From a bacterium HR15 (GTDB lineage Bacteria > Armatimonadota > Fimbriimonadia > Fimbriimonadales > GBS-DC), in the NCBI GenBank assembly GCA_002898555.1, contig BEHR01000010.1, forward strand, positions 1-64,000: a stretch of DNA of 64,000 bases, written 5' to 3'. The position numbers and the translations under genes are program-made. Shown here one piece after another: positions 1 to 64,000 of this stretch (position 1 is the stretch's first letter; each line of letters starts with the position of its first letter). The notes under the pieces are model-generated. The model did not search any database. It was not told where the DNA came from and was given only the letters and a program-made list of their open reading frames with translations.

Positions 1-36
1 TGGGCATGATACCCAACGACCCTTCAGCAGAACTGC

Positions 37-237
37 TTAACCGTGTTGCGCAATCAAAGCGCGCAACGGCAGATCTTTAGTAATCACACGCAGGTAGCGT
101 CCCAGCTCAGGAACATAGCCCAGTATCGGATACGCCCATCCGGTTGCACCTCTTTTTAAGTGGCTGTTGTACACTCTGTTCTCACCTCTGGCTGAATATA
201 TGGGCGTCTCCGCAGCACCCGTTCTACGAAATAACAT
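37..237 (-). CDS. Small hypothetical protein (66 aa)
   Basis: I do not recognise this protein. The ATG at 237 is preceded by a GAGGAGTG ribosome-binding site at a spacing of about 8 nt and by a TATACT -10 box (260-265, minus strand). That signal set makes it more credible than a chance frame, since it mirrors the other promoters of the window. The product is short, basic and soluble, with a central aromatic/glycine part (GWAYPILGYVPELGRYLRVI) and no signal peptide or membrane segment. It is transcribed divergently from the TerC-like gene, with only about 22 bp between the two -10 boxes. It could be a full small gene or the remnant of a longer one whose 3' part has decayed. No function is proposed. 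Confidence 0.45.
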   Translation of the reverse strand: MLFRRTGAAETPIYSARGENRVYNSHLKRGATGWAYPILGYVPELGRYLRVITKDLPLRALIAQHG

Positions 238-259
238 GTCGCTTTCACTCCTCAATCAG

Positions 260-265
260 AGTATA
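260..265 (-). promoter_or_regulatory. -10 box for the 66-aa gene
   Basis: TATACT on the minus strand, followed by GAGGAGTG and the ATG at 237. No convincing -35 is visible. It lies back to back with the plus-strand TATAAT at 288-293. Confidence 0.45.
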
Positions 266-287
266 CCTGAACAGGACATCAGAGAGG

Positions 288-293
288 TATAAT
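288..293 (+). promoter_or_regulatory. -10 box for the TerC-like gene
   Basis: Perfect TATAAT preceded by GAGG. The predicted leader is about 30 nt and contains an AGGAGG ribosome-binding site at 311-316, so this is a leadered transcript, unlike several others in the window. Confidence 0.6.
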
Positions 294-329
294 CCGCAAA
301 CTATCTCACAAGGAGGTTAGCACTCACCG

Positions 330-1031
330 ATGGAAGCGATAATTGCGCTTATCACGCTCACGGTGTTGGAAATTGTGCTGGGCATCGATAATATCGTCTT
401 TATTTCGATTCTGTCTGACAAGCTACCGCCGGAGCAGCGAGTGAAAGCGCGTTTTGTCGGGTTGGGGCTGGCACTGGTGATGCGTGTACTGTTTCTATTC
501 TCACTGACATGGATAATGCGATTGGATCACCCACTCTTCACCATAAGAGGGAATGCCTTCTCCGGACGCGACTTGGTGCTGATAGCGGGCGGACTGTTTT
601 TAATGGGCAAGGCAACCTACGAGATTCACCACAAGCTTGAAGCAGCGTCGCAGCCAACTTTGAAGCGAGTCTTCCTCTCCTTCTGGTCCGCGGTGGCGCA
701 GATTATCCTTATCGATCTGGTTTTCTCCATCGATTCGGTTATCACAGCAGTTGGCATGGCGCGTCAGTTGTGGGTGATGGTGGTGGCGGTCGTGCTGGCG
801 ATTATTTTTATGCTGATGTTCGTGGGTCCTGTGAGCCGCCTGATTGATGCGCACCCCTCGCTGAAGGTGCTGGCGCTGGCATTCCTACTGCTGGTGGGGT
901 TCAACTTGCTGGGTGAAGGCTTCGGTTATGAAATTCCGAAGGGCTACATCTACTTCGCGATGGCGTTTGCGTTGGGTGTTGAGGTCTTGAATATCCGTCT
1001 CGGCACACGCTCGCAGATTCGCTCCAAATAG
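330..1031 (+). CDS. TerC family integral membrane protein
   Basis: This is a 233-aa polytopic membrane protein of the TerC/YkoY/Alx family, which is linked to metal-ion (manganese, tellurite) homeostasis. The family signatures are visible as two repeats: LEIVLGIDNIVFISIL near residues 12-27, and LVFSIDSVITAVG near 135-148, each carrying the conserved acidic D residues inside a membrane helix. About seven hydrophobic segments alternate with basic loops, and the C-terminus is short and basic. Length is typical for the shorter TerC members; no CBS or transporter-associated C-terminal domain is present. The start is set by AGGAGG at 311-316. The substrate cannot be decided from sequence. It stands as a single gene with its own promoter, although the next gene begins only 43 nt after its stop. 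Confidence 0.9.
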   Translation: MEAIIALITLTVLEIVLGIDNIVFISILSDKLPPEQRVKARFVGLGLALVMRVLFLFSLTWIMRLDHPLFTIRGNAFSGRDLVLIAGGLFLMGKATYEIHHKLEAASQPTLKRVFLSFWSAVAQIILIDLVFSIDSVITAVGMARQLWVMVVAVVLAIIFMLMFVGPVSRLIDAHPSLKVLALAFLLLVGFNLLGEGFGYEIPKGYIYFAMAFALGVEVLNIRLGTRSQIRSK

Positions 1032-1060
1032 GCTTATTTGGAGAAACCCCAGAGGACAGG

Positions 1061-1066
1061 TACAAT
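1061..1066 (+). promoter_or_regulatory. -10 box, leaderless start of nucleoside phosphorylase
   Basis: TACAAT lies exactly 7 nt upstream of the ATG at 1074. TTGGAG at 1038-1043 is a possible -35 with a 17-bp spacer. Transcription would begin at or next to the start codon. Confidence 0.55.
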
Positions 1067-1073
1067 CCTCCAC

Positions 1074-2378
1074 ATGCGCGAGATTATCGCGAAGAAGCGA
1101 GATGGCGGTGTGCTGACGCGCGAGGAAATCGAGCGCGTCGTGATGGGCTATGTGCGTGGCGAGATACCCGATTATCAAGTGGCTGCGTGGTTGATGGCAT
1201 GTTTTCTGCGCGGGTTGAACGAAGAGGAAACGCTTGCGCTGACCGAAATCATGGCACGATCGGGGGAACGATTAGACCTCTCCTCGGTGCCGCCTCCCAC
1301 ACTGGATAAGCACTCCACGGGCGGTGTCGGTGATAAGACGAGCCTTGTGGTCGTGCCTCTGCTGGCATCGGCAGGGGTTTCCATCGCCAAGATGTCGGGG
1401 CGAGGGCTGGGCTTCACCGGCGGCACCGTCGACAAGCTCGAATCGATCCCCGGCTATTGCACCGCGCTCACCGCGCAGGCAATGCTTCATCAGGTACAAC
1501 GCATCGGCTGCTGCCTAACGGGTCAATCGGAGCAGCTGGTGCCCGCCGATAAGAAGCTCTATGCGCTGCGCGATGCCACCGCCACCATCGAAAGTCTCCC
1601 GCTGATTGCCTCCAGTATTATGAGCAAGAAACTGGCGGGCGGCGCCCAGCATATTCTGTTGGATGTGAAGGTAGGTGCAGGCGCGTTTATGACCACTCTC
1701 GAACAGGCGCGTGCCTTAGCGCAGCTCCTTCTGGCAATTGGCAGAGGGGCAGGGCGCGTCGTTGCCGCGCTGCTGACCGATATGAGTCAGCCTCTGGGCT
1801 ATACCGTGGGCAATGCGCTTGAGGTGCGCGAGGCGATCGAAACGCTCACCCCAGGCGGGCATGCCCACCCTCGCTTCCGAGAGCTGTGCCTGCGCCTTGC
1901 CGCACTCGGGCTGCGCCTGTGCGGGCTGGCACCCGACGAGGAGGACGGCTATCAGCAAGCGAAACAACGGCTCGATAGCGGCGACGCGCTCGCGAAGTTT
2001 CGTCAAATGGTGGAGGCGCAGGGCGGCGACCCGCGCGTGGTAGACGAACCCTCCCTCTTGCCTACCGCACCCATCGTGCAAGAGATAACCGCAACCACCG
2101 ACGGCTTCATCCAAGAGATACATCCGCGAATCATCGCTCTCACTGCGGTGCAGCTGGGCGCAGGACGACAAAAAAAGGAGGACACCATCGATCACGCAGT
2201 GGGCATCGAAGTGTTCAAGTCGGTGGGCGACCCCGTAACGCGGGGCGAGCCAGTGTTGCGCGTTCACGCCCGCACCAATGCCGCCCTACAAACGGTGCTA
2301 CCCACCCTGCAACAGGCAATAGTCATCGTCCCGCACCCTGTGGAATCAGTGCCTGTCGTGTTGGAGCGGTTGGAATAA
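1074..2378 (+). CDS. pdp: Pyrimidine-nucleoside (thymidine) phosphorylase
   Basis: This 434-aa enzyme cleaves thymidine, deoxyuridine or uridine with phosphate, giving the base and (deoxy)ribose-1-phosphate, in cytoplasmic nucleoside salvage. The family signature is clear: KHSTGGVGDKTS near residue 80, then SGRGLGFTGGTVDKLE near 107, followed by DKKLYALRDATATI. It has the small alpha domain, the glycine-rich phosphate-binding region and the C-terminal PYNP domain with AVGIEVFKSVGDPV near 380. A longer reading from 1038 exists, but I prefer ATG 1074 (MREIIAKKRDGG), because homologues start here and a -10 box lies 7 nt upstream, fitting leaderless translation. PdpA and DeoA types cannot be separated firmly; length and the M-R-x-I-I-x-K-R start favour the broader pyrimidine phosphorylase. 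Confidence 0.95.
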   Translation: MREIIAKKRDGGVLTREEIERVVMGYVRGEIPDYQVAAWLMACFLRGLNEEETLALTEIMARSGERLDLSSVPPPTLDKHSTGGVGDKTSLVVVPLLASAGVSIAKMSGRGLGFTGGTVDKLESIPGYCTALTAQAMLHQVQRIGCCLTGQSEQLVPADKKLYALRDATATIESLPLIASSIMSKKLAGGAQHILLDVKVGAGAFMTTLEQARALAQLLLAIGRGAGRVVAALLTDMSQPLGYTVGNALEVREAIETLTPGGHAHPRFRELCLRLAALGLRLCGLAPDEEDGYQQAKQRLDSGDALAKFRQMVEAQGGDPRVVDEPSLLPTAPIVQEITATTDGFIQEIHPRIIALTAVQLGAGRQKKEDTIDHAVGIEVFKSVGDPVTRGEPVLRVHARTNAALQTVLPTLQQAIVIVPHPVESVPVVLERLE

Positions 2379-2487
2379 CGCCGGCTGCCCCATAAGAGGG
2401 AGCTGAACAGACCCAATCCTTGGGTTCACTGAGGGCACGCTTTCCATTCTCTCAATTTCCACAGGATGCCGCTTGTCCCAAATGGTG

Positions 2488-2493
2488 TATAAT
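2488..2493 (+). promoter_or_regulatory. -10 box for the subtilisin gene
   Basis: TATAAT followed 17 nt later by ATG at 2511. GTGGGAGG at 2496-2503 is the ribosome-binding site, so the leader is about 10 nt long. Confidence 0.55.
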
Positions 2494-2510
2494 AGGTGGG
2501 AGGTAAACTT

Positions 2511-4130
2511 ATGCGAAAGGGAATCGCGGTTTGGCTTTTGCTAAGCTGTTTTTGGCAGGCGTTCGCGTTCGAGAAGCACATCGGGGATTACGCGCCCGGT
2601 CAGCTACTGGTGAAGTTTCGCGAGGGAGTTTCGCCTGTTGATCAGGCGTGGGTGCGCTATGCGGTCGGTGCGCGTGTGCTGGATGTGAAGGGGGCGCTGG
2701 GCATCGAACTGTGGCAGGTGAGCCCCTTCGCCGATGTGCCCGCCTTGTGTCAGCAGCTATTGCGCTCCGGCTGGGTAGAGATTGCAGACCCGAACTGGGC
2801 ACTGCAATTAGCGGACTGGACGCCCAACGATCCGCTCTATCCCCAACAGCCCGCCCTACCACACATCGGCTGCCCGCAAGCATGGGACTATTGGCGTGGT
2901 AGCAACCAGTTCATCGTTGCCGTGCTGGACACAGGGGTACTGACGACCCATCCCGACTTACAGGCGAAACTGTTGCCGGGCTACGACTTCGGCAACGATG
3001 ATAACGACCCCAGCGACTTTCACGGGCATGGCACCTATGTGACGGGCATTGCAGGCGCGGTGACCAACAACGGCATCGGCGTCGCCTGTATCGCGCCTGA
3101 AGGCAAGGTATTGCCCGTGAAGGTGTTTACCGATACGGGACAAGGGTATCTCAATGACGCGATCGACGGAGTCAATTACGCTGTGTCGCAGGGAGCGCAT
3201 GTAATCACCATGAGTTTTGGCAGCAATAACCCGATGCCCGGCTTTGATACCGTGCTGAATGCGGCGTGGAACGCCGGGGTCGTGATTGTGGCAGCGGCGG
3301 GGAATAATAATAACCAGAACCCCTTCTATCCCGCTTACTATCCTGTGTGTATCGCGGTCGCTGCCAGTAATCTGAACGATACAAAATCGAGTGTGTCGAC
3401 CTACGGCAGCTGGGTGGAAGTGGCTGCGCCCAGCGGAGATGTCTACTCCACCACGCGCTCAGGCGGCTATTCACGCAATACCAACGGCTATACCTCCTAC
3501 GCTGCCCCCATGGTGGCAGCGCAAGCGTTGCTGCTCTACCCGCTAATTGCGGATGGTCCTTCAGACCGCTCGCTGGCACGGGCACAAGCCGTGCGCACAC
3601 TGATCGAATCGACCGCCGTGCCTGTGCCAGGCAACTATGTCGCCTATGGACGCATCAACATCTCAGCATCGGTGATGGCAGCGCTGACCGTGCCCATCAG
3701 CGGGCGTATCACGATTAACGGCTTCGTCGGCTCCTACAACGGACGCCCGGTGGAGGTGAACCTACGCCCGCTCAACAGCAGCACCATCCTTGCCACCGCA
3801 ACCAACAACGCAAACAGCACGGGCAACTACAGCGTGAGTTTCTTCAACTATCTTGGCTATTATGATTTGGCGATTCGGGCGCAAGGTACACTGCTACGGC
3901 GTGTTGCCAATCAGCGCATACGCTATCCAGGCTTGACCAATGTGAATGTGACGCTGGTGCCGGGGGATATTAACGGCGATAATGTGATTGACGATGCCGA
4001 CCTGCTGGCGGTGCTTTTTGCTTTTGGGCAAAGTGGCTCGAATCGCCCTGAAGACCTGAATGGCGACGGTGTGGTAGACGATGCCGATCTGCTGACCGTG
4101 CTGTTCAATTTTGGGCAAGCGGGCGAATGA
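2511..4130 (+). CDS. Secreted S8 (subtilisin-like) serine protease with dockerin-like C-terminus
   Basis: This 539-aa extracellular protease starts with a signal peptide (MRKGIAVWLLLSCFWQAFA). The N-terminal part (about 20-110) resembles an inhibitor-type propeptide (YAPGQLLVKFREGVSP). The S8 catalytic triad is visible: Asp in VAVLDTGV, His in DFHGHGTYVTGIAG, and Ser in GYTSYAAPMVAA, with the oxyanion Asn in VAAAGNNNN. A beta-rich linker (about 395-480) resembles the carboxypeptidase-regulatory type. The last 55 residues contain two EF-hand-like loops, GDINGDNVIDDADLL and EDLNGDGVVDDADLL, of dockerin type I. The start at 2511 is chosen for the signal peptide and the GGGAGG site. The stop overlaps the yraN start (ATGA), suggesting cotranslation. 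The dockerin's partner is unknown; no cohesin is visible here. Confidence 0.92.
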   Translation: MRKGIAVWLLLSCFWQAFAFEKHIGDYAPGQLLVKFREGVSPVDQAWVRYAVGARVLDVKGALGIELWQVSPFADVPALCQQLLRSGWVEIADPNWALQLADWTPNDPLYPQQPALPHIGCPQAWDYWRGSNQFIVAVLDTGVLTTHPDLQAKLLPGYDFGNDDNDPSDFHGHGTYVTGIAGAVTNNGIGVACIAPEGKVLPVKVFTDTGQGYLNDAIDGVNYAVSQGAHVITMSFGSNNPMPGFDTVLNAAWNAGVVIVAAAGNNNNQNPFYPAYYPVCIAVAASNLNDTKSSVSTYGSWVEVAAPSGDVYSTTRSGGYSRNTNGYTSYAAPMVAAQALLLYPLIADGPSDRSLARAQAVRTLIESTAVPVPGNYVAYGRINISASVMAALTVPISGRITINGFVGSYNGRPVEVNLRPLNSSTILATATNNANSTGNYSVSFFNYLGYYDLAIRAQGTLLRRVANQRIRYPGLTNVNVTLVPGDINGDNVIDDADLLAVLFAFGQSGSNRPEDLNGDGVVDDADLLTVLFNFGQAGE

Positions 4131-4492
4131 GACAAGGTGCGCTTGGCAAGTGGGGCGAGCAGGTGGTTGCCGAATGGCTGGAGCGCCAGGGCTTCGTGCT
4201 GCTTGCCCGCAACTGGCGACGGCGCGAGGGTGAACTGGATTTCATCGCGATGCAGGGCGATATCCTCGTGTTTATCGAGGTCAAGACGCGCCGATCGAAA
4301 GCGTTTGGTGCACCAGAGGAGAGCGTCGACGAGCGCAAGCAGTGTCAGCTCACCCGCCTCGCCCAACGCTATCTGGACGAGAACCCCTCGCTTGCCTTCA
4401 ACGAGTGCCGCTTCGATGTCGTGGTGGTTGATCTGACGGGCAATCGTCTGCGCCTACGCCATTACCCCAACGCCTTCCCGCCGACCGGGTAG
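4127..4492 (+). CDS. yraN: YraN family protein (UPF0102, endonuclease-like fold)
   Basis: A 121-aa cytoplasmic protein of the UPF0102 family, which has a restriction-endonuclease-like fold and no settled function. The characteristic order is present: GKWGEQVVAEWLERQGF at the N-terminus, ARNWRRREGELDFIA with the E and D of the PD-(D/E)XK-like core, then VFIEVKTRRS. All three core residues (E/D, E, K) are retained, so catalytic activity is possible. The start codon overlaps the protease stop by 4 nt, which is odd because the two proteins work in different compartments. It may be linked to natural transformation or recombination as in other phyla, but nothing nearby supports this. Confidence 0.88.
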   Translation: MRQGALGKWGEQVVAEWLERQGFVLLARNWRRREGELDFIAMQGDILVFIEVKTRRSKAFGAPEESVDERKQCQLTRLAQRYLDENPSLAFNECRFDVVVVDLTGNRLRLRHYPNAFPPTG

Positions 4493-4507
4493 CTCGTGCT
4501 TTTGAGG

Positions 4508-4513
4508 TACACT
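4508..4513 (+). promoter_or_regulatory. -10 box, leaderless start of ymdB
   Basis: TACACT ends 7 nt before the ATG at 4521 and no ribosome-binding site is present, the arrangement expected of a leaderless mRNA. Confidence 0.5.
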
Positions 4514-4520
4514 CTGCCGT

Positions 4521-5300
4521 ATGCGAATCCTGTTTCTGGGCGATATTGTGGGGCGCCCGGGGCGTCGTGGCGTGGCGTCCATTCTGCCCGAATGGCAGGC
4601 ACGCTATGCACCCGATATCGTGATTGCAAACGGTGAGAACGCGGCGGGAGGCATGGGCATCACCCCCGATATCGCGAACGAGCTGTTCGCGCTGGGCATC
4701 GATGTGATGACGCTGGGCAACCATGTATGGCAAAAAAAGGAGATTTATCCGATGCTGGATGTGGAACCCCGATTGATCCGCCCCGCGAACTATCCGCCAG
4801 GCGTGCCCGGGCGCGGCTGGGGCGTCTTTCCCGTGCTGGACAAGCAGCTCACCATCGTCACACTGGCAGGGCGTGTGTTTATGGAGCATGCCGACTGCCC
4901 CTTTCGCACCTTTGATACGCTGCGCTCCCAGATCGAGACCCCTTTCCTGCTCATCGATTTCCATGCGGAGGCGACCTCGGAGAAGGCAGCGTTCGCGCTC
5001 TATGTGGACGGGCGCGCCAGCGCGGTCATCGGTACGCATACCCATGTGCAGACCGCCGACGAGCGCATTCTGCCCGGCGGCACAGCGTTCATCTCCGATG
5101 TGGGGATGTGCGGACCGCTCCATTCGGTCATCGGGATGGAACCTGAAATTGTGATTCGGCGGTTCCTCACGGGCATGCCCGCCAAGTTCGAGGTAGCGAA
5201 GGGTGCGCCCGTAATATGTGGCGTGCTGCTCGATCTGGATCGCACCAGCGGGCGTGCGCTCGCCATCCAGCGCCTGCAAGCACGCCTGATGACCGATTAG
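4521..5300 (+). CDS. ymdB: YmdB family metallophosphoesterase
   Basis: A 259-aa metallophosphoesterase of the TIGR00282/YmdB family, whose Bacillus member hydrolyses cyclic nucleotides (2',3' or 3',5') and affects multicellular behaviour. Visible metal-ligand motifs are FLGDIVGRPG at the N-terminus, IANGENAAGG near residue 35, TLGNHVWQKKE near 70, IDFHAEATSEK near 145 and VIGTHTHVQTAD near 170, followed by FISDVGMCGP. All ligands (D, E, N, H, H, H) appear intact. Length equals the family norm. It is monocistronic in appearance, with its own -10 box. The biological substrate in this phylum is unknown. Confidence 0.93.
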   Translation: MRILFLGDIVGRPGRRGVASILPEWQARYAPDIVIANGENAAGGMGITPDIANELFALGIDVMTLGNHVWQKKEIYPMLDVEPRLIRPANYPPGVPGRGWGVFPVLDKQLTIVTLAGRVFMEHADCPFRTFDTLRSQIETPFLLIDFHAEATSEKAAFALYVDGRASAVIGTHTHVQTADERILPGGTAFISDVGMCGPLHSVIGMEPEIVIRRFLTGMPAKFEVAKGAPVICGVLLDLDRTSGRALAIQRLQARLMTD

Positions 5301-5340
5301 AACAACCTTATTGTACCCGATTGCGGCAAACTTTTCGACA

Positions 5341-5447
5341 GGGTATACTTCACCGTACCATGCTACCAGAAGAGAGCATTCCGACGGCTGAAGAGCGAGT
5401 CAGTTTTGAGCGGGAGCGTGGGGTCAGTGCCATTGTGGTCTCACCAG
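5341..5447 (+). repeat. Direct repeat, copy 1 (partner 6201-6306)
   Basis: About 107 bp that match 6201-6306, with 49 bp exact at the 3' end. The two copies flank the VapBC-type pair. Confidence 0.85.
5344..5349 (+). promoter_or_regulatory. -10 box in the duplicated gene start
   Basis: TATACT with TTGCGG at 5321-5326 (17-bp spacer) as a possible -35. It corresponds to the TATACT at 6204-6209 in the second copy. Confidence 0.45.
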
Positions 5448-5515
5448 CGCCAGCAAGATCCAATGGTGGAACATTAACGAACACCAGTGATATGGGGTAT
5501 ACTTTCGCTCGGTGA
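5360..5515 (+). pseudogene. Truncated duplicate of the ACT-domain gene start
   Basis: The stretch 5341-5447 repeats 6201-6306, including the -10 box, the start codon and the first 29 codons of the ACT-domain gene. The first part has diverged (MLPEESIPTAEERVSFE against MLPEEVAPVAEERVSFE), whereas 49 bp (5399-5447 and 6258-6306) are identical. After codon 29 the copies part: the frame here runs on for only 22 unrelated codons to a stop at 5515. The remnant ends within the start of the antitoxin gene. It may still be transcribed, but no intact ACT domain can be made from it. Confidence 0.75.
5498..5503 (+). promoter_or_regulatory. -10 box of the toxin-antitoxin operon
   Basis: TATACT lies 8 nt upstream of the GTG at 5512 and 17 nt upstream of the ATG at 5521. 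No ribosome-binding site is seen, which favours the GTG as a leaderless start. Confidence 0.45.
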
Positions 5516-5769
5516 TACCGATGGAGATAAAGACGCGCGCACGCTACATGAATCGTGTTCTCATCCCAGCAGAGCCGCTGAATCTACCTGAAGGGGCAGA
5601 AGTAGGGATATCTATCTGGTTTTCTGAGCCTGCTTCTGCTGAAGCAACCCTGGTCGATAAAGATGGCGTACTGGTGGTACGCTCGCATATTCCCATCGAT
5701 GTGGACCAGATGCTGGAAGCGTTGCGCAGTGAGCGGTGGACTGTTATCCGGGGATATGAGGAGAAATGA
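5512..5769 (+). CDS. VapB-type antitoxin, AF2212/DUF104 family
   Basis: An 85-aa antitoxin. The N-terminal half (MEIKTRARYMNRVLIPAEPL, then NLPEGAEVGISIWF) is the DUF104/AF2212-like beta-barrel DNA-binding motif typical of VapB partners of PIN toxins. The C-terminal half, ending PIDVDQMLEALRSERW, should be the toxin-neutralising tail. Either GTG 5512 or ATG 5521 may be the start; GTG is 8 nt from a -10 box, while ATG matches the usual family N-terminus better. The stop overlaps the toxin start by 4 nt, giving a coupled antitoxin-toxin operon that is expected to be autoregulated. It sits between two copies of the start of the ACT-domain gene, so it appears to be a recent arrival. Confidence 0.85.
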   Translation: MIPMEIKTRARYMNRVLIPAEPLNLPEGAEVGISIWFSEPASAEATLVDKDGVLVVRSHIPIDVDQMLEALRSERWTVIRGYEEK

Positions 5770-6194
5770 AGGTTCTGCTTGATACCTCGGTACTTGTATC
5801 AGCGTTAATCGAATCACATCCTCACCATGAATGGTGTCTTCATTGGCTCCAGCGAGTGCATCGCCGCGAAGTCATAGGGATAGTTAGCACACACTCACTG
5901 TTAGAGCTTTATGCGGTGTTGACGCGCCTACCTGTGCATCCCCCTATTGTCCCTGCAGTAGCATTGCAACTGATAGAACATAACTTGTATAGCAAAGTGG
6001 AGTTTGTTAGGCTATCTATAGATGATTACATGAATCTTATAAAATTACTTGTTGAGCGGGAGATAAGAGGAGGGCGTGTTTATGATGCGCTAATCGCTGC
6101 TGCTGGTCAGCAAGCGCAGGTGGAAGCGGTCATTACGCTGAATCCAAGTCACTTTGAACAGTTAATCCGGGGTGTCCCCGTGCTTTCCCCATAG
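5766..6194 (+). CDS. VapC-type PIN-domain ribonuclease toxin
   Basis: A 142-aa PIN-domain protein. The N-terminal acidic residue is in KVLLDTSVLVSALI, a second acidic position lies in THSLLELYAVLTRLP (E near residue 48), and the third in YDALIAAA (D near 107). The last conserved strand reads VITLNPSHF, where many PIN toxins have T-x-N/D-x-x-D-F; the closing acid is replaced by S/H here, so activity should be tested and not assumed. Such toxins cut RNA, often initiator tRNA or rRNA. The base composition is less GC-rich than neighbouring genes, particularly at 5940-6060, supporting transfer. The start overlaps the antitoxin by 4 nt. Confidence 0.87.
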   Translation: MKVLLDTSVLVSALIESHPHHEWCLHWLQRVHRREVIGIVSTHSLLELYAVLTRLPVHPPIVPAVALQLIEHNLYSKVEFVRLSIDDYMNLIKLLVEREIRGGRVYDALIAAAGQQAQVEAVITLNPSHFEQLIRGVPVLSP

Positions 6195-6200
6195 ATTGGG

Positions 6201-6306
6201 GGGTATACTCTCCTTACTATGCTGCCGGAAGAGGTCGCGCCGGTTGCTGAGGAGCGGGTCAGTTTTGAGCGGGAGCGTGGGGTCAGTGCCATTGTGGTCT
6301 CACCAG
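6201..6306 (+). repeat. Direct repeat, copy 2 (partner 5341-5447)
   Basis: Intact copy carrying the promoter and first codons of the ACT-domain gene. Confidence 0.85.
6204..6209 (+). promoter_or_regulatory. -10 box of the ACT protein-aspartokinase operon
   Basis: TATACT 9 nt upstream of the ATG at 6219, with no ribosome-binding site between them. Confidence 0.5.
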
Positions 6307-6761
6307 AAGTGGCTTACCTATTCGTACGTGTGCCCCACCCTGTCGAAGTGCCCCTCCAGCGACTCGCCATTCTGGGCACGCTGCAGGAAGCGGGTATCAG
6401 CATCTTTCTCATCAAGCTTCAGCGGCTGGGGCTCAGCTTCGGCGTGCAAGCAACCGACATGGAGCGCACCCGCGCTGTGCTGGAACGCGCCGGGTTTCAG
6501 GTGACGGTCAAGCCGCATCGCGTGATGGTCTCAGTGTTCGCGCAGAATATGCGTGAACTGCACGGCGTGCTGGCACGCATCGCCGAGATCATGTACGAAT
6601 CGGGCACCGCCATCGAGCAGATTAGCGACGCGCATGACCGAGTCACCTGTTTAATTGAAGCGAGCAAGGCACCGCAGGTTGTCGCACGGCTGCGTCGTGC
6701 CTTCCGCCTGCGTGAACGCGCCATACGCTGGCAGGCACAACAGCCTACCACAGCGAGGTGA
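6219..6761 (+). CDS. Free-standing tandem ACT-domain protein (aspartokinase-regulator type)
   Basis: A 180-aa cytoplasmic protein made of two ACT-like units resembling the C-terminal regulatory part of aspartokinase and nothing of the kinase. Unit one spans about 30-95 (QRLAILGTLQEAGISIFLI); unit two about 97-165, with VMVSVFAQNMRELHGVLARI and the strand VTCLIEASKAPQVVARLRRAF, which parallels the aspartokinase consensus around ISCLV. The gene ends 3 nt before lysC, so the two are almost certainly cotranscribed. I infer a role as a lysine/threonine sensor or accessory beta-type subunit for the adjacent kinase, although that enzyme has its own ACT region. The upstream region is duplicated on the other side of the toxin-antitoxin pair. 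Confidence 0.8.
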   Translation: MLPEEVAPVAEERVSFERERGVSAIVVSPEVAYLFVRVPHPVEVPLQRLAILGTLQEAGISIFLIKLQRLGLSFGVQATDMERTRAVLERAGFQVTVKPHRVMVSVFAQNMRELHGVLARIAEIMYESGTAIEQISDAHDRVTCLIEASKAPQVVARLRRAFRLRERAIRWQAQQPTTAR

Positions 6762-6764
6762 ACA

Positions 6765-8171
6765 ATGCGTATCCGCGTGTTAAAGTTCGGCGGCACCAGC
6801 ATCGACACCCATGAACATCGCTTGATGGCAGCCCGCAAGGTTATCCAATGCCTTGAAATGGGCTGTAAGCCAGTGGTGGTCGTTTCGGCGATCGGGCGGC
6901 GGGGTGAGCCGTATGCAACCGACACCCTCGTGGAGTTCCTGACCCAAATCGATCCGAGCGTACCCCCGCACCCCCGCGAAAAAGACCTAATGATGGCATG
7001 CGGCGAGATTATCTCCACCGTGATTATGGCGCAGACACTGCGCATCCTCGGCTATCCCTCAGTCGCGCTCACAGGCAGTCAGGCAGGCATCATCACCGAT
7101 TCGGAGTTTGGCAACGCCCGTATTCTGGAGATTAACCCCACACCCATCCTGCGCTGCTTAGAGTATGGCTGGATTCCGGTAGTGGCAGGCTTTCAAGGCG
7201 TCACGCGCCCAGACAAAATATTTCCGCGAGGCGCGATGACCACGCTGGGACGCGGTGGCAGCGACACCACAGCCGCCGCATTGGGCGCGGCATTACAAGC
7301 CGAAGCGGTGGAAATTTACACCGATGTGGACGGCGTGAAAACCGCCGATCCCGACTTCGTGCCCAACGCACCCACCCTGCGCGAGATTACCTACGAGGAA
7401 GTGGCGGAAATCGCGCATCAGGGAGCGCGCGTGCTGCACCCCCGCGCCGCCGAAATCGCGATGGACTACGGCATCCCCCTCTGGGTCAAATGTACCTTCA
7501 CCGATGAGCCAGGCACGCGCGTGGTCGCCCAGCTCAAAAACAACGGGCGACGCATCACGGGCGTCACCCACACAGGCAAGCTGGTCTACCTGAGTTTCCA
7601 TATCCCCTACCCAGAGCATAAGTCGCTACTGGAGCTGGAAATCTATCGGTTGATGGCGCGAATCGGGGTGAACCTGCAGGGTGTCGGCGTGGACGAGGAG
7701 GGGTTAGGCATCGCCTTCTCGCGCGAACATTGGCAGACCGTGCGCTCCGCGTTGGATGGGCTGGTCGTGCCACTGCAAACATCAGATCTGCCCGCAGAGC
7801 AGTCTAATGGTGTCGCCCCAGCAGCTCCCCTACCCCTCTTCTACCTGTTCCAGTTCGGTGATCAGCCCAGCGAGGTGTGCCAGATTCAGCGCGGCATGCT
7901 CGAAAAGGCGGGGCTGGGCAGTGAGCGGCTGCGCCCTATTGTTATCAATGTCGCGGAGGGCTGCACTATGGTCTCGCTGATTGCCCACGGCTATAGTCAG
8001 GAGCCCGGCGTGTTCGCCAAGCTCTATCAAACGCTGCTACAAGCAGGTATCCCCGTGTGGCAAACGGCAGACTCGGAGCTGAGCCTGTCATGTATCATCC
8101 CCGAAAGCGAAGTAGAGAAGGCGGTGAGGATACTCCATGAACGATTCGAACTCCACGCAGCAACCGGATAA
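6765..8171 (+). CDS. lysC: Aspartate kinase
   Basis: A 468-aa aspartokinase that phosphorylates aspartate as the first step to lysine, threonine, methionine and diaminopimelate. The kinase domain begins with RVLKFGGTSI, continues with PVVAGFQGVT near residue 140, TLGRGGSDTTAAALGAAL near 160-178 and YTDVDGVKTADP near 185, which are the substrate and ATP-binding signatures. The C-terminal 170 residues form tandem ACT units (from about 300), separated by a proline/alanine-rich stretch (about 345-355). The start is 3 nt downstream of the ACT protein. Its 3' end overlaps the atpZ start by 35 nt, an unusually long overlap. Feedback specificity cannot be read from sequence. Confidence 0.95.
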   Translation: MRIRVLKFGGTSIDTHEHRLMAARKVIQCLEMGCKPVVVVSAIGRRGEPYATDTLVEFLTQIDPSVPPHPREKDLMMACGEIISTVIMAQTLRILGYPSVALTGSQAGIITDSEFGNARILEINPTPILRCLEYGWIPVVAGFQGVTRPDKIFPRGAMTTLGRGGSDTTAAALGAALQAEAVEIYTDVDGVKTADPDFVPNAPTLREITYEEVAEIAHQGARVLHPRAAEIAMDYGIPLWVKCTFTDEPGTRVVAQLKNNGRRITGVTHTGKLVYLSFHIPYPEHKSLLELEIYRLMARIGVNLQGVGVDEEGLGIAFSREHWQTVRSALDGLVVPLQTSDLPAEQSNGVAPAAPLPLFYLFQFGDQPSEVCQIQRGMLEKAGLGSERLRPIVINVAEGCTMVSLIAHGYSQEPGVFAKLYQTLLQAGIPVWQTADSELSLSCIIPESEVEKAVRILHERFELHAATG

Positions 8172-8562
8172 AACGCCCCTGGAGGGCGAGGCTCCTGCCG
8201 AGCCGAAATCCTTGGAGGGCGAGGCTCCCGCCGAGCCAGAGCCTTATCCTATGCCGGAGCTACCCCCCCTCCCTGAAATACCGCCACCACCCGAGGGGCG
8301 ATTCGAACGACCGCATCGGAAGCCGTCACGCTCACCACGCTTCATTGAAGCGTCGCGTGGGATGGCGATTGCCTTCTCGGTCGGCTTCGCGCTCACAGGT
8401 CCCGTCATCTTGGGCGCACTGCTGGGCGTATGGCTCGATAATACCTTCAAGACCTCACCGTGGCTGACCCTGATCCTGCTGCTAATAGGCATCGTGACAG
8501 GGTTCACGCAGATGATTCGCCTGCTGAACCGTCTTCAGAACGAGCAGGAGCGCAAGCCGTGA
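8137..8562 (+). CDS. atpZ: AtpZ/AtpI family protein with LEGEAPAEP repeats
   Basis: A 141-aa membrane protein of the AtpZ (DUF AtpZ/AtpI) group, small accessory proteins of F-type ATP synthase implicated in magnesium uptake or c-ring assembly. Residues 85-130 contain two hydrophobic helices (AIAFSVGFALTGPVILGALL and SPWLTLILLLIGIVTGF) with the G-x-x-x-G spacing of the family. The N-terminal 80 residues are disordered and Pro/Glu-rich, and hold two copies of LEGEAPAEP encoded by the dispersed repeat (8180-8205 and 8213-8237). GAGGA at 8125-8130 supports the ATG at 8137, which lies inside the end of lysC. The repeat must be tolerated because it falls in the soluble tail. Confidence 0.8.
   Translation: MNDSNSTQQPDKTPLEGEAPAEPKSLEGEAPAEPEPYPMPELPPLPEIPPPPEGRFERPHRKPSRSPRFIEASRGMAIAFSVGFALTGPVILGALLGVWLDNTFKTSPWLTLILLLIGIVTGFTQMIRLLNRLQNEQERKP
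8180..8237 (+). repeat. Two in-frame copies of the GGAGGGCGAGGCTCC dispersed repeat
   Basis: Units at 8180-8205 and 8213-8237 begin TGGAGGGCGAGGCTCC and end GCCGAGCC. They are read as LEGEAPAEP in AtpZ. The same unit recurs at 27804, 27834, 27908 (reverse), 36458, 42294-42379 (reverse, three copies) and 43680. Confidence 0.9.
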
Positions 8563-8930
8563 ATCGGACCGATCCATCAACCCAACTGTGGTGGATGCTA
8601 ACATGCTGGACGATACTCTGCACCCTGCTGCTGGTCGTGATGCTGGGGCTGCTGGGCGCGGCGCAGATGGGCATCGGGCTGATGATAGGCGTGCTGACAC
8701 TGGGCGGCATTCTTGTGTTCTATGCGTGGCTGGTGCGCCGCTTCGCCCAACCGGGCAGTCACGGCTTCCGACGGAGGTTGCTCCTGTCGGGCATGGTGAA
8801 ATACCCCATCTTGATGCTCGTGATCTACCTGGTTGTGCAGGGCGGAACCCAAATGGCGCTGGGATTTGCAGTGGGCGTCCTGCTGCCACTTGCCGTGCTA
8901 ACCATACTCGCCCTCCGTATGAATCACTAA
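8559..8930 (+). CDS. atpI: ATP synthase subunit I-like membrane protein
   Basis: A 123-aa protein with four predicted membrane helices (roughly residues 10-30, 35-53, 73-92 and 96-117). The arrangement, with a basic loop and KYPILMLVIYLVV in helix three, fits AtpI/subunit I, a loosely conserved accessory factor for c-ring assembly. The GTG at 8559 overlaps the atpZ stop (GTGA), which decides the start and indicates coupled translation. The atpZ-atpI pair normally precedes atpB; here the next gene is an Fe-S carrier, so the structural ATP synthase genes must be elsewhere. Confidence in membrane topology is high, in family membership moderate. Confidence 0.68.
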   Translation: MNRTDPSTQLWWMLTCWTILCTLLLVVMLGLLGAAQMGIGLMIGVLTLGGILVFYAWLVRRFAQPGSHGFRRRLLLSGMVKYPILMLVIYLVVQGGTQMALGFAVGVLLPLAVLTILALRMNH

Positions 8931-8942
8931 AATTCAGTCGGG

Positions 8943-8948
8943 TATCAT
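8943..8948 (+). promoter_or_regulatory. -10 box for the Fe-S carrier gene
   Basis: TATCAT 9 nt upstream of the ATG at 8958, directly preceded by GGG; no ribosome-binding site. Confidence 0.4.
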
Positions 8949-8957
8949 GAAGTTGCT

Positions 8958-9299
8958 ATGCAAGGGACAACCCTGCCTGTGCAGATAACCGAGCGTGCGG
9001 TGGCGCGAATCAAGCAGTTGCTGGCACGGCGCGGCAAGCCCGATGCCTACTTGCGCATCGGAGTGCGTGCGGGAGGCTGCTCCGGGTTGGAATATGTGAT
9101 GCAGCCGGAGGACGCGCCCCGCCCGAACGACCTGCAGTTCGAACATGAGGGGTTGCGTATCCTGATCGACCCGAAAAGCGCACGCATCCTGCAGGGTACC
9201 ACCATCGATTACACAGGCGAACTCATCGGCAGCGGGTTCCGATTTCATAACCCAAATGCGAAGCGTCAGTGCGGGTGCGGCACCTCCTTCAGCCTGTAA
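8958..9299 (+). CDS. erpA: HesB/IscA/ErpA family iron-sulfur cluster carrier
   Basis: A 113-aa A-type carrier that accepts Fe-S clusters from the scaffold and passes them to target apoproteins. The three ligand cysteines are present: one in GGCSGLEYVM near residue 41 and two in CGCGTSF at the C-terminus, in the standard C-x(n)-C-x-C order. The N-terminus ITERAVARIKQLLARRG and the core LRIGVRAGGCSG are typical. The symbol follows the ErpA/IscA group and the exact subtype is uncertain. No other isc or suf gene is present. The start is supported by a -10 box 9 nt upstream. Confidence 0.93.
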   Translation: MQGTTLPVQITERAVARIKQLLARRGKPDAYLRIGVRAGGCSGLEYVMQPEDAPRPNDLQFEHEGLRILIDPKSARILQGTTIDYTGELIGSGFRFHNPNAKRQCGCGTSFSL

Positions 9300-9344
9300 G
9301 AGGAAAAGAACGCGAAGCGTCAAATCAATATGGTGGAGACGATG

Positions 9345-10868
9345 ATGAGCAGAGGAACGATTGGCTTTCTCGTGGGTTGGCTATGGATGGTGGCGTGGGC
9401 GCAGACGCCAACCGTAACTTGGCAGTTTTTTGGCAACGCTGCCCGCAATAATCCCGCCATTCCAGGGCTGGGCAGCCGCACAGTTTATTATCCGTGCCTG
9501 AATCGGTTGTACGCGATTAATCGCGAGGATGGCACATTGCGCTGGCAATATCCTGCCGATGCCCCGCTCAACGCCACCTTTTTGGGGCAGCCGGTGGAGG
9601 GCGAGGGGCTGGTCTATATCGGCGCGAGCAACGGCAATGTGTACGCGCTGGATGCCGAAACGGGCAGCTTGCGCTGGATCTTCACCGCCGACAGTGCGCC
9701 AACCGCCATTCCCGTGCTGGATGAGGGGGTTCTTTATATCGGCACCGGGCGTGGGGAGGTCTACGCACTCAATGCCCGCAGCGGCGAAGCCCTTTGGAAA
9801 GAGCCGTACCGCGCGGGCGACTACATCGCTGGGCGCATCGTGAAGGTGGGAGATACGCTCTTTTTCGGCACAAACGGCGGCACAGTACATGCCATTACCG
9901 CTGGGGGCGGGCGACGACGCTGGGCAATCAACCTGCCCAGCCCTGCCTACGATTCGCAGCCCATCTATGCCAATAACAGCATCTATCTGACCGCGAACGA
10001 TCAACTGATTGCGCTGAATCCCAACAGCGGCTCGCCACGCTGGACACCGCGCCGATTCACCACCGAGTTGCGCTTCGCGCCCGCCGCCGATGAGAACTAT
10101 GTGGTGGTTATCACGCGCGAGAACCGCCTCTATGTCTTTGACCATAACGGGCGACTGCTGGCGGGCGACAAAACACCCGTCGAGACGCGCTATGAGCCGC
10201 TCGTCGCGCCGGTAATACACAAAGGCGAGCTGTGGGTCAGCACGCGACGCGGCACCCTCCTCGTCTACACCTTGCCCGACTTGCAGCTGCGCTGGCTCTA
10301 CACGCTGCGCCCACCAGAAGGCACACGCGATGCGAACAATCGTCCCATCTATTATCTGCCTTTGAACCGCAACCCCCTCTTTACGGAGCGGGGCTTGCTG
10401 ATTGCCAGCGACGATGGCAGCCTTACCGCCTTTACCTATGATTGGCTGGATCGCATCCCCCCCGTGGTGTTGCGCACCACGCCCGCGATGGGCGAGATGA
10501 TGTCAGGGCAACTGCCCCTTGAGTTCGGGGCGCGCCTGCGCGATGACCAGAGCGGGATTAACCCTGCCTCCATCCAGCTGCTGCTGGACGATGAGCCGCT
10601 GCCTGTCGAATATGAGCCGTCCACCGGCGAGTTGCGTGCGGAACTGAAAGCAGGTGGCGGCGGCACGGCGAAGCCGTTGTCCGATGGACGCCACACCCTC
10701 ACCCTCATCGTCAGCGACTGGGCAGGCAATAGCCTGCGCTTTAGCTGGGGCATCTATATCGATAACAGCCTGCGCAAGACGACGCCTCGCCCAGCAGGTC
10801 AACAGCAGCCGTCGAGTGGTACAGGCGGGCGCGGCGGTGGACGGGGCGGCTATGGCGGCGGTCAGTGA
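9345..10868 (+). CDS. Secreted PQQ-type beta-propeller protein with Gly-rich tail
   Basis: A 507-aa exported protein. The signal peptide (MSRGTIGFLVGWLWMVAWAQ) and a GGTGGAGA site favour the ATG at 9345, with 9342 and 9330 as alternatives. Residues 35-350 hold repeated PQQ/YVTN propeller blades of the form G-x-V-Y-A-L-D-A-x-T-G-x-L-x-W (for example NVYALDAETGSLRWIF and EVYALNARSGEALWKE). Residues about 360-475 form an Ig-like domain ending in WAGNSLRFSWGIYID. The last 28 residues are Gly/Arg-rich. Such propellers act as scaffolds (BamB-like) or as bound-cofactor proteins; nothing shows dehydrogenase activity. The 3' end overlaps the start of the ABC ATPase gene by 17 nt. Confidence 0.85.
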   Translation: MSRGTIGFLVGWLWMVAWAQTPTVTWQFFGNAARNNPAIPGLGSRTVYYPCLNRLYAINREDGTLRWQYPADAPLNATFLGQPVEGEGLVYIGASNGNVYALDAETGSLRWIFTADSAPTAIPVLDEGVLYIGTGRGEVYALNARSGEALWKEPYRAGDYIAGRIVKVGDTLFFGTNGGTVHAITAGGGRRRWAINLPSPAYDSQPIYANNSIYLTANDQLIALNPNSGSPRWTPRRFTTELRFAPAADENYVVVITRENRLYVFDHNGRLLAGDKTPVETRYEPLVAPVIHKGELWVSTRRGTLLVYTLPDLQLRWLYTLRPPEGTRDANNRPIYYLPLNRNPLFTERGLLIASDDGSLTAFTYDWLDRIPPVVLRTTPAMGEMMSGQLPLEFGARLRDDQSGINPASIQLLLDDEPLPVEYEPSTGELRAELKAGGGGTAKPLSDGRHTLTLIVSDWAGNSLRFSWGIYIDNSLRKTTPRPAGQQQPSSGTGGRGGGRGGYGGGQ

Positions 10869-11625
10869 GCAGACCCCTTCGGTCAAGGAAGCGCGGACAC
10901 CCCTCGCCATCCGCGCTGAAAAGCTCACCAAAGAGTTCCGCCTGACACATCAGCCCTACTCCTCGCTGAAGGGGCTTCTGCTCTCCTTCCTGCCACGCCG
11001 CGTGGAACATATCGTTGCCCTAAACGCTATCAGCTTCACCGTCCACAAAGGCGAAACGGTCGCTATTATTGGGCAGAACGGCTCCGGCAAAAGCACGCTG
11101 CTTGGGCTGATCGCGCGAGTCTACCGCCCAACCAGTGGTAGATTGGAGGTGTACGGGCGCGTCGCACCCCTGCTGGAACTGGGCGCAGGCTTCCACCCCG
11201 ACCTCACAGGACTGGAAAATATTTATTTCAACGGGGTGATTTTAGGGCTAACACGTAAACAGATTAGCGAACGGCTCGAAGCAATTATCCGTTTCGCCGA
11301 GCTGGAGAACTATATTGACGCGCCCGTGCGCACATACTCATCAGGCATGCTGATGCGCCTGGGCTTTGCCGTCGCAGCGCATGTAGACGCCGATATCCTG
11401 CTGGTGGACGAGGTACTGGCAGTAGGCGACGCCCATTTTCAGCAAAAGTGCTACCGCAAAATCCGCGAGTTTCAGCAGGAGGGACGCACAATCTTGTTCG
11501 TGTCACACGACATGGACGCCGTGCGCCAGATCGCTCCCCGTGCCCTATGGCTGGATAAAGGCATCCTGCGCGCGGATGGCGACTCCGACACCGTGGTAAC
11601 CCAATATCTGGCAAGTACGGGGTAA
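10852..11625 (+). CDS. ABC transporter ATP-binding protein, polysaccharide/teichoic-acid export type
   Basis: A 257-aa nucleotide-binding subunit of the TagH/KpsT/Wzt family, which drives export of undecaprenyl-linked polysaccharides together with a TagG/Wzm permease. Visible motifs are Walker A GQNGSGKSTLL near residue 80, the family-specific ELGAGFHPDLTGLENIY, signature YSSGMLMRLGFAVA near 165 and Walker B ADILLVDEVLAVGD, with the switch His in LFVSHDMD. The N-terminal extension (KEFRLTHQPYSSLKGLLL) is typical of this family. No C-terminal carbohydrate-binding module is present. The ATG at 10852 overlaps the preceding gene by 17 nt. The permease is not in the window. Confidence 0.9.
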   Translation: MAAVSEQTPSVKEARTPLAIRAEKLTKEFRLTHQPYSSLKGLLLSFLPRRVEHIVALNAISFTVHKGETVAIIGQNGSGKSTLLGLIARVYRPTSGRLEVYGRVAPLLELGAGFHPDLTGLENIYFNGVILGLTRKQISERLEAIIRFAELENYIDAPVRTYSSGMLMRLGFAVAAHVDADILLVDEVLAVGDAHFQQKCYRKIREFQQEGRTILFVSHDMDAVRQIAPRALWLDKGILRADGDSDTVVTQYLASTG

Positions 11626-11726
11626 AGGAACGGTGCGGCTCGCACGCACTCTGCGGCTCTATGTACACCCTCTTCTGCCCTCTGTGCGCCCTTTGCGATG
11701 CGAAAACCTTCAATGACCCGGAACGT

Positions 11727-11745
11727 GTAATGCTACCGTAATGGT
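11727..11745 (+). promoter_or_regulatory. GTAATG direct-repeat box, site 1
   Basis: GTAATGCT (11727-11734) and GTAATGGT (11738-11745) are direct repeats with an 11-bp period. They lie 22 bp upstream of a TATAGT -10 box. The same arrangement occurs at 13162-13180. Eleven-bp periodicity is what PhoB/OmpR-type and SARP-type winged-helix activators recognise. Confidence 0.5.
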
Positions 11746-11767
11746 GATTGGGCGTGGCTTGAGTCAT

Positions 11768-11773
11768 TATAGT
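11768..11773 (+). promoter_or_regulatory. -10 box for the PEP-CTERM/HAF gene
   Basis: TATAGT 26 nt before ATG 11800, with AAGGAGG between them as ribosome-binding site. Confidence 0.4.
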
Positions 11774-11799
11774 ACGGAACACCCAAAAAGGAGGTCTGA

Positions 11800-13104
11800 A
11801 TGATGATGCGATACACACAAATCAGTCGGTTCTTTGGAGCAAGCGCGCTCAGCGCGCTGATTGCGACCTGCGCCTTTGCGGGGCAGACGAATACTTTGCA
11901 CATTCTGAATGTTCCCGGCGAACGAGCTACTGACACAACCACCGCGGTTCGGCTCTCGGAGGGTCCCACCCCTTGGGTAGTGGGGAATACCGGCACAGGA
12001 GCGTTCATCCCTGTGCCCACCGCCTACAGGGTGCAAGTTTCTATTTCGGGGCCCGGTACCTATACGACGGTCTCGTATGCCATGGCATTCGGCGTTAACG
12101 ACCAGGGATGGTTCGTGGGGCGCGACACTTCCGCTCAGAGAGGGTATGTGTGGCATCCCGTTTATGGCAAGCAGCTGATCCCCCATCCCGGCGATCCAGC
12201 CCAGCGAACCTACGATGCCTACGACATCAATAATAACGGCGTGATTGTAGGCTATGCGTTGGGCGGTTTTTTTGGCTCTCCACCGACGCCTGGCGGGTTC
12301 GTGAGCTACTTCAACGCTTCGGATGGCAGTATGACCAGCTACTACATTGGTGGAAGCCCAAGCTCCAAGACGCCCTTCGCTATCAATAACGCCGGGAACA
12401 CTGGCGGTTACGGAGGCGTGTTTACCACAGGCAGCCACCCACCTGCACGGTGGATGGATGCCATGGGGTCGGTAACCCCTTCCGCACCTGCTGCAGGTTG
12501 GACCGGACTCACAGGAGGTGGTGGTACCGATGTCTCCTACCTCGTGCCGACTGTGGGCAGCGGTGGCGCCGTCCACGACATCTCCGAAGGCGCGATTCCT
12601 CAGTATGCCGCAGGTGTTGGAGTGCATAGCAGTACCTTCGAGAAACTCCCTGTTGCGTACACTTGGGGCGGCTCGAACTACATCGCCACAGTGCTGCCGC
12701 TGCCAGCGGGTGCATTAGCAGGCGTGGCCGCCGGGGTGAACGACTTCGGATACATGGTCGGCTACGCGGAATTCCCCTTCCCTCCATATGGGAGGTTCAC
12801 CCATGCAATGCTTTGGGCTCCCGACGGCTTCGGGGGCTGGCAGGTATATGACCTGAACTCGCTGCCCGGGGTCGCAGGGTCTGGCTGGGAGCTGTTGACC
12901 GCCTATGACATCAACAACGGCGATGGCAGCTGCTTCTGGATTGTGGGACAGGCTCGTCGCCCAGCGGCAGGCGGTGGCTACGAATACCGTGGCTACGCAC
13001 TGCATTTCTGCGTGGTGCCTGAGCCTGCCAGCATGATTGCACTGGGCACAGGGTTGGTCAGCTTGCTGGCACTGTCTCGCCGACGCCGAACCCAAACGGC
13101 ATAG
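11800..13104 (+). CDS. PEP-CTERM sorted extracellular protein with HAF-like repeats
   Basis: A 434-aa secreted protein with a signal peptide (about 1-27, ending ATCAFAGQ). The body contains repeats of the form G-V/I-N-D/N-x-G-x-x-V-G (GVNDQGWFVGRD, DINNNGVIVGYA, GVNDFGYMVGYAE), the pattern of HAF-type propeller blades. The C-terminus shows the complete exosortase signal: VPEPAS, a hydrophobic helix and the basic end RRRRTQTA. It should be handed to an exosortase and anchored or released at the cell surface; no exosortase gene lies in this window. AAGGAGG precedes three consecutive ATG codons, the first at 11800. A tandem GTAATG box lies upstream. The ligand or function is unknown. Confidence 0.85.
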   Translation: MMMRYTQISRFFGASALSALIATCAFAGQTNTLHILNVPGERATDTTTAVRLSEGPTPWVVGNTGTGAFIPVPTAYRVQVSISGPGTYTTVSYAMAFGVNDQGWFVGRDTSAQRGYVWHPVYGKQLIPHPGDPAQRTYDAYDINNNGVIVGYALGGFFGSPPTPGGFVSYFNASDGSMTSYYIGGSPSSKTPFAINNAGNTGGYGGVFTTGSHPPARWMDAMGSVTPSAPAAGWTGLTGGGGTDVSYLVPTVGSGGAVHDISEGAIPQYAAGVGVHSSTFEKLPVAYTWGGSNYIATVLPLPAGALAGVAAGVNDFGYMVGYAEFPFPPYGRFTHAMLWAPDGFGGWQVYDLNSLPGVAGSGWELLTAYDINNGDGSCFWIVGQARRPAAGGGYEYRGYALHFCVVPEPASMIALGTGLVSLLALSRRRRTQTA

Positions 13105-13121
13105 ACCTTCCTCCATCAGAT

Positions 13122-13161
13122 CCCCCTCCTCTTAGCGAGAGGAGGGGGAACCCTCCTTTTT
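13122..13161 (+). terminator. Hairpin terminator after the PEP-CTERM gene
   Basis: A perfect 11-bp stem (CCCCCTCCTCT at 13122-13132 and its complement at 13138-13148) with a 5-nt loop, followed 8 nt later by five T residues. The stem resembles the CCCCTC-type hairpins at 57023 and 61650. Confidence 0.55.
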
Positions 13162-13180
13162 GTAATGCTTCTGTAATGAT
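13162..13180 (+). promoter_or_regulatory. GTAATG direct-repeat box, site 2
   Basis: GTAATGCT (13162-13169) and GTAATGAT (13173-13180), again with an 11-bp period, 19 bp upstream of TACACT. Adjacent is the dyad AGAGGT-TG-ACCTCT at 13181-13194. Confidence 0.5.
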
Positions 13181-13199
13181 AGAGGTTGACCTCTGGGGG

Positions 13200-13205
13200 T
13201 ACACT
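13200..13205 (+). promoter_or_regulatory. -10 box for the WD40-like/dockerin gene
   Basis: TACACT preceded by GGGGG. Transcription from here would give a leader of about 230 nt before the ATG at 13446. Confidence 0.35.
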
Positions 13206-13445
13206 TATGGATGGAGCAGTGGAAGCACCTCAAAGCGACAGGGAGGTTTGTGTGCAGGGTGGCTGGCGATTGATGGGTGGCTACTGGATGCTGATGGAGC
13301 TGGAGACGATTGGGCGTGCGCGGCAAAATCTGCCCGCGATATCGCCCACCCCGCGCTCTGACACCCATTGGAGCGAGCCATCTCACGAGAGTACCTTGTT
13401 GATTGGGGTGCTGACCATGCCCACACTTTCAGGAGGTATGCAACG

Positions 13446-15758
13446 ATGGAACAGATGAGAGTGGTACAGCGAGCCTTTCGATTAATGGGTGTGAGCCTAA
13501 CGCTCGCTTTAGCGGGTGGCGTCTTCGCTCAACGGCCAGACATTCTTTGGATTGGTGGCGGGGAGATCTACACGCAAAGCGGGTTTTACTTCATGGGCGA
13601 GCAGTATTTCGTCACGAATAACGGCTCGTTCCTCCATTTCTGGAGGCTATCCGATAACCGACTGGTGCGAACCGTCGAAATCTATCGGATTACTGGGGTC
13701 ATGGCTGACACTGCACTTGCATGTGCTCCTAATGGCAACCAGCTGGCTACAGCCTATGTAGACACCGATGATGCGGGCAACCGTGGGCTGCGAGTCCAAA
13801 TTTGGCAGCCAGCGGACAGCCGGTTTGATACATGGAACCTGGTCGCATCGGGCGGTTCTTTTGAGAATACGGAACCTTACAGAAACCTCAAAATCGCCAT
13901 CAGCCCTGATGGTCAGTATATCGCGGTCGGTGGCGGCGACGCCTTTGGTGGAGCAGGGTTCGTTCTGTATCGCGTAAACGGCAACCAAATCCAGAAAGTA
14001 CAGGACCTCGACCGTGTTCCAAGCTATATCGGCATCAACGCGATTGGCTTCTCGCCCGACGGTGAGTGGCTTTTCGGAGGGAGCTATGGTGGGGGCAAAG
14101 TCCTGATTTATAAGCGCCAAGGCGACGGCACCTTCACCCTTCACCAAGACATGATGATTGGGGGCGGTAGCGGGGTCTATATCGAGCGATTCGCCTTTAC
14201 CGAGCGCCCCGATGGCAAATATGTCGCCGTAGGTTCGCTCCCCGGTGGAGTCATCACGATGTATCGCTACAACCCCGTTCAGAATCAATGGCGTCTCTAT
14301 TTGCAATGGTCTGCGCCCACTACCGACCCGACTTCCGATGTGAACGACCTATGCTTCTTCAACGGAGGCGACTACCTCGTGGCAGCGTACGGCTCCTCCG
14401 CATTCGGGGTCATCTTTTACGACCCGTACCTGCGTGTGTTTCAGATTAACTATAATAGTGACCCCGATTATCGCGAGGCAACGGTCGTGTTCCAAGAGAA
14501 TTTCCCCGGCGATGTCGTCACGACCGCGGTGTTAAACCAAGCCAACACTGAGCTGATTTCCAGCACTCGCAGGGGGGATTTGCGCCGTTGGGATGTCGCC
14601 ACGCGAAGCTATGTCGTCCTGCCGAAACACCGAGGGTACATCTTCTCGTTGGCATGGTCGCCAGACGGCTCGAAAATCGCTACTACCGCCGTTGGAGTCG
14701 AAAACGGCTCTCTCCCCGCCCAGACCCTTATTTGGGACTTCGCAAGCCAGTCTGTGCAGACCCGCATCGACCATTACACAGCCTCTTGGATTGGCGCGGT
14801 GGCATTTTCACCCGATGGGAACTACATCGCCACCGTGGGACGCGACCTCAGCGATCCTCAAGGACGACCGATTGAGCTATGGGAAGTTAGCACGGGCAGC
14901 TATGTCGTGCTGGTCGGCTACCTTCCGTACAATGGCAGTGGGTTAGTCTTCTCTGCCGACGGGCAGTACCTGTACGCAGCGGATCGCGACGGTAATGTCA
15001 AAGCCTTCCAACGCGGCGCGGACTGGCAGAGCTGGACCGAAGTCGCGAGCGTGTCTACGGAGTCCAACTCGATGCGCCCTGTAAAAATCGACCTGTCGCC
15101 CGACGGTTCGCTACTGGCGGTGGGCACACGCAATAAGGTCTATGTGTTCAGCACGCCCAGCCTCAACCTCGTGCGCACGGTCGATGTGTTCACCGAGACG
15201 GATCGCGTCATTAGCGCGCTGGATTGGTCTGCGGACGGGCGTTACCTCGCCGCAGGCGTCAGCAATGTGGAGCGTTCTCCCGTTTATCTCATCTCCACTG
15301 CCGATTGGAGTGTTGTACGCCAGATGGCAAGTGCCGACGGCATCGGCTACCAGACCTACGATGTGTCGTTCACGCCAGATGGGTGTTATCTGCTGGCGGC
15401 AGGGTCAAAGGTCTACACTTATGACGAGTATAACTTGGTCATTTGGCACACGGGCACGGGCACGCGTGTCGCTGCCTTCAACAACGAAACGCTCTATAGC
15501 GTCAACGCCGCTGCCTTCTCGCCCGACGGACGCTACATCGCCTACGGACGCGATGACGGCTCGCTGGTAGTGGCAAGCAACCTGTTCTACCGACGCGCAG
15601 GCGATGTAGACCGCAACGGCTGCGTGGATGATGCCGACCTGCTCATCGTGCTGTTCAACTTCGGCGGCAGCGATCCCAACGCCGATCTGAACTGCGACGG
15701 TATCGTTGACGATGCGGATCTGCTCATCGTGCTGTTCAACTTCGGCAGTGGATGCTGA
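13446..15758 (+). CDS. Secreted WD40-like beta-propeller protein with dockerin-like C-terminus
   Basis: A 770-aa exported protein. The start at ATG 13446 is set by AGGAGG (13431-13436) and gives a signal peptide ending at about residue 31 (ALAGGVFAQ). Repeated blades with FSPDG / WSPDG / SADG followed by Y-I/L-A-x-G (ISPDGQYIAVGG, FSPDGEWLFGGSY, WSPDGSKIATTAV, FSPDGRYIAYGR) fill residues 60-715 and suggest two propellers of about seven blades. The final 53 residues hold paired EF-hand-like loops, AGDVDRNGCVDDADLL and ADLNCDGIVDDADLL, closely matching the tag on the subtilisin at 2511. It has no recognisable enzymatic residues. A surface-binding or scaffold role is inferred. Confidence 0.88.
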   Translation: MEQMRVVQRAFRLMGVSLTLALAGGVFAQRPDILWIGGGEIYTQSGFYFMGEQYFVTNNGSFLHFWRLSDNRLVRTVEIYRITGVMADTALACAPNGNQLATAYVDTDDAGNRGLRVQIWQPADSRFDTWNLVASGGSFENTEPYRNLKIAISPDGQYIAVGGGDAFGGAGFVLYRVNGNQIQKVQDLDRVPSYIGINAIGFSPDGEWLFGGSYGGGKVLIYKRQGDGTFTLHQDMMIGGGSGVYIERFAFTERPDGKYVAVGSLPGGVITMYRYNPVQNQWRLYLQWSAPTTDPTSDVNDLCFFNGGDYLVAAYGSSAFGVIFYDPYLRVFQINYNSDPDYREATVVFQENFPGDVVTTAVLNQANTELISSTRRGDLRRWDVATRSYVVLPKHRGYIFSLAWSPDGSKIATTAVGVENGSLPAQTLIWDFASQSVQTRIDHYTASWIGAVAFSPDGNYIATVGRDLSDPQGRPIELWEVSTGSYVVLVGYLPYNGSGLVFSADGQYLYAADRDGNVKAFQRGADWQSWTEVASVSTESNSMRPVKIDLSPDGSLLAVGTRNKVYVFSTPSLNLVRTVDVFTETDRVISALDWSADGRYLAAGVSNVERSPVYLISTADWSVVRQMASADGIGYQTYDVSFTPDGCYLLAAGSKVYTYDEYNLVIWHTGTGTRVAAFNNETLYSVNAAAFSPDGRYIAYGRDDGSLVVASNLFYRRAGDVDRNGCVDDADLLIVLFNFGGSDPNADLNCDGIVDDADLLIVLFNFGSGC

Positions 15759-15763
15759 ACCTG

Positions 15764-15835
15764 AGCCACAGAGGCACCGAGCGCTATGGAGATGGACGAG
15801 GCTACTCCTTGGCGAACTCGGTGTCCTCTGTGGTT
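15764..15835. repeat. Inverted repeat between propeller gene and prepilin gene
   Basis: CCACAGAGGCACCGAG (15764-15779) faces CTCGGTGTCCTCTGTGG (15819-15835), complementary except for one inserted base. It can form a 16-bp hairpin with a 39-nt loop, followed by TTTAATTAA, and may end transcription of the propeller gene. Confidence 0.55.
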
Positions 15836-15859
15836 TAATTAAGCCAAGGGGTGAAATAA

Positions 15860-16669
15860 ATGCAGAGGCGTGGTTTTACGCTGATTGAGCTATTGGTGGT
15901 GATTGCCATCATCGCTATCTTAGCAGCGATCCTGTTCCCCGTTTTTGCGCAGGCGCGTGAATCGGCACGGCAGACTGTCTGCCTAAATAATATGAAGCAA
16001 CTGGGCACCGCCATGCGCCTCTATCTCACCGACTATGACGAGACCTGGTTCCCTGCTTTCGTACGGGAACGCATTCCCACGCATCCCAACGCTTACAAGC
16101 CATGGTTGGGGTTTGATACGACCAATGCAGCCCCCAACGGCTGCTTTTTTGGGGACACCACGCAGCCCGCGGTCCGTGCTCCACGCGCGGGGTTGATCGA
16201 CCCCTACTTGAAGAACGAGGATATCAAGCGTTGCCCCAGCATGCCTGCCAAGTGGCAGACCGCTTATGCCATCAACTGGTTCCACTCGAACTATACCTCG
16301 CCTTACTACGCGCGGAACCCTGCTGCCAACGGCAACGAGTACAGTCCTGTGGTGAAGCGGTTTGATAATGTCAACTGTACCTGCATTCCTGCGCCCGATG
16401 CGGAGGTGGAAGAGCCTGCTCGCACGCTCATCATGTGGGAACATGGCTATCGGACGCCCCTGTGCAACTGGTTGCAGCAAGCAGATTGGCCTGCCCGTGG
16501 GCGCGAATGGGAACAGGGACCACCGCGCATTCAATTCTATATCGACCATTTCAATTTTTTGCACCGTGCAGGGGCGAACACGCTGTGGTGCGATGGGCAT
16601 GCACGGCGGATTTTGTATGACCAACTGCGCCGCCCGATGTTCTCGAGCAAGAAGAGCATTTACCAATGA
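15860..16669 (+). CDS. DUF1559-type prepilin-like protein
   Basis: A 269-aa protein with a class III prepilin N-terminus: basic MQRRG, then [20 protein letters not shown], with cleavage expected after Gly5 and Glu at +5 of the mature form. The following [20 protein letters not shown] and [10 protein letters not shown] are hallmarks of the expanded pilin family in Armatimonadota and Planctomycetes. The C-terminal part carries the conserved H-x(n)-W-C-D-G-H motif ([12 protein letters not shown]) and several cysteines in the middle. It would be processed by a prepilin peptidase and placed in a pilus or pseudopilus, or act as a surface protein. The gene overlaps the following regulator by 4 nt (ATGA). 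Confidence 0.9.
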
Positions 16670-19600
16670 AGATCGAGGCGCGTTTACTGGGTGAGTTCCG
16701 TGTGGAGGTGGAAGGTCAACCGATTCCACGCTTTCGCACGCGCACGACGGCGCTGCTATTGGCGTATCTATTGCGCTATCCGCAGCGCCATTCGCGGGAA
16801 CAGCTGCTTCGGCTGTTCTGGAAAGGGGTTCCGAAAGCGGCAGCACGGAACAACCTGCGCGTGACCCTTTCCAGCTTACGCCAGCAGCTGGAGCCGCCCG
16901 GTGTCCCCAAAGGCTGGGTGCTGCAGAGCGATCGCCATACGGTCGGGCTAAACCCTGATCTGGTTCAAACCGATGTTGCCCTTTTCGAGGACGCGCTCCA
17001 GCGTGCCGGGCATGCATCCACGGACGAGGAACGACAGCAGTTGCTGGAGTACGCTTGCGCCCTCTACCGAGGCGACTTTCTGGCGGGCTTCGAGGAGCCT
17101 TGGGTGCAGACAGAGCGGGAGCGACTGCGCCAACTCTATCAAGAGGCACTTCATCAGCTCCGATACGCGGAGCCGTCGGCTTCTACTTCACCCCGCACAC
17201 CCACCCTCACCACGCTCTCTAACCCGCCCAGTGGCTTAGGCATCGTGCTTGGATTGGAAAGCGAGACACCACTGGAGCGATATCGTGCCTGGGCGCGACA
17301 GGTCATCAATGCAAGTGGAGGTTTTGTGCTGGAGGCGAGCACCACGAGCCTACGCGCCTTCTTCCCTTCGCTGGAGGGGCTGCTGAAAGCCCTCGATACG
17401 CTGCATGCGCAGCTCAAAGCGGCTCGCTTTGCGTTGGATGTGGGCGAGGTGCGCTACGGCCTGGGGCGATATGGAGGCAAACCGCTGACGATGGTGGGGC
17501 AGTTGCTACAAGCAGGCTCCACGCGCCAGATCCTTTGCACCGAACGGGCAGCATTGTTGCTTCCCCAAGCACGAGCTACCACACGCTTCGCCTTGCACCC
17601 CCTCGGCTGCTATCGGTTGAGCGAACGGAGCAGCAACGAGCAGGTGTATCAGCTCGATTTTGCGGGGCGTGAGCAGCGGTTCGCCCCTCTGCGCGCTTTA
17701 TCGCCGCTACGCCCCGCGTTGCCGCGTGTACCGACCTCCTTTATCGGGCGCGATGTGGAGTTAGCCCAGCTACAAGCATGGCTCCAATCCAGCGAGGGAC
17801 AGCTCATCACCGTCGTCGGTGCGCCAGGCGTGGGTAAAAGCCGTTTGGTGCTGGAGTGTGCCTGGCGTACCGAACCGCTTTTTGGGGAAGCGCGCTGGTG
17901 GGTCAAGCTGCACCATGCGGACGAATCCCTGAGTGAAAACTGGGCGCGATGTCTGGGCTGGGAGTGGCGCGGCGTGAATGCCTTCCTCCAAAGTCTGCAA
18001 GCAGCGATAGGTGAGCAACCCGCGCTCCTCGCCTTAGATGCAGGCGCCGCGCTTGCCCCCTCACAGCAAGCCGAACTGATCCAACTACGCACCACGATCC
18101 CCTCCCTGCACTGCCTGATTGCTGCGCAAATGCCCTTGGGAGTGCCCGAAGAGCAGCTCTTCTGGCTGGAGCCGTTGCCTGTACCGCCTGAGGGTGCCGA
18201 GGCGATAGATGAGCTGTTGCGCTATGCGGCGGCGCGCCTTTTCGTAGAGCGTGCGCAGCGGGCAGCACCCGACTTTCGGTTGACCGCGCGCAACGCCTCT
18301 CTTATCGCTGCACTCTGCCGGCAACTAAGCGGGCTGCCTTTAGCCATTGAACTCGCCGCCGCCCGTGTGGGCAGCATCGATCTGGGCATCCTTCATGCGC
18401 AGCTCAAGGCATCGCTTATGGCATTACGGGGACGCCCCTTCGGCACCTTTGGACATTCGCTCGAAGCCTCGCTCCAAGCCACCTATCAGCTGCTTTCGAA
18501 AGAGGCCCAGATACTGCTTGCTCGGCTCAGCGTGTTTCGGGGCGGATTTAGCCTCGACGGAGCGCAGGCGGTCGCACCTTCTTCCAACGCACGCAGCGCA
18601 TTGGAAGAACTTACACGCGTCTCCTTAGTGCAATGGGATGGGCATCGATATCAAATGCTGGAGCCGGTGCGCCTGTTCGCGGAGGAAGCACTCCACGCGC
18701 TGGGTGATCAAGATCAGACCCGCACTGCACACCTAAACTACTATCTGAACCTGGCAACCCAGTGGGGTGATAAAGCGGAGAACTGGGTGCTTTTAGAAGA
18801 GGAGCGAGCCAATTGCGAAGCAGCGCTGGAATGGGGAGTGGAACAAGCCCCTATTCACGCGCTTCAGCTTGTCCTGGCGTTGGCACCCTTCTGGGAAGGG
18901 TGTGGCAGCGGTGAAAGTACCTACCGACTGGTGATGGAACTACCCCAGCGATTGGACGAGATGTTTTGTCTTGAGGGAGATAACGCGGATATGCTCTCCC
19001 CTCTGCAAGGGAGTGTTCCAGCTCCCCCTCCCCTTTCGGATATTCACGACTCGCGCTTGCAAGCAGCGCGAGTCGCTATCAGCTTAGCCATTCGCCGGGG
19101 CGAGATGGAAAAGGCGGGTGAACTGTTGACTCGATATCTGCCGCTTGCAGCTGAGCATTCGGATTCCGTCCCTGCCGCGCGCATCTGGATCGTGGCGGGG
19201 TTCTACTACTGGATGCAAGGTCATTTTGAGCAGAGCATCGCTTATCTGGAACGAGCGATCGCCATTTGCCGGGAGCGGGACGCACCGCTGGATCGAGCCG
19301 AAGCATTGATTCACTTGGGCGTCGCGTTCTGGATTCGGGAGGATCTGCGGGCAGCCATCCAGCTGTTTGAAGAGGCGCTGGAACTGTTGCCACCCGATAC
19401 CGCACCCCGCCTCCGCCTGAACGCATTGGGCAACCTTGCGAATACGCTCTATCAACTGGGGCACTATGAGCAAGCCGAAGCCTGCCTGAAAGAGACCCTC
19501 CGATTGGCGCAGCGTCTGGGCGATCGACGCACCGTCGCGACACTCCTAAACAACTGGGGTGTCTGGTTGCGGAATCGAGGGGAGTACCACCGTGCCCGTG

Positions 19601-20151
19601 AACTCTATCTTCAATCGATGGCGATCTGGCGCGAACTGCATGAAGGCATGGGTGAAGCGGTTATCTTGAACAATCTCGCGGATCTGGCTATGCAAGAAGG
19701 CGACCACGAAACGGCGCGAACAACTTTCCTCCAAAGCGTGGAGAAGGCACAACGCTCTCAACTGGGCTGGTATCTCTATCACCCGCTGAGAAACCTTGCC
19801 GAACTGGCAGAGCGTGAGGGCGACCTGACCACCGCCCAACAGTGGATGCGCCGCGCCCTGCACGCTTGCCTCAAGCACCATCCTGCCGCACGAGCTGCAC
19901 CCCTGCTGCGTCAACTCGCACACTACACCCTCCAGTCGGGGCAAGCCGACGAGGCAGCTCGCTGGCTACTACTCGCCTCCCAGTGGACCGACAACCCCGC
20001 CACTTCCGACGAGCTGCGCATAACGGCAGCCTCACTGATCAGCCCAGAATCCCTACAACTCTTGCAGCAAGAGATAGAACGGTTAACCGTGCCATCCGTC
20101 CTGCAGCAGTTAGAGCAGCGCATAGCACAGGAAGATGCCAGCGGTGATTAA
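16666..20151 (+). CDS. Very large SARP-type regulator: BTAD, degenerate cyclase fold, NB-ARC ATPase, TPR
   Basis: A 1161-aa cytoplasmic transcription regulator. Residues 1-90 form an OmpR/SARP winged helix ([47 protein letters not shown]); 95-165 the BTAD helical domain. Residues about 190-330 resemble a class III adenylate cyclase fold, but the metal-binding aspartates are absent ([13 protein letters not shown]), so it is probably a ligand or dimer module. Residues 345-680 are an NB-ARC ATPase with Walker [10 protein letters not shown] near 385 and the [12 protein letters not shown] motif. From about 700 to 1130 runs an array of TPR-like helices. Architecture fits signal-gated STAND regulators. 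Its start overlaps the prepilin stop, so surface structure and regulator are coupled. Candidate targets are the upstream GTAATG-box genes. Confidence 0.87.
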
Positions 20152-20172
20152 AGCAAGCCACCGTGAGTTGAG

Positions 20173-21654
20173 CTATGACAGTCCGAGCTGCTCCCAGAGA
20201 GCGTCGATTCTTGCCTTCACCTCTGGCGACATCCGAATCACATCGGGCCATTCGCGCGAGTAGCCTTCCTCTCTCCATTTGCGCGTGGCGTCGAAGCCGA
20301 TCTTGCTGCCGAAGCCGATCGCAGGGCTGGCGTGATCCAGCACATCGACAGGACCACGCACCAAGCACATATCGCGTTCAGGGTCCACATTCGCACCCCA
20401 TCGCCACAACACCTCGCCGAGATCATGCACATTCACATCCTCGTCGAACACCACGATAAACTTGCTGAACATCAGTTGCCCCAGCCCCCAAAGCGCGTGC
20501 ATCACCTTGAAAGCGTGCCCCGGATAGCGTTTGCGGATGCTCACGAAGCAGAAGTTATGGAATACACCCTCGATAGGGAGGTTCATATCGACGATTTCGG
20601 GCAGGGTCAAGCGGATAAGGGGTAAAAAGATGCGCTCGATGGCTTTGCCTATCCAGCCATCCTCCATCGGGGGCACACCTACAATCGTGGCGGGATAAAC
20701 TGGCTGCTGCCGATGCGTGATGGCGGTGACATGGAACACAGGGTAGTAATCGGGCAAACTGTAGTAGCCCGTATGGTCGCCAAAGGGACCTTCCAAGCAG
20801 CGTTCGCCCGGCTGGATGTAGCCCTCTATCACGATCTCGGCATTCGCTGGCACGAGAATATCCACGGTGCGGGCGCGAACCAGCTCGATGGGTTTTTTGC
20901 GCAGGAAGCCGGCGAACATCAGCTCATCGATAGCAGGTGGCAGAGGGGCAACCGCGCTGAAGGTCAACGCCGGATCGTCGCCCAGCACAACCGCCACCTG
21001 AATCGGCTCCCCACGCGCCTCCGCATCCTGAAAGTGCGCTGCGCCCCCTTTATGAATCTGCCAATGCATGGCGGTGGTACGCTGGTCTAAAATCTGGATG
21101 CGGTACATCCCCACATTCCGCTTACCCGTGTTCGGGTCGTGGGTGAACACGAGTGGCAGCGTGATGTAGCGTCCTCCATCACCCGGCCAACAGTGTAGGA
21201 TAGGAAACTCCAGCAGATTGACCTGCTCATCCGTCCTGACCACCTCTTGGCAGATACCTTCCCTCACAAGAACCGGCGGCACACTGCGAGCAACCTGCAA
21301 GAGGCGACCGAGCTGCGGTAGGAACTGTGGGATAGCCTGTAATTTGCCCAACAAACCGCTGCCTGTGGGGGGCAGTTCAGGTTGGAGCAGTTGCTCAATC
21401 TCACGGGCGATCTGCTCGTAATCATCAACGCCGAGCGCAAGGCTCATGCGCCTCCGAGACCCCATCGTGTTGATAGCAACCGGGATCGCATAGCCTTTCG
21501 GTCGCTCAATGAGCAAGGCGGGTCCACCCCGCTTCATCACCCGATCCGCCACCTCCGTGATTTCCAAATAGGGGTCTAAAGGGTGGTGGATACGACGCAG
21601 CTCGTTCTCCTGCTCCAGCCTCAATAAAAAGTGCTGAAAGTTGCGGTATGCCAT
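20173..21654 (-). CDS. ubiD: UbiD family decarboxylase
   Basis: A 493-aa member of the UbiD family, which decarboxylates aromatic or unsaturated acids with prenylated FMN supplied by UbiX. The signature ERCLEGPFGDHTGYY lies near residue 270, containing the conserved E and D, and the N-terminal MAYRNFQHFLLRLEQENEL is characteristic. The C-terminal part (FDATRKWREEGYSREWPDVI) also matches. The ATG at 21654 shares its A with the stop TAA of the upstream SLBB gene (TAATG), giving translational coupling. The natural reaction may be 4-hydroxy-3-polyprenylbenzoate decarboxylation in quinone synthesis, or a step in another pathway; no ubiX or quinone gene is nearby, and association with polysaccharide export genes is unexpected. 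Confidence 0.92.
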   Translation of the reverse strand: MAYRNFQHFLLRLEQENELRRIHHPLDPYLEITEVADRVMKRGGPALLIERPKGYAIPVAINTMGSRRRMSLALGVDDYEQIAREIEQLLQPELPPTGSGLLGKLQAIPQFLPQLGRLLQVARSVPPVLVREGICQEVVRTDEQVNLLEFPILHCWPGDGGRYITLPLVFTHDPNTGKRNVGMYRIQILDQRTTAMHWQIHKGGAAHFQDAEARGEPIQVAVVLGDDPALTFSAVAPLPPAIDELMFAGFLRKKPIELVRARTVDILVPANAEIVIEGYIQPGERCLEGPFGDHTGYYSLPDYYPVFHVTAITHRQQPVYPATIVGVPPMEDGWIGKAIERIFLPLIRLTLPEIVDMNLPIEGVFHNFCFVSIRKRYPGHAFKVMHALWGLGQLMFSKFIVVFDEDVNVHDLGEVLWRWGANVDPERDMCLVRGPVDVLDHASPAIGFGSKIGFDATRKWREEGYSREWPDVIRMSPEVKARIDALWEQLGLS

Positions 21655-22814
21655 TATCGTCCTCTGAGTAGCCCAGAACCCCACAGCACTGCCAGCGTGG
21701 AGAGGGCAGAGGTAACCTGGCTGTAATCGAGGCGTTTGGTCTCCGCGAAATAGACGACATCCCCTTCACGAATGGGGGGATTGGCGGTGGGGTCGCCCTT
21801 TTTCAAGAATCGCTGATAGGGGATTTCCAGCCGTTTCAGCTCGCCATTTTCAAGGCGTAGCAGGTAGACACGCGAGGTCAGTGCGCGTGGGGTCGTGCCA
21901 CCCGCCAGTGCCACCGCATCAGACAGCAACATCGGCTTCCCCTCCGGGATGAGGTAGTAGCCCGGTCGCGCCACTTGCCCCACTATCGCGAACCGGCGGA
22001 GATTGCTGGGCACAATTAGCAGGTCGCCATCCTGCAAAGGGATATTATGCTCCGCGCGTCCCTCCACAATCGCGGCGTAGAGGTTCACGGGAATAATCGT
22101 GCCCTTACGGTCGATAAAAGCACGGCTCAGGCTCGCATTTTCGGGATGATAACCCTGCGCAGCGGCAACTGCTTGCACCACGCCGCTGCCCGCCTCCAGA
22201 TCGTAAAAGCCGGGCATATTCACCTGCCCGCTGACATAGACGCGAATCGTCAGCCGTTGCTGCACGCTGATTTTGTCGCCGGGTTGAAGCGGCAGATTAG
22301 CGTTGGGGTCGCCCCGATGATAGAGCGCGACCAGATCGAGCGGGATGGTCTCGTTGCCGCGCAGCAGGAATGCGACGGCGCGTTCGGGCAGGATTTTGAG
22401 ACCCTCCGCCGCGGCGATCGCTTCGAACACGCGCCAGCCAGGTTGGATGGGGTACGCGCCCGGTTTGCCCACTTGCCCATCGACAAAGACCAGCATAGGG
22501 CGCGCCTGCTTGAGTGAGACGGAGACGATTGGCTCGCGCAGACGCTGGCGGAGAGCCTCACGCAGCTGTGCCTCGACCTGCTGCACGGTCAGCCCACGCA
22601 CCACCATCTCGCCCGCCCCATGAAACAGTACGCGCCCATCGGGCGGAACGGTATACTCGCCACTGAACTCAGGATGACGCACGACCACCACCGACAAGAC
22701 ATCCCCTGTGTCCAGAGTGTAGTCGCTCGGTGCATTTTGACCTGTCGAACTTGGCTGACCTATCAGACATCCCCAGCACCATGCCAAAGCCATGAGCGTT
22801 ACCCAGCCTCTCAT
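21654..22814 (-). CDS. Polysaccharide export protein with three SLBB domains (Wza-like)
   Basis: A 386-aa exported protein of the Wza/GfcE class. After a signal peptide (MRGWVTLMALAWCWGCLIGQ) comes the Poly_export domain (about 30-105, YTLDTGDVLSVVVVRHPEFS and VQQVEAQLREAL). Three SLBB units follow: VFVDGQVGKPGAYPI near 110, VYVSGQVNMPGFYDL near 190 and AIVGQVARPGYYLIPEG near 265. A C-terminal hydrophobic end (SALSTLAVLWGSGLL) might act as the membrane helix. A standard lipobox is not evident, although a cysteine lies at residue 16. It should form the outer-membrane or periplasmic exit for an exopolysaccharide with the Wzz-like protein, whose stop overlaps its start by 4 nt. Confidence 0.9.
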   Translation of the reverse strand: MRGWVTLMALAWCWGCLIGQPSSTGQNAPSDYTLDTGDVLSVVVVRHPEFSGEYTVPPDGRVLFHGAGEMVVRGLTVQQVEAQLREALRQRLREPIVSVSLKQARPMLVFVDGQVGKPGAYPIQPGWRVFEAIAAAEGLKILPERAVAFLLRGNETIPLDLVALYHRGDPNANLPLQPGDKISVQQRLTIRVYVSGQVNMPGFYDLEAGSGVVQAVAAAQGYHPENASLSRAFIDRKGTIIPVNLYAAIVEGRAEHNIPLQDGDLLIVPSNLRRFAIVGQVARPGYYLIPEGKPMLLSDAVALAGGTTPRALTSRVYLLRLENGELKRLEIPYQRFLKKGDPTANPPIREGDVVYFAETKRLDYSQVTSALSTLAVLWGSGLLRGR

Positions 22815-24613
22815 TGCAGCTCCTCCTGCACCAAAATCATGCCCACAATCTGCGGCTGCAGGTTGCGCAACATCAGCAGTGTCTGTTCGTCCAGTTCGAG
22901 ATTTTGTGGAGCGATGAGCAGCAGGCGTTGTGCTTCGCTTAAATCGCGCAGGCTGGTGGTTGCCTCACGGATTTGCAGCAAGCCGTTCAGCCCACTGGTT
23001 GAGCTTGCTGGAAGTGTTTCTGGCAGAGCTGGCTCCGCTCGCCCAGCTGGGTTTGGCTCGTCTGCCTGGAGGGTGGTTGTTGCGAGGGCGTGGGCGACCT
23101 GTTGCGTTTTGGGCGTAGCTGCTAAGGGCAAGGCGAGGGCGGTCTGCCAATGTTCCCCACCCCCTGCTGCCCTCAGGCTCCAGAGCAGCAGCTGCAAGCG
23201 TTGTCCGTCCAGCTCGTGCGGGCGCAACTCCATGAGCACGGGGATACCAAGCAGACGCTCCACATCCCAGCGCGTGCGCAGGCATCGCTCACTCCATGCA
23301 CGAATCAGTGCCAGCAGCGTGCCAATCATCAAGCCCAACATCGCCGCGAGCGCGGTGGTCAACACGGGGCGTGGGAAGGCAGGCAAATCGGGAAGGAACG
23401 CCGGCTGCAGCAGCACAGGCGACACCCGCCCGACCAGTTGTTGTGCCCGCGCCTGCTCGTATGCCTTGATTTTTTCCGTCCAGAGGGTTTGGGCGACCTC
23501 TTGCTCGCGTCGCAACGCACCGTACTCCGCCATCAGCGAAGGAACCTTGCGGAACTGGGCCTCCAGCTGCGCCTGCTGATTTTCCATGTAGCGCACAGTG
23601 GCGCGTATCGCCTCGCGTTCTGCCTCTGCCATGAGCAAAGCCTGCAAGAGTTGCTGATAGATAGGGTTGACGGCTTCCTGTCGCGACAGCAACTTGAACT
23701 CGCCGGCGACCGCCTGCTCCAGGAAGCGTGCCCGTTCGCGCTGCGCTTGAGCAATCTGAATATCCAACGCGCGGGCTTCGGGTGAATCGGGCTGATACTC
23801 GCTGCGCTGAATCTGCAACTCGGCGATTTTCTTGTTCAGCTCCTGCACTTCAGGCGGAATAGCAATCGTGCGGCTGAGGTCCGCAAAGGCAGGCTGCTGG
23901 CGGAGTTGCGCACGCAGTTCGGTAATCTGGCGGGTAAGCGCGAGTTCCTTTCCACGCTGCTCACGCACCTGCGCCACCAAATCGGCATATTTTTCCATCC
24001 CTTTCGCCAACTCTTGATCAGGGGCAACCAGCTGCTTTTGCTGCAGGAAGCGCACCAGTCGCTGGTCGATATCGGCAAGTCGCTTCTCCTGCGCCTCGAT
24101 CTCGCGCGAGAGCTTTGCCAACAGGCTGCTGGGGTTCTGGTCATACAGCTCGCGCACGAAACGCAGGTACTCCTCCACCCATGTGTTGGTTAGGCGCGCG
24201 GCTTTCGAGGCGGTCTCGTCCGAAGCGGTCAGCTCGATGACCGTGGAATTGCGGATTGCCTGGGTGCGGAACCGTTGGCTGAAGTCGCGATAGGGTTCGG
24301 CGTAGCCCAGTCGCTTCTGCACGCGCTCCAGCACCGAGCGCGATTCGAGAATCTGTCGCTGCGTTTCCACACCGGGGTTGCCACCGCCCAGAATCATCGG
24401 GAGTCCGCCCAAGCTGGGCACCGTGGCAGGGGTGTCAATCAGCACCTGCGCGGAGGCGTCGTAGCGTTTAGGGGCAAACAGCACGATGCTAAGCCCCAGC
24501 AAGATGCCCAGTGTCAGCCCGCCAGCAATCCATCGCCACTGCAAGCGCAGCGCGTGCCACAGCCACGGCAGGGCAACGGTCGATTCGCGTTCTACCCAGC
24601 TTCCCTCCTGCAT
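22811..24613 (-). CDS. Wzz/GumC-type chain-length protein with degenerate kinase-like tail
   Basis: A 600-aa inner-membrane polysaccharide co-polymerase. It has a first membrane helix near residues 26-46 (IAGGLTLGILLGLSIVLF), the Wzz core PKRYDASAQVLIDTPA, a long periplasmic coiled coil (about 165-400, Glu/Gln/Leu/Arg-rich), the P-rich exit and a second helix near 418-440 (LAAMLGLMIGTLLALIRAW). The remaining 160 residues sit where BY-kinases have their ATPase domain, yet no Walker A (GxGKT/S) is present; an alternate text ending VGMILVQEELQ resembles a decayed kinase fold. It should control chain length or export with the SLBB protein. A TAAAAT -10 box is visible 15 nt upstream of the start. 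Confidence 0.87.
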   Translation of the reverse strand: MQEGSWVERESTVALPWLWHALRLQWRWIAGGLTLGILLGLSIVLFAPKRYDASAQVLIDTPATVPSLGGLPMILGGGNPGVETQRQILESRSVLERVQKRLGYAEPYRDFSQRFRTQAIRNSTVIELTASDETASKAARLTNTWVEEYLRFVRELYDQNPSSLLAKLSREIEAQEKRLADIDQRLVRFLQQKQLVAPDQELAKGMEKYADLVAQVREQRGKELALTRQITELRAQLRQQPAFADLSRTIAIPPEVQELNKKIAELQIQRSEYQPDSPEARALDIQIAQAQRERARFLEQAVAGEFKLLSRQEAVNPIYQQLLQALLMAEAEREAIRATVRYMENQQAQLEAQFRKVPSLMAEYGALRREQEVAQTLWTEKIKAYEQARAQQLVGRVSPVLLQPAFLPDLPAFPRPVLTTALAAMLGLMIGTLLALIRAWSERCLRTRWDVERLLGIPVLMELRPHELDGQRLQLLLWSLRAAGGGEHWQTALALPLAATPKTQQVAHALATTTLQADEPNPAGRAEPALPETLPASSTSGLNGLLQIREATTSLRDLSEAQRLLLIAPQNLELDEQTLLMLRNLQPQIVGMILVQEELQ

Positions 24614-24638
24614 GCTCGCCTCACAAACATTTTACCTG

Positions 24639-24693
24639 CTGAAATTTTTGCTCTGGGGTGCTTAGCCCTGCTGGGTCAGAAAAAAAATTTCAG
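24639..24693. repeat. Inverted repeat between ggt and the wzz promoter
   Basis: Perfect 11-bp arms CTGAAATTTTT (24639-24649) and AAAAATTTCAG (24683-24693), 33 bp apart, just upstream of the wzz -10 box (TAAAAT, 24629-24634 on the minus strand). This AT-rich dyad in a GC-rich setting may be an operator or the two ends of a small mobile remnant. Confidence 0.45.
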
Positions 24694-24774
24694 ATGGTAC
24701 GGAACAGCCTTTGTGGATGCGCTTCCTTGCGGTTTGGGCACGCCCACAGTGCGCCCCCGCATGGGAGCGACGCG

Positions 24775-26364
24775 CTAAAACCCTGCTGCACAACCTTCCG
24801 TGCGTGGGTCAGAGCCGGCGCACCAGGCGTCCCGCAATCGCTGGATCAGCTGCACCGCGCTGGGGTGTGTACCATAGTTGTTTGCCCGCACATTGTGCCC
24901 GCGTTTGCGCAGCTCTTCGACCAGGCTATTCCCGCTCTCGCGCTCTTCCGCAGGGATTTCAATACTGAGCGTGCCGGGTGATGGCTCTGTGCTGAGTGTT
25001 GGTTGCCATGCCCAACGCGGCTGTTCAATCGCACTTTGTGGGTCGCGCTCGAAGTCGATCAGTTGCGAGATAACCTGCAGATTTGTCTGCACCTGCACAT
25101 CGCCGCCCGGGGTGCCCCCAACGAACACCAGCGCGCCTCTGCGCGTGATGAGATAGGCGTTCAGCGTATGAATCGGGCGCTTGCTCGGCTGCAGAAAGTT
25201 CGGGCTTTTGGGGTCAAGGCTGAAGCCGCGCATGCGGTTGCTCAGCAAAATTCCTGTGCCTTCCACGACCACGCCGCATCCGAAAGGGTGATAGACACTC
25301 TGAATGAACGAAACCGCATTCCCCTCGCGATCAGCGACGCAGAAATAGGTGGTGTTCGTCTCGCGCAACGCACCCGGCGCAGGTATTTCCTGCGCTCGCA
25401 TCGGCTGGATTGCCTCGCGCCGGCTGGCAATAAATTCTGGCGAAAGCAGCGAGCTTGAGTGATCACTCACCATGCGCGGGTCGCCCAGATAGCGCCATCG
25501 GTCGGCAAAGGCACATTTGATGGACTCTACCATCCAGTGGATACGGTCAACAGGGTTCAGTTCGCGCAGGTTCACTCCGTTCAGAATCGCGAGGGCTTCT
25601 GCCAGAATGATGCCCTGTGAGACGGGCGGCTGTGCGTGAATCGTGTAGCCACGGTAGTTTACCTGCAGCGGCTCCCGCACCTCCGAGGAATGCCTTGCCA
25701 GGTCCTCCGGTTCGAACCAACCGCCTTGCTGACGGCTGAACTCGACGATTCGCCGGGCGATTTCCCCTTTATAAAAGGCGTCGCGCCCCTGCTCGCCAAT
25801 CAGTTGGAGTGTGCGTGCCAGGTCAGGGCAACGCACTCGCTCGCCCGCGCGCGGCGGTTGGTTCAGATGGAGCAGCGCATTTATCACGGGGCGCAGGTCG
25901 CGGTTTCGCGCCGCGTTCCGCCAGATCGATTCCTTGCGTGGGCTGATGGGATAGCCCTCACGCGCATACTCCATCGCCGGCTCCAGCACCCGCGCAAGGG
26001 GCAGCTTGCCGTAAAGCGCGTGCAATCGCCCCCATGCATCCACCAGTCCCGGCACGGTGGCAGCTGTAATGCCGCGCAGTGGGATGCCGTTGGGGAACCG
26101 ATCCGGTTTCGCGGCAGCAGGGGCTGCCCCGGAGCCGTTGAGTGCCAGTGTCTGCCCGCGTTCGGCATCATAGAGTACGGCGAAGGCATCACCACCCAGC
26201 TGGCTCGCCCACGGCTCCACCACGCAGAGCACGGCAGAGGTTGCAATCGCTGCATCGATAAAGCTGCCACCTATACGCAGAATGTGCAACCCCGCACTAA
26301 CTGCCAGCGGCTGTGACGACGCCACGATGCCTTGCTCCGCCACCACAACGCTTCTGGATAACAT
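24775..26364 (-). CDS. ggt: Gamma-glutamyltransferase family protein
   Basis: A 529-aa Ntn-hydrolase that transfers or hydrolyses gamma-glutamyl groups of glutathione and related compounds after self-cleavage into two subunits. The processing site and nucleophile Thr are in RETNTTYFCVADREGNAVSF (Thr near residue 338), followed by GTGILLSNRMRGF and the PGGDVQVQTNLQVI segment. The N-terminal part shows GGSFIDAAIATSAVLCVVEP with the expected glycine-rich turn. I see no signal peptide, so it may be cytoplasmic or belong to the capsule-type (CapD-like/YwrD) branch. It is not coupled to the neighbouring genes; the SRP RNA lies directly upstream on the same strand. Confidence 0.92.
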   Translation of the reverse strand: MLSRSVVVAEQGIVASSQPLAVSAGLHILRIGGSFIDAAIATSAVLCVVEPWASQLGGDAFAVLYDAERGQTLALNGSGAAPAAAKPDRFPNGIPLRGITAATVPGLVDAWGRLHALYGKLPLARVLEPAMEYAREGYPISPRKESIWRNAARNRDLRPVINALLHLNQPPRAGERVRCPDLARTLQLIGEQGRDAFYKGEIARRIVEFSRQQGGWFEPEDLARHSSEVREPLQVNYRGYTIHAQPPVSQGIILAEALAILNGVNLRELNPVDRIHWMVESIKCAFADRWRYLGDPRMVSDHSSSLLSPEFIASRREAIQPMRAQEIPAPGALRETNTTYFCVADREGNAVSFIQSVYHPFGCGVVVEGTGILLSNRMRGFSLDPKSPNFLQPSKRPIHTLNAYLITRRGALVFVGGTPGGDVQVQTNLQVISQLIDFERDPQSAIEQPRWAWQPTLSTEPSPGTLSIEIPAEERESGNSLVEELRKRGHNVRANNYGTHPSAVQLIQRLRDAWCAGSDPRTEGCAAGF

Positions 26365-26413
26365 CTCGCCGTTTTCGCTTCATGTTCCTGAGAGTGGTCG
26401 CGCACCGGCTGTT

Positions 26414-26667
26414 GTCGCGCCCCTCCGCGGCGTGCGGCATGCCAACCACTCCGACCGGGGTCACTTCGGCACACGGGAGACCGACTTACCGTTGCTCCCT
26501 TCCGGGCCTGGCGGGGTTCATCGACCCCTCGTTGCGAAGCTCCCGATCCTCAACGCGGTCGCCTGCCGTCGTTTCGCACAGGGGACACGCCGCGAGCCGG
26601 GATTCAGCCCTGCTATGGCGGATTGCAGGTACAGGGAACCGCCAGCTCCCCGCTTAGCGCGACCACC
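26414..26667 (-). ncRNA. ffs: Signal recognition particle RNA, large bacterial type
   Basis: Read on the minus strand, the S-domain core CCAGGCCCGGAAGGGAGCAA (26491-26510 region) is the universal SRP helix 8 with GGAA tetraloop and asymmetric loop that binds Ffh. Upstream, GCTGGCGGTTCCCTGTACC and GCAATCCGCCATAGCAGGG match the Alu-domain start of large SRP RNAs such as those of Thermus. The long helix 5 is supported by GCGGCGTG near 26590 pairing with CACGCCGC near 26432. Ends are estimated to about 10 nt. It works with Ffh in co-translational targeting to the membrane. The promoter appears to lie in the last codons region of the upstream gene. Confidence 0.88.
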
Positions 26668-26675
26668 GCCCCCGA

Positions 26676-26681
26676 TTCTAC
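26676..26681 (-). promoter_or_regulatory. -10 box of the SRP RNA gene
   Basis: TAGAAT on the minus strand, about 9 nt before the estimated 5' end of the RNA; the stop codon of the oxidoreductase gene overlaps this region. Confidence 0.4.
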
Positions 26682-26682
26682 C

Positions 26683-27669
26683 CTACCACTGCACGGGAAC
26701 GGGTGTCCCACCCGCCTTTGCCGATTGCCAAGCCGCCTCCGTGAACGCAATCACCTTCAAGCCGTCCTCCGGAGTCGATTGCACCTCCTCGCGTCCCAAA
26801 ATGGCGTTGACAAAGTTGATCACGGGCTGCGAGCCTGCAGGCAGGTTCTCTGGGCGGAAACGGTTGCCTTGAGCATCGCAGATCTCCAGCTGATCCTGAC
26901 GAATGAGGTAGGTCGCCTCACTGCCGACCACGGTAATCTCTTCATGCCAACCTACGGTGGTGCTGCCAATAATCGAGAGATTCCCAATCGCGCCGTTCGC
27001 ATATTCAAACGCCAGCGCGGAATTGATATCCACAGGCACATCGAAATATTGCATAAACGCGCTCACTTTCGTGGCGGGCGCATCCGCGATCCAGAGCAGG
27101 AAGTCCACCAGATGGCTCCCTGTGTCGTTGAGCTGTCCGCCCCCCGACAGCGCAGGGTCCTGTCGCCAGCTGCCGCGCGTCATGCGATACCACCGCTGCA
27201 GATTGATGGCTTGCACGAAGTGAAGCTCGCCGATCTCGCCCCGGCGAATGCCCTCATACACATAGCGATAGGTAGGGATGTAGTGGCGTTGATAGGCGAC
27301 CAGCCCGATTTTGCCCGTCTCCTTGAACCGCTGCACCAGAACGCGGGCATGTTCCACCGTGCAGACCATCGGCTTTTCAATCATCACATGCAGCCCCCGG
27401 TCAAGGGCGTCCATCGCCTGCTGGAAGTGGAGGGTGTGGGGTGTCACGATGATCACACCGTCCATCTCCACCTGCTCCAACATCGCGCGATGGTCGTCGA
27501 AAAAGGGCACCTCCTGCAGGTGCGGGAAACGCTCCAGAGTATGAGCGCGTTGCTCCTCACTTGGCTCTGTGATGGCGACGATGGTCGCCTCCGAAACGCC
27601 CTGAAGCACATTCAGATGGTGGCGTGCCATGCCACCACTTCCAATCAAACCTAATCGTACCTGAGTCAT
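26683..27669 (-). CDS. Gfo/Idh/MocA family oxidoreductase
   Basis: A 328-aa NAD(P)-dependent dehydrogenase of the glucose-fructose/inositol oxidoreductase family. The Rossmann fingerprint VRLGLIGSGGMARHHL is at the N-terminus, the family motif HVMIEKPMVCTVEHA (with catalytic Lys of EKP) near residue 95, and the C-terminal domain holds GGGQLNDTGSHLVDFLLW near 155-172 with the His that completes the site. Substrate is probably a sugar or inositol but is not specified. AAGGAGG seven nt before ATG 27669 decides the start. It is read alone and its end abuts the SRP RNA promoter. Confidence 0.92.
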   Translation of the reverse strand: MTQVRLGLIGSGGMARHHLNVLQGVSEATIVAITEPSEEQRAHTLERFPHLQEVPFFDDHRAMLEQVEMDGVIIVTPHTLHFQQAMDALDRGLHVMIEKPMVCTVEHARVLVQRFKETGKIGLVAYQRHYIPTYRYVYEGIRRGEIGELHFVQAINLQRWYRMTRGSWRQDPALSGGGQLNDTGSHLVDFLLWIADAPATKVSAFMQYFDVPVDINSALAFEYANGAIGNLSIIGSTTVGWHEEITVVGSEATYLIRQDQLEICDAQGNRFRPENLPAGSQPVINFVNAILGREEVQSTPEDGLKVIAFTEAAWQSAKAGGTPVPVQW

Positions 27670-28037
27670 AGCAACCTCCTTCGCATAATATTGGGGAAAG
27701 ACCCAACTGTTTTTTATTCAACCCTTCCGCGGATATTCCTGCTAAGAGGCTGTTTAAAAACTGGAGTTCAAGGAGATGGGCAGGCATTCACGCTGGGGCA
27801 TTTTGGAGGGCGAGGCTCCCGCCGAGCCGAATCTGGAGGGCCAGGTTCCCGCCGAGCCGTTTCCAACCGACACCGTGCTGGGACAGGATTGTCTTGGTCA
27901 CGCATGTCGGCTCGCGGGGACGCTCGCCCTCCAGGGTGAGTTTCGGGCAGATACACCAGTCTGTCCCTACCATTCTTAAATAATCCCTTCGCTCACGACG
28001 CGCTACTCGCCTCATTGCGGTATCATGCTAAGGGGTC
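27670..28037. other. 368-bp intergenic region with several repeat families
   Basis: No gene is seen. It contains a transposon-end-like GAGGCTGTTTAAAAAC (27746-27761), two direct and one inverted copy of the GGAGGGCGAGGCTCC repeat (27804-27829, 27834-27859, 27908-27933), an imperfect GGGCAGA/TCTGTCCC palindrome (27945-27967) and a TATCAT -10 box (28021-28026) for the histidine kinase. Confidence 0.7.
27804..27933. repeat. Cluster of three GGAGGGCGAGGCTCC repeats
   Basis: Units at 27804-27829 and 27834-27859 are in direct orientation; 27908-27933 is inverted, so the outer copies can pair into a large hairpin. Confidence 0.85.
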
Positions 28038-30557
28038 ATGTCCCAGATGGAATGGCTTGCCGGGTTGATCCAGCATGCGGTCAGCGACGCGGGCACGGAA
28101 AGTCTTGCGCACCTGTTGCAGCGCGTCGCGGAACAGAGGGGCGTGTGGAACGGCATTCTCCAGCAGCGTCCTGGTGCACCACCACTGGTGCTGATGCAGT
28201 CGCCCACGATGCCCCTTGCCGACCTGCCTGACCCAAGACATTGGTCTAACCCATCGGGCTTGTCGGATTCACCTGTTGTGTGGCGTGTGGAACCGCTGCC
28301 TATCCCGGACACCTTCTACGCGCTCCGCATCCCGCGCGAGGCAGCGCACGATCCGCTTTGGGATGTGCTGGTGCAGTTGATACGACTGCTTTGCCGGCAG
28401 GAGCAGCTTCATCGGGAGATCGATAACCTGCGCCGCCAGTCGGAGCGACGCCTGCTTACTGTTGCGACCCTGTATGAAACGGCGTTCGCCTCCTCGCATT
28501 ATGAGCTGGAACGGTTCCTGCAGCTTGTCACGGAGCGTGCAGCCCATGCGATGGATGCGCAAGCTTGTACCCTGATGTTGCTGGAGCCAGACCAGAACAC
28601 CCTCCGGATTGCTGCCAGTTATGGGCTGCCGCCTGAGCTGACACAGCAAGTGCGTGTCCCATTGGGCGAAGGCATCGCGGGGAGGGTGGCATTAACGGGG
28701 GAGCCGATGATTATCACCGACCCGACGCAGCACCCCCAACTCACCGACATTGTGCCACGCCCCGAAATCAGCAGCTCTATCTGCGTGCCCTTGCATAACC
28801 GAACTGGGGGCTTGCTGGGCGTGCTGACCCTGCGACGCTTGCAGCCTGCACCCTCCTTCACCAGCGAAGACCTGAACGCTTTCACCATCTTCGCCAACCA
28901 AATCGCGCTTGCCATCGAGAACGCCCGCTTGTATGCCAATCTGAACCGACGCGTGCAGGAATTGACCACACTGGTGAACCTGTCACAGGTGGTCAGCGCG
29001 ATTCTGGACATCGAAACCTTGCTGGAGCTGGTTGGTCGGCAGATTGAGGGGGTGGTTGGCTTCTCGCGCTACGCGTTGTTTTTGCAAAGTGAATCGTTGC
29101 GCACTTATCAGCTCTCTCTGGTGCGTGGCTATACCCGCGAGATGTTCCCACCACGCGGTTTCCGCAAAGGGCAAGGTGTCATCGGCATCGTCGCCAAAAA
29201 GAAGATGCCGTTGGTGGTGCAAGATGCGCGCCGCGAACTTCAACCGATGCGCGGCTTTGGACGCACGATCGGTGCGAACCGCTACTGCGTGCTCCCCATT
29301 ATCATTCACGGCAGCTGCATCGGCGTTATCCTTGCCGATAATGAGGATCGGAGCGGCGAGTTCAGTCTTGAACAGGTGGATTTGCTCAGTGTATTCACCA
29401 CGCAGGTAGGTATCGCCATCGAGAACGCACGCCTCTATCGCGAGATGGAGCAACACTATCGTGAGATTCAGAGCCTCGCTGCCTTTCGCAACAATATTTT
29501 GCGCAGCCTGGGCGCAGGCGTGTTCACCCTCAGCCCAAACGGTTATATTGCCACTTGGAACCGCGCAGCCCAAACCATCACCGGCATCCGCGCTCGCGAT
29601 GTCATGGGCAAGCACTACAGCGAACTCTGCAAGCTGATAAGCGGGCGCATTCGAGAAGACGCGCTCCGAATGCTGCAGAGTGCACTCGACGAGGTGATCA
29701 AAGGCGGCGTCTCACGCACCCTCTACAGAATTCCGTTCCGAAAAACCCCCGATGCACAAGACGAAGCGCAACTGCTCAATTTCACCATCACCCCGCTGGT
29801 GATGCGGGGAGCTGAGAGCAGTGGGGGCGCAGTAGTCGTGTTTGAAGATGTCACGGAGTATCACCGCCTTGAAACGCGCCTGAGCCAGATGGAGCGCCTC
29901 GCCGAAATCGGTCAGATGACCGCCACGATTGCGCATGAAATTCGCAATCCGCTCACCGCGCTCAAAGGCGCTGCCGACCTGCTGATGCAAGAGGAGAATT
30001 TGCCCGAACAGGTGCAAACCTATGTGGACATCATTCGGCAGGAAGTGGCTCGGCTAAACGACATTGCGGAGGAATTTTTAGAATTCGCACGACCGTTTGT
30101 GCTGAATCGGCGCCCCGTCGTGCTGCGCCCGCTGCTAAAACGCTTGATGCAAGCCCTTGCCCCCTACTTCAAAGAGGCGAAAATCACTGCCCAGCTGGAA
30201 ATTGCGGGCGAGCCGAGCGCGCACCTCGATCCTGTCCGCATCGAACAAGTGTTGCGCAATCTGATCCAGAACGCTATCCAAGCAATGCCCAATGGGGGGC
30301 GTCTTTTCCTGCGGGCAGGTGAACAAAACAACCGAGTGTACCTGCAGGTACAGGACACGGGAGAAGGCATCCCCACTGAAATCCGTGAGAAAATCTTTTC
30401 GCCCTTCTATACCACCCGCACGCGGGGAACCGGACTGGGGCTAAGTATTGTCCAAAAGATCGTGCAGGCACATCAAGGCGAGGTGTGCGTCGAATGCCCT
30501 GCCGAAGGAGGCTCTATCTTTACCGTATGGCTTCCGAAAATGGCGAGTGGCGAATAG
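28038..30557 (+). CDS. Sensor histidine kinase with two GAF domains and a PAS domain
   Basis: An 839-aa soluble histidine kinase without membrane helices. Residues 1-140 form an unassigned domain. A first GAF domain follows (about 150-305; ASYGLPPELTQQVRVPLGEG, GVLTLRRLQP), then a second (about 320-475; GVIGIVAKKKMPLVV, GVILADNEDRSGEFS), a PAS domain (about 485-600; LSPNGYIATWNRAAQTITGI) and the kinase core. The H-box is AEIGQMTATIAHEIRNPLTA near 640, the N-box NLIQNAIQAMPNGG near 745, with DTGEGIP and RGTGLGLSIVQKIV. The architecture and neighbour fit an NtrB/AtoS-like partner of the sigma-54 activator 60 nt downstream. The input is likely a cytoplasmic small molecule or redox signal. Confidence 0.93.
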   Translation: MSQMEWLAGLIQHAVSDAGTESLAHLLQRVAEQRGVWNGILQQRPGAPPLVLMQSPTMPLADLPDPRHWSNPSGLSDSPVVWRVEPLPIPDTFYALRIPREAAHDPLWDVLVQLIRLLCRQEQLHREIDNLRRQSERRLLTVATLYETAFASSHYELERFLQLVTERAAHAMDAQACTLMLLEPDQNTLRIAASYGLPPELTQQVRVPLGEGIAGRVALTGEPMIITDPTQHPQLTDIVPRPEISSSICVPLHNRTGGLLGVLTLRRLQPAPSFTSEDLNAFTIFANQIALAIENARLYANLNRRVQELTTLVNLSQVVSAILDIETLLELVGRQIEGVVGFSRYALFLQSESLRTYQLSLVRGYTREMFPPRGFRKGQGVIGIVAKKKMPLVVQDARRELQPMRGFGRTIGANRYCVLPIIIHGSCIGVILADNEDRSGEFSLEQVDLLSVFTTQVGIAIENARLYREMEQHYREIQSLAAFRNNILRSLGAGVFTLSPNGYIATWNRAAQTITGIRARDVMGKHYSELCKLISGRIREDALRMLQSALDEVIKGGVSRTLYRIPFRKTPDAQDEAQLLNFTITPLVMRGAESSGGAVVVFEDVTEYHRLETRLSQMERLAEIGQMTATIAHEIRNPLTALKGAADLLMQEENLPEQVQTYVDIIRQEVARLNDIAEEFLEFARPFVLNRRPVVLRPLLKRLMQALAPYFKEAKITAQLEIAGEPSAHLDPVRIEQVLRNLIQNAIQAMPNGGRLFLRAGEQNNRVYLQVQDTGEGIPTEIREKIFSPFYTTRTRGTGLGLSIVQKIVQAHQGEVCVECPAEGGSIFTVWLPKMASGE

Positions 30558-30608
30558 TGAGGGGCAAGTAGCAAGTAGTAAATGGAATCTATTCATTCGC
30601 CACTTGCC
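30541..30608. repeat. Inverted repeat of the CACTCGCC/GGCGAGTGG family
   Basis: TGGCGAGTGGCGAATAG at the 3' end of the kinase gene faces CTATTCATTCGCCACTTGCC (30588-30607), giving a hairpin between the kinase and regulator genes. Related sequences occur at 41885, 43652, 47534 and 48889. Confidence 0.55.
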
Positions 30609-30625
30609 AAAAAGAGGTGAATGCC

Positions 30626-31816
30626 ATGAGTGCAACCGTGCTGATTGTGGATGATGAAGAAAATATCCGTCGCGTGCTGTCGATGGGGCTTCAAAAAGAC
30701 GGTTATCATACGCTCACCGCATCGGGCGGACATCAAGCGTTGAAACTGCTGGATGAGGCACACTGCGATGTGTTGGTCTCCGATGTGGTGATGCCCGATA
30801 TGAACGGTCTGGAGCTGCTGCGTCGGGTGCGTGAAAAATATCCCGACCTGATTGTGGTCATGATGACCGCCTTCGGCACGATCCCGGCTGCAGTGGAGGC
30901 GATGCGACTGGGTGCGGTCGATTTCCTGACCAAGCCACTGGAGATGGATGTGCTGCGCAAAGTGATTCGCAACGCCTTGCGCGACCGTGAACGCTTTCCG
31001 ACCACCCCAGACACACGCCGACGCGCTGCCCCACGCAAGGAGACCCTCTTCATCGGCAATAGCCCCACCATCCGTGAAATCTTGCAAATCGTGGAGCGTG
31101 TTGCAGATACACGCACCACCGTCCTGATTACGGGTGAGAGCGGTACGGGCAAGGAACTTATCGCTCGAATGCTCCACGAAAAAAGCAGCCGTGCCAGCGG
31201 TCCCTTCGTAGCTGTCTCTTGCGCAGCCATCCCGGAAACCCTGCTGGAGGTGGAACTATTCGGGGCGGTCAAGGGCGCATACACCGGGGCTGAAACGGAC
31301 CGCATCGGCAAGTTCGAAGCGGCAAACGGTGGCACGCTCTTTCTGGACGAAATTGGCGACATCCCACCCTTGATTCAGGTCAAATTGCTGCGCGTGTTGC
31401 AAGAGCGCGAGATTGAACGGCTGGGCAGCAACAAACCGATCCCCGTCGATGTGCGCCTCGTCGCTGCGACCAATCGCGATCTGGAACAGGCGGTGCAGGC
31501 AGGCACTTTCCGGGCGGACCTGTTCTATCGCCTGCAGGTGGTGCATATCCATCTACCGCCCCTGCGCGAGCGCCCCGAAGATATACCCCTGCTAATTGAG
31601 CATTTTGTCAGGAAGTACGCGCAAGAGAACAATCGCGCCATGCACGAGGTCAGCCCCGAAGCGTTGCAACTGTTGAAAGCATATCCATGGCCAGGCAATG
31701 TGCGCGAGCTGGAGAATGCTATCGAATCGTCTGTGGTGTTAGCCCCGCCCGACGCGCCCACCCTACTGCCCGAACACCTGCCACCCCAACTCCGTCGAAC
31801 ACTGTCAAGCAAGTAG
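30626..31816 (+). CDS. Sigma-54-dependent response regulator lacking the DNA-binding domain
   Basis: A 396-aa NtrC-like protein. The receiver (1-120) has the acidic pair in LIVDDEEN, phospho-acceptor Asp53 in LVSDVVMPD, and K near 103 in FLTKPLE. The AAA+ domain shows Walker [13 protein letters not shown], the sigma-54 contact loop as GAYTGA (a Tyr version of GAFTGA) and DEIGDIPP for Walker B. After the [17 protein letters not shown] helix the protein ends at [12 protein letters not shown], about 25 residues later, without the Fis-type helix-turn-helix. It probably activates RpoN promoters from solution, as FlgR does. ATG 30626 with AAAGAGGTG is preferred over GTG 30617. Confidence 0.9.
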
Positions 31817-31884
31817 GGTCAGACCCCTGTCGCCCCTTCCAACGCGCTACTCGCCACACCTTGATTTCGCTGGTTCGACGGAGG

Positions 31885-31890
31885 TACACT
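31885..31890 (+). promoter_or_regulatory. -10 box for the TIM-barrel-like protein
   Basis: TACACT preceded by GGAGG; the leader of about 70 nt includes the palindrome 31899-31919. Confidence 0.35.
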
Positions 31891-31898
31891 GCTACTTA

Positions 31899-31919
31899 TA
31901 GGGACACGCTGTGTCCCTA
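31899..31919. repeat. TAGGGACAC palindrome
   Basis: TAGGGACAC-GCT-GTGTCCCTA, a perfect 9-bp inverted repeat with 3-nt loop. One of a family of TAGGG...CCCTA palindromes in the window (27945, 54530, 54945). Confidence 0.75.
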
Positions 31920-31963
31920 CCAAATCGGGTTGGATGGAGATTGCGATAGCAGGAGGAGCAGGG

Positions 31964-33832
31964 ATGCAGATAGAGGTCTACTACCGGGCGCATCAATCGA
32001 GCCGGGCTATTTTGGAGCCATCACCACCCCGAAGTGAGTTGGGGGGTACTTTCTGGGTCTTTCTGCACAATCCGAAGCGCATAGCACGCAATGTCAGTGC
32101 CATTGTGCTGAACGACATCCCTGCTGACAGTCGCACCAACGGTAACGGGCTAAACTGGTTCCGCCTGATGCCAGAACCTATCCCGCCGCGTGGAAGTGCA
32201 TTGCTTATCCTGAACGCGCAGGCGTCGCTGCTGCGCCAATCGCCGCTGAAATTTCGCTTGATTCTGGCGGACGGCGAGCGGCACGAATGGATACTGCCAA
32301 TAGAACCGTCACCTTTGACACTAACAAGCGCATGGCTGGAGGGAATGGCTCCTGCAGAGAAGCACAAATCGGATACCAAGGGTGCAGACCGCGTGCCTAC
32401 TCAGTTGACCGTCGTGGTGCGCAACGATGACCCGCAGCGTGTCTGGCAAATCGAACAGCTGCGTGTGCAGGGCAAACCGCTGCGCTTCCGCACGCCAGAA
32501 TCGCGTCTGGCGCCAGGGGAACTTGCCTTTTTGCATGCTCGCTTACCTTTTGAGCCGGAGCCATCCCAGATTCTTGCGCTGCAAGTGGACGCCCGCGCAG
32601 GGCAGGCAACTACCATGACCGCCGGCGTGGTGCGACCACTGCCACGCTTCTTTCCTATCGGCACCTGGCGCACAGAGGTGTGGCAGGACGAGAACCTGAT
32701 GCGGGAGCTGGTAGCGCGAGGTTTCGATACTTTCGTGTTCAGCGACACCCATGCGGAGGTGGAGCGACGCGCGTTTGAGCAGACCTGTCCGCAACTGGGC
32801 GTCAAGGCGCTGGTATTCGCTGGCTTCCCACGCCCCGATACACGCTTCATCGAACGCCATGCGCACAACCCACACATTATCGCCTATATGATAAAGGATG
32901 AACCCGACTGGACAGAGCCGCGCGAGGTGGACCATTGGCACTTACCGACGCTGTGCGAGCGCGTGGCACAGGTGTTTCGCGACCGCCAAGTCAGCTCACC
33001 TGTCTATCTGAATCTGGCGCGTTCGCGCCGCTTCGGCGAGTTTGCCACCATTCCCGATATCGCTTGCTACGATGCCTATCGCGTGGGCGCGCCAATGCCC
33101 GACCTTTCGCCTGCACCATGGGGCAACCTGCTGGAGTTAGCAGCAACCTACACGGAAGATTTACGAGCGAATTGCGAGCCGTTGCCTTTCTGGGTCTGGG
33201 CGCAGGGCGCACACCCGTGGGACGAGCGTGTGTGGGTTGAAGGGCAACTCGGCAGGGCATGCCCGACCCCCGAAGAGATTCGTGTGCAGCTCTGGCTGCA
33301 GCTTGGGCGCGGCGCGAAGGGCGTGCTCTGGTTCACCACCTTCCTGGAGGAGCCGTTCCGACGCTACTATATGCAGAGGTTGCGCCCGCTGCCCGAATCG
33401 GAACGGTCGCGGACTGTGGAGCAACTCGTGGCGCACGGACGCGAAGCCTACGAGGAGCAAACCCGCCTGAATCGATTCCTGAAAACGGTGCGCGAGTGGC
33501 TATTGCGCATGGAATGGGCAGGTCGGGCAACCGTGGAACAAGCCACCGAGCCAAAGCGATTGGATGCCTCGCTCTTACTTGGCGAGCACGAGGCAGCGCT
33601 CTGGCTGACCAATCTGGCGTACGAGATGCACCCACAGGGCTATCGCTTCCGCGAGCAACGCGCGATTCGAGCGCGGATCCCGCTTCCCCGCTGGTGGAAA
33701 CCGCGTCGCGCCCTCTGGATCGACCCCACCACTCAGCGCGAAATCCCGTTCCAACGGGTGGCAGAAGGGGTCGTGATAGCCATCGATACGCTGCCCGAAC
33801 ATGTGGGCAGCGCGTGGCTTTTTAGGGATTAG
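31964..33832 (+). CDS. Uncharacterised protein with glycoside-hydrolase-like barrel
   Basis: A 622-aa protein without signal peptide that I cannot assign to a named family. Residues 1-225 look like two beta-sandwich units (WVFLHNPKRIARNVSAIVLN; LTVVVRNDDPQRVWQIEQL). From about 235 the pattern FPIGTWRTEVWQDENLMREL, then GFDTFVFSDTHAEVE, and HNPHIIAYMIKDEPDW is that of (beta/alpha)8 glycoside hydrolases, in which the D-E-P motif carries a catalytic or sugar-binding acid. Later parts GRGAKGVLWFTTFLEE and WAQGAHPWDERVW agree with this. The C-terminal 100 residues form a small beta domain. ATG 31964 has AGGAGG at 31951-31956; an upstream ATG at 31934 lacks one. Activity on a carbohydrate is inferred and unproven. 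Confidence 0.7.
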   Translation: MQIEVYYRAHQSSRAILEPSPPRSELGGTFWVFLHNPKRIARNVSAIVLNDIPADSRTNGNGLNWFRLMPEPIPPRGSALLILNAQASLLRQSPLKFRLILADGERHEWILPIEPSPLTLTSAWLEGMAPAEKHKSDTKGADRVPTQLTVVVRNDDPQRVWQIEQLRVQGKPLRFRTPESRLAPGELAFLHARLPFEPEPSQILALQVDARAGQATTMTAGVVRPLPRFFPIGTWRTEVWQDENLMRELVARGFDTFVFSDTHAEVERRAFEQTCPQLGVKALVFAGFPRPDTRFIERHAHNPHIIAYMIKDEPDWTEPREVDHWHLPTLCERVAQVFRDRQVSSPVYLNLARSRRFGEFATIPDIACYDAYRVGAPMPDLSPAPWGNLLELAATYTEDLRANCEPLPFWVWAQGAHPWDERVWVEGQLGRACPTPEEIRVQLWLQLGRGAKGVLWFTTFLEEPFRRYYMQRLRPLPESERSRTVEQLVAHGREAYEEQTRLNRFLKTVREWLLRMEWAGRATVEQATEPKRLDASLLLGEHEAALWLTNLAYEMHPQGYRFREQRAIRARIPLPRWWKPRRALWIDPTTQREIPFQRVAEGVVIAIDTLPEHVGSAWLFRD

Positions 33833-33854
33833 CGATGGGTGAATCGTCCCACCA

Positions 33855-34199
33855 TTATCCCGGCGGCCACCTCATGTGGCGACCACCCAGCAGGTGCAGG
33901 TGCAGGTGAAATACCGACTGACCTGCAGCGCGGTTGGTGTTCAGGACGACGCGATAGCCCTCCGCCTCCACGCCCTCCTGACGGGCAATCTCGGCGCAGA
34001 CCCATAACAGATGTCCCATCAACGCTGTCTGCTCCGGTTTCAGTTCCGCCAAGCTAGCAATATGCTGACGCGGGATGATAAGCACATGCACGGGCGCTTG
34101 CGGATTGATGTCGCGGAAGGCGACCGCATGCTCGTCCTCATAGAGAATGGTTGCAGGGATCTCGCGTGAAGCGATTTTGCAGAACAAACATTCACTCAT
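33855..34199 (-). CDS. HIT family nucleotide-binding protein
   Basis: A 114-aa histidine-triad protein of the HINT group, nucleoside phosphoramidase-type enzymes. MSECLFCKIASREIPATILYE gives the N-terminus with the CxxC pair, and the triad is SVFHLHLHLLGGR near residues 95-108. The start at ATG 34199 follows AGGAGGTG, which lies inside the last codons of the upstream gene (they overlap by 8 nt), so the two are translationally linked. The physiological substrate is unknown, as for most bacterial HINT proteins. Homologues often stand next to housekeeping genes, so the link with the fusion gene may be only positional. Confidence 0.93.
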   Translation of the reverse strand: MSECLFCKIASREIPATILYEDEHAVAFRDINPQAPVHVLIIPRQHIASLAELKPEQTALMGHLLWVCAEIARQEGVEAEGYRVVLNTNRAAGQSVFHLHLHLLGGRHMRWPPG

Positions 34200-34938
34200 G
34201 GTTTTCACCTCCTTCCGGGTGTGGCAGGCGCACCCCCGTTAGCCATTCGCGCAGTTTATGCATCACCTCTTGCTCGATCTGGCGCACCTCCTCCACTTTC
34301 AGCGAGAGCATCTCGGCAACCTCTTCGGGTGTATGCACGCGTTCGCCATGCAATCCGTGCAGGAGTTTGATCAGAGCGCGTTCAGCGGGCAGCAGTTCCT
34401 CCATGGCGCGCTCCAAGGCTTTGCCATCGATGCTCAATGGGTCAAATGCTTCTGCCTTGGCCGTCATGAGCGCTTTGCTGCGCTTCTCACGCTCGTGCCA
34501 CAGACGCACGATCCCTTCCACCTGCCGATAGCCGACGGTCTCCACATAATAGCCTTCCGCCCAGAAGCTGCGCTTCCCGATACGCCGCTCTAACCGTGGC
34601 AGCGCTTCAAACAGGCGGTGCGCGGTGCCCCGCTTAATGTTGCCCACCAGGTCGGTCAGCGCGACCATCGGCTTGTAGCAGATGAGCAAATTGACCTGGT
34701 TGGGCTTCAGGGAGTAGGCGATGAGTTGGTACTCATACTGCTTGCAAACCTCGCGGAGCGCATGATGGAAATGGGGAAGGACCTCCTCATCCAACAGGGG
34801 CTGACGGGCACGAGTGTAGAAGGTGACGAGGCAGTAGAGACGGTAGGCACTCGATCCACTGGTATGGACCTCCTCGTAAAGCGACCCCACTGTTTGCCGT
34901 GCTGGTTTACCAGCCGTCTGCTCTCGCTGTGTTGGCAT
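34192..34938 (-). CDS. Fusion of catalytically dead Y1 (IS200-type) transposase fold with sigma-70 region 4
   Basis: A 248-aa protein. Residues about 25-150 follow the TnpA/Y1 fold in order: YRLYCLVTFYTRARQPLLDE, a helix, YQLIAYSLKPNQVNLLICYK, LVGNIKRGTAHRLFEALPRL and FWAEGYYVETVGYRQVEGIV. In active TnpA the third block reads H-V-H-L-L; here both histidines are replaced (Q-V-N-L-L), and the catalytic Tyr region after the last block reads RLWHERE with Trp. Residues about 180-235 (LLPAERALIKLLHGL, HTPEEVAEML, VEEVRQIEQEVMHKLREWL) match the helix-turn-helix of sigma factor region 4. No transposon ends are present. I infer a domesticated DNA-binding regulator. ATG 34938 is chosen because of GGAGG upstream; TTG 34947 is possible. 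Confidence 0.8.
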   Translation of the reverse strand: MPTQREQTAGKPARQTVGSLYEEVHTSGSSAYRLYCLVTFYTRARQPLLDEEVLPHFHHALREVCKQYEYQLIAYSLKPNQVNLLICYKPMVALTDLVGNIKRGTAHRLFEALPRLERRIGKRSFWAEGYYVETVGYRQVEGIVRLWHEREKRSKALMTAKAEAFDPLSIDGKALERAMEELLPAERALIKLLHGLHGERVHTPEEVAEMLSLKVEEVRQIEQEVMHKLREWLTGVRLPHPEGGENHE

Positions 34939-34986
34939 ATCCGCCAAGCCTCCACGCCAAACGCACTACAACCGCTATTATTCCAT

Positions 34987-34992
34987 AGTATA
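34987..34992 (-). promoter_or_regulatory. -10 box of the transposase-fold/sigma fusion gene
   Basis: TATACT on the minus strand preceded by GGGG. The predicted leader is about 40 nt. It faces away from the der -10 box at 35029-35034. Confidence 0.45.
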
Positions 34993-35028
34993 CCCCACCT
35001 TGCCCACTTTTTCCTGCCTGCTTGAAGG

Positions 35029-35034
35029 TACAAT
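35029..35034 (+). promoter_or_regulatory. -10 box of der
   Basis: TACAAT, preceded by AAGG, 10 nt before ATG 35045, no ribosome-binding site. Confidence 0.5.
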
Positions 35035-35044
35035 CCCTGTTGCG

Positions 35045-36415
35045 ATGGGGGCAAGCAGGCGACCGGTGCTGGCAATCGTGGGGCGACCAAATGTGGGTAA
35101 ATCCACCCTGTTCAATCGCCTCATCGGTCGGCGCGTGGCGATTGTGGAAGCGGTGCCGGGTGTCACACGCGACCGCCTCTATGGGGAAGCGGAATGGCAG
35201 GGACAGCCCTTCGTGGTAATCGATACCGGTGGCATGCTTTTCGGCATCGATGATCCGCTGATTGAGCAAGTGCGCATTCAAGCGCAGATCGCCATCCATG
35301 AAGCCGATTGCATCCTCTTTTTGGTAGACGCGCGAGAGGGGCTGAACCCTGTGGATGAGGAGATTGCTCACCTACTGCGCAGGAGCGGGAAGCCCGTGCT
35401 GCTGCTGGTAAACAAGGCGGACAACCCCGACCGTTGGGAGCTGCAACGCGCCGAGTTCTTCCGACTGGGACTGGGCGAGCCAATCCCCATCTCCGCCATT
35501 CACGGGCACAATCTGGCAGAGGTGCTGGAGCTGGCGTTAGGAGCCGTGCAACAGGTGTCCCACCCCCACCTTGAAGAGGAGCCAGAAGAGCCGCTGCGCC
35601 TCGCTATCGTCGGGCGACCCAATGTGGGCAAGTCGTCGCTGCTGAACGCGATTCTTAACGAGCCACGCGCCATCGTCAGCCCCCTTCCGGGGACAACACG
35701 CGACACGCTGGACACGCCCTTCACATGGAACGACCAGCCGATGCTGCTGATCGACACGGCGGGCATCCGTCGCCCAGGACAGGTGCAAGGCTCTTTAGAC
35801 TATTACGCGCAACTGCGTGCCGAACGCGCGTTGCAACGCGCCGATGTCGCCCTTATCGTCATCGATGCGAAGGAGGGTTTAACCCATGGCGATCGGCGCA
35901 TCGCGCACCTCGCCGTCGATGCGGGGCGCGCCTGCATCTGGGTGGCGAACAAGTGGGATCTGGTGGAACCACCTGATGGTAACTTGGGCAAAAACACGCC
36001 CGCCAAGCGCGACTTCATACGGCTGGTGAAGCAGCAGGCACCGGGCTTCGATTTCGTGCCGGTGGTGTTTGTGTCGGCGTTGCTGCGCATCGGCATCGAA
36101 ACCGTGCTGAACACCGCCCTGCAAGTTGCAGAGTTTCACTGCATGCGCGTGCCGACTGGCGAGCTGAACCGCTTAATCCACGACGCCCTCTATGAGCGAC
36201 CCTACACACGCAAGGGCAAACCGCTCAAGATTTACTACGCGACGATGGCGGAAGTGCGTCCCCCAACCATCGTGCTGTTTGTGAACGATCCCGAAATTGT
36301 ACATTTTTCCTACCTGCGTTATCTGGAGAATCGGGTACGCGCACGCTACACCTATATGGGCACGCCCATCCGATGGGTGGTACGCCCCGCCCATAAAGAG
36401 CCTGAACAGGCATGA
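35045..36415 (+). CDS. der: Ribosome biogenesis GTPase Der (EngA)
   Basis: A 456-aa double GTPase needed for 50S subunit maturation. Two complete G domains are seen: G1 GRPNVGKSTL near residue 14 and again near 186, G2 TTRDTL in the second, G3 DTGG and DTAG, and G4 NKAD and NKWD. The C-terminal KH-like domain (about 355-456; RVPTGELNRLIHDALYERPY, KIYYATMAEVRPPTIVLFVN) is complete. The reading frame extends upstream to 35000, but ATG 35045 is chosen because the -10 box lies between and homologues begin at M-x-x-x-x-P-V-L-A-I-V-G. Length is standard. Divergent to the transposase-fold/sigma fusion gene. Confidence 0.97.
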   Translation: MGASRRPVLAIVGRPNVGKSTLFNRLIGRRVAIVEAVPGVTRDRLYGEAEWQGQPFVVIDTGGMLFGIDDPLIEQVRIQAQIAIHEADCILFLVDAREGLNPVDEEIAHLLRRSGKPVLLLVNKADNPDRWELQRAEFFRLGLGEPIPISAIHGHNLAEVLELALGAVQQVSHPHLEEEPEEPLRLAIVGRPNVGKSSLLNAILNEPRAIVSPLPGTTRDTLDTPFTWNDQPMLLIDTAGIRRPGQVQGSLDYYAQLRAERALQRADVALIVIDAKEGLTHGDRRIAHLAVDAGRACIWVANKWDLVEPPDGNLGKNTPAKRDFIRLVKQQAPGFDFVPVVFVSALLRIGIETVLNTALQVAEFHCMRVPTGELNRLIHDALYERPYTRKGKPLKIYYATMAEVRPPTIVLFVNDPEIVHFSYLRYLENRVRARYTYMGTPIRWVVRPAHKEPEQA

Positions 36416-36457
36416 CCAGTCTGCCCCGTCGGACCAGTCCAACCCGTCGAACCACCC

Positions 36458-36484
36458 TGGGAGACGGGGCTTCCCGCCGAGCCG
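36458..36484 (+). repeat. Degenerate GGAGGGCGAGGCTCC repeat
   Basis: TGGGAGACGGGGCTTCCC followed by GCCGAGCCG, a variant copy between der and the TPR lipoprotein gene. Confidence 0.6.
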
Positions 36485-36498
36485 AAACGGACAGCGAG

Positions 36499-36504
36499 TA
36501 TAAT
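36499..36504 (+). promoter_or_regulatory. -10 box, leaderless start of the TPR lipoprotein
   Basis: TATAAT ends 7 nt before ATG 36512. An earlier ATG (36503) lies within the box and cannot be used by this transcript. Confidence 0.55.
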
Positions 36505-36511
36505 GGAAGCC

Positions 36512-37267
36512 ATGAGAGCGATCGGGTGGTTGCTTGCAGTGGCGTTGATACTGGGCGGCTGCCGACGGGCAGATGAACGGCAGATAGCAGAGCAACTTCT
36601 TAAAGAGGGCGAGCAGAAGCTGCAGGCACGCGACTACGCGGGGGCTGCCGATGCCTTCCATCGCTATGTCGCGCAAACGAGCAATCTGACTGCCGCGCTC
36701 CCGCGCGTCTATCGCGTCTACATCCAGTACCGTGCCGCGAAGCCCGCCTACGAGTTTTTGATTCAGTATGAAGCGCGTGCCAACGAAATCAAGGTCAAAG
36801 TCGATCGCTCCGACTACTATCGCGTGCTGGGCGACCTGGCGCATCAGATTGGCAAATTTGAAGACGCGCTCCGCTGGTATGAAAAGGCGGTGCAACTCGA
36901 TAACCAGAATCATCTCGCCCTCAATAATTACGCCTATTCGCTGGCGGAACAGGGCAAGAATCTGGAACACGCGCTGGAGCTGGCGAACCGTGCCTTAGCC
37001 ATCCGCTCGAACCTGGGAACTTACTACGATACGCGCGGATGGGTCTACTACAAGATGGGGCGCTATGAAGAGGCACTCAAAGATCTGCGCATCGCGGTGG
37101 ACATCGCGCCAACCACCGCGGAGCTACGCTATCACCTCGCGGCAGTGTATGCCAAACTGGGCAGAAAACAGGATGCCCTCGTGGAGTTGGAAAAGGCACT
37201 GGCATTAGACCCCAACCATGAGCCGTCCCGCCAACCGCTGCAATCGCTGCAAAAACCCACCCAATGA
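36512..37267 (+). CDS. TPR-repeat lipoprotein
   Basis: A 251-aa exported lipoprotein: the leader MRAIGWLLAVALILGGCRRA contains the lipobox L-G-G-C at residues 14-17. The remaining sequence carries tetratricopeptide repeats, such as ALRWYEKAVQLDNQNHLALN, then YYDTRGWVYYKMGRYEEALK and LRYHLAAVYAKLGRKQDALV, spanning about 35-245, with the usual G/A/Y/A/L pattern. TPR lipoproteins serve as scaffolds in outer-membrane assembly, secretion or pilus biogenesis (PilF, BamD-like). The leaderless start at 36512 follows from the -10 box 7 nt upstream. The antiporter gene starts 33 nt downstream and has its own -10 box. Confidence 0.88.
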   Translation: MRAIGWLLAVALILGGCRRADERQIAEQLLKEGEQKLQARDYAGAADAFHRYVAQTSNLTAALPRVYRVYIQYRAAKPAYEFLIQYEARANEIKVKVDRSDYYRVLGDLAHQIGKFEDALRWYEKAVQLDNQNHLALNNYAYSLAEQGKNLEHALELANRALAIRSNLGTYYDTRGWVYYKMGRYEEALKDLRIAVDIAPTTAELRYHLAAVYAKLGRKQDALVELEKALALDPNHEPSRQPLQSLQKPTQ

Positions 37268-37271
37268 CGGG

Positions 37272-37277
37272 TATCAT
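37272..37277 (+). promoter_or_regulatory. -10 box for the NhaC-type antiporter
   Basis: TATCAT, preceded by GGG, 8 nt before an ATG at 37286 and 23 nt before the preferred ATG at 37301, which has GGAGG at 37288-37292. Confidence 0.4.
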
Positions 37278-37300
37278 TCGCCCGCATGGAGGCGGGTAGA

Positions 37301-39220
37301 ATGAACAAACACGCACTTGCCAGTGGAATCATCTTTTTGTTGTTTTGTCTGACGCAAGTGCATGCGGTGGAGGTCTCACTGCCGCGTGTCGCGCTGAGCG
37401 GCGTGCCTTTTGAAATCAAAGCCTCTGGGTCGATGCCTCATGCGCGATTCACTCTGTACTTTTTTCAGCATGGGCACAAAGTGGGGCATATTGAGCAGAC
37501 CATGGATGCCCAGGGCAACTTGACCGCCAAGATGCAATTGCCTGCCAGTGGGTTCACGCGCTATGAGTGGGTCGTGGGCGACCAGCGTGGCGAGGGAAGC
37601 TTGCGCGCTATTCCCGCATGGTGGAGCCTGCTCCCACCGCTGCTGGCAGTTGCGCTTGCGCTGTGGATGCGTCAAGTCGTGCTGGCGTTAGTGGGTGGTA
37701 TTTGGCTGGGCGCGTGGATGGTGTTTGGCGCGGATCCCTTTACCGCCTTGTTGCGTGTTGTGGATACCTATCTTCTCAATGCCTACGCGGACACGAACCA
37801 TTTGAAAATCGCTGGCTTCACTCTGCTACTGGGCGGGATGGTGGGGCTGATCACCCGCTCCGGCGGGCTGAAAGCGATTGTGCGGACACTAAGCCGTTTC
37901 GTCAAGACCGACCGCGGTGCCCAGTTAAGCACCTTTCTGATGGGGTTGCTTATCTTTTTCGATGACTACGCCAACAGCCTTTTTGTGGGCACCGCGATGC
38001 GCCCGCTGTGTGATCGGCTGCGTATCTCACGCGAGAAACTGGCTTATCTCGTTGACACGACCGCTGCTCCTGTAGCCAACCTGGCCATCATCAGCACATG
38101 GATTGGGTTCGAAGTCTCCGTGATTGCCGAAAGCTTTCAGGCGAGTGGGATCCAGATGGAGCCGTACTGGGCGTTCATTCTGAGCCTACCCTATCGCTTC
38201 TATCCGATTTTTGCGCTGGTGCTGCTGGCTATGCTCATTTGGCAGCGGCGCGATTTCGGCTCGATGTATCGGGCGGAAGTGCGTGCGCGCACGACAGGGC
38301 GCGTGCTGGGTGAGAATGCCTCCCCCTTAGCCGACTACGATTCGGCGGAACTGGTGCCAGAGCCTCATGTGCGTGGCACGCTCTGGAGTGCGGTCCTGCC
38401 CCTTCTGGTGACGGTGCTGGGCACGCTGGGCGGGCTGCTCCACACAGGCTATCACAGCACAGGTGAGCCATTGAACAGCTGGGCAGCCCTCCGCACCATC
38501 CTCGCAAATGCCGATTCGTACAACAGCCTGCTATGGGGTTCTGTCATGGGGTGTGGGACAGCGTTTCTCACGGTGCGGATAGGAGGTATGACTGTGGCGC
38601 GTGCCTTCGAAGCGTGGCTGGCAGGCATGCGGGCGATGTTGCTCGCCATGCTGATTCTGGGGCTGGCTTGGAGTATCGGGCAGGTCTGCGACGATTTGCA
38701 CACAGCACACTACTTGGTGCAAGCGCTCACTGGCGTGCTTTCGCCGCAGTGGTTACCTGCATTAACCACGCTGGTCGCAGCAGGCATTAGCTTCGCCACA
38801 GGCAGTTCATGGGCAACGATGAGCATTCTCATGCCGTTGGTCATCCCGGTCGTGAAGAACCTCACGCAGGGAATGGGGTCCGAGGAGCAGACCTTTTTCC
38901 TGATTGCGTCGCTTTCCTCCGTGCTGGCGGGCGCAACTTTTGGCGACCACTGCTCCCCGATCTCCGATACGACGGTGCTTTCCTCCATCTTTTCAGGGTC
39001 GGATCATATCGACCATGTGCGCACCCAGCTACCTTACGCGCTGACAGCCGGGATCGTGGCATGGCTAATTGGTGATATGGCCACCGCCTTTGGGCTGCCA
39101 GTATGGCTCGCGTTATTCTTGGGCACGGGGGTACTGTGGGGCATCGTGCGGCTGCTGGGCAAGCCCGTGCCGCCCTACATGCTTGAGAAGCAGGTGGGGG
39201 AACCCCCACACGACGGCTGA
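37301..39220 (+). CDS. NhaC-type Na+/H+ antiporter with N-terminal extracytoplasmic domain
   Basis: A 639-aa membrane protein of the NhaC family. A signal sequence (MNKHALASGIIFLLFCLTQ) is followed by an extracytoplasmic domain of about 85 residues (VSLPRVALSGVPFEIKASG... to WVVGDQRGEGSL) with an Ig-like look. Then come around 11 helices, including GGMVGLITRSGGL, LIFFDDYANSLFVGTAMRPL with the conserved acidic pair of the ion site, and FATGSSWATMSILMPLVIPV. This segment order matches NhaC. ATG 37301 is preferred, because of GGAGG and the signal peptide. The fused outside domain is known from planctomycete homologues but its role is unclear. The role inferred is sodium/proton exchange. Confidence 0.9.
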   Translation: MNKHALASGIIFLLFCLTQVHAVEVSLPRVALSGVPFEIKASGSMPHARFTLYFFQHGHKVGHIEQTMDAQGNLTAKMQLPASGFTRYEWVVGDQRGEGSLRAIPAWWSLLPPLLAVALALWMRQVVLALVGGIWLGAWMVFGADPFTALLRVVDTYLLNAYADTNHLKIAGFTLLLGGMVGLITRSGGLKAIVRTLSRFVKTDRGAQLSTFLMGLLIFFDDYANSLFVGTAMRPLCDRLRISREKLAYLVDTTAAPVANLAIISTWIGFEVSVIAESFQASGIQMEPYWAFILSLPYRFYPIFALVLLAMLIWQRRDFGSMYRAEVRARTTGRVLGENASPLADYDSAELVPEPHVRGTLWSAVLPLLVTVLGTLGGLLHTGYHSTGEPLNSWAALRTILANADSYNSLLWGSVMGCGTAFLTVRIGGMTVARAFEAWLAGMRAMLLAMLILGLAWSIGQVCDDLHTAHYLVQALTGVLSPQWLPALTTLVAAGISFATGSSWATMSILMPLVIPVVKNLTQGMGSEEQTFFLIASLSSVLAGATFGDHCSPISDTTVLSSIFSGSDHIDHVRTQLPYALTAGIVAWLIGDMATAFGLPVWLALFLGTGVLWGIVRLLGKPVPPYMLEKQVGEPPHDG

Positions 39221-39276
39221 ATCCAGATAATGAGCCGCTGCTCCCAGCCCGGTGGGGCTCCCCCGGTGCACCTCCC

Positions 39277-39468
39277 CTACTTGCCGCCGTACTTCTTGTA
39301 GGTCGCCTCGTCCACGAACTTGGTCAGTTTGCGCCCGTTGTACTCGGCTTTCAGAGCGTAGCGCACCTGCTTCTTGCCGGACTTGGTGGTTCGCTCATAC
39401 TTAACGGCCTTCACCTGGCTGTCCGGCACATCAATCATCTTGCGGTCCTTCACGCTGAAGAACTGCAT
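39277..39468 (-). CDS. Small basic conserved-looking protein (63 aa), function unknown
   Basis: A 63-aa, Lys-rich soluble protein (about 14 Lys) that I do not recognise by name. It begins MQFFSVKDRKMIDVPDSQ and shows a pattern of alternating hydrophobic and charged residues (VKAVKYERTTKSGKKQVRYA, LKAEYNGRKLTKFV) consistent with a compact beta-rich fold. GGAGGGAGG 5 nt before the ATG is among the strongest ribosome-binding sites of the window, so high expression is likely. It could be a nucleic-acid-binding or chromatin-like protein, but this rests only on charge. It is monocistronic and convergent with the NhaC-type gene. Confidence 0.75.
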   Translation of the reverse strand: MQFFSVKDRKMIDVPDSQVKAVKYERTTKSGKKQVRYALKAEYNGRKLTKFVDEATYKKYGGK

Positions 39469-39640
39469 ACGCCTCCCTCCTTATGGTTGGATTACAGACA
39501 GGTTCAACCTGCCTGCACTGCCTATATTTTACACCACCCTGCTTGATTCCTGCTTTTTCCTGCAGATATTTGGGGCAAAATCGCCCTCAAAAGGGGTAAA
39601 TTGCCCCCATTTTTGGCAGGGAAGCCCCCAAAGCAGGGGG

Positions 39641-39646
39641 TATAAT
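39641..39646 (+). promoter_or_regulatory. -10 box, leaderless start of the rRNA methyltransferase
   Basis: TATAAT preceded by GGGGG ends 5 nt before GTG 39652; no ribosome-binding site is possible in this interval. Confidence 0.5.
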
Positions 39647-39651
39647 GGGGC

Positions 39652-40824
39652 GTGATTGAAGGCGCGGTCTGGCTGAAGGCAGGACGCGAGAAAAAAATTC
39701 GCCACCTCTATCCTTGGGTACAACGGGGTGAGATTGATCGCATAGAAGGCTCCCCAACCGATGGCGGACTGATCCGTCTGCTCGCTCATGATGGCACGCT
39801 GCTGGGCATCGCTACCTACCACAGTCGCAGTCGCTTCCCCGCCCGTGTGCTAACTTTGCAAGAGGAAGCGATTAACGAGGCGTTTTTCGCACGACGCTTC
39901 GAAAATGCCCTCCAGCTACGCCGGCGAGTCATCACCGAGACCAATGCCTATCGCCTCGTGTTCAGCGAAGCGGATGGATTGCCCGGACTGATTGTGGATC
40001 GCTATGCACACTCCCTTGTGGTGCAGGTGCGCACGCTGGGAATGGAACGGCTGAAGCCGCTCTGGCTGCCTGCATTGGTGGACACGCTTGCGCCTGACGG
40101 CATTCTGGAGCGCAGTGAGATGGAATCGCGACGGGAGGAAGGTCTCTCGCCCTTTACGGGGGTGCTTTATGGGCATGTGCCCGAGCGAATCGCCATCACC
40201 GAAAGCGGGTTGCAGTTCCTCGTGCCCACCGCAGGTGGTCTCAAAACGGGCTTCTATCTGGATCAGCGCGAGAATCGTCGCCAGCTGGCTCGCCTCGTAC
40301 AACCTGGCGAGCGCGTGCTGGATCTGTTCTGCTATACAGGGGCGTTCGCACTTTATGCGGCTCGCGCCGGCGCCTTCGCAAAGGGCGTGGATATCCTGCC
40401 TGAAGCGATTGCGCTGGCACAGCAGCACGCCGAGAGAAACCAGTTGCCGGTGGAGTGGGAAGTGGCAAATGCTTTTGAGTGGCTGCCTGCTGCTGCCGAG
40501 CGTGGTGAGCGGTACGACTGGATTATTTTAGACCCACCCGCGATTGCCAAGCGGCGTGCGGAACTTGAATCGCTGCGTTGGGCGCTCTGGAAACTGGTCT
40601 ATCACGCGCTGCCGCTGCTCACACCGAACGGGCGCATGCTGGTGTGCAGCTGCGCCTATCAGATGGATTTGTCGCTGATGGTAGATACGGTGCGTTTAGC
40701 AGCCCACGATCGCGGACGCGCCCTCTACCTGGAGGATGTCTCCTTCCAGTCGCCCGACCATCCCTTCCTGATGCAGTTCCCTGAAAGCCTGTATCTGAAG
40801 TGCCTGTGGCTGCGTGTGGGATAA
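39652..40824 (+). CDS. RlmI-type class I SAM-dependent rRNA methyltransferase
   Basis: A 390-aa methyltransferase of the RlmI/YccW group, which makes m5C in 23S rRNA in E. coli. The N-terminal PUA domain covers about 1-75 (LKAGREKKIRHLYPWVQRGE), then the RNA-binding EEHEH-like part and the Rossmann methyltransferase with FYLDQRENRRQLARLVQ near 200, VLDLFCYTGAFALYAARAGA near 222-240 (motif I) and the ILDPPAIAKRR motif IV near 287, with the catalytic Cys in LVCSCAYQMD near 325. The start is GTG 39652, supported by the -10 box 5 nt upstream. Target base may differ from RlmI. Confidence 0.92.
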   Translation: MIEGAVWLKAGREKKIRHLYPWVQRGEIDRIEGSPTDGGLIRLLAHDGTLLGIATYHSRSRFPARVLTLQEEAINEAFFARRFENALQLRRRVITETNAYRLVFSEADGLPGLIVDRYAHSLVVQVRTLGMERLKPLWLPALVDTLAPDGILERSEMESRREEGLSPFTGVLYGHVPERIAITESGLQFLVPTAGGLKTGFYLDQRENRRQLARLVQPGERVLDLFCYTGAFALYAARAGAFAKGVDILPEAIALAQQHAERNQLPVEWEVANAFEWLPAAAERGERYDWIILDPPAIAKRRAELESLRWALWKLVYHALPLLTPNGRMLVCSCAYQMDLSLMVDTVRLAAHDRGRALYLEDVSFQSPDHPFLMQFPESLYLKCLWLRVG

Positions 40825-40827
40825 GCC

Positions 40828-41793
40828 TTAGCGGTTGCCCTGCACCGCGACATCGGCGAGGGGACGACCTTCCAAGAAGCGCAGCACATTCTGGATAACA
40901 CCTTGCGCGATGCGTCCTTGCGCCTCCTGCGTCACGCCCGCACCGTGCGGGGTCAGCACCACATTGGGCAACTTCAGCAGCGGGTGATCGGGTGGGGGCG
41001 GTTCAGGTGAGAACACATCGATCGCCGCGCCGCCCAGGTGCGTCTGTAATGCTTCCACCAACGCCGCTTCGTCCACCAGTTCCGCACGCGCCGTGTTAAT
41101 CAGGAACGCGCCCCGCTTCATTCGAAAGAGCCGCTCGCGATTCAGAATACCGCGCGTGTCGGTTGTCAACGGTAGATGGAGCGTGACGAGGTCGCACTCG
41201 CCCAGCAGAGGGTCCAACTCCAGGAAGGTCACGCCCAGGGTATTCTCCTGTTCGGAGGTCAGTGGGTTCGCATCATAGTAGAAGGTGGTCACACCGAACG
41301 GCAGCAAGCGAGCGGCGACTTCGCGCCCAATGCGTCCCATGCCGACGATGCCCACCGTCTTGCCCTGTAGGTCACGGGCATGAGCGATCCAGTAGGGCAG
41401 CGACCATTCACCGCGTGCCATCTGATTGTGGGCGGGGATTAGTCCACGCAGCAGCGCGAGCGCGACCATCACCACATGCTCGGCGACGCTAACCGTATTC
41501 GCGCCTGTGACAGCCGCCACCGTGATGCCCAGTTCACGCGCCGCCTCTATATCCACATGGTCGGTGCCCACACCCGCTACCTGAATGAAGCGCAGGCGCG
41601 GTGCCCGCTGCAACATCTCGCGCGTCAGAGGCGTGAAGGCGGTGGAGATGAGCACCTCCGCGTCGGATAGATGCGGCTCCAGCTCCGCAGCGTTCGTCGC
41701 CAGCTCCACCGTATGCCCCTGAAACAATGCGCGCACCATCCCTATCTGCGCCTGTACCTGCTCTGATGGGGGTAAGATAGCTACCACTTTCAT
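40828..41793 (-). CDS. D-isomer specific 2-hydroxyacid dehydrogenase
   Basis: A 321-aa NAD-dependent dehydrogenase related to phosphoglycerate dehydrogenase (SerA without the ACT tail). Visible are the substrate-side motif QVAGVGTDHVDIEAA near residue 72, nucleotide-binding GIVGMGRIGREVAARL near 150, the catalytic Arg in NTARAELVDE near 235, Glu in FSPEPPPP near 264 and His in LTPHGAG near 282. The substrate could be 3-phosphoglycerate, glyoxylate or another 2-oxoacid and is not resolved. It ends 3 nt from the rRNA methyltransferase stop (convergent). The ATG at 41793 follows GGAGGC at a spacing of 5 nt. Confidence 0.92.
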   Translation of the reverse strand: MKVVAILPPSEQVQAQIGMVRALFQGHTVELATNAAELEPHLSDAEVLISTAFTPLTREMLQRAPRLRFIQVAGVGTDHVDIEAARELGITVAAVTGANTVSVAEHVVMVALALLRGLIPAHNQMARGEWSLPYWIAHARDLQGKTVGIVGMGRIGREVAARLLPFGVTTFYYDANPLTSEQENTLGVTFLELDPLLGECDLVTLHLPLTTDTRGILNRERLFRMKRGAFLINTARAELVDEAALVEALQTHLGGAAIDVFSPEPPPPDHPLLKLPNVVLTPHGAGVTQEAQGRIAQGVIQNVLRFLEGRPLADVAVQGNR

Positions 41794-41884
41794 CGCTTGC
41801 CTCCATGTTCAAAACTCAAACAGCTCACCGACACGCACCGCAAATTCATAGAGCAACTCCATTCTCTCGTGGGAAGTATACCTC

Positions 41885-41918
41885 TTGCTCCCCCCGCCAC
41901 TCACCACTCGCCACTAAA
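41885..41918. repeat. CACTCGCC-type intergenic repeat
   Basis: CCACTCACCACTCGCCACT at the 3' end of surE; same family as 30541, 43652, 47534 and 48889. Confidence 0.5.
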
Positions 41919-42800
41919 CCACTCCCGTAAGGGGGCAATCAGTTCGTGCGCGGTGAAGTCGAGATGGATCGGGGTAATGGCGATATAGCCGCGCGCCACC
42001 GCATAGACATCCGTGCCGGGCTGGTCTCGCTCCTCAATCAGGCTACCGCTCAACCAGTAGTAGGGTCGCCCTGCGGGGTCTATGCGCTGCTCGATGCGGT
42101 CGGCATACTGACGCTTGCCCAGCGTGGTGACCTGAAAGCCCTCGATCTCGCTCAGGGGCAGGTTCGGCACATTCACATTCAGGAAGGTATGCGCCGGCAG
42201 GGGATGACGCATCAGCACCTGCGCGATTCGATAAGCGGCTTCGGCAGCGGTTTCATAGTGCAATCGGGGTGGGGCGAGCGGTTCGCTCTTTCTCGGCTCG
42301 GCAGGAGCCTCGCCCTCCACTCGCGGCTCGGCAAGAGCCTCGCCCTCCACTCGCGGCTCGGCAGGAGCCTCGCCCTCCATGGTTTCGCGAGCGAGGGGGA
42401 GTACTTCCTCCGCTGCCAGTGAAACCGCAAAGGCGTTGATACCGTGAACTGCACCCTCGATTGCCGCGGCGACGGTGCCCGAATAGGTCAGGTCCCAACC
42501 CAGATTAGGTCCCGCGTTGATTCCGGAAACCACCAGATCGACACGATGCTCCATCACCGCATGGGCACCGAGTGTCACGCAGTCGGTGGGTGTGCCATTG
42601 GTGGCGTAAGCGACCGTACCATCGCGCAGATGCACCCGATGCAGACGCAATGGTTTGTGCAAGGTGATGGCGTGCCCCATCGCGCTGCGTGGACGGTCGG
42701 GCGCGACAACAAAGACCTCGCCCAGGGCGCGTAGGCGCGCTGCTAACACCTGAATCCCATCCGCATAGACCCCATCATCATTCGTAATCAGAATGCGCAT
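41901..42800 (-). CDS. surE: 5'/3'-nucleotidase SurE with in-frame repeat insertion
   Basis: A 299-aa survival protein E, a metal-dependent phosphatase acting on nucleoside monophosphates and short polyphosphate. The N-terminal signature MRILITNDDGVYADGIQVLA contains the metal-binding D-D; Ser of APDRPRSAMGHAITLH and the N of VSGINAGPNLGWD are intact. Normal SurE is about 250 aa; the excess lies at about residues 140-175, where three copies of VEGEAPAEP-like text with a 10-codon period are inserted between VLPLARETM and PPRLHYETAAE. This segment comes from the dispersed repeat (42294-42379) and probably forms an outside loop. SurE lies 15 nt behind sdhB and is likely cotranscribed. Confidence 0.94.
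   Translation of the reverse strand: MRILITNDDGVYADGIQVLAARLRALGEVFVVAPDRPRSAMGHAITLHKPLRLHRVHLRDGTVAYATNGTPTDCVTLGAHAVMEHRVDLVVSGINAGPNLGWDLTYSGTVAAAIEGAVHGINAFAVSLAAEEVLPLARETMEGEAPAEPRVEGEALAEPRVEGEAPAEPRKSEPLAPPRLHYETAAEAAYRIAQVLMRHPLPAHTFLNVNVPNLPLSEIEGFQVTTLGKRQYADRIEQRIDPAGRPYYWLSGSLIEERDQPGTDVYAVARGYIAITPIHLDFTAHELIAPLREWFSGEW
42294..42379 (-). repeat. Three tandem GGAGGGCGAGGCTCC repeats inside surE
   Basis: Units 42294-42319, 42324-42349 and 42354-42379 with a 30-bp period, on the minus strand, in frame. Unit two differs by one base (CAAGAGCC). Confidence 0.92.
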
Positions 42801-42815
42801 GCCACACCGTTCCCG

Positions 42816-43625
42816 CTACTCGGCAACCTCGCCAATCACCCGTTCAGGAATCAGCCCCAGCCATTTTTTCAGGCGATAGAGGGTGGTGTCGCGATTCAAC
42901 TCCGCAATGGCGCGCGTGATGGGGATGCCTTTGGGACAAACTTTGACACAGTTCTGCGCGTTGCCACAGCCCGTGATCCCCTCCGGCCCTGAAATCGCTT
43001 CTAAACGCTCATGCTCCAGCGTCGCGCCTATAGGGTGGAGATTGAACAGCTTCACCTGCGTGAGCGGTGCAGGCCCGATAAAGGCGGAGCGTTCATTGTA
43101 TTGGGGGCATGCCTCCATGCAGCAGCCACAGGTCATACAACGGGCAAAGGCATAGCGCAATTCGCGAAGGCGGTCATCCATGCGCGGTCCTGGCCCCAGA
43201 TCGTGCGTGCCGTCGATCGGGATCCAGCCCTGAATCTTTTTGAGCGCCTCAAACATTCGGCTGCGATCCACGATGAGGTCGCGAACGACAGGGAACTTGC
43301 TCATCGGCTCTAAAGTGACCTCGATGGTGTCGCCCTTGCGGATGCCCACATGGTCGATCAACGCAGAGCAGGACTGACGCACCCTGCCATTGACGACCAT
43401 AGTGCAAGTCCCGCACACCTCTTCCAGGCAGGCCGCTTCCCATGCCGGAGGCGAGGTCAGTTGCCCCGATGCGTCCACCGGATTGCGCTGAATCTCCATC
43501 AAGCATGAGATAACATTCATATTAGGTCGATAAGGCAGAGCGAACTCCTGCCAGTAGGGTCTGCTTGTCGGTCCATCCTGCCGACGCACCTTCAAACGGA
43601 TGGTCTTGATGGTTTGATCAGGCAT
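42816..43625 (-). CDS. sdhB: Succinate dehydrogenase/fumarate reductase iron-sulfur subunit
   Basis: A 269-aa Fe-S subunit carrying electrons between the flavoprotein and the membrane anchor of complex II. The [2Fe-2S] site is C-L-E-E-V-C-G-T-C followed 12 residues later by Cys (RQSC), near residues 67-88. The ferredoxin-type C-terminal part has RCMTCGCCMEACP near 165 and GCGNAQNCVKVCPKGIP near 225, giving ligands for [4Fe-4S] and [3Fe-4S]. Length is usual. Neither sdhA nor sdhC is adjacent; downstream is surE after 15 nt. So subunits are dispersed, or this B subunit belongs to another flavoenzyme. The start codon ATG 43625 follows AGAGGT at a normal spacing. Confidence 0.93.
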   Translation of the reverse strand: MPDQTIKTIRLKVRRQDGPTSRPYWQEFALPYRPNMNVISCLMEIQRNPVDASGQLTSPPAWEAACLEEVCGTCTMVVNGRVRQSCSALIDHVGIRKGDTIEVTLEPMSKFPVVRDLIVDRSRMFEALKKIQGWIPIDGTHDLGPGPRMDDRLRELRYAFARCMTCGCCMEACPQYNERSAFIGPAPLTQVKLFNLHPIGATLEHERLEAISGPEGITGCGNAQNCVKVCPKGIPITRAIAELNRDTTLYRLKKWLGLIPERVIGEVAE

Positions 43626-43651
43626 ATCGTTGCACCTCTGGCAAGATTATA

Positions 43652-43786
43652 CCACTCACCACTCGCTACTCGCTCCAATTGGAGGGCGAACCTCCTGGTG
43701 AGCCGAACAAAACCTCCAACGGCTCGCCCGGCAACCCCGTCATCCATGGGCTTTAATGAGATAGAATCCATAGGAGGGTGAAACAG
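43652..43786. repeat. Intergenic repeats between sdhB and nadE
   Basis: The stretch has a CACTCGC-type element (43652-43677), one GGAGGGCGAACCTCC variant of the dispersed repeat (43680-43705) and an ACGGCTCGCC part, then TAGGAGGG, the ribosome-binding site of nadE. No gene is present. Confidence 0.65.
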
Positions 43787-44677
43787 ATGGCAGGGAACAA
43801 GAATCGGGAGCAGCCAGTGTTTCCAGTGGTGTACGCACCTGCGCTGGATCCCAGCTCGGACGAGCCATTGCGCATTAACGCGCCGCTGGTGGCGGAATGG
43901 CTGATTGAATTTTTGCGTGATGAGGTGCGGCGACGACGCGGATTCGAACGGGTGTTGTTGGGCTTGTCCGGCGGGGTCGATTCGTCGCTGGTGGCGTTTT
44001 TGTGCGCCCGTGCATTCGGGCCAGAAAATGTGTGGGCGTTCATGATGCCCTACAAGACCAGCAGCCCGCAAAGTCTGGAGCATGGGCAGCTGGTGGTGGA
44101 TTTGCTGGGCATCCATTCGCGTGTTATCGAAATCACGCCGATGGTAGACCCCTACATCGAGCGTTATGAACCCGACGCAACACCTGCGCGTATCGGCAAC
44201 ATCTGCGCCCGTATGCGCATGATAGTGCTGTTTGATCAGTCTGCCAAGCTGAATGCGCTCCCCATCGGCACGGGCAACAAAAGCGAACGCCTGTTCGGCT
44301 ATTTCACCTGGCACGCGGACGACTCGCCTCCTGTGAACCCGCTGGGCGACCTGTTCAAGACGCAAGTATGGCAACTGGCACGCTATCTGGGTGTGCCGGA
44401 GGTGATTGTGGAGAAACCTGCCTCGGCGGATTTAATCGTGGGGCAAACGGACGAGGGTGATTTCGGCATCTCCTATCACAAGGCAGACCGCATCCTCTAC
44501 TTTTTGACCCAGGGTTATTCGCCGGAGCGGCTGATCCAGATGGGCTTTCCGCGCGACGAGGTGATGCTGGTCAAAAACAAGGTGGACAGCACGCACTGGA
44601 AGCGGCACCTGCCGACCACCGCGATGCTGTCCACCACCGCCATCGGCGAATATTACCTGCGCCCCGTGGATTTTTAA
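43787..44677 (+). CDS. nadE: Ammonia-dependent NAD+ synthetase
   Basis: A 296-aa enzyme that amidates deamido-NAD+ with ATP and ammonia as the last step of NAD synthesis. The ATP-pyrophosphatase P-loop is LLGLSGGVDSSLVAFLCARA near residues 49-68; later LPIGTGNKSERLFGYFTWHADD and NPLGDLFKTQVWQLARYL are typical NadE text. It has no glutaminase (nitrilase) domain, so ammonia must come from outside. AGGAGG nine nt upstream favours ATG 43787 over GTG 43778. It ends with a 4-nt convergent overlap with the CHRD gene. Confidence 0.95.
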   Translation: MAGNKNREQPVFPVVYAPALDPSSDEPLRINAPLVAEWLIEFLRDEVRRRRGFERVLLGLSGGVDSSLVAFLCARAFGPENVWAFMMPYKTSSPQSLEHGQLVVDLLGIHSRVIEITPMVDPYIERYEPDATPARIGNICARMRMIVLFDQSAKLNALPIGTGNKSERLFGYFTWHADDSPPVNPLGDLFKTQVWQLARYLGVPEVIVEKPASADLIVGQTDEGDFGISYHKADRILYFLTQGYSPERLIQMGFPRDEVMLVKNKVDSTHWKRHLPTTAMLSTTAIGEYYLRPVDF

Positions 44678-45177
44678 CGCGCTCGGCGACGACGCAGGCA
44701 GACTAACAGCCCTGTGCTTAGGGCAAGCAGCGACGCCGGCTCTGGCACGGGGAAAATCTGCCCACGAATCGCACCACTGGCGAACGTTCGCGTGTGCAGG
44801 TTCACATAGTACAGCCCACCCAAAAAGTCCGCCTCTTGCGCCTCCGTCAAGGTGAAGGTGTTGGAGGATGTCCACACGCGGGGATCGCTACTCGTATTGG
44901 TCAAGGGGAAAATGACCGGTCCCGTGGCTCCCACGGCGCCCCTATGAATGTGCCCAAAGAGTAGGTCACTTTCAAAGCCCGACGCGTTGACCGTGATCTG
45001 AAGCATATTCGTGGACTGGTCATAGGTCCCCATCGCCACACCTGTTGCTGGGCTGCTGGTCGGGGGTACTTCCTGGTCCGCTGTCAGCGTGGTGTGGAAT
45101 GTCCAGATTTGCGCTCCAGCGCTGAACAATCCCAAAGCGAGCGCGCCCAGTACGACACTCAGTATGCGTCTCATCAT
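44674..45177 (-). CDS. CHRD-domain protein with PEP-CTERM signal
   Basis: A 167-aa exported protein. Signal peptide MMRRILSVVLGALALGLFSAG, then one CHRD domain (about 28-140; TTLTADQEVPPTSSPATGVA, GHIHRGAVGATGPVIFPL and SGAIRGQI), a beta fold that may bind a metal. The end is PVPEPASLLALSTGLLVCL followed by RRRRAR, a complete PEP-CTERM sorting signal. It would be processed by an exosortase. The frame stays open to 45417 upstream, but GGGAGGT directly before ATG 45177 and the signal peptide decide the start. It is the second PEP-CTERM protein in the window. Confidence 0.88.
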   Translation of the reverse strand: MMRRILSVVLGALALGLFSAGAQIWTFHTTLTADQEVPPTSSPATGVAMGTYDQSTNMLQITVNASGFESDLLFGHIHRGAVGATGPVIFPLTNTSSDPRVWTSSNTFTLTEAQEADFLGGLYYVNLHTRTFASGAIRGQIFPVPEPASLLALSTGLLVCLRRRRAR

Positions 45178-45255
45178 TTGAACCTCCCTTCGATTAGGAT
45201 GGTAAAGAGGGGAACGAATGAAACCCCTAAAAGGTTCCATCGTCACTGGAGCGTC

Positions 45256-45261
45256 TACAAT
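45256..45261 (+). promoter_or_regulatory. -10 box for the LptD-like gene
   Basis: TACAAT 13 nt upstream of ATG 45275; TTCCAT at 45235-45240 is a poor -35. CAGGGA provides a weak ribosome-binding site. Confidence 0.4.
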
Positions 45262-45274
45262 ATAGGCACAGGGA

Positions 45275-47527
45275 ATGGAACGGCAGCGAGGGACGGTTTT
45301 GGTGGTCTCGCTTTTGCTTGGGCTGTGCAAGCTTATCCCATGCACCGCCCAGCAACAGGCACAGCCGCCTGCCAATAGCAAGGAGATAATAGAAATCCTG
45401 CGCGTGGACGCTCTCACCTGGCAGGCGGATGGCTCTTTACAAGCGGAGCGGATCGAAGCACGCTGGCGCGATTATCTGCTTTCTGGAGCGCATGCAGAAG
45501 GCTCCACCCGTGCCGGCAATTATCTGTTCAGCGGGGGCGTGCGTCTGGAGGGGAACGGCGTTTTGGCACAGGGCGAGCAGCTCCTGTTGAATGTGCGTCA
45601 GCGTCACTGGGAGCTGGGACGCGGTTCCGCCCGCCTGGAGCCGTCGTTTCTGAACAACCGCCTGCTGGACAACCTCTACCTGCGTGGTGAACAGCTGCGG
45701 GGCGATCAGAACATCCTCCACGGCGAACATTTGCAGGCAACTACATGCAATCGGGGGCACCCCCACTATCTATGGGACGCCGAGCGCATGGAAGCGATCG
45801 GGGGCAAACGTGCCATTCTGCGCCATGTGCGCTTCGAGGTGCTGGGGCGCACGCTGTTCACCCTGCCCTATGTGGTGGTACCTCTGCGCGAAACGGGCGA
45901 ATCGTCGCCCCTGCCCGAAACAGGTTTCTCGGAAGAGGAAGGACTCTATTTGAAATATGCCGTTGCCTATCTGCTGGCGCGGGAGGCGGTGGGCAATCTG
46001 CGGTTCGACCTGATGCAGCGCAAGGGGTTAGGTATCAATCTGCAGCAACTTTATGCGCGTGGCGCGTTGAATCTCTATTTTTTGCGTGACCGCACGCTCG
46101 GAACCAACAGCCTAACAGGACGGTGGCAGCACCAGCAGTCGCTGGGCAGGCTCCAGACCAGTTGGAGCGCGGATTATCGACGCAACAGTTATCTGCTGTT
46201 TGCGGATAGTGAGGCACGTGAGCTGCGCACCGACTGGCTGTTGCCCTCGCCCAGTGGTCAGACGCGCATGAGCTTCAGCGAGAGCCGCAGCCGCACGGGA
46301 GCTTTTGAAGGGGTCAACCGCGCGTGGAGCCTGAGTGATACGCGCACCCTCGGACGCTGGCGCTGGAACCTGTCGGGCGACTATCTGGAAAACGCGACCC
46401 TTTCAGGGGGGGCATCACAGGGCAGCTTGCGTCAGTGGAACACGCGCGCCAGCATTAACTACGACCTGTCGGGGGCGAACCTGCAGCTGGAGTATCAGCG
46501 GCTGATGCCGGTGGGCAGTGCGCCCGCGTTCTTTGGCGGGTTGGAGCGTCTGCCGGAGCTGAGCCTGAGTGCGCCCGCACGCTGGTGGGGTGTGCGCGGG
46601 TTGGATGCGAACCTGCGACTGAGCCTGGGGCGTTTTGCCGAGGGCGGCACCTCCCGAATCCGCCGTGAGCGGCTCGGCTTCGAATGGCAGGGCAACCTCG
46701 CCCGGCCCGGCAGGTCAGACTGGTCCAACCTATCTTACCAGCCTAACCAGCCCAGCGACCGCGCACAGCTCCCTACGGGTATCACCTGGCTTTACAGCTT
46801 CCGTCAAACCTTCTACAGCGATAACACCGCGCAATACCTTTTGCAATCCTCGTTGGAGGGGCGCGTGGCACTGAACGGACGTTCCAGCTTGGCGTTGCGC
46901 TGGAACTATCTGCGCCCATATGGCTACTCGCCACTTGGCATGGACAGAGCGGGCACTTATAATCTGCTCAGTGCCGATGTGCGCCTTTGGCTGGGGAACG
47001 GCTGGAACCTGTCCGCTCTTAGTACCTATGACCTGCTGGCGCGTGAGCAGGGGCGCGAAGCGTGGAGTCCCCTTAATCTCCAGTTGGAGTATCATCCTAT
47101 GCAGTGGCTGCGCTGGCGCACACAAAGCACTTATGATATGAACCGTGGGCGGTTCACCAGCTTATTGACCGATCTCTTCTGGCAGTTTGGCGATTCGCGC
47201 CTTGCGCTCTCGGCGCGTTATGACCCGCAACGCCATCGGTGGGGCAGCGTATATGCCCGTCTGGACGCGCTCAAATGGGGGCGCGTGCGTCTCTCCAGTA
47301 TCCTCCAGTATAATGGCTACTTGAACCGCTTCGAGGGGCGCCACCTGTTAGTGACCTACGACCTGCACTGTGCCGAACTGGAGATTCGCTTCATTGACAA
47401 CCCGTTCGGCTTCCGCCGTGATCGCGGTCTGCTGGTCTTTTTGCGACTGAAGGCGTTGCCTTCCATCTCCCGTTTCGGCTACGGTCAGTTCGGTCAGCCA
47501 TTAGGCGGGATTGGCAGCGATTTGTAG
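45275..47527 (+). CDS. LptD-like outer-membrane beta-barrel protein
   Basis: A 750-aa exported protein related to LPS-assembly protein LptD (OstA). A signal peptide (MERQRGTVLVVSLLLGLCKL) precedes a periplasmic OstA-like beta-jellyroll (about 40-180) with repeats such as YLLSGAHAEGSTRAGNYLFS and NILHGEHLQATTCNRGHPHY. The text LFTLPYVVVPLRETGESSPL with LPETGFSEEEGLYLKY is the LptD barrel entry. The rest consists of alternating aromatic strands (WNLSGDYLENATL; WRTQSTYDMNRG) typical of a barrel. It supports a diderm envelope, with or without true LPS. No other lpt gene is present. The C-terminal residue is not the usual Phe. Confidence 0.8.
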   Translation: MERQRGTVLVVSLLLGLCKLIPCTAQQQAQPPANSKEIIEILRVDALTWQADGSLQAERIEARWRDYLLSGAHAEGSTRAGNYLFSGGVRLEGNGVLAQGEQLLLNVRQRHWELGRGSARLEPSFLNNRLLDNLYLRGEQLRGDQNILHGEHLQATTCNRGHPHYLWDAERMEAIGGKRAILRHVRFEVLGRTLFTLPYVVVPLRETGESSPLPETGFSEEEGLYLKYAVAYLLAREAVGNLRFDLMQRKGLGINLQQLYARGALNLYFLRDRTLGTNSLTGRWQHQQSLGRLQTSWSADYRRNSYLLFADSEARELRTDWLLPSPSGQTRMSFSESRSRTGAFEGVNRAWSLSDTRTLGRWRWNLSGDYLENATLSGGASQGSLRQWNTRASINYDLSGANLQLEYQRLMPVGSAPAFFGGLERLPELSLSAPARWWGVRGLDANLRLSLGRFAEGGTSRIRRERLGFEWQGNLARPGRSDWSNLSYQPNQPSDRAQLPTGITWLYSFRQTFYSDNTAQYLLQSSLEGRVALNGRSSLALRWNYLRPYGYSPLGMDRAGTYNLLSADVRLWLGNGWNLSALSTYDLLAREQGREAWSPLNLQLEYHPMQWLRWRTQSTYDMNRGRFTSLLTDLFWQFGDSRLALSARYDPQRHRWGSVYARLDALKWGRVRLSSILQYNGYLNRFEGRHLLVTYDLHCAELEIRFIDNPFGFRRDRGLLVFLRLKALPSISRFGYGQFGQPLGGIGSDL

Positions 47528-47533
47528 GTGGTT

Positions 47534-47580
47534 AGTGAGTGGCGAGTGGAATTTACCCAGTCGCCATTCGCCACTCGCCT

Positions 47581-47582
<2 letters not shown>
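47534..47582. repeat. CACTCGCC-type inverted repeat
   Basis: GAGTGGCGAGTGGAATTTAC faces CGCCATTCGCCACTCGCC between two convergent genes; it may serve as a bidirectional terminator. Confidence 0.5.
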
Positions 47583-48858
<1,276 letters not shown>

Positions 48859-48888
48859 GGTCGTCTCCACCGGGAGAATTGTACCTCC

Positions 48889-48920
48889 TGGGTGAGTAGC
48901 GAGTAGAATTTATCCACTCG
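48889..48920. repeat. GAGTAGCGAGTAG intergenic element
   Basis: GGTGAGTAGCGAGTAGAATT, a relative of the CACTCGCC family, between glyA and the VWA gene. Confidence 0.4.
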
Positions 48921-48926
48921 TCAGAA

Positions 48927-50762
48927 TCATGACCTGCGGATGAACACCCACCACTCTACCATCAGGGTCATCAGGGCGAGCAGTGCCAATGGACGCCACA
49001 GCTCGCGCAAGGTGAAAATGCTCGCTTGGGCGGTAACGGTGCGCCCGCCCAGTTGGAGAGCGGAGCGTGGCGCGATATTCGACTCCTCGCTGTCCAGCAG
49101 GTTCGCGGCGAATTTTAGGCGGGTACGCTTGCCCACTACCTCATAAAGCCCTACCTTGGGCGCACTTGGCACAATCACGCTCCCCTCATTGACGCGCAGA
49201 AGTTGGCTCTGCCCGTTGGGCAGTTTGAGGGTGAGCTGCTGCTCCCCAGGATGCGTGGTCAAGGTGAAGGGCGTGCCTGTGCGCACGGTGAAACCCGCTT
49301 CGGATGCCCGCTCGCTGGTCGCCCAGTGCAGCAGGTTCGCCACAAAAATGGGGAAGCCCGGCTGGAGCGGGAAATCCGATTCGAGCAGGTTCCAGCCGAT
49401 GCCGACCCATTTGCGTCCCGCATGCTCGCCCGCGACTATCAGCGGGGTCTGCTGGCTCTCGGCAAGTACCTTCGCCCATGGGGCAGGTGTGAGCCGTGGC
49501 GCGTTATCGATGAGCAAGTTGCCCAGCTCCACATAGCGCAGCAGCGGATGGTCGCGCTCCCATGTTGCCACGCGCGGCACTTTGATGGAGCCGCTCAGCT
49601 CGGCAATCGGACCCCCTTTGGAGCGGATGACCATCACTGCTCGCGCTTTGACAGGCACCACTGGCGTTCCGTCAAAGATAATGAGTGCATAAGTGCCACC
49701 GCCCACCGTGTTGCCGCGCTCCGATTCAGGCACGGTAGGTGCTTTATCTAACTGCACACTTGGCTCTAGGGCGAGGGCACGTTCCAAGAAGAAGTTGCCC
49801 TCGCCCACGAGCAGCACGCGGATGGTTTGCTCTGTTGTGCCCATTAAGTAGGCTCGGTTGTCGGCAGGCAGCGCGTCATTCAGCACCAAGCGCACCTCCA
49901 GCGGTTCCCGCGCGTGTTGCAAAGTGAGCGTTTGCCCGACTGCCTGCTTGGGGGGAACCGTGATCTCGCGTGCGTCCACCAGGTCGCCCCCCGCGTAGAA
50001 CTCCAGAATGCCCTTCACAGGCTTCTCCCCGAAATGACGCAGCCCAACAAACCACTCGATGCCGCCAGCACGCTCCTGCACATCCATCGCGGTGATGGCG
50101 ACATTCTCGCTGTGCTTGCCAAACGATTCATAGATGAGTTGCGCCTTGCCGGGTGAGAAGTCCGCCACCTCTGGGAACGCTCCATCGGAGAGCAGCACGA
50201 TGCGACTGCCTGTGCGGTTCCCCACCAGCGCGGCAGCGAGGCGTAACGCCTCGTCGATATTGCCCCGGGCGTCGCTCAGTTGGAGGCTGTTCGCGGCATC
50301 CAGCAGTTTGCGCTGATCAGAGGTTAGCGAGGCGACCACGCGCACATTCGGACCCGCTTCGATAATGGCGAGTTGCTCGGACGCGCTCATCTCCCGAATA
50401 AGGGTGCGCAATCGGCTGCGAGCGGCTTCGAAGCGTGAAGGTGGCACATCGGTCGCGCCCATACTGGCGGAAGCATCCACAATCACCACTGTCTGCCTAC
50501 CAAGTGCGCCTCGCGCCTGCATCGCGGGACGCGCCAGCGCCAGCAGCAACAGCAGGGCAATGAGCAGCTGAAGAAAAAGCAAGAGGTTCGGGCGTAGCCG
50601 TTGGAAGAGCGTGTTCGCACGCACATCGGTCGTGATGGGGGGCCAGAGAAAGCGCGCTGGTACGCGCACCTCCCGCCGCCGTATCTTTAACAGATACAGC
50701 AAAATGATGAACCCCGCCACTGGCAGGAACCAGAACAGCACCCCCAGCGACTGGAACAGCAT
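48927..50762 (-). CDS. BatA-like VWA-domain membrane protein
   Basis: A 611-aa membrane protein. The N-terminal BatA module has two hydrophobic helices (LFWFLPVAGFIILLYLL, and LLLFLQLLIALLLLLALARP near residues 53-72) with the RRREVRVPARFLWPP text in between. A von Willebrand A domain follows with MIDAS motif VDASASMGATD (D-x-S-x-S) near residue 90 and LLSDGAFPEV near 190. A large extracytoplasmic beta-rich part leads to the last helix (LALLALMTLMVEWWVFI) and the short basic tail. BatA proteins work with MoxR ATPases and aerotolerance operons; none is adjacent. A TATAAT box lies 6 nt upstream of ATG 50762, so the mRNA is probably leaderless. Confidence 0.87.
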   Translation of the reverse strand: MLFQSLGVLFWFLPVAGFIILLYLLKIRRREVRVPARFLWPPITTDVRANTLFQRLRPNLLLFLQLLIALLLLLALARPAMQARGALGRQTVVIVDASASMGATDVPPSRFEAARSRLRTLIREMSASEQLAIIEAGPNVRVVASLTSDQRKLLDAANSLQLSDARGNIDEALRLAAALVGNRTGSRIVLLSDGAFPEVADFSPGKAQLIYESFGKHSENVAITAMDVQERAGGIEWFVGLRHFGEKPVKGILEFYAGGDLVDAREITVPPKQAVGQTLTLQHAREPLEVRLVLNDALPADNRAYLMGTTEQTIRVLLVGEGNFFLERALALEPSVQLDKAPTVPESERGNTVGGGTYALIIFDGTPVVPVKARAVMVIRSKGGPIAELSGSIKVPRVATWERDHPLLRYVELGNLLIDNAPRLTPAPWAKVLAESQQTPLIVAGEHAGRKWVGIGWNLLESDFPLQPGFPIFVANLLHWATSERASEAGFTVRTGTPFTLTTHPGEQQLTLKLPNGQSQLLRVNEGSVIVPSAPKVGLYEVVGKRTRLKFAANLLDSEESNIAPRSALQLGGRTVTAQASIFTLRELWRPLALLALMTLMVEWWVFIRRS

Positions 50763-50768
50763 GGCGCG

Positions 50769-50774
50769 ATTATA
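50769..50774 (-). promoter_or_regulatory. -10 box, leaderless start of the VWA gene
   Basis: TATAAT on the minus strand ending 6 nt before ATG 50762; it lies between the gene and the pfkB stop. Confidence 0.55.
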
Positions 50775-50787
50775 CCCCAAGCGTGCG

Positions 50788-51723
50788 CTACGCCTCTATC
50801 CGCTTGATTTTCACCAAAGGCAGCAGTTCCAGCACCTGTTCTCGGCGAGCGATTTCGGCGCCGCTGGTGGTGGCGGTGGCAGCGCCTGCGGCTGTGCCCC
50901 AGCGTAATGCCTCCTCCAGTGAGCCACCCTGTGCCAGAATGTGCAGGATGCCCGCAACCATCGAGTCGCCGCTGCCGATGGTGCTGCGCACATGCACCGG
51001 GGGCGGAATGGCACGGAAGGCGCCCTCGCGGGAGACCACATCGGCGCCGCGTGCCCCGCGCGAGATAATCACATAGCGGATGCCCCGTTCATGCAGTTCG
51101 CGCGCGGCGGCAAAACAGTCGGTATCGCCTCGCAAGGCGCGTCCCAATAATCGCTCCGCTTCCTGCTCGTTGGGCTTGATTAATTCGGGCTGGGCACTTA
51201 GCGCGGCGAGCATTGGGGGACCGTCGCTATCAACGGCGCAGGGTACCCCTGCCTGATGCGCCCGCTCGATCAGCATGGCGTATGCCTCGCGGGGCGCACC
51301 AGGCGGCAGGCTACCCCCCATCGCCAGCCATGAAGCCTGGGGCAAATAGGTCTCCACTTTCGCCAGCAATGCTTCCCAGTGCCCAGAGCCGATTTCGGGA
51401 CCGGGTTCGTTCAGCATCGTGGGCGGTCGTCCCGATATTTCCTCGATGCAGAGATTGCGTCGGGTGGGCTTATCGAGCCAGAGGAAATCGTGCGGCACGC
51501 CCTCCGCATCCAGCACCGCGCGCACGAACTGCCCCGTTTTGCCACCGAGAAATCCCAGCGCCATCACGGGACTGCCCAAAGCATGGGCGACCCGCGCCAG
51601 ATTGATGCCTTTGCCGCCAGCGTCTACCTCCACGCGCAGCACGCGGTTCGTATCATGCAGGCGCAACGCCTCCACAAAAATCGCCTCATCCACCGACGGG
51701 TTCAGCGTTACGGTAAGTATCAT
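50788..51723 (-). CDS. PfkB-type hexose kinase (1-phosphofructokinase-like)
   Basis: A 311-aa sugar kinase of the PfkB/ribokinase superfamily, in the 1-phosphofructokinase/tagatose-6-phosphate kinase branch. The first block MILTVTLNPSVDEAIFVEAL is typical of FruK. Next is DAGGKGINLARVAHALG near residue 36 (PfkB signature one), and the anion-hole catalytic Asp in STIGSGDSMVAGILH near 250 (signature two, G-S-G-D-S). Substrate probably fructose-1-phosphate or fructose-6-phosphate; no PTS gene is adjacent. ATG 51723 is used because the 42 upstream nt run into the tRNA gene. The tRNA-Arg gene is 12 nt upstream on the same strand. Confidence 0.92.
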   Translation of the reverse strand: MILTVTLNPSVDEAIFVEALRLHDTNRVLRVEVDAGGKGINLARVAHALGSPVMALGFLGGKTGQFVRAVLDAEGVPHDFLWLDKPTRRNLCIEEISGRPPTMLNEPGPEIGSGHWEALLAKVETYLPQASWLAMGGSLPPGAPREAYAMLIERAHQAGVPCAVDSDGPPMLAALSAQPELIKPNEQEAERLLGRALRGDTDCFAAARELHERGIRYVIISRGARGADVVSREGAFRAIPPPVHVRSTIGSGDSMVAGILHILAQGGSLEEALRWGTAAGAATATTSGAEIARREQVLELLPLVKIKRIEA

Positions 51724-51735
51724 TTGGAAGCCCAG

Positions 51736-51811
51736 TGGCGCCCCCGGCGGGACTCGAACCCACAACCGGCGGCTTAGAAGGCCGCTGCTCTATCCATTGA
51801 GCTACGGGGGC
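51736..51811 (-). tRNA. tRNA-Arg (anticodon UCU)
   Basis: A 76-nt cloverleaf on the minus strand: acceptor GCCCCCG/CGGGGGC, D arm with AGCTCAATGGATAGAGC, anticodon arm GGCCTTCTAAGCC with anticodon TCT, T arm TGTGGGTTCGAGTCCC, and encoded CCA (51736-51738). It decodes AGA/AGG arginine codons. A TATAAT box 10 nt upstream of the mature 5' end (51821-51826) serves as promoter. Confidence 0.97.
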
Positions 51812-51820
51812 GCATCATCG

Positions 51821-51826
51821 ATTATA
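51821..51826 (-). promoter_or_regulatory. -10 box of tRNA-Arg
   Basis: TATAAT on the minus strand, preceded by GG, overlapping the stop region of the FecCD permease gene and 10 nt upstream of the tRNA 5' end. Confidence 0.55.
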
Positions 51827-52886
51827 CCACCGCCTGCCGATAGTGACGCAGCACCCAGATAAAGAGCGGTGTGCCTATTAGGGCGGTAATGACCCCGACA
51901 GGCAGCTCGGCAGGGCGTGTGAGCGTGCGCGCCACAGTGTCTGCCCAGAGCAGCAACAATCCGCCGCCCAGTGCCGAAAGGGGTAGCAGCACTCGATGGT
52001 CGCCGCCCGCGAGGCGTCGCAGCAGGTGCGGCACCAGCCAGCCCACAAAGCCGATAATGCCCGCCACCGCGACGGCTGCTGCCGTCATCAGCGCCCCGGC
52101 AAGCAACACAGTCCACTTGAGCCGCTCCACCGGCACGCCGAGGTGGAGCGCAATCTCTTCATCTATCGCATACAGGTTCAGCCCGCGTGCCTGAGTCATC
52201 AGTGCGATACCGCCCAGCACCATTAAAGGCGTCGCGCCCATCACCCGCTGCCAATCGGCGTTCAACAGTCCACCCAGCAGCCAGTAAAGCACCCGCGCCA
52301 TATCCTCGCCCGCCAAAAGAAGCAACAGTGTTACCACACCCCATAGGCTCACGCTGACCGCCACGCCCATCAGCAGAAACGAGGTGAGATGCAGTTGTCC
52401 GTTCGTCCGGGAGAGGGTAATCACCATGCTCAGCACGCCCAACCCGCTAACAAACGCGAGCAGCGAGACGCCCAACCCATAGCCTTTCAGATGCCAGCCG
52501 AGCAGGTAGGCCAGCGCCGCGCCGACCGCTGCGCCCGACGAGACGCCCACCACATAAGGGTCCGTCAGCGGATTGCGCAACAGTCCCTGAAACGCGGCGC
52601 CCGTCATGCCCAGAGCACCGCCCACCAACAGCGCAAGCAACACACGCGGCAGACGCAGCTCCCACAAAATCGTGTGCAGCGTGATGTCAGTGGAGATTCC
52701 GAACAGCAAGCGGAACAGCTGGGCAGGAGCAAGCGGTATCGCGCCAATGCTCAGTGCAGCGACCACGCTTAGCACCACCGCGATAAACAGTCCGATTCCC
52801 AGAAGAAGCGTTGCGCGTCGGGTGTCCATCGGTTTAGAGCCGGATGAGTCGGACATTTCGGGCAAGCGGAACAGGTGTGAGAACAT
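51822..52886 (-). CDS. FecCD/BtuC-type ABC transporter permease
   Basis: A 354-aa permease of the iron-siderophore/cobalamin family with about ten helices. Family text includes IPLAPAQLFRLLFG near residue 65, LWELRLPRVLLALLVGGALG near 93, NPLTDPYVVGVSSGAAVGAA near 126, and the coupling region IIGFVGWLVPHLLRRLAGGD near 275-294. It imports a metal-chelate or corrinoid with an ATPase and a binding protein, both absent here. ATG 52886 is 2 nt behind the ftsX stop; a further start at 52856 (MSDSSG) is possible. Its location after ftsEX looks like an operon, although function is unrelated. Confidence 0.9.
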   Translation of the reverse strand: MFSHLFRLPEMSDSSGSKPMDTRRATLLLGIGLFIAVVLSVVAALSIGAIPLAPAQLFRLLFGISTDITLHTILWELRLPRVLLALLVGGALGMTGAAFQGLLRNPLTDPYVVGVSSGAAVGAALAYLLGWHLKGYGLGVSLLAFVSGLGVLSMVITLSRTNGQLHLTSFLLMGVAVSVSLWGVVTLLLLLAGEDMARVLYWLLGGLLNADWQRVMGATPLMVLGGIALMTQARGLNLYAIDEEIALHLGVPVERLKWTVLLAGALMTAAAVAVAGIIGFVGWLVPHLLRRLAGGDHRVLLPLSALGGGLLLLWADTVARTLTRPAELPVGVITALIGTPLFIWVLRHYRQAVV

Positions 52887-52888
52887 CA

Positions 52889-53767
52889 CTACCCAATTCG
52901 AACGAATCGCCGCGCTGCCCACCATGCACACAGCCCGCCCAGCAGCATGCCCAGCGTAGGCAGCCCACCCAACACCAGCGTCGCGGGCGCGCCCGGCGGC
53001 AAATCATTCAAAAAGGGCCATAAGCGCAGCATATAGTCCGACAACAGTCCTGCGCCCATCAGCACCAGCCCCGCTGCCAGCACCCCACCCAGTCCACCTT
53101 GCACCATCCCCTCCAAAATGAACGGCATCCGAATCGTGCGCAAGGTCGCTCCGACCAACGCCATAATGCGCACCTCCAGTTGTCGTGCGAAAATGGTGAG
53201 CCGTACCGCATTATAGATTAGCACCAGCGCGGACAGAAGCAGCATGCTAACCAGCGAAAGCCCCAGCCAGCGCACCAGCCGCGCAACTGCCAGCACCCGC
53301 TCCAGCGTGCCGCGCTGGTCCAGCACCTCGTCCACATCGGGATGATTCTGCAAGCGTGCCGCCACTTGGGGCAGCTGCTCAGGTTGATCAGTGCGCACGA
53401 TGAGTTTATCCGGCAGCGGGTTCGGCAGATCCGAGAGATTGACCTCGCTGGCGTATCGCTTTTTTTCCTCTTCCCATGCCTGTTCACGCGGCACCAGCTG
53501 CACGCTGGCGACGGCGGGCATCGCCTCCACCTGTTTCTGGAGCGCAAGCGTGCGCTCGCGGGGTACCTCGGGCTTCAGAAAGACCTCCATTTCGAACTGG
53601 CGGGGCAACGACTGGGCAATTGCGTCCAGCTTATAGAGCATCATGCCCACGCTGCCCAGCAGGATCAGGGCCACACAGGCGGTGCTGACCGCTGCCACCT
53701 GCAGCATGCCGTGCCTTCGCAAACTCGTTAGCGTCTCACTTAGGATAAAAAACAGGCGATCCAGCAT
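52889..53767 (-). CDS. ftsX: Cell division protein FtsX
   Basis: A 292-aa membrane subunit of the FtsEX complex, which couples ATP hydrolysis to activation of peptidoglycan hydrolases at the division site. Four helices are seen (about 22-43, 170-195, 215-240 and 262-282), with the large periplasmic loop (about 50-160; FEMEVFLKPEVPRERTLALQ and VDEVLDQRGTLERVL) and the FtsX signature MALVGATLRTIRMPFILEG near 203-221. It lies 6 nt downstream of ftsE, in the usual order. Length is typical. Its hydrolase partner (EnvC- or PcsB-like) is not in this window. Confidence 0.94.
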   Translation of the reverse strand: MLDRLFFILSETLTSLRRHGMLQVAAVSTACVALILLGSVGMMLYKLDAIAQSLPRQFEMEVFLKPEVPRERTLALQKQVEAMPAVASVQLVPREQAWEEEKKRYASEVNLSDLPNPLPDKLIVRTDQPEQLPQVAARLQNHPDVDEVLDQRGTLERVLAVARLVRWLGLSLVSMLLLSALVLIYNAVRLTIFARQLEVRIMALVGATLRTIRMPFILEGMVQGGLGGVLAAGLVLMGAGLLSDYMLRLWPFLNDLPPGAPATLVLGGLPTLGMLLGGLCAWWAARRFVRIG

Positions 53768-53773
53768 GGCGAT

Positions 53774-54514
53774 TCACGACCGATTCAGGAAGGAGGTCCC
53801 AGGAACGATAGCGACAGGGGGATAGAGTTTGTCCAGCTCGGCAGGGTAGCCACCGCGGGGCACATCGCTGATAATCTGCCCGCGATCTAAGGCGACCACA
53901 CGCTTATTTGCCCGGTCCACGATCGAGCGATTATGCGTGGCGACAATGACCGTCGTACCGCGCAGGTTAATCTGCTGCAGTAGCTGCACAATCTCCCAAG
54001 AGGTGTCGGGGTCCAGGTTCGCGGTTGGCTCATCGGCGAGGAGCAGAGGGGGGTTGTTGGCTAAGGCACGGGCGATGGCAACGCGCTGCGCCTCACCGCC
54101 CGAGAGTTGGTGCGGATAGGCGTGCGCTTGAGCGCTCATGCCGACCTGCGCCAGCACTTGTGCCACGCGCCGCCGTACTGCGCTCTGCGAGTAGCCTATC
54201 GCACGCAAGCCGTACGCGATGTTCTCCCATACCGTCTTGCGAGGCAGCAGGGGGTAGTCCTGGGGGATGACACCCATTCGCCGGCGCAGGAACGGGATGT
54301 CACGCTCACGCAGGCGGTTCACCTCCTGCCCATCCACGAACACACGCCCTTCGGTCGGTCGTATCGCGCCGTAAAGCAGCTTCAGCAAGGTAGACTTCCC
54401 TGCACCCGTTGTGCCCACCAAAAACACGAACTCGCCCGGCTCCACCTTCAAGGAGACCCGACGGAGCGCGTATGCCTCCCCATAAACCACACTCACACCC
54501 AGCAGCTCTACCAT
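53774..54514 (-). CDS. ftsE: Cell division ATP-binding protein FtsE
   Basis: A 246-aa ABC ATPase with Walker [18 protein letters not shown] near residue 33 (the T-T-G-A-G-K form typical of FtsE), Q-loop [20 protein letters not shown] near 83, signature [15 protein letters not shown] near 135 and Walker [14 protein letters not shown] near 158, then the switch His in [10 protein letters not shown]. The C-terminal 25 residues ([17 protein letters not shown]) are longer than usual. With FtsX it forms the division-linked type VII ABC complex. Upstream is rpsT (39 bp away) with a palindrome between them. Confidence 0.95.
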
Positions 54515-54529
54515 AGCGCACCTCTCCCA

Positions 54530-54556
54530 GTAGGGGCGAGGCGAATTCGCCCCTAC
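54530..54556. repeat. GTAGGGGCGA palindrome between rpsT and ftsE
   Basis: GTAGGGGCGA...TCGCCCCTAC with a short central part, overlapping the rpsT stop codon. It may act as transcription terminator or mRNA stabiliser. Member of the TAGGG...CCCTA family. Confidence 0.7.
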
Positions 54557-54858
54557 CTGTCCGAGGATACCTGCTGGTGGCTTTGATTGAGTTGGGCAAG
54601 CCGTTTATTGAGCGCAATCATCAGGCGCGATTTGCGGCGTGCGCCCGCGTTGCGATGCAAGATGCCACGCTTGACTGCCTTGTCAATTAGGCTGATGGCG
54701 CGTCGCAGGGCAGCGAGCGCACCCTCCCGATCGCCACGCTCCGCCAACTCCTTCACCCGCCGCGTGTAGGTCTTAATCGCCGACTTGGTGGAACGGTTCC
54801 GCAAATAGCGTTCCCTCGATTTGCGCAGTGCCTTCTCTGCCGATTTGGTGTTTGGCAT
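54553..54858 (-). CDS. rpsT: 30S ribosomal protein S20
   Basis: A 101-aa primary 16S rRNA-binding protein of the small subunit. MPNTKSAEKALRKSRERYLR at the N-terminus and KSAIKTYTRRVKEL, then LIDKAVKRGILHRNAGARRK are diagnostic of bS20; composition is very basic and helical, with a slightly longer C-terminus (QLNQSHQQVSSDR). AGGAGGTG nine nt before the ATG is a strong ribosome-binding site. A TATAAT-like GGTATAATTC lies upstream on the minus strand near 54887-54895. S20 often represses its own translation in proteobacteria; no such site is evident here. Confidence 0.97.
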   Translation of the reverse strand: MPNTKSAEKALRKSRERYLRNRSTKSAIKTYTRRVKELAERGDREGALAALRRAISLIDKAVKRGILHRNAGARRKSRLMIALNKRLAQLNQSHQQVSSDR

Positions 54859-54944
54859 CGGTTTTCACCTCCTTCGGATTGGTGCTGAATTATACCCCCT
54901 GCGCATTGCCAAAGGAATGATGGGCAGAGAGATGGGAAGGAGGT

Positions 54945-54966
54945 GGGCAGACACGCAGGTCTGCCC
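54945..54966. terminator. GGGCAGAC hairpin after the sugar dehydrogenase gene
   Basis: GGGCAGAC (54945-54952) and GTCTGCCC (54959-54966) form a perfect 8-bp stem immediately after the dehydrogenase stop on the minus strand; flanked by CCCTA. It is probably a terminator, though no T-run follows. Confidence 0.45.
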
Positions 54967-56001
54967 CTACTCGGGGATGAGCATGCTTTTGACCGCTTGG
55001 CGGGTTTCCATTGCGTGGAACGCGGCACGCCACTCCGCCAGCGGGAAGAGGCGCCGCATGGGGGCAAGAGTCAGTTTGCCCGTGCGCATCAAGGTCAGCA
55101 CGCGCTCCCATGTGCCCCAGGTATGACTAAAGGAGCCTTGCAAGCGTACATTTTTACCCACCAACGGGTCGAGGCTGAAACCCAGTGGCTCGGGCCCCCA
55201 GCCGACTTTGGTAATCTGTCCATCGGGGCGCACGACCTGCAAGCATGGCTCCAACACTGCCGAACTGCCCACCGCATCGATCACCAGATCCGCTCCCAAG
55301 CCATCGCTCGCACGCCGCACGAACCCCTCCACATCATCCCGATCGGCACAGAGGATCGGTGCTGCGCCGACCGATTCGGCAATGCGTAATCGCTCCCCAT
55401 CCGTGCTGAGCGCGACCAGTATCACCATGCGGGGTGAGAACAGCTTCGCCATCTGCAGACAGAGCAGCCCGATGGGACCGCTGCCAAACACCACGATGAG
55501 GTCGCCGGGCTTGGGGCACGATAGCTCGATCACGGCATGCGCTGCCACGCAGCACGGCTCGGTCATCGCGCCCTCTTCGAAGGTGAGGTCATCGGGCAGA
55601 CGATGCAGCACACGCGCGGGCGCACGCACATAACGCGCCATCGCGCCGTGGGTGCCGTAGCCGAAGCCAAGCCGTTGCGGGCAGAGGTTGTAGCGTCCTG
55701 TGCGGCAATAGGCACACTGCCCGCAGATGAAGGCTGCCGTCTCACACACCACGCGATCGCCCACCTGCCAGCCCTCGACACCTTCGCCTATCGCCTCGAT
55801 CACGCCCGCGAACTCGTGTCCCAGCACCACCGGGTAGTTCACTTTCCATGAATGCGTGCCGTGATACTGATGCAGGTCTGAACCGCACACGCCGACTGCC
55901 CGTACGCGGATAAGCACCTCGCCGGCGCGGGGCGCAGGCTCCGCAATCTCACGCAGCTCCACACTGCACGGCTCCGGTGCGTAGTTGACGACCGCTTTCA
56001 T
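54967..56001 (-). CDS. Zinc-dependent medium-chain alcohol/polyol dehydrogenase
   Basis: A 344-aa MDR family dehydrogenase similar to sorbitol or threonine dehydrogenases. The catalytic zinc site is VGVCGSDLHQYHG near residue 37 with HEFAGVIEAIGEGV near 60; the structural zinc cysteines are CGQCAYCRTGRYNLC near 92-106. The Rossmann part contains VVFGSGPIGLLCLQMAKL near 163. The product probably oxidises a polyol or sugar alcohol with NAD. Its ATG at 56001 overlaps the upstream isomerase stop by 4 nt (ATGA), so the pair is likely a small sugar-catabolic operon. Confidence 0.93.
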   Translation of the reverse strand: MKAVVNYAPEPCSVELREIAEPAPRAGEVLIRVRAVGVCGSDLHQYHGTHSWKVNYPVVLGHEFAGVIEAIGEGVEGWQVGDRVVCETAAFICGQCAYCRTGRYNLCPQRLGFGYGTHGAMARYVRAPARVLHRLPDDLTFEEGAMTEPCCVAAHAVIELSCPKPGDLIVVFGSGPIGLLCLQMAKLFSPRMVILVALSTDGERLRIAESVGAAPILCADRDDVEGFVRRASDGLGADLVIDAVGSSAVLEPCLQVVRPDGQITKVGWGPEPLGFSLDPLVGKNVRLQGSFSHTWGTWERVLTLMRTGKLTLAPMRRLFPLAEWRAAFHAMETRQAVKSMLIPE

Positions 56002-56786
56002 GACATGTGTGCCTTCAGGAACTGCGCCGCTTTGGGCAGCTCCAGCAGCGGGTCGCCGGCGATCCCACACTCCAGCGCCATGTAGCCTGTGTAGCCAATC
56101 GCTTTCAGCGCGGCGAACCCGCTTTTGAAGTCGGTGTGTCCCTGCCCGGGCAGCAAGCGGTTGCTATCGGCAAGATGCACATGGGCAATCCATTGTCCCG
56201 CGTGGCGAATCGCCGCTGGGATGTCCGCCTCCTCGATGGACATATGGAAGAAGTCTGCCATGATTTTCAAATGGGGATGGGCAACCTTCTCGCACACGGC
56301 GACCGCTTGCTCCAGCCGACGGATGAAGTGTGTCTCATAGCGGTTAAGCGGTTCCAGCAGTAGGAATGTGCCCGCCTTCTCCGCTGTTCGTGCCAGTTCG
56401 TCCAACAGCAAACACAGGAGATCAAACTCCAGCTGTTCGGGGCTGGCAAGCGGGCGCAGGTCGGGGATACGCGGCCCCCCAAAAATCGGCACGAAAATCA
56501 ACCCCACGGCGCCTATATCGGCTGCCACATAGAGCAGCTCTTTGATGTCTTCGCAGGCGCGCTCGCGTTCGCGTGGGTCAGCGTCCAGAGGGCTGCCGCG
56601 AAACCCTGCACACACGGTGCTGGCGCGGACGGGGCTGTTTTTCAGCGCACTCTGCACCTCAGGCAGACGCTCTTTCAGCCCGCCGCCCCAGAACTCGATG
56701 CCCTCATAGCCCCATGCATGTAACCGTTCCAAGCGCTCGGGCAAACTGTTGCCCGGCACCAATCCTTCCTGACATGCCAATTTCAT
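55998..56786 (-). CDS. Sugar phosphate isomerase/epimerase (xylose isomerase-like TIM barrel)
   Basis: A 262-aa AP-endonuclease-2-type TIM barrel, as in hydroxypyruvate isomerase, tagatose 3-epimerase and IolE/IolI-like enzymes. Typical features are LHAWGYEGIEFWGGGLKE near the start, LLLEPLNRYETHFIRRLEQA near residue 143 with metal-binding Glu, KIMADFFHMSIEEADIPAAI near 173 and HVHLADSNRLLPGQGHTDFK near 205, where D and H complete the metal site. Final Glu is in MALECGIAGDP. It is translationally coupled to the dehydrogenase, suggesting successive steps on the same carbohydrate. The substrate is unknown. Confidence 0.92.
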   Translation of the reverse strand: MKLACQEGLVPGNSLPERLERLHAWGYEGIEFWGGGLKERLPEVQSALKNSPVRASTVCAGFRGSPLDADPRERERACEDIKELLYVAADIGAVGLIFVPIFGGPRIPDLRPLASPEQLEFDLLCLLLDELARTAEKAGTFLLLEPLNRYETHFIRRLEQAVAVCEKVAHPHLKIMADFFHMSIEEADIPAAIRHAGQWIAHVHLADSNRLLPGQGHTDFKSGFAALKAIGYTGYMALECGIAGDPLLELPKAAQFLKAHMS

Positions 56787-56842
56787 CGCGCTTATGTCCT
56801 TCGCGGTCTACGAGGGGAATCCTGCTGTGCGTTTGTTCGAGG

Positions 56843-56957
56843 CTTGAGGGTGTTCGAAAATTCTGCCCAGCGTTGGGAAGGCGCGCCTCCAGGGCGTCTA
56901 TAGGCGCGCCCCTGTGTGCGCCCTATTCCCGCCCGATTTTTCGAACAGCCTCTCAAG
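56843..56957. mobile_element. MITE-like element (115 bp) with terminal inverted repeats
   Basis: The ends CTTGAGGGTGTTCGAAAATT (56843-56862) and ATTTTTCGAACAGCCTCTCAAG (56936-56957, partly quoted in two groups: ATTTTTCGAAC and AGCCTCTCAAG) are imperfect inverted repeats of about 21 bp. The interior is GC-rich with two GGCGCGCC copies and encodes nothing. The end sequence resembles GAGGCTGTTTAAAAAC at 27746. No target-site duplication is clear. Confidence 0.5.
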
Positions 56958-56983
56958 GGGTTGTATTGAGAAGCAGGTTGGGG

Positions 56984-56989
56984 TATAAT
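56984..56989 (+). promoter_or_regulatory. Promoter of the antiporter gene
   Basis: TATAAT with TTGTAT at 56961-56966 as -35 and a 17-bp spacer, the best full promoter in the window. The leader of about 80 nt holds the hairpin 57023-57058. Confidence 0.6.
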
Positions 56990-57022
56990 AGAGATGCCTT
57001 TATCCTCCCCTAACACGCCACA

Positions 57023-57058
57023 CCCCTCCCCCTTCTGCCAAAGCCCGAGGGGGAGGGG
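57023..57058. repeat. CCCCTCCCCCT hairpin in the antiporter leader
   Basis: CCCCTCCCCCT (57023-57033) and AGGGGGAGGGG (57048-57058), perfect 11-bp stem, followed by TAAAATTTT just before the start codon. It may act as an attenuator or, as in similar copies elsewhere, be a dispersed repeat. Confidence 0.6.
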
Positions 57059-57075
57059 GTAAAATTTTCGCAGAC

Positions 57076-58788
57076 ATGGCACATTTAACAGCATCCCTCG
57101 TAGAGACGATCCTGCTGGTGATCGGCGTCAGCATTCTGGTGGTGGCGCTATTTCAGCGTTTGCGCATTCCCGCTGTGGTGGGGTTCATTCTGACGGGCGT
57201 GCTGATTGGTCCGCACGGGTTGGGCTGGGTCAAAGAGGCGGAGACCATCCAGTTGCTGGCGGAGATAGGCGTGGTGCTGTTGCTCTTTTCACTGGGCATC
57301 GAGTTTTCAACCGAGCGGCTGCTGCAATTGCGCCATTATGTGCTGCGGGCAGGGTTAGCGCAGGTGTTGGGTACGGTCGCGCTCTGCATGTTCGGCGCGT
57401 TGTTGCTGGGCTATTCGCTGGCGCAGGCAGTTGCACTGGGCATGATTATCAGCTTGAGCAGCACCGCGGTTGGGGTCAAGCTGCTCAAGCAGCGCGAGGA
57501 GCTGGACAGCACGCATGGGCGAATGGCGCTGGGCGTGCTACTGCTGCAAGATGTAATGGCGCCGCTCTTTATGGCGATATTGCCCTTTTTGGCACAGGCA
57601 AGCGCGCTTAGCCCCATGGCGGTTGCGGGGCGCATTGCACTGACCATGCTCAGTATGGTAGCGGTCTATTTCGTGGCGCGAGGGTTGGTACCACTCACAC
57701 TGCGCTGGTTGATGGCATCCGATGCACGCGAAGTGCCCGTGCTCGGTTCACTGTTTATTGCCCTGTTGATGGGCTTCATCACGCAGCGGCTCGGACTATC
57801 GCCCGCCTTAGGCGCGTTTGTCGCGGGTATCATTATCTCCGAAACGCCCTACAGCCACCAGATTACTGCCAACATCGCGCCTTTCCGCGATAGCTTCCTC
57901 GCCCTCTTTTTCATCTCGGTGGGGTTGCTGGTGAACTTTACCCATCTGCTCAATGCATGGTGGCAGGTGTTGACTTGGACCCTGCTACTGATGGTGTTGA
58001 AGTGGGCGATTGTGGTGGGTGTGGCGTATCTCTCGCGCCGCCCACTGCGTGTGGGGCTTATCGCGGGCGCGGTGCTTTTGAATATCGGTGAGTTCTCCTT
58101 CGTGCTGATGGGGCAGGCGCGTGGCTTGCTGCCCGATGACCTGTTGCAAGGGTTAGTGGCGGGTACCTCGCTGAGCATCTTGCTGACACCTCTCCTGTTG
58201 GCAGCCACCTATCGGCTCACCTTGTATGCCACTGGACACTTCGAGATGATTGAGCGCATCGGGCAACATCTCCACCCGACACTGCGCGACCATGTGATTA
58301 TTGTGGGTTATGGGCTGAACGGGCGCAATTTAGCCCATGTGCTGCGCGAACTGGATGTGCCCTTCGTGGTGGTGGAGTTGAACGGCGCGCTGGTACGCGA
58401 GGCACAGAAGCAGGACATCCCCGTGGTCTATGGGGATGCAGCAAACCCGGAAATTCTAAAAGCGGCCGGCATCCAGCATGCGCGCGCCGTCGTGCTGGCA
58501 ATGTCGGACCCTATCAGCACGCGCTACACCGTGCGTACCGCACGCGAGCTGAACCCGACCGTCTATGTGGTCGCGCGCACGCGCTATCTGGCAGAGATCG
58601 AGCCCCTCTACGCCGCGGGCGCTACCGATGTGATTCCTGAAGAGTTCGAGGCGTTCGTGGAGATTGCCGACCGCGTGCTGCAGATACTCAGTGTCGACGA
58701 GGAGATGCGCCAGCGGATTATTCATGCCTGCCGCGCCCGCCATTATAAGATGCTGCAGGAAACTCGCGAGGGCATTTTTGCGAATTAA
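57076..58788 (+). CDS. CPA2-family cation/proton antiporter with TrkA-N domain (KefB-like)
   Basis: A 570-aa inner-membrane antiporter. Twelve or so helices fill residues 1-385: VVGFILTGVLIGPHGLG near 35, IGVVLLLFSLGIEFS, VLLLQDVMAPLFMAIL near 155-170 with the conserved Q-D, GLSPALGAFVAGIIISETPY near 240-258 and FFISVGLLVNF. A cytosolic RCK/TrkA-N domain follows (about 410-530) with nucleotide fingerprint VIIVGYGLNGRNLAHVL near 410 and VVYGDAANPEILKAAGI near 450. It should exchange K+ or Na+ for H+ under nucleotide control. No separate TrkA-C is evident. Two putative signal-linked proteins follow. Confidence 0.93.
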   Translation: MAHLTASLVETILLVIGVSILVVALFQRLRIPAVVGFILTGVLIGPHGLGWVKEAETIQLLAEIGVVLLLFSLGIEFSTERLLQLRHYVLRAGLAQVLGTVALCMFGALLLGYSLAQAVALGMIISLSSTAVGVKLLKQREELDSTHGRMALGVLLLQDVMAPLFMAILPFLAQASALSPMAVAGRIALTMLSMVAVYFVARGLVPLTLRWLMASDAREVPVLGSLFIALLMGFITQRLGLSPALGAFVAGIIISETPYSHQITANIAPFRDSFLALFFISVGLLVNFTHLLNAWWQVLTWTLLLMVLKWAIVVGVAYLSRRPLRVGLIAGAVLLNIGEFSFVLMGQARGLLPDDLLQGLVAGTSLSILLTPLLLAATYRLTLYATGHFEMIERIGQHLHPTLRDHVIIVGYGLNGRNLAHVLRELDVPFVVVELNGALVREAQKQDIPVVYGDAANPEILKAAGIQHARAVVLAMSDPISTRYTVRTARELNPTVYVVARTRYLAEIEPLYAAGATDVIPEEFEAFVEIADRVLQILSVDEEMRQRIIHACRARHYKMLQETREGIFAN

Positions 58789-58926
58789 GCATCATCCAGC
58801 TCGCTGCCTCCTTGAGGCCCCTCACCTTCGCTTCGGAAGGATGGAGAAGGCGACTCGGAATGGGAATGCGCTGAGTACCCCAGAGATACAATTTCGCACG
58901 ATGCGTCATGCCCCTCCTATTTGGGT

Positions 58927-58932
58927 TATAAT
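58927..58932 (+). promoter_or_regulatory. -10 box for the universal stress protein gene
   Basis: TATAAT preceded by GGGT, giving a leader of about 40 nt before ATG 58979. Confidence 0.5.
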
Positions 58933-58978
58933 TAACGCCGTACAGGGTGGGGTTCCCCCTCGCCCCCAAAGAGAGACG

Positions 58979-59467
58979 ATGGTGTTCCGAATCTTTCGGC
59001 GCGGCAAGTCTGAACCGACGGAGCAGAGCGAGGTACTCCCTGCGCATCTGCTCGTACCCTTTAGCAACACCCCGGAAGATCGCGAAGTGCTTCAGTTCGC
59101 CTGCGAATTCGCCAACGCGTTTCAGGCGAAGCTTACCACCCTCTGCCTTGTGGAAGTGCCTCGCTCGATCAGCTTGCAAGACTGCCCTAAAACTCGCTTG
59201 GAGGAGGGTGAGCAGTTGGCTCATATCGCGCACGAAATCGCACAGCAGATGGGCTGCCTCCGCTTCGAAACCATGGTGAGACCCGCTTATCACTGCGGGC
59301 ATGCCATCGTCGAAACGGTACAATCACTCCAAGCAGACATGGTATTGATGGCAGTGCGCTATCGGCGACGCCTGGGGCTACAAACGCTCGATGACACGGT
59401 GGAGACGGTGCTACGCCGTGCCCCATGTTATGTGTGGCTCTATGGCGTACCCGAACAGGAAAAGTGA
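58979..59467 (+). CDS. Universal stress protein-like protein
   Basis: A 162-aa soluble protein with the UspA alpha/beta fold: after a basic N-terminus (MVFRIFRRGKSEPTEQ) come HLLVPFSNTPEDREVLQFAC, KLTTLCLVEVPRSISLQ, GLCLRFE-type strand text (MGCLRFETMVRPAYHCGHAI) and ADMVLMAVRYRRRLGLQTL with TVETVLRRAPCYVWLYG at the end. The usual ATP-binding G-x2-G-x9-G-S/T is poorly conserved (AVRYRRRLGLQTLDDTVETV), so nucleotide binding is uncertain. ATG 58979 is inside a longer open frame that begins in the antiporter gene; the -10 box at 58927 supports the short form. It may act as a sensor for the antiporter. Confidence 0.8.
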   Translation: MVFRIFRRGKSEPTEQSEVLPAHLLVPFSNTPEDREVLQFACEFANAFQAKLTTLCLVEVPRSISLQDCPKTRLEEGEQLAHIAHEIAQQMGCLRFETMVRPAYHCGHAIVETVQSLQADMVLMAVRYRRRLGLQTLDDTVETVLRRAPCYVWLYGVPEQEK

Positions 59468-59513
59468 GACGCAACGACGGGCATAACGCTCTACCGAATG
59501 AGGAGAAAGAACC

Positions 59514-59978
59514 ATGCGTATCGTGATTATGGGTTGTGGACGAACGGGTTCCATCCTTGCCCTGCTGATGAGTCAGGCGGGGCATCAGGTAACCATCATC
59601 GAACGGTCACAGGATGCACTTCTGCGACTGGGTAAGCACCATAACTGCCACATCGTGCTGGGTGATGGACTGGATGAGGACACCCTGCGCCGGGCGGAGG
59701 TGAACAAGGCAGACGCCTTCATCGCTTGCACCCAAGGGGACAACACGAACTTGATGGTTGCCCAGATGGTGCGCGAGCTGTTCGGTGTGCAGCGCGTGGC
59801 GGCAAAAGTGAACGACCCCGTGCGCGCCGAAGCCTATCGGCAGTACGGCATCTTCACCTTAACCTCAGGCTCACTGCTTGCGGGCTACCTGCGCGACTGG
59901 TTGCTGGGGCAACCCGCACGCAATATTGAGGAGTATAACCAATTTTATCCCGAATTGCAGGTGCTGCTACAGGATTAG
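59514..59978 (+). CDS. TrkA-N (RCK) NAD-binding regulatory protein
   Basis: A 154-aa Rossmann protein consisting of a single RCK/KTN domain. The dinucleotide motif is MRIVIMGCGRTGSILALLMS with G-x-G-x-x-G at the start; the acidic ribose-binding residue follows in VTIIERSQ; later VLGDGLDEDTLRRAEVNKAD, and AFIACTQGDNTNLMVAQMVR are typical. The C-terminal 30 residues are too short to be a TrkA-C domain. Such proteins gate Trk/Ktr channels or antiporters by NAD(H) binding. GAGGAGA precedes ATG 59514. Being 46 nt from the Usp gene, it may regulate the CPA2 antiporter together with it. Confidence 0.9.
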   Translation: MRIVIMGCGRTGSILALLMSQAGHQVTIIERSQDALLRLGKHHNCHIVLGDGLDEDTLRRAEVNKADAFIACTQGDNTNLMVAQMVRELFGVQRVAAKVNDPVRAEAYRQYGIFTLTSGSLLAGYLRDWLLGQPARNIEEYNQFYPELQVLLQD

Positions 59979-60034
59979 ACAGAGGGCAGTTCGATGTGCC
60001 TGCTGCCCCTGTTCACAAGCGAGCTGCCTGGCTA

Positions 60035-60712
60035 TTATCCGCTGTGTGCGACTCGCTCATAATAGAGTTCCAACACGCGCTGCAGGGTCTGCTCTTTAGT
60101 CAGATGCTCGTTTTCGATGCGGACGGCGTCTTCCGCCTGGCGCAGGGGCGAATCGGGGCGTGTGCTGTCTCGCTCATCGCGTTCGCGGATTTCGCGCAGC
60201 ACCTCCTCCAGAGTCAGCTCGATGCCCTGCTCACGCAGTTGTGCCTGACGACGGCGGGCACGCTCTTCCGGCGAGGCGGTGAGAAAAATCTTTAGCACGG
60301 CTTCCGGAAACACCACCGTGGTGGTGTCGCGCCCCTCCGCCACCAGCCCGTGCACCTGCTGGGCAATCTCGCGCTGTTTGGCGACCAACGCGCGGCGCAC
60401 CCCTGAATAGACCGAGATTCGCGAGGCGAGCCGCCCGATGTCGGGATGGCGAATGGTGTCCGACACATCCTCCCCATTCAGCAACACGCGCTGCTCACTG
60501 TCCACACGCCGAAACTGAATTTGCATCGCTTCAGCCAGGCGCGTCAGGGCACGCTCATCCGCTGGATCGATCCCCTTCTGCTGCGCCAGCAGAGCAAGTG
60601 CGCGGTACATCGCCCCTGTGTCCAGATAAACGAAACCGAGGGCATTTGCCAACTGGCGCGCTAAAGTGCTTTTACCCGACCCGGCAGGGCCATCAATCGC
60701 AATTACTATCAT
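60035..60712 (-). CDS. cmk: Cytidylate kinase
   Basis: A 225-aa NMP kinase that phosphorylates CMP and dCMP. The P-loop is MIVIAIDGPAGSGKSTLARQ at the start; FVYLDTGAMYRALALLA near residue 28-44 and GRDTTTVVFPEAVLKIFLTA near 127-146 contain CMP-binding residues, and EERARRRQAQLREQG with RDERDSTRPDSPLRQAEDAV near 188-207 forms the lid. All motifs are intact. The start ATG 60712 overlaps the parB stop by 4 nt, an uncommon pairing. The more usual partners rpsA or aroA are not found next to it. Confidence 0.95.
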   Translation of the reverse strand: MIVIAIDGPAGSGKSTLARQLANALGFVYLDTGAMYRALALLAQQKGIDPADERALTRLAEAMQIQFRRVDSEQRVLLNGEDVSDTIRHPDIGRLASRISVYSGVRRALVAKQREIAQQVHGLVAEGRDTTTVVFPEAVLKIFLTASPEERARRRQAQLREQGIELTLEEVLREIRERDERDSTRPDSPLRQAEDAVRIENEHLTKEQTLQRVLELYYERVAHSG

Positions 60713-61557
60713 TCCAGTGCCACTCGGATGGCTTGCAACTGTTCCGCAATCACCTCCAGCAACTCTTCCAGTTCCTGCTCCAGAGGCGTCAGGTGGCTTG
60801 GGTGCAGCGATTCGATGTCCAGCCCCTCCAGATAGCGTCGGAACTGGCGCACCTGCAGGGCAGGCCCTGTAAGGGGCGGCGTTTTCTGAAGCACCTCTTC
60901 GGCAGGTCGCTCCAGAATCTCCTCGGCGCGTTCCGGTGCTTCGCGCAGGGTGCGCACCAGCGCCGCGGTCTCGTCGCTGGTCAGCTCCTCCTCACGAATC
61001 TTGGTGGCGACGCGCGTCTGCAGCTCAGGGTCTTCCAACTCCATCAGGCTGCGGGTGTGGCTCACGGTGATGCTGCCTGCAGGCGGGCGACCACTGGTGG
61101 CGATAACCTGTTCACCAATCTCTTCGGGCAGCTCCAACAGCCCCAGCCAGATGGTAATGGTGCGTTCACTTAGCCCAAGCATCTGCGCCAACTCGCGATT
61201 GCTCAGTCGTCGCTGCTCCTTGAGCAATTTGAGCGCGCGCGCTTTGTCGATAGGCGCGAGGTCTTCGCGCTGCAGGTTCTCGGTCAGCTGCTCCAAAGTA
61301 GCGGTTTCGTGGTCAATCGCTTTGATGATACAGGGAATTTCATGCAGTCCCGCCATCATCGCAGCGCGCCAACGTCTCTCCCCCGTCACAATCTGATAGG
61401 TCTGACCATCGGGTAGTGGACGCACGGTGATGGGATTCAGCACACCATAGCGACGAATGCTTTCGGCAAGCCCATGCAATTGCTCCTCGTCGTAGCCCCG
61501 ACGGGGCTGATCGGGATCCTCCACGATCTGGTCTAACGGTATCAGGATGACCTCCAT
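60709..61557 (-). CDS. parB: ParB/Spo0J family CTPase partition protein
   Basis: A 282-aa protein of the ParB/Noc family. The N-terminal CTP-binding part holds box I (DQIVEDPDQPRRGYDEEQL), YGVLNPITVRPLPDGQTYQI, box II GERRWRAAMMAGL near residue 60 and the ENLQREDLAPIDKARAL segment near 93-110. The helix-turn-helix LSNRELAQMLGLSERTITIW near 118-138 should bind parS. The C-terminal dimerisation end is acidic (EQELEELLEVIAEQLQAI). No parA is adjacent and no parS consensus (TGTTTCACGTGAAACA-like) was seen by eye in the window. It is coupled with cmk by a 4-nt overlap. RsmG, usually near parAB, lies 2 kb away. Confidence 0.92.
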   Translation of the reverse strand: MEVILIPLDQIVEDPDQPRRGYDEEQLHGLAESIRRYGVLNPITVRPLPDGQTYQIVTGERRWRAAMMAGLHEIPCIIKAIDHETATLEQLTENLQREDLAPIDKARALKLLKEQRRLSNRELAQMLGLSERTITIWLGLLELPEEIGEQVIATSGRPPAGSITVSHTRSLMELEDPELQTRVATKIREEELTSDETAALVRTLREAPERAEEILERPAEEVLQKTPPLTGPALQVRQFRRYLEGLDIESLHPSHLTPLEQELEELLEVIAEQLQAIRVALE

Positions 61558-61649
61558 ATCTTGCGCCTCCTCACTCTAAAGGATACCCCGCCCCACTACT
61601 TAATCCTCCCACGCACGCGCGGAAGGCACAGACGCCGCGTTTGGCAACA

Positions 61650-61672
61650 CCCCTCTCCCTCTGGGAGAGGGG
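61650..61672. repeat. CCCCTCTCCC hairpin
   Basis: CCCCTCTCCC-TCT-GGGAGAGGGG, perfect 10-bp stem with 3-nt loop, between parB and ribE, with further GGGGGTGAGGGC repeats to 61722. Similar hairpins at 13122 and 57023. Confidence 0.7.
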
Positions 61673-61736
61673 CTGGGGGTGAGGGCAAATCGGGAGAGGA
61701 GACGGGGGTGAGGGCATTTGGCTCCCCCCTTTTGGG

Positions 61737-61742
61737 TACACT
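61737..61742 (+). promoter_or_regulatory. -10 box of ribE
   Basis: TACACT preceded by TTTTGGG. The leader of about 35 nt ends in a small hairpin (GGGTTT 61760-61765 with AAACCC 61776-61781) that abuts the start codon; no FMN riboswitch can fit. Confidence 0.45.
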
Positions 61743-61781
61743 AAGGGGAGATCTGCAGGGGGTTTAAAAAAAGCGAAACCC

Positions 61782-62363
61782 ATGTTTACAGGGCTGATTG
61801 AGGCGGTTGGGCGGGTCATTGCTTTGGAGCCGCTGCCAGAGGGCGGTGCGCAATTGACCCTCGAAGCGTTTCCGATGGAGGTCGGTGAGAGCCTTGCTGT
61901 CAATGGTGTCTGCCTCACCGTGCAGCATGCGGAGGGCAACCGCCTGCGCTTCGATTTGGTACCCGAAACCCTGCGTCGCACGAATCTCGGCGACTTGCGC
62001 GAGGGCAGCCTCGTCAATCTGGAGCGACCGCTGACCCCACAGAGCCGGATCGGCGGGCACTTCGTACAGGGACATGTCGACACGACTGCCCGCCTCGTCG
62101 AGACCCGTCCAGAGGGAAACGCCTATGTGCTGCGTTTGCAACTACAAGAACCCTTCTATATGCGCTATATCGCGCCCAAAGGCTCCATCGCGGTGGACGG
62201 TATCAGCCTAACCGTCGTGGAAGTGGGCGAGGACTGGTTCACCGTCTGGATTGTGCCGCACACATGGCAAGCTACCAATCTGTCCACGCGCCGAATCGGC
62301 GACCGCCTGAATATTGAGACCGACATTCTGGCGCGTTATGTGGAGCGACTGCTGTCGAGGTAG
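61782..62363 (+). CDS. ribE: Riboflavin synthase (alpha subunit)
   Basis: A 193-aa enzyme that dismutates two 6,7-dimethyl-8-ribityllumazine molecules into riboflavin. The two lumazine-binding repeats are clear: MFTGLIEAVGRVIALEP with ESLAVNGVCLTV near 37-48, and IGGHFVQGHVDTTARLVE near 88 with KGSIAVDGISLTVVEVGEDW near 133-152; C-terminus [15 protein letters not shown]. Residues for ligand binding are intact. It has its own -10 box and no other rib gene is next to it. The 3' end overlaps the convergent glycosyltransferase gene by 28 nt. Confidence 0.96.
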   Translation: MFTGLIEAVGRVIALEPLPEGGAQLTLEAFPMEVGESLAVNGVCLTVQHAEGNRLRFDLVPETLRRTNLGDLREGSLVNLERPLTPQSRIGGHFVQGHVDTTARLVETRPEGNAYVLRLQLQEPFYMRYIAPKGSIAVDGISLTVVEVGEDWFTVWIVPHTWQATNLSTRRIGDRLNIETDILARYVERLLSR

Positions 62364-63457
62364 ACCTGCCAGGTTTTTTGCGCCGTTTGTTGCCAGTTGA
62401 ACTGTTGGGCGCGCTGCAGGGCGCGCTGGCGTATCCCCGCCCGATAGGAGTCGTTCTGGAGCAAGATAAGGATGGCGTGCGCCCACTGTGCCGGCTGGTC
62501 AGGGGGCAACAAGAGACCGCCCGACCCGACCACTTCGGGCAATGCCCCCCCGTTTGAGGCAATCACGGGCGTTCCACACGCCATCGCTTCCAACGGTGGC
62601 AGCCCGAACCCCTCATAAAAAGAGGGGTACAGCAGCGCCTCAGCGGCATTATAGAGCCAGACCAGATGTTCGTCGGGCACATAACCCGTTTCGATGAGCC
62701 AGTTGCCCTGCACGAGCGTGTGCTTCGCCCATTCCAGCTCGCGTTTCGCCCAGCCCATTTTGCCTGTCAGCACCAGTTTCAGCGGCAGCCCCGACCACTC
62801 TCGCGCATAGGCGACCGCCTGAATCGCCAACAACCAGTTCTTGCGTGGCTGCAACACGCCGACTGCCAGCAAAAAAGGCGGCTCGATGCCGTAATGCTGG
62901 CGCACCCATGCCTGCGCCTGCACAGGTTCCATCGGATAGAAGCCCTCCGGCAAACCGTTCGGGGTGGCAACCACTTTCTCAGGCGGTAGGTGCAACAGTC
63001 GAATGATGTCGCGCCGCGAGGTCTCCGACACGGTCAGCACACGCGCCGCACGCCGACACGACGCGGGAATCGTCAGGCGCAGCAGCAAACGGTCTTTGAA
63101 CGGGAACCAGCGCGGGTTAATGAGAAACGAGACATCGTGAATCGTGGTGACCACAGGGATGCGAAACAGGGGCGAGACCGTGTATTGCGTGTGGGCGAGG
63201 TGGCAGCGATGTGCCTCTGCCGCGCGCGGGAACCGCCACAAGCTCCACCATCGCTCGCTACGGGCGGGCAACACCAGGGGTTCATACAGGGGCGATTCGG
63301 GCAGCATGCTGGGCGGGATCGGGCGTGTGCTGAACAGCACGAGGCGATGTTCGTCGGGATCAAGCATCGTTGCGAAGGCTTTGAGCAGCCCACGCCAGTA
63401 GGTGCGGTCGCCTGTATATGCGCCGGTCAGCAGTCGCGCGTCGATGGCGACCCTCAT
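62336..63457 (-). CDS. Family 4 glycosyltransferase
   Basis: A 373-aa GT-B fold glycosyltransferase of family GT4. The N-terminal half has [20 protein letters not shown] and [20 protein letters not shown] with [15 protein letters not shown]; the C-terminal half has the donor-binding [18 protein letters not shown] near residue 195, and the E-x7-E motif [20 protein letters not shown] near 277-296 followed by [15 protein letters not shown]. It resembles mannosyltransferases of cell-surface polysaccharide synthesis; donor and acceptor are not known. Its start overlaps the rsmG stop by 4 nt. The 3' end overlaps ribE on the other strand. Confidence 0.93.
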
Positions 63458-64000
63458 GCCGACACCCCCAGCGGGCGTCTGAGCATCTGGCTCCAGCGGC
63501 GCGGGTAACGGGCATTACATGGCTGACGCTTCTCCATACGCACCACCAAGCGAGTGACGGGGCCGCTTTCGAGGGTGAGGGCTTTTTCGATAAGTTCCAT
63601 CTCCCCGCCAAGCATGGCAATGGCGGGGCGCGCCTGTTCGATCTCTGCCCGCTCCGTCGCGCCTTTCAGGGCGAGCGCAGCACCGCCTATCTTCACATAG
63701 GGCAACATCAACTCCGCCAGAATGGGCATTTGGGCGACCGCCCGCGCCACCACCCGATCGAACTGCTCGCGCGCTTCAGGCGCGTGCGCCCACTCCTCGG
63801 CGCGTGCCTGTATCACCTCCACCCCGCTCAGATTCAGCTGTTTACTCGCCTCCCTCAGAAAATCGATCGTCTTGCCGTGCGAGTCGAGCAGGGTCAGGCG
63901 CAGGTCGGGACGCGCGATCTTGAGCGGGATGCCTGGCAAGCCGGCGCCCGTGCCGATGTCCAGCACGCGCGCGGCATCAGGCGGCGAATCGGATGCAAGC
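63454..64000 (-). CDS. rsmG: 16S rRNA (guanine-N7) methyltransferase RsmG, 5' part outside the window
   Basis: At least 182 residues of RsmG (GidB), which methylates G527 of 16S rRNA with SAM. The frame stays open to the window edge; the segment VLDIGTGAGLPGIPLKIARP is motif I and is preceded by coding text, so the start lies beyond 64000. Further RsmG text is LTLLDSHGKTIDFLREA, then FDRVVARAVAQMPILAEL and LPYVKIGGAALALKG. Roughly the first 60-70 residues are missing. It is coupled to the glycosyltransferase by a 4-nt overlap. Loss of RsmG elsewhere gives low-level streptomycin resistance. Confidence 0.93.
   Translation of the reverse strand, partial: LASDSPPDAARVLDIGTGAGLPGIPLKIARPDLRLTLLDSHGKTIDFLREASKQLNLSGVEVIQARAEEWAHAPEAREQFDRVVARAVAQMPILAELMLPYVKIGGAALALKGATERAEIEQARPAIAMLGGEMELIEKALTLESGPVTRLVVRMEKRQPCNARYPRRWSQMLRRPLGVSA

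Follow-up and report, generated by a model that had tools for sequence, protein, structure and literature searches.

A putative VapBC-type pair enclosed by two copies of an ACT gene start upstream of lysC

How does a toxin-antitoxin operon come to lie between two copies of the beginning of one and the same gene? The question is raised by a locus in the window, by which we mean the whole stretch of 64,000 nucleotides, from a Fimbriimonadales bacterium, that was analysed; the genes of this locus (4521-8559) run in the order ymdB, antitoxin, PIN toxin, ACT, lysC and atpZ. A ymdB-type metallophosphoesterase gene (4521..5300, + strand, as are all features described below; PF13277, E=3.4e-107; TIGR00282) forms the upstream neighbour. 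On the other side of the operon lie an intact ACT-domain gene (6219..6761; PF22468/PF13840), the product of which matches positions ~250-405 of aspartate kinase models and resembles the regulatory C-terminal half of aspartokinases, and lysC, which encodes aspartate kinase (6765..8171; PF00696, E=1.2e-46; TIGR00657 above cut-off).

The duplicated gene start

Repeat finding places a 98-nt direct repeat on either side of the operon (5350-5447 and 6209-6306; 85% identical, ungapped, start spacing 859), and blastn within the locus gives 107 columns when the preceding promoter box is included (5341-5447 / 6201-6306; E=2.5e-29). Each unit comprises a -10 box, a leader and the first 29 codons of the ACT-domain, aspartokinase-regulator-like gene; the upstream unit (copy 1, 5350..5447) is truncated at that point, and the downstream unit (copy 2, 6209..6306) opens the intact gene. 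This is the longest and strongest short-range direct repeat in the window, the other two being a dockerin-type internal repeat and a 45-mer at 71% identity, and a third copy is absent from the whole 3.04-Mb genome. Beyond the window, on contig 10 of the same assembly (G000, ~76.7-81 kb; L081:14728-18956), several direct repeats of 70-208 bp and 75-90% identity were also seen, which are possibly internal to a large protein gene.

Alignment of the two copies reveals a mosaic. They differ at 12 of 88 coding nucleotides, all of them within nucleotides 6-39 of the frame, and after the 39th coding nucleotide follows a 49-nt run that is identical between them (5399..5447, matching 6258-6306). Under random placement of the differences, a terminal identical run of this length would be expected with P ~2e-5, and a run that long anywhere with P 2e-4. 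The coding differences amount to S6V, I7A and T9V plus four silent codons; 5' alleles standing ~30% apart adjoin 49 bp that agree at every silent site. Over the same 16 codons of the 3' part, the window and its relatives differ at 5-8 silent codons, as against none between the copies, indicating that the 3' parts must share a very recent source. Plain duplication followed by drift leaves the perfect tract unexplained, so recombination or conversion is needed. The original prediction of an ACT start of about 107 bp on both sides of a toxin-antitoxin operon, with an identical 3' 49 bp and a 5' part diverged to the point of amino-acid changes, is thus borne out by repeat search, blastn and alignment; its ascription of the perfect tract to gene conversion or selection stands in so far as drift alone fails.

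The same prediction had called copy 1 decayed, a description that we reject. Copy 1 contains neither stop nor frameshift and is overall no further from the relatives than copy 2; it forms the first part of an open 51-codon frame (5360..5515), in which the 29 ACT codons are followed by 22 foreign ones. The TGA of this frame (5513-5515) overlaps GTG 5512, the earliest GTG of the antitoxin reading frame, an arrangement that may couple translation of the two. Both copies share the box and an MLPEE start, and their leaders agree in length within 1 nt. Counted over the 39 nt that open the frame, the homologues in genomes G011, G001 and G004 show 10, 10 and 13 differences from copy 1 and 13, 14 and 9 from copy 2, respectively. 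When leader and coding start are taken together, G011 agrees with copy 1 at 11 of 15 informative sites and with copy 2 at 4 (sign test P=0.12), and G004 agrees with copy 1 at 3 and with copy 2 at 8 (P=0.23); such sites are few, and the sign tests are not significant alone (P 0.12-0.77). Copy 1 leans to G011 and G001, and copy 2 to G004, and by this comparison neither looks decayed; the two look like alleles.

Inspection of the region upstream of each start qualifies a further claim, that the duplication had rebuilt the promoter. The -10 box is indeed present twice: GGGTATACT precedes copy 1 (5341..5349, with TTGCGG 17 bp upstream of TATACT) and the intact ACT gene (6201..6209, 7 bp past the toxin stop). 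No -35 element is duplicated, however, and the box occurs genome-wide (107 occurrences, against 4 for a reversed control), including in the toxin-antitoxin promoter (TTAACG-18-TATACT, 5474..5503, with GGGTATACT at 5495). GGGTATACT is a general promoter element of this genome, and the 9 nt at the head of the repeat therefore weigh little as evidence for duplication; an equivalent box precedes nearly all ACT starts of the family. Similarity between the copies begins at the -10 box, with none upstream, and there is no recognisable -35 before copy 2, where the 3' end of the toxin gene occupies that position. Since the relatives, judged by eye, also have no consistent -35, an argument from this element is weak.

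At both copies the box ends 9-10 nt before the ATG, a distance suggesting that genes of this ACT family are transcribed from a general promoter box with almost no leader. A search for known RNA regulators (4400-8400) returned none. A separate motif, ATTGTACCY, occurs four times in the window (5310-5318, 1058-1066, 35026-35034 and 48878-48886) against 0.32 expected, and in several genomes of genus g4 TTGTACC also stands ~10-20 bp upstream of the ACT box.

The toxin-antitoxin pair and its relatives

Between the two gene starts lies an intact antitoxin/PIN operon, a putative VapBC-type pair by its domain matches. The antitoxin gene (5512..5769) encodes an AF2212-like protein (PF01954, E=2.6e-6, above cut-off) that is 54% identical to its homologue in G008; its start is GTG 5512 or, by comparison with that homologue, ATG 5521. 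It overlaps the toxin gene by ATGA (5766-5769). The PIN-domain toxin (5766..6194; PF01850, E=1.5e-13; 62% to the G008 homologue) retains D6, E47, D107 and N126, as read from the sequence, which we take to be the acidic active site of the PIN family and which the G008 protein likewise retains. The toxin scores below the cut-off of the NCBIfam Mtu_PIN model (41.3 versus 73.6 bits), and a sequence search of the PDB gave no relatives at E 0.01.

Several observations bear on where the pair came from. With a GC content of 0.47-0.52, it is poorer in GC than the ymdB, ACT and lysC genes on either side (~0.60-0.62), and homologues of the toxin are patchily distributed, being present in 30 of 291 genomes of the phylum. 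The closest pair, that of G008 (62% identical), sits at a different site, behind a trpA-like gene and without flanking duplication; further relatives are found on plasmids of Chroococcidiopsis, hot-spring Allomeiothermus, Microcystis and Deinococcus, and none on viral contigs. Because of its low GC, patchy spread, different site in the closest relative and plasmid relatives, the pair looks horizontally acquired, in agreement with its earlier reading as an acquired insertion. The companion claim, that ACT and lysC retained an intact start after their displacement, is likewise supported. No transposase, integrase or insertion sequence was found among the genes of the locus (4521-8559).

A self-comparison of PIN loci detected flanking repeats at two others among 28, against none of 33 control loci, with a distance cut that narrowly excluded the window itself. 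One is a PIN pair with a 31-bp flanking direct repeat (94%), the right copy of which lies 28 bp past the toxin stop (L088:981-1994); at the other (L098:979-2853, in G136), a small gene is present in two 169-bp copies (88% identical) on either side of the pair and a second gene, a repeat that probably belongs to a paralogous gene array. These two loci are of another kind and too small in number for a claim of enrichment, and the small survey does not establish flanking duplication as a habit of the toxin family.

The ACT gene itself is widespread, with a match in 57 of 61 genomes searched, and the second start is confined to the window genome; none of the 61 has both ACT starts without the pair. 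Two ACT pieces in G011 represent one broken gene rather than two starts. In G001, G004, G005 and G002 lysC follows ACT directly; in genus g4 the ACT gene is located elsewhere. In none of the relatives compared does ymdB stand beside ACT, so no empty ymdB-ACT site was found among them. A scan of genome contigs added three further relatives at 51-86% identity, and in those viewed in detail the pair is absent from beside ACT.

Examination of the G011 locus (L048:9982-10475, KatS3mg016) shows an ACT copy that is frameshifted, contains stops and is 81-86% identical to that of the window; the ACT genes of other members of its genus stand at 61-68%, and ymdB of G011 at ~70%. The gene was apparently transferred laterally into G011, away from that genome's own lysC. 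Being broken and apparently transferred, the G011 copy is an imperfect reference, even if none of the relatives that share this gene start is closer. In G005 (L038:6727-9487), a frame that by eye resembles dapF directly precedes ACT and lysC, a neighbourhood suggesting that the ACT gene belongs to a lysine-pathway setting.

A possible route of insertion

The locus looks like a genuine insertion scar. For its formation we propose that the pair inserted at the ACT start by a recombination that duplicated ~100 bp of target, by way of homology-facilitated illegitimate recombination, a reading to which we give about as much credence as doubt; as the simplest single event, it is probably the most economical route. 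We infer the structure of the donor, the single event and the order of its steps as follows. On the incoming DNA, the pair would have been linked to a diverged ACT start. A crossover within the ACT start would have taken place past codon 13, and at its other end the incoming DNA would have been joined, without homology, behind resident codon 29. The resident 5' part would then remain in front as the truncated copy 1, which continues into an unrelated spacer without a second copy in its own genome (5448..5494, up to the toxin-antitoxin promoter; GC 0.49 for 5448-5520). Copy 2 would be a hybrid of donor leader and codons 1-13 followed by resident sequence; its pattern is compatible with a hybrid allele, the parental form of which was not found among the relatives compared. 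On this route the 49 bp would be identical because they are resident DNA in both copies, and the identical tract would run from crossover to join, matching the pattern seen. The donor arrangement, with the pair directly before an ACT gene, occurs in none of the relatives examined.

The same pattern would result from an older duplication in which the 49 bp were converted later. If both starts derive from the resident gene by simple target duplication, with subsequent divergence at the 5' end and conversion homogenising the rest, then the length of the repeat would accord with the target duplications in the literature, which are of order 100 bp, and the common box, MLPEE start and nearly equal leaders would follow. 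Such a history requires two processes, however, and in a useless copy old enough to have diverged by 30% one would expect stops, frameshifts or an increased distance from the relatives, none of which is seen; we consider it possible, at distinctly lower probability than the single recombination. The order of events might also be reversed, the pair having already stood before ACT, with copy 2 native, when ymdB and a diverged ACT start were joined upstream. Copy 2 is the copy attached to the full gene, and as ymdB adjoins ACT in no relative, that junction is itself new in the lineage; yet the pair lies upstream of ACT in no relative compared, and a fragment ending at codon 29 is unlikely to have joined beside its own homologue by chance without homology, which leaves this order doubtful.

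A different kind of account takes the structure for an assembly artefact or strain mixture, in which an assembler linked two alleles through the identical 49 bp. The genome is a draft of 72 contigs, and 49 bp is near or under common assembly word sizes; against this, the contig could have been built only if a truncated ACT start next to foreign spacer is present somewhere, and contig 10 runs on for 81 kb. We regard an artefact as the least probable of these explanations, and a poor bet. On the preferred route, by recombination at a shared gene start, ACT and lysC would now depend on the retained -10 box, on read-through from the pair, or on both; the lack of any detectable intrinsic terminator between toxin and ACT makes read-through possible.

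Known parallels and what the locus may mean

Gene mobility of this kind has been described before, and the locus adds one more case. For restriction-modification systems, insertion accompanied by target duplications of order 100 bp is on record (PMC3874152, PMC3031569), and the passages of these two papers on insertion with long target duplication cite Nobusato 2000 and Furuta 2010. As there, a selfish two-gene unit without a transposase of its own is flanked by direct repeats of ~100 bp, here of presumed target origin; unlike there, the two genes form a PIN toxin-antitoxin module, and its repeats are mosaic, diverged at the 5' end and identical at the 3' end, rather than two uniform copies. 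Homology-facilitated illegitimate recombination has been reported in E. coli conjugation (PMC3240628) and proposed for Vibrio cholerae T6SS effector-immunity arrays, where displaced remnants lie beside new toxin-immunity modules (PMC5361080). The route proposed here shares with that process one homologous anchor, one non-homologous join and a resident remnant beside the new module, although in the T6SS case the remnant is an immunity gene and here it is a gene start. The pair itself resembles VapBC type II modules in its PIN toxin, small upstream antitoxin gene overlapping by ATGA, own promoter and patchy horizontal distribution, and differs from them in having an AF2212-like antitoxin (PF01954) and a toxin below the Mtu_PIN cut-off.

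In a broader and frankly speculative extension, for which we hold out little hope, small toxin-antitoxin pairs of this phylum would need no recombinase to spread and would be carried along by short gene starts homologous to those of the host, each insertion leaving a hybrid promoter-proximal host start and a short leader frame, the stop of which overlaps the antitoxin start, thereby coupling the pair to a biosynthetic operon. With one case alone, and no empty site among the relatives compared, the weight of the observation is modest. If the proposed route is right, the locus would capture a transposase-free toxin-antitoxin pair in the act of entering a housekeeping operon without destroying it, and the mosaic of a diverged and an identical half would provide a testable signature by which simple target duplication could be told apart from the transfer of a foreign gene start. 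Insertion of a type described chiefly for restriction-modification systems would thereby extend to toxin-antitoxin pairs in a little-studied phylum.
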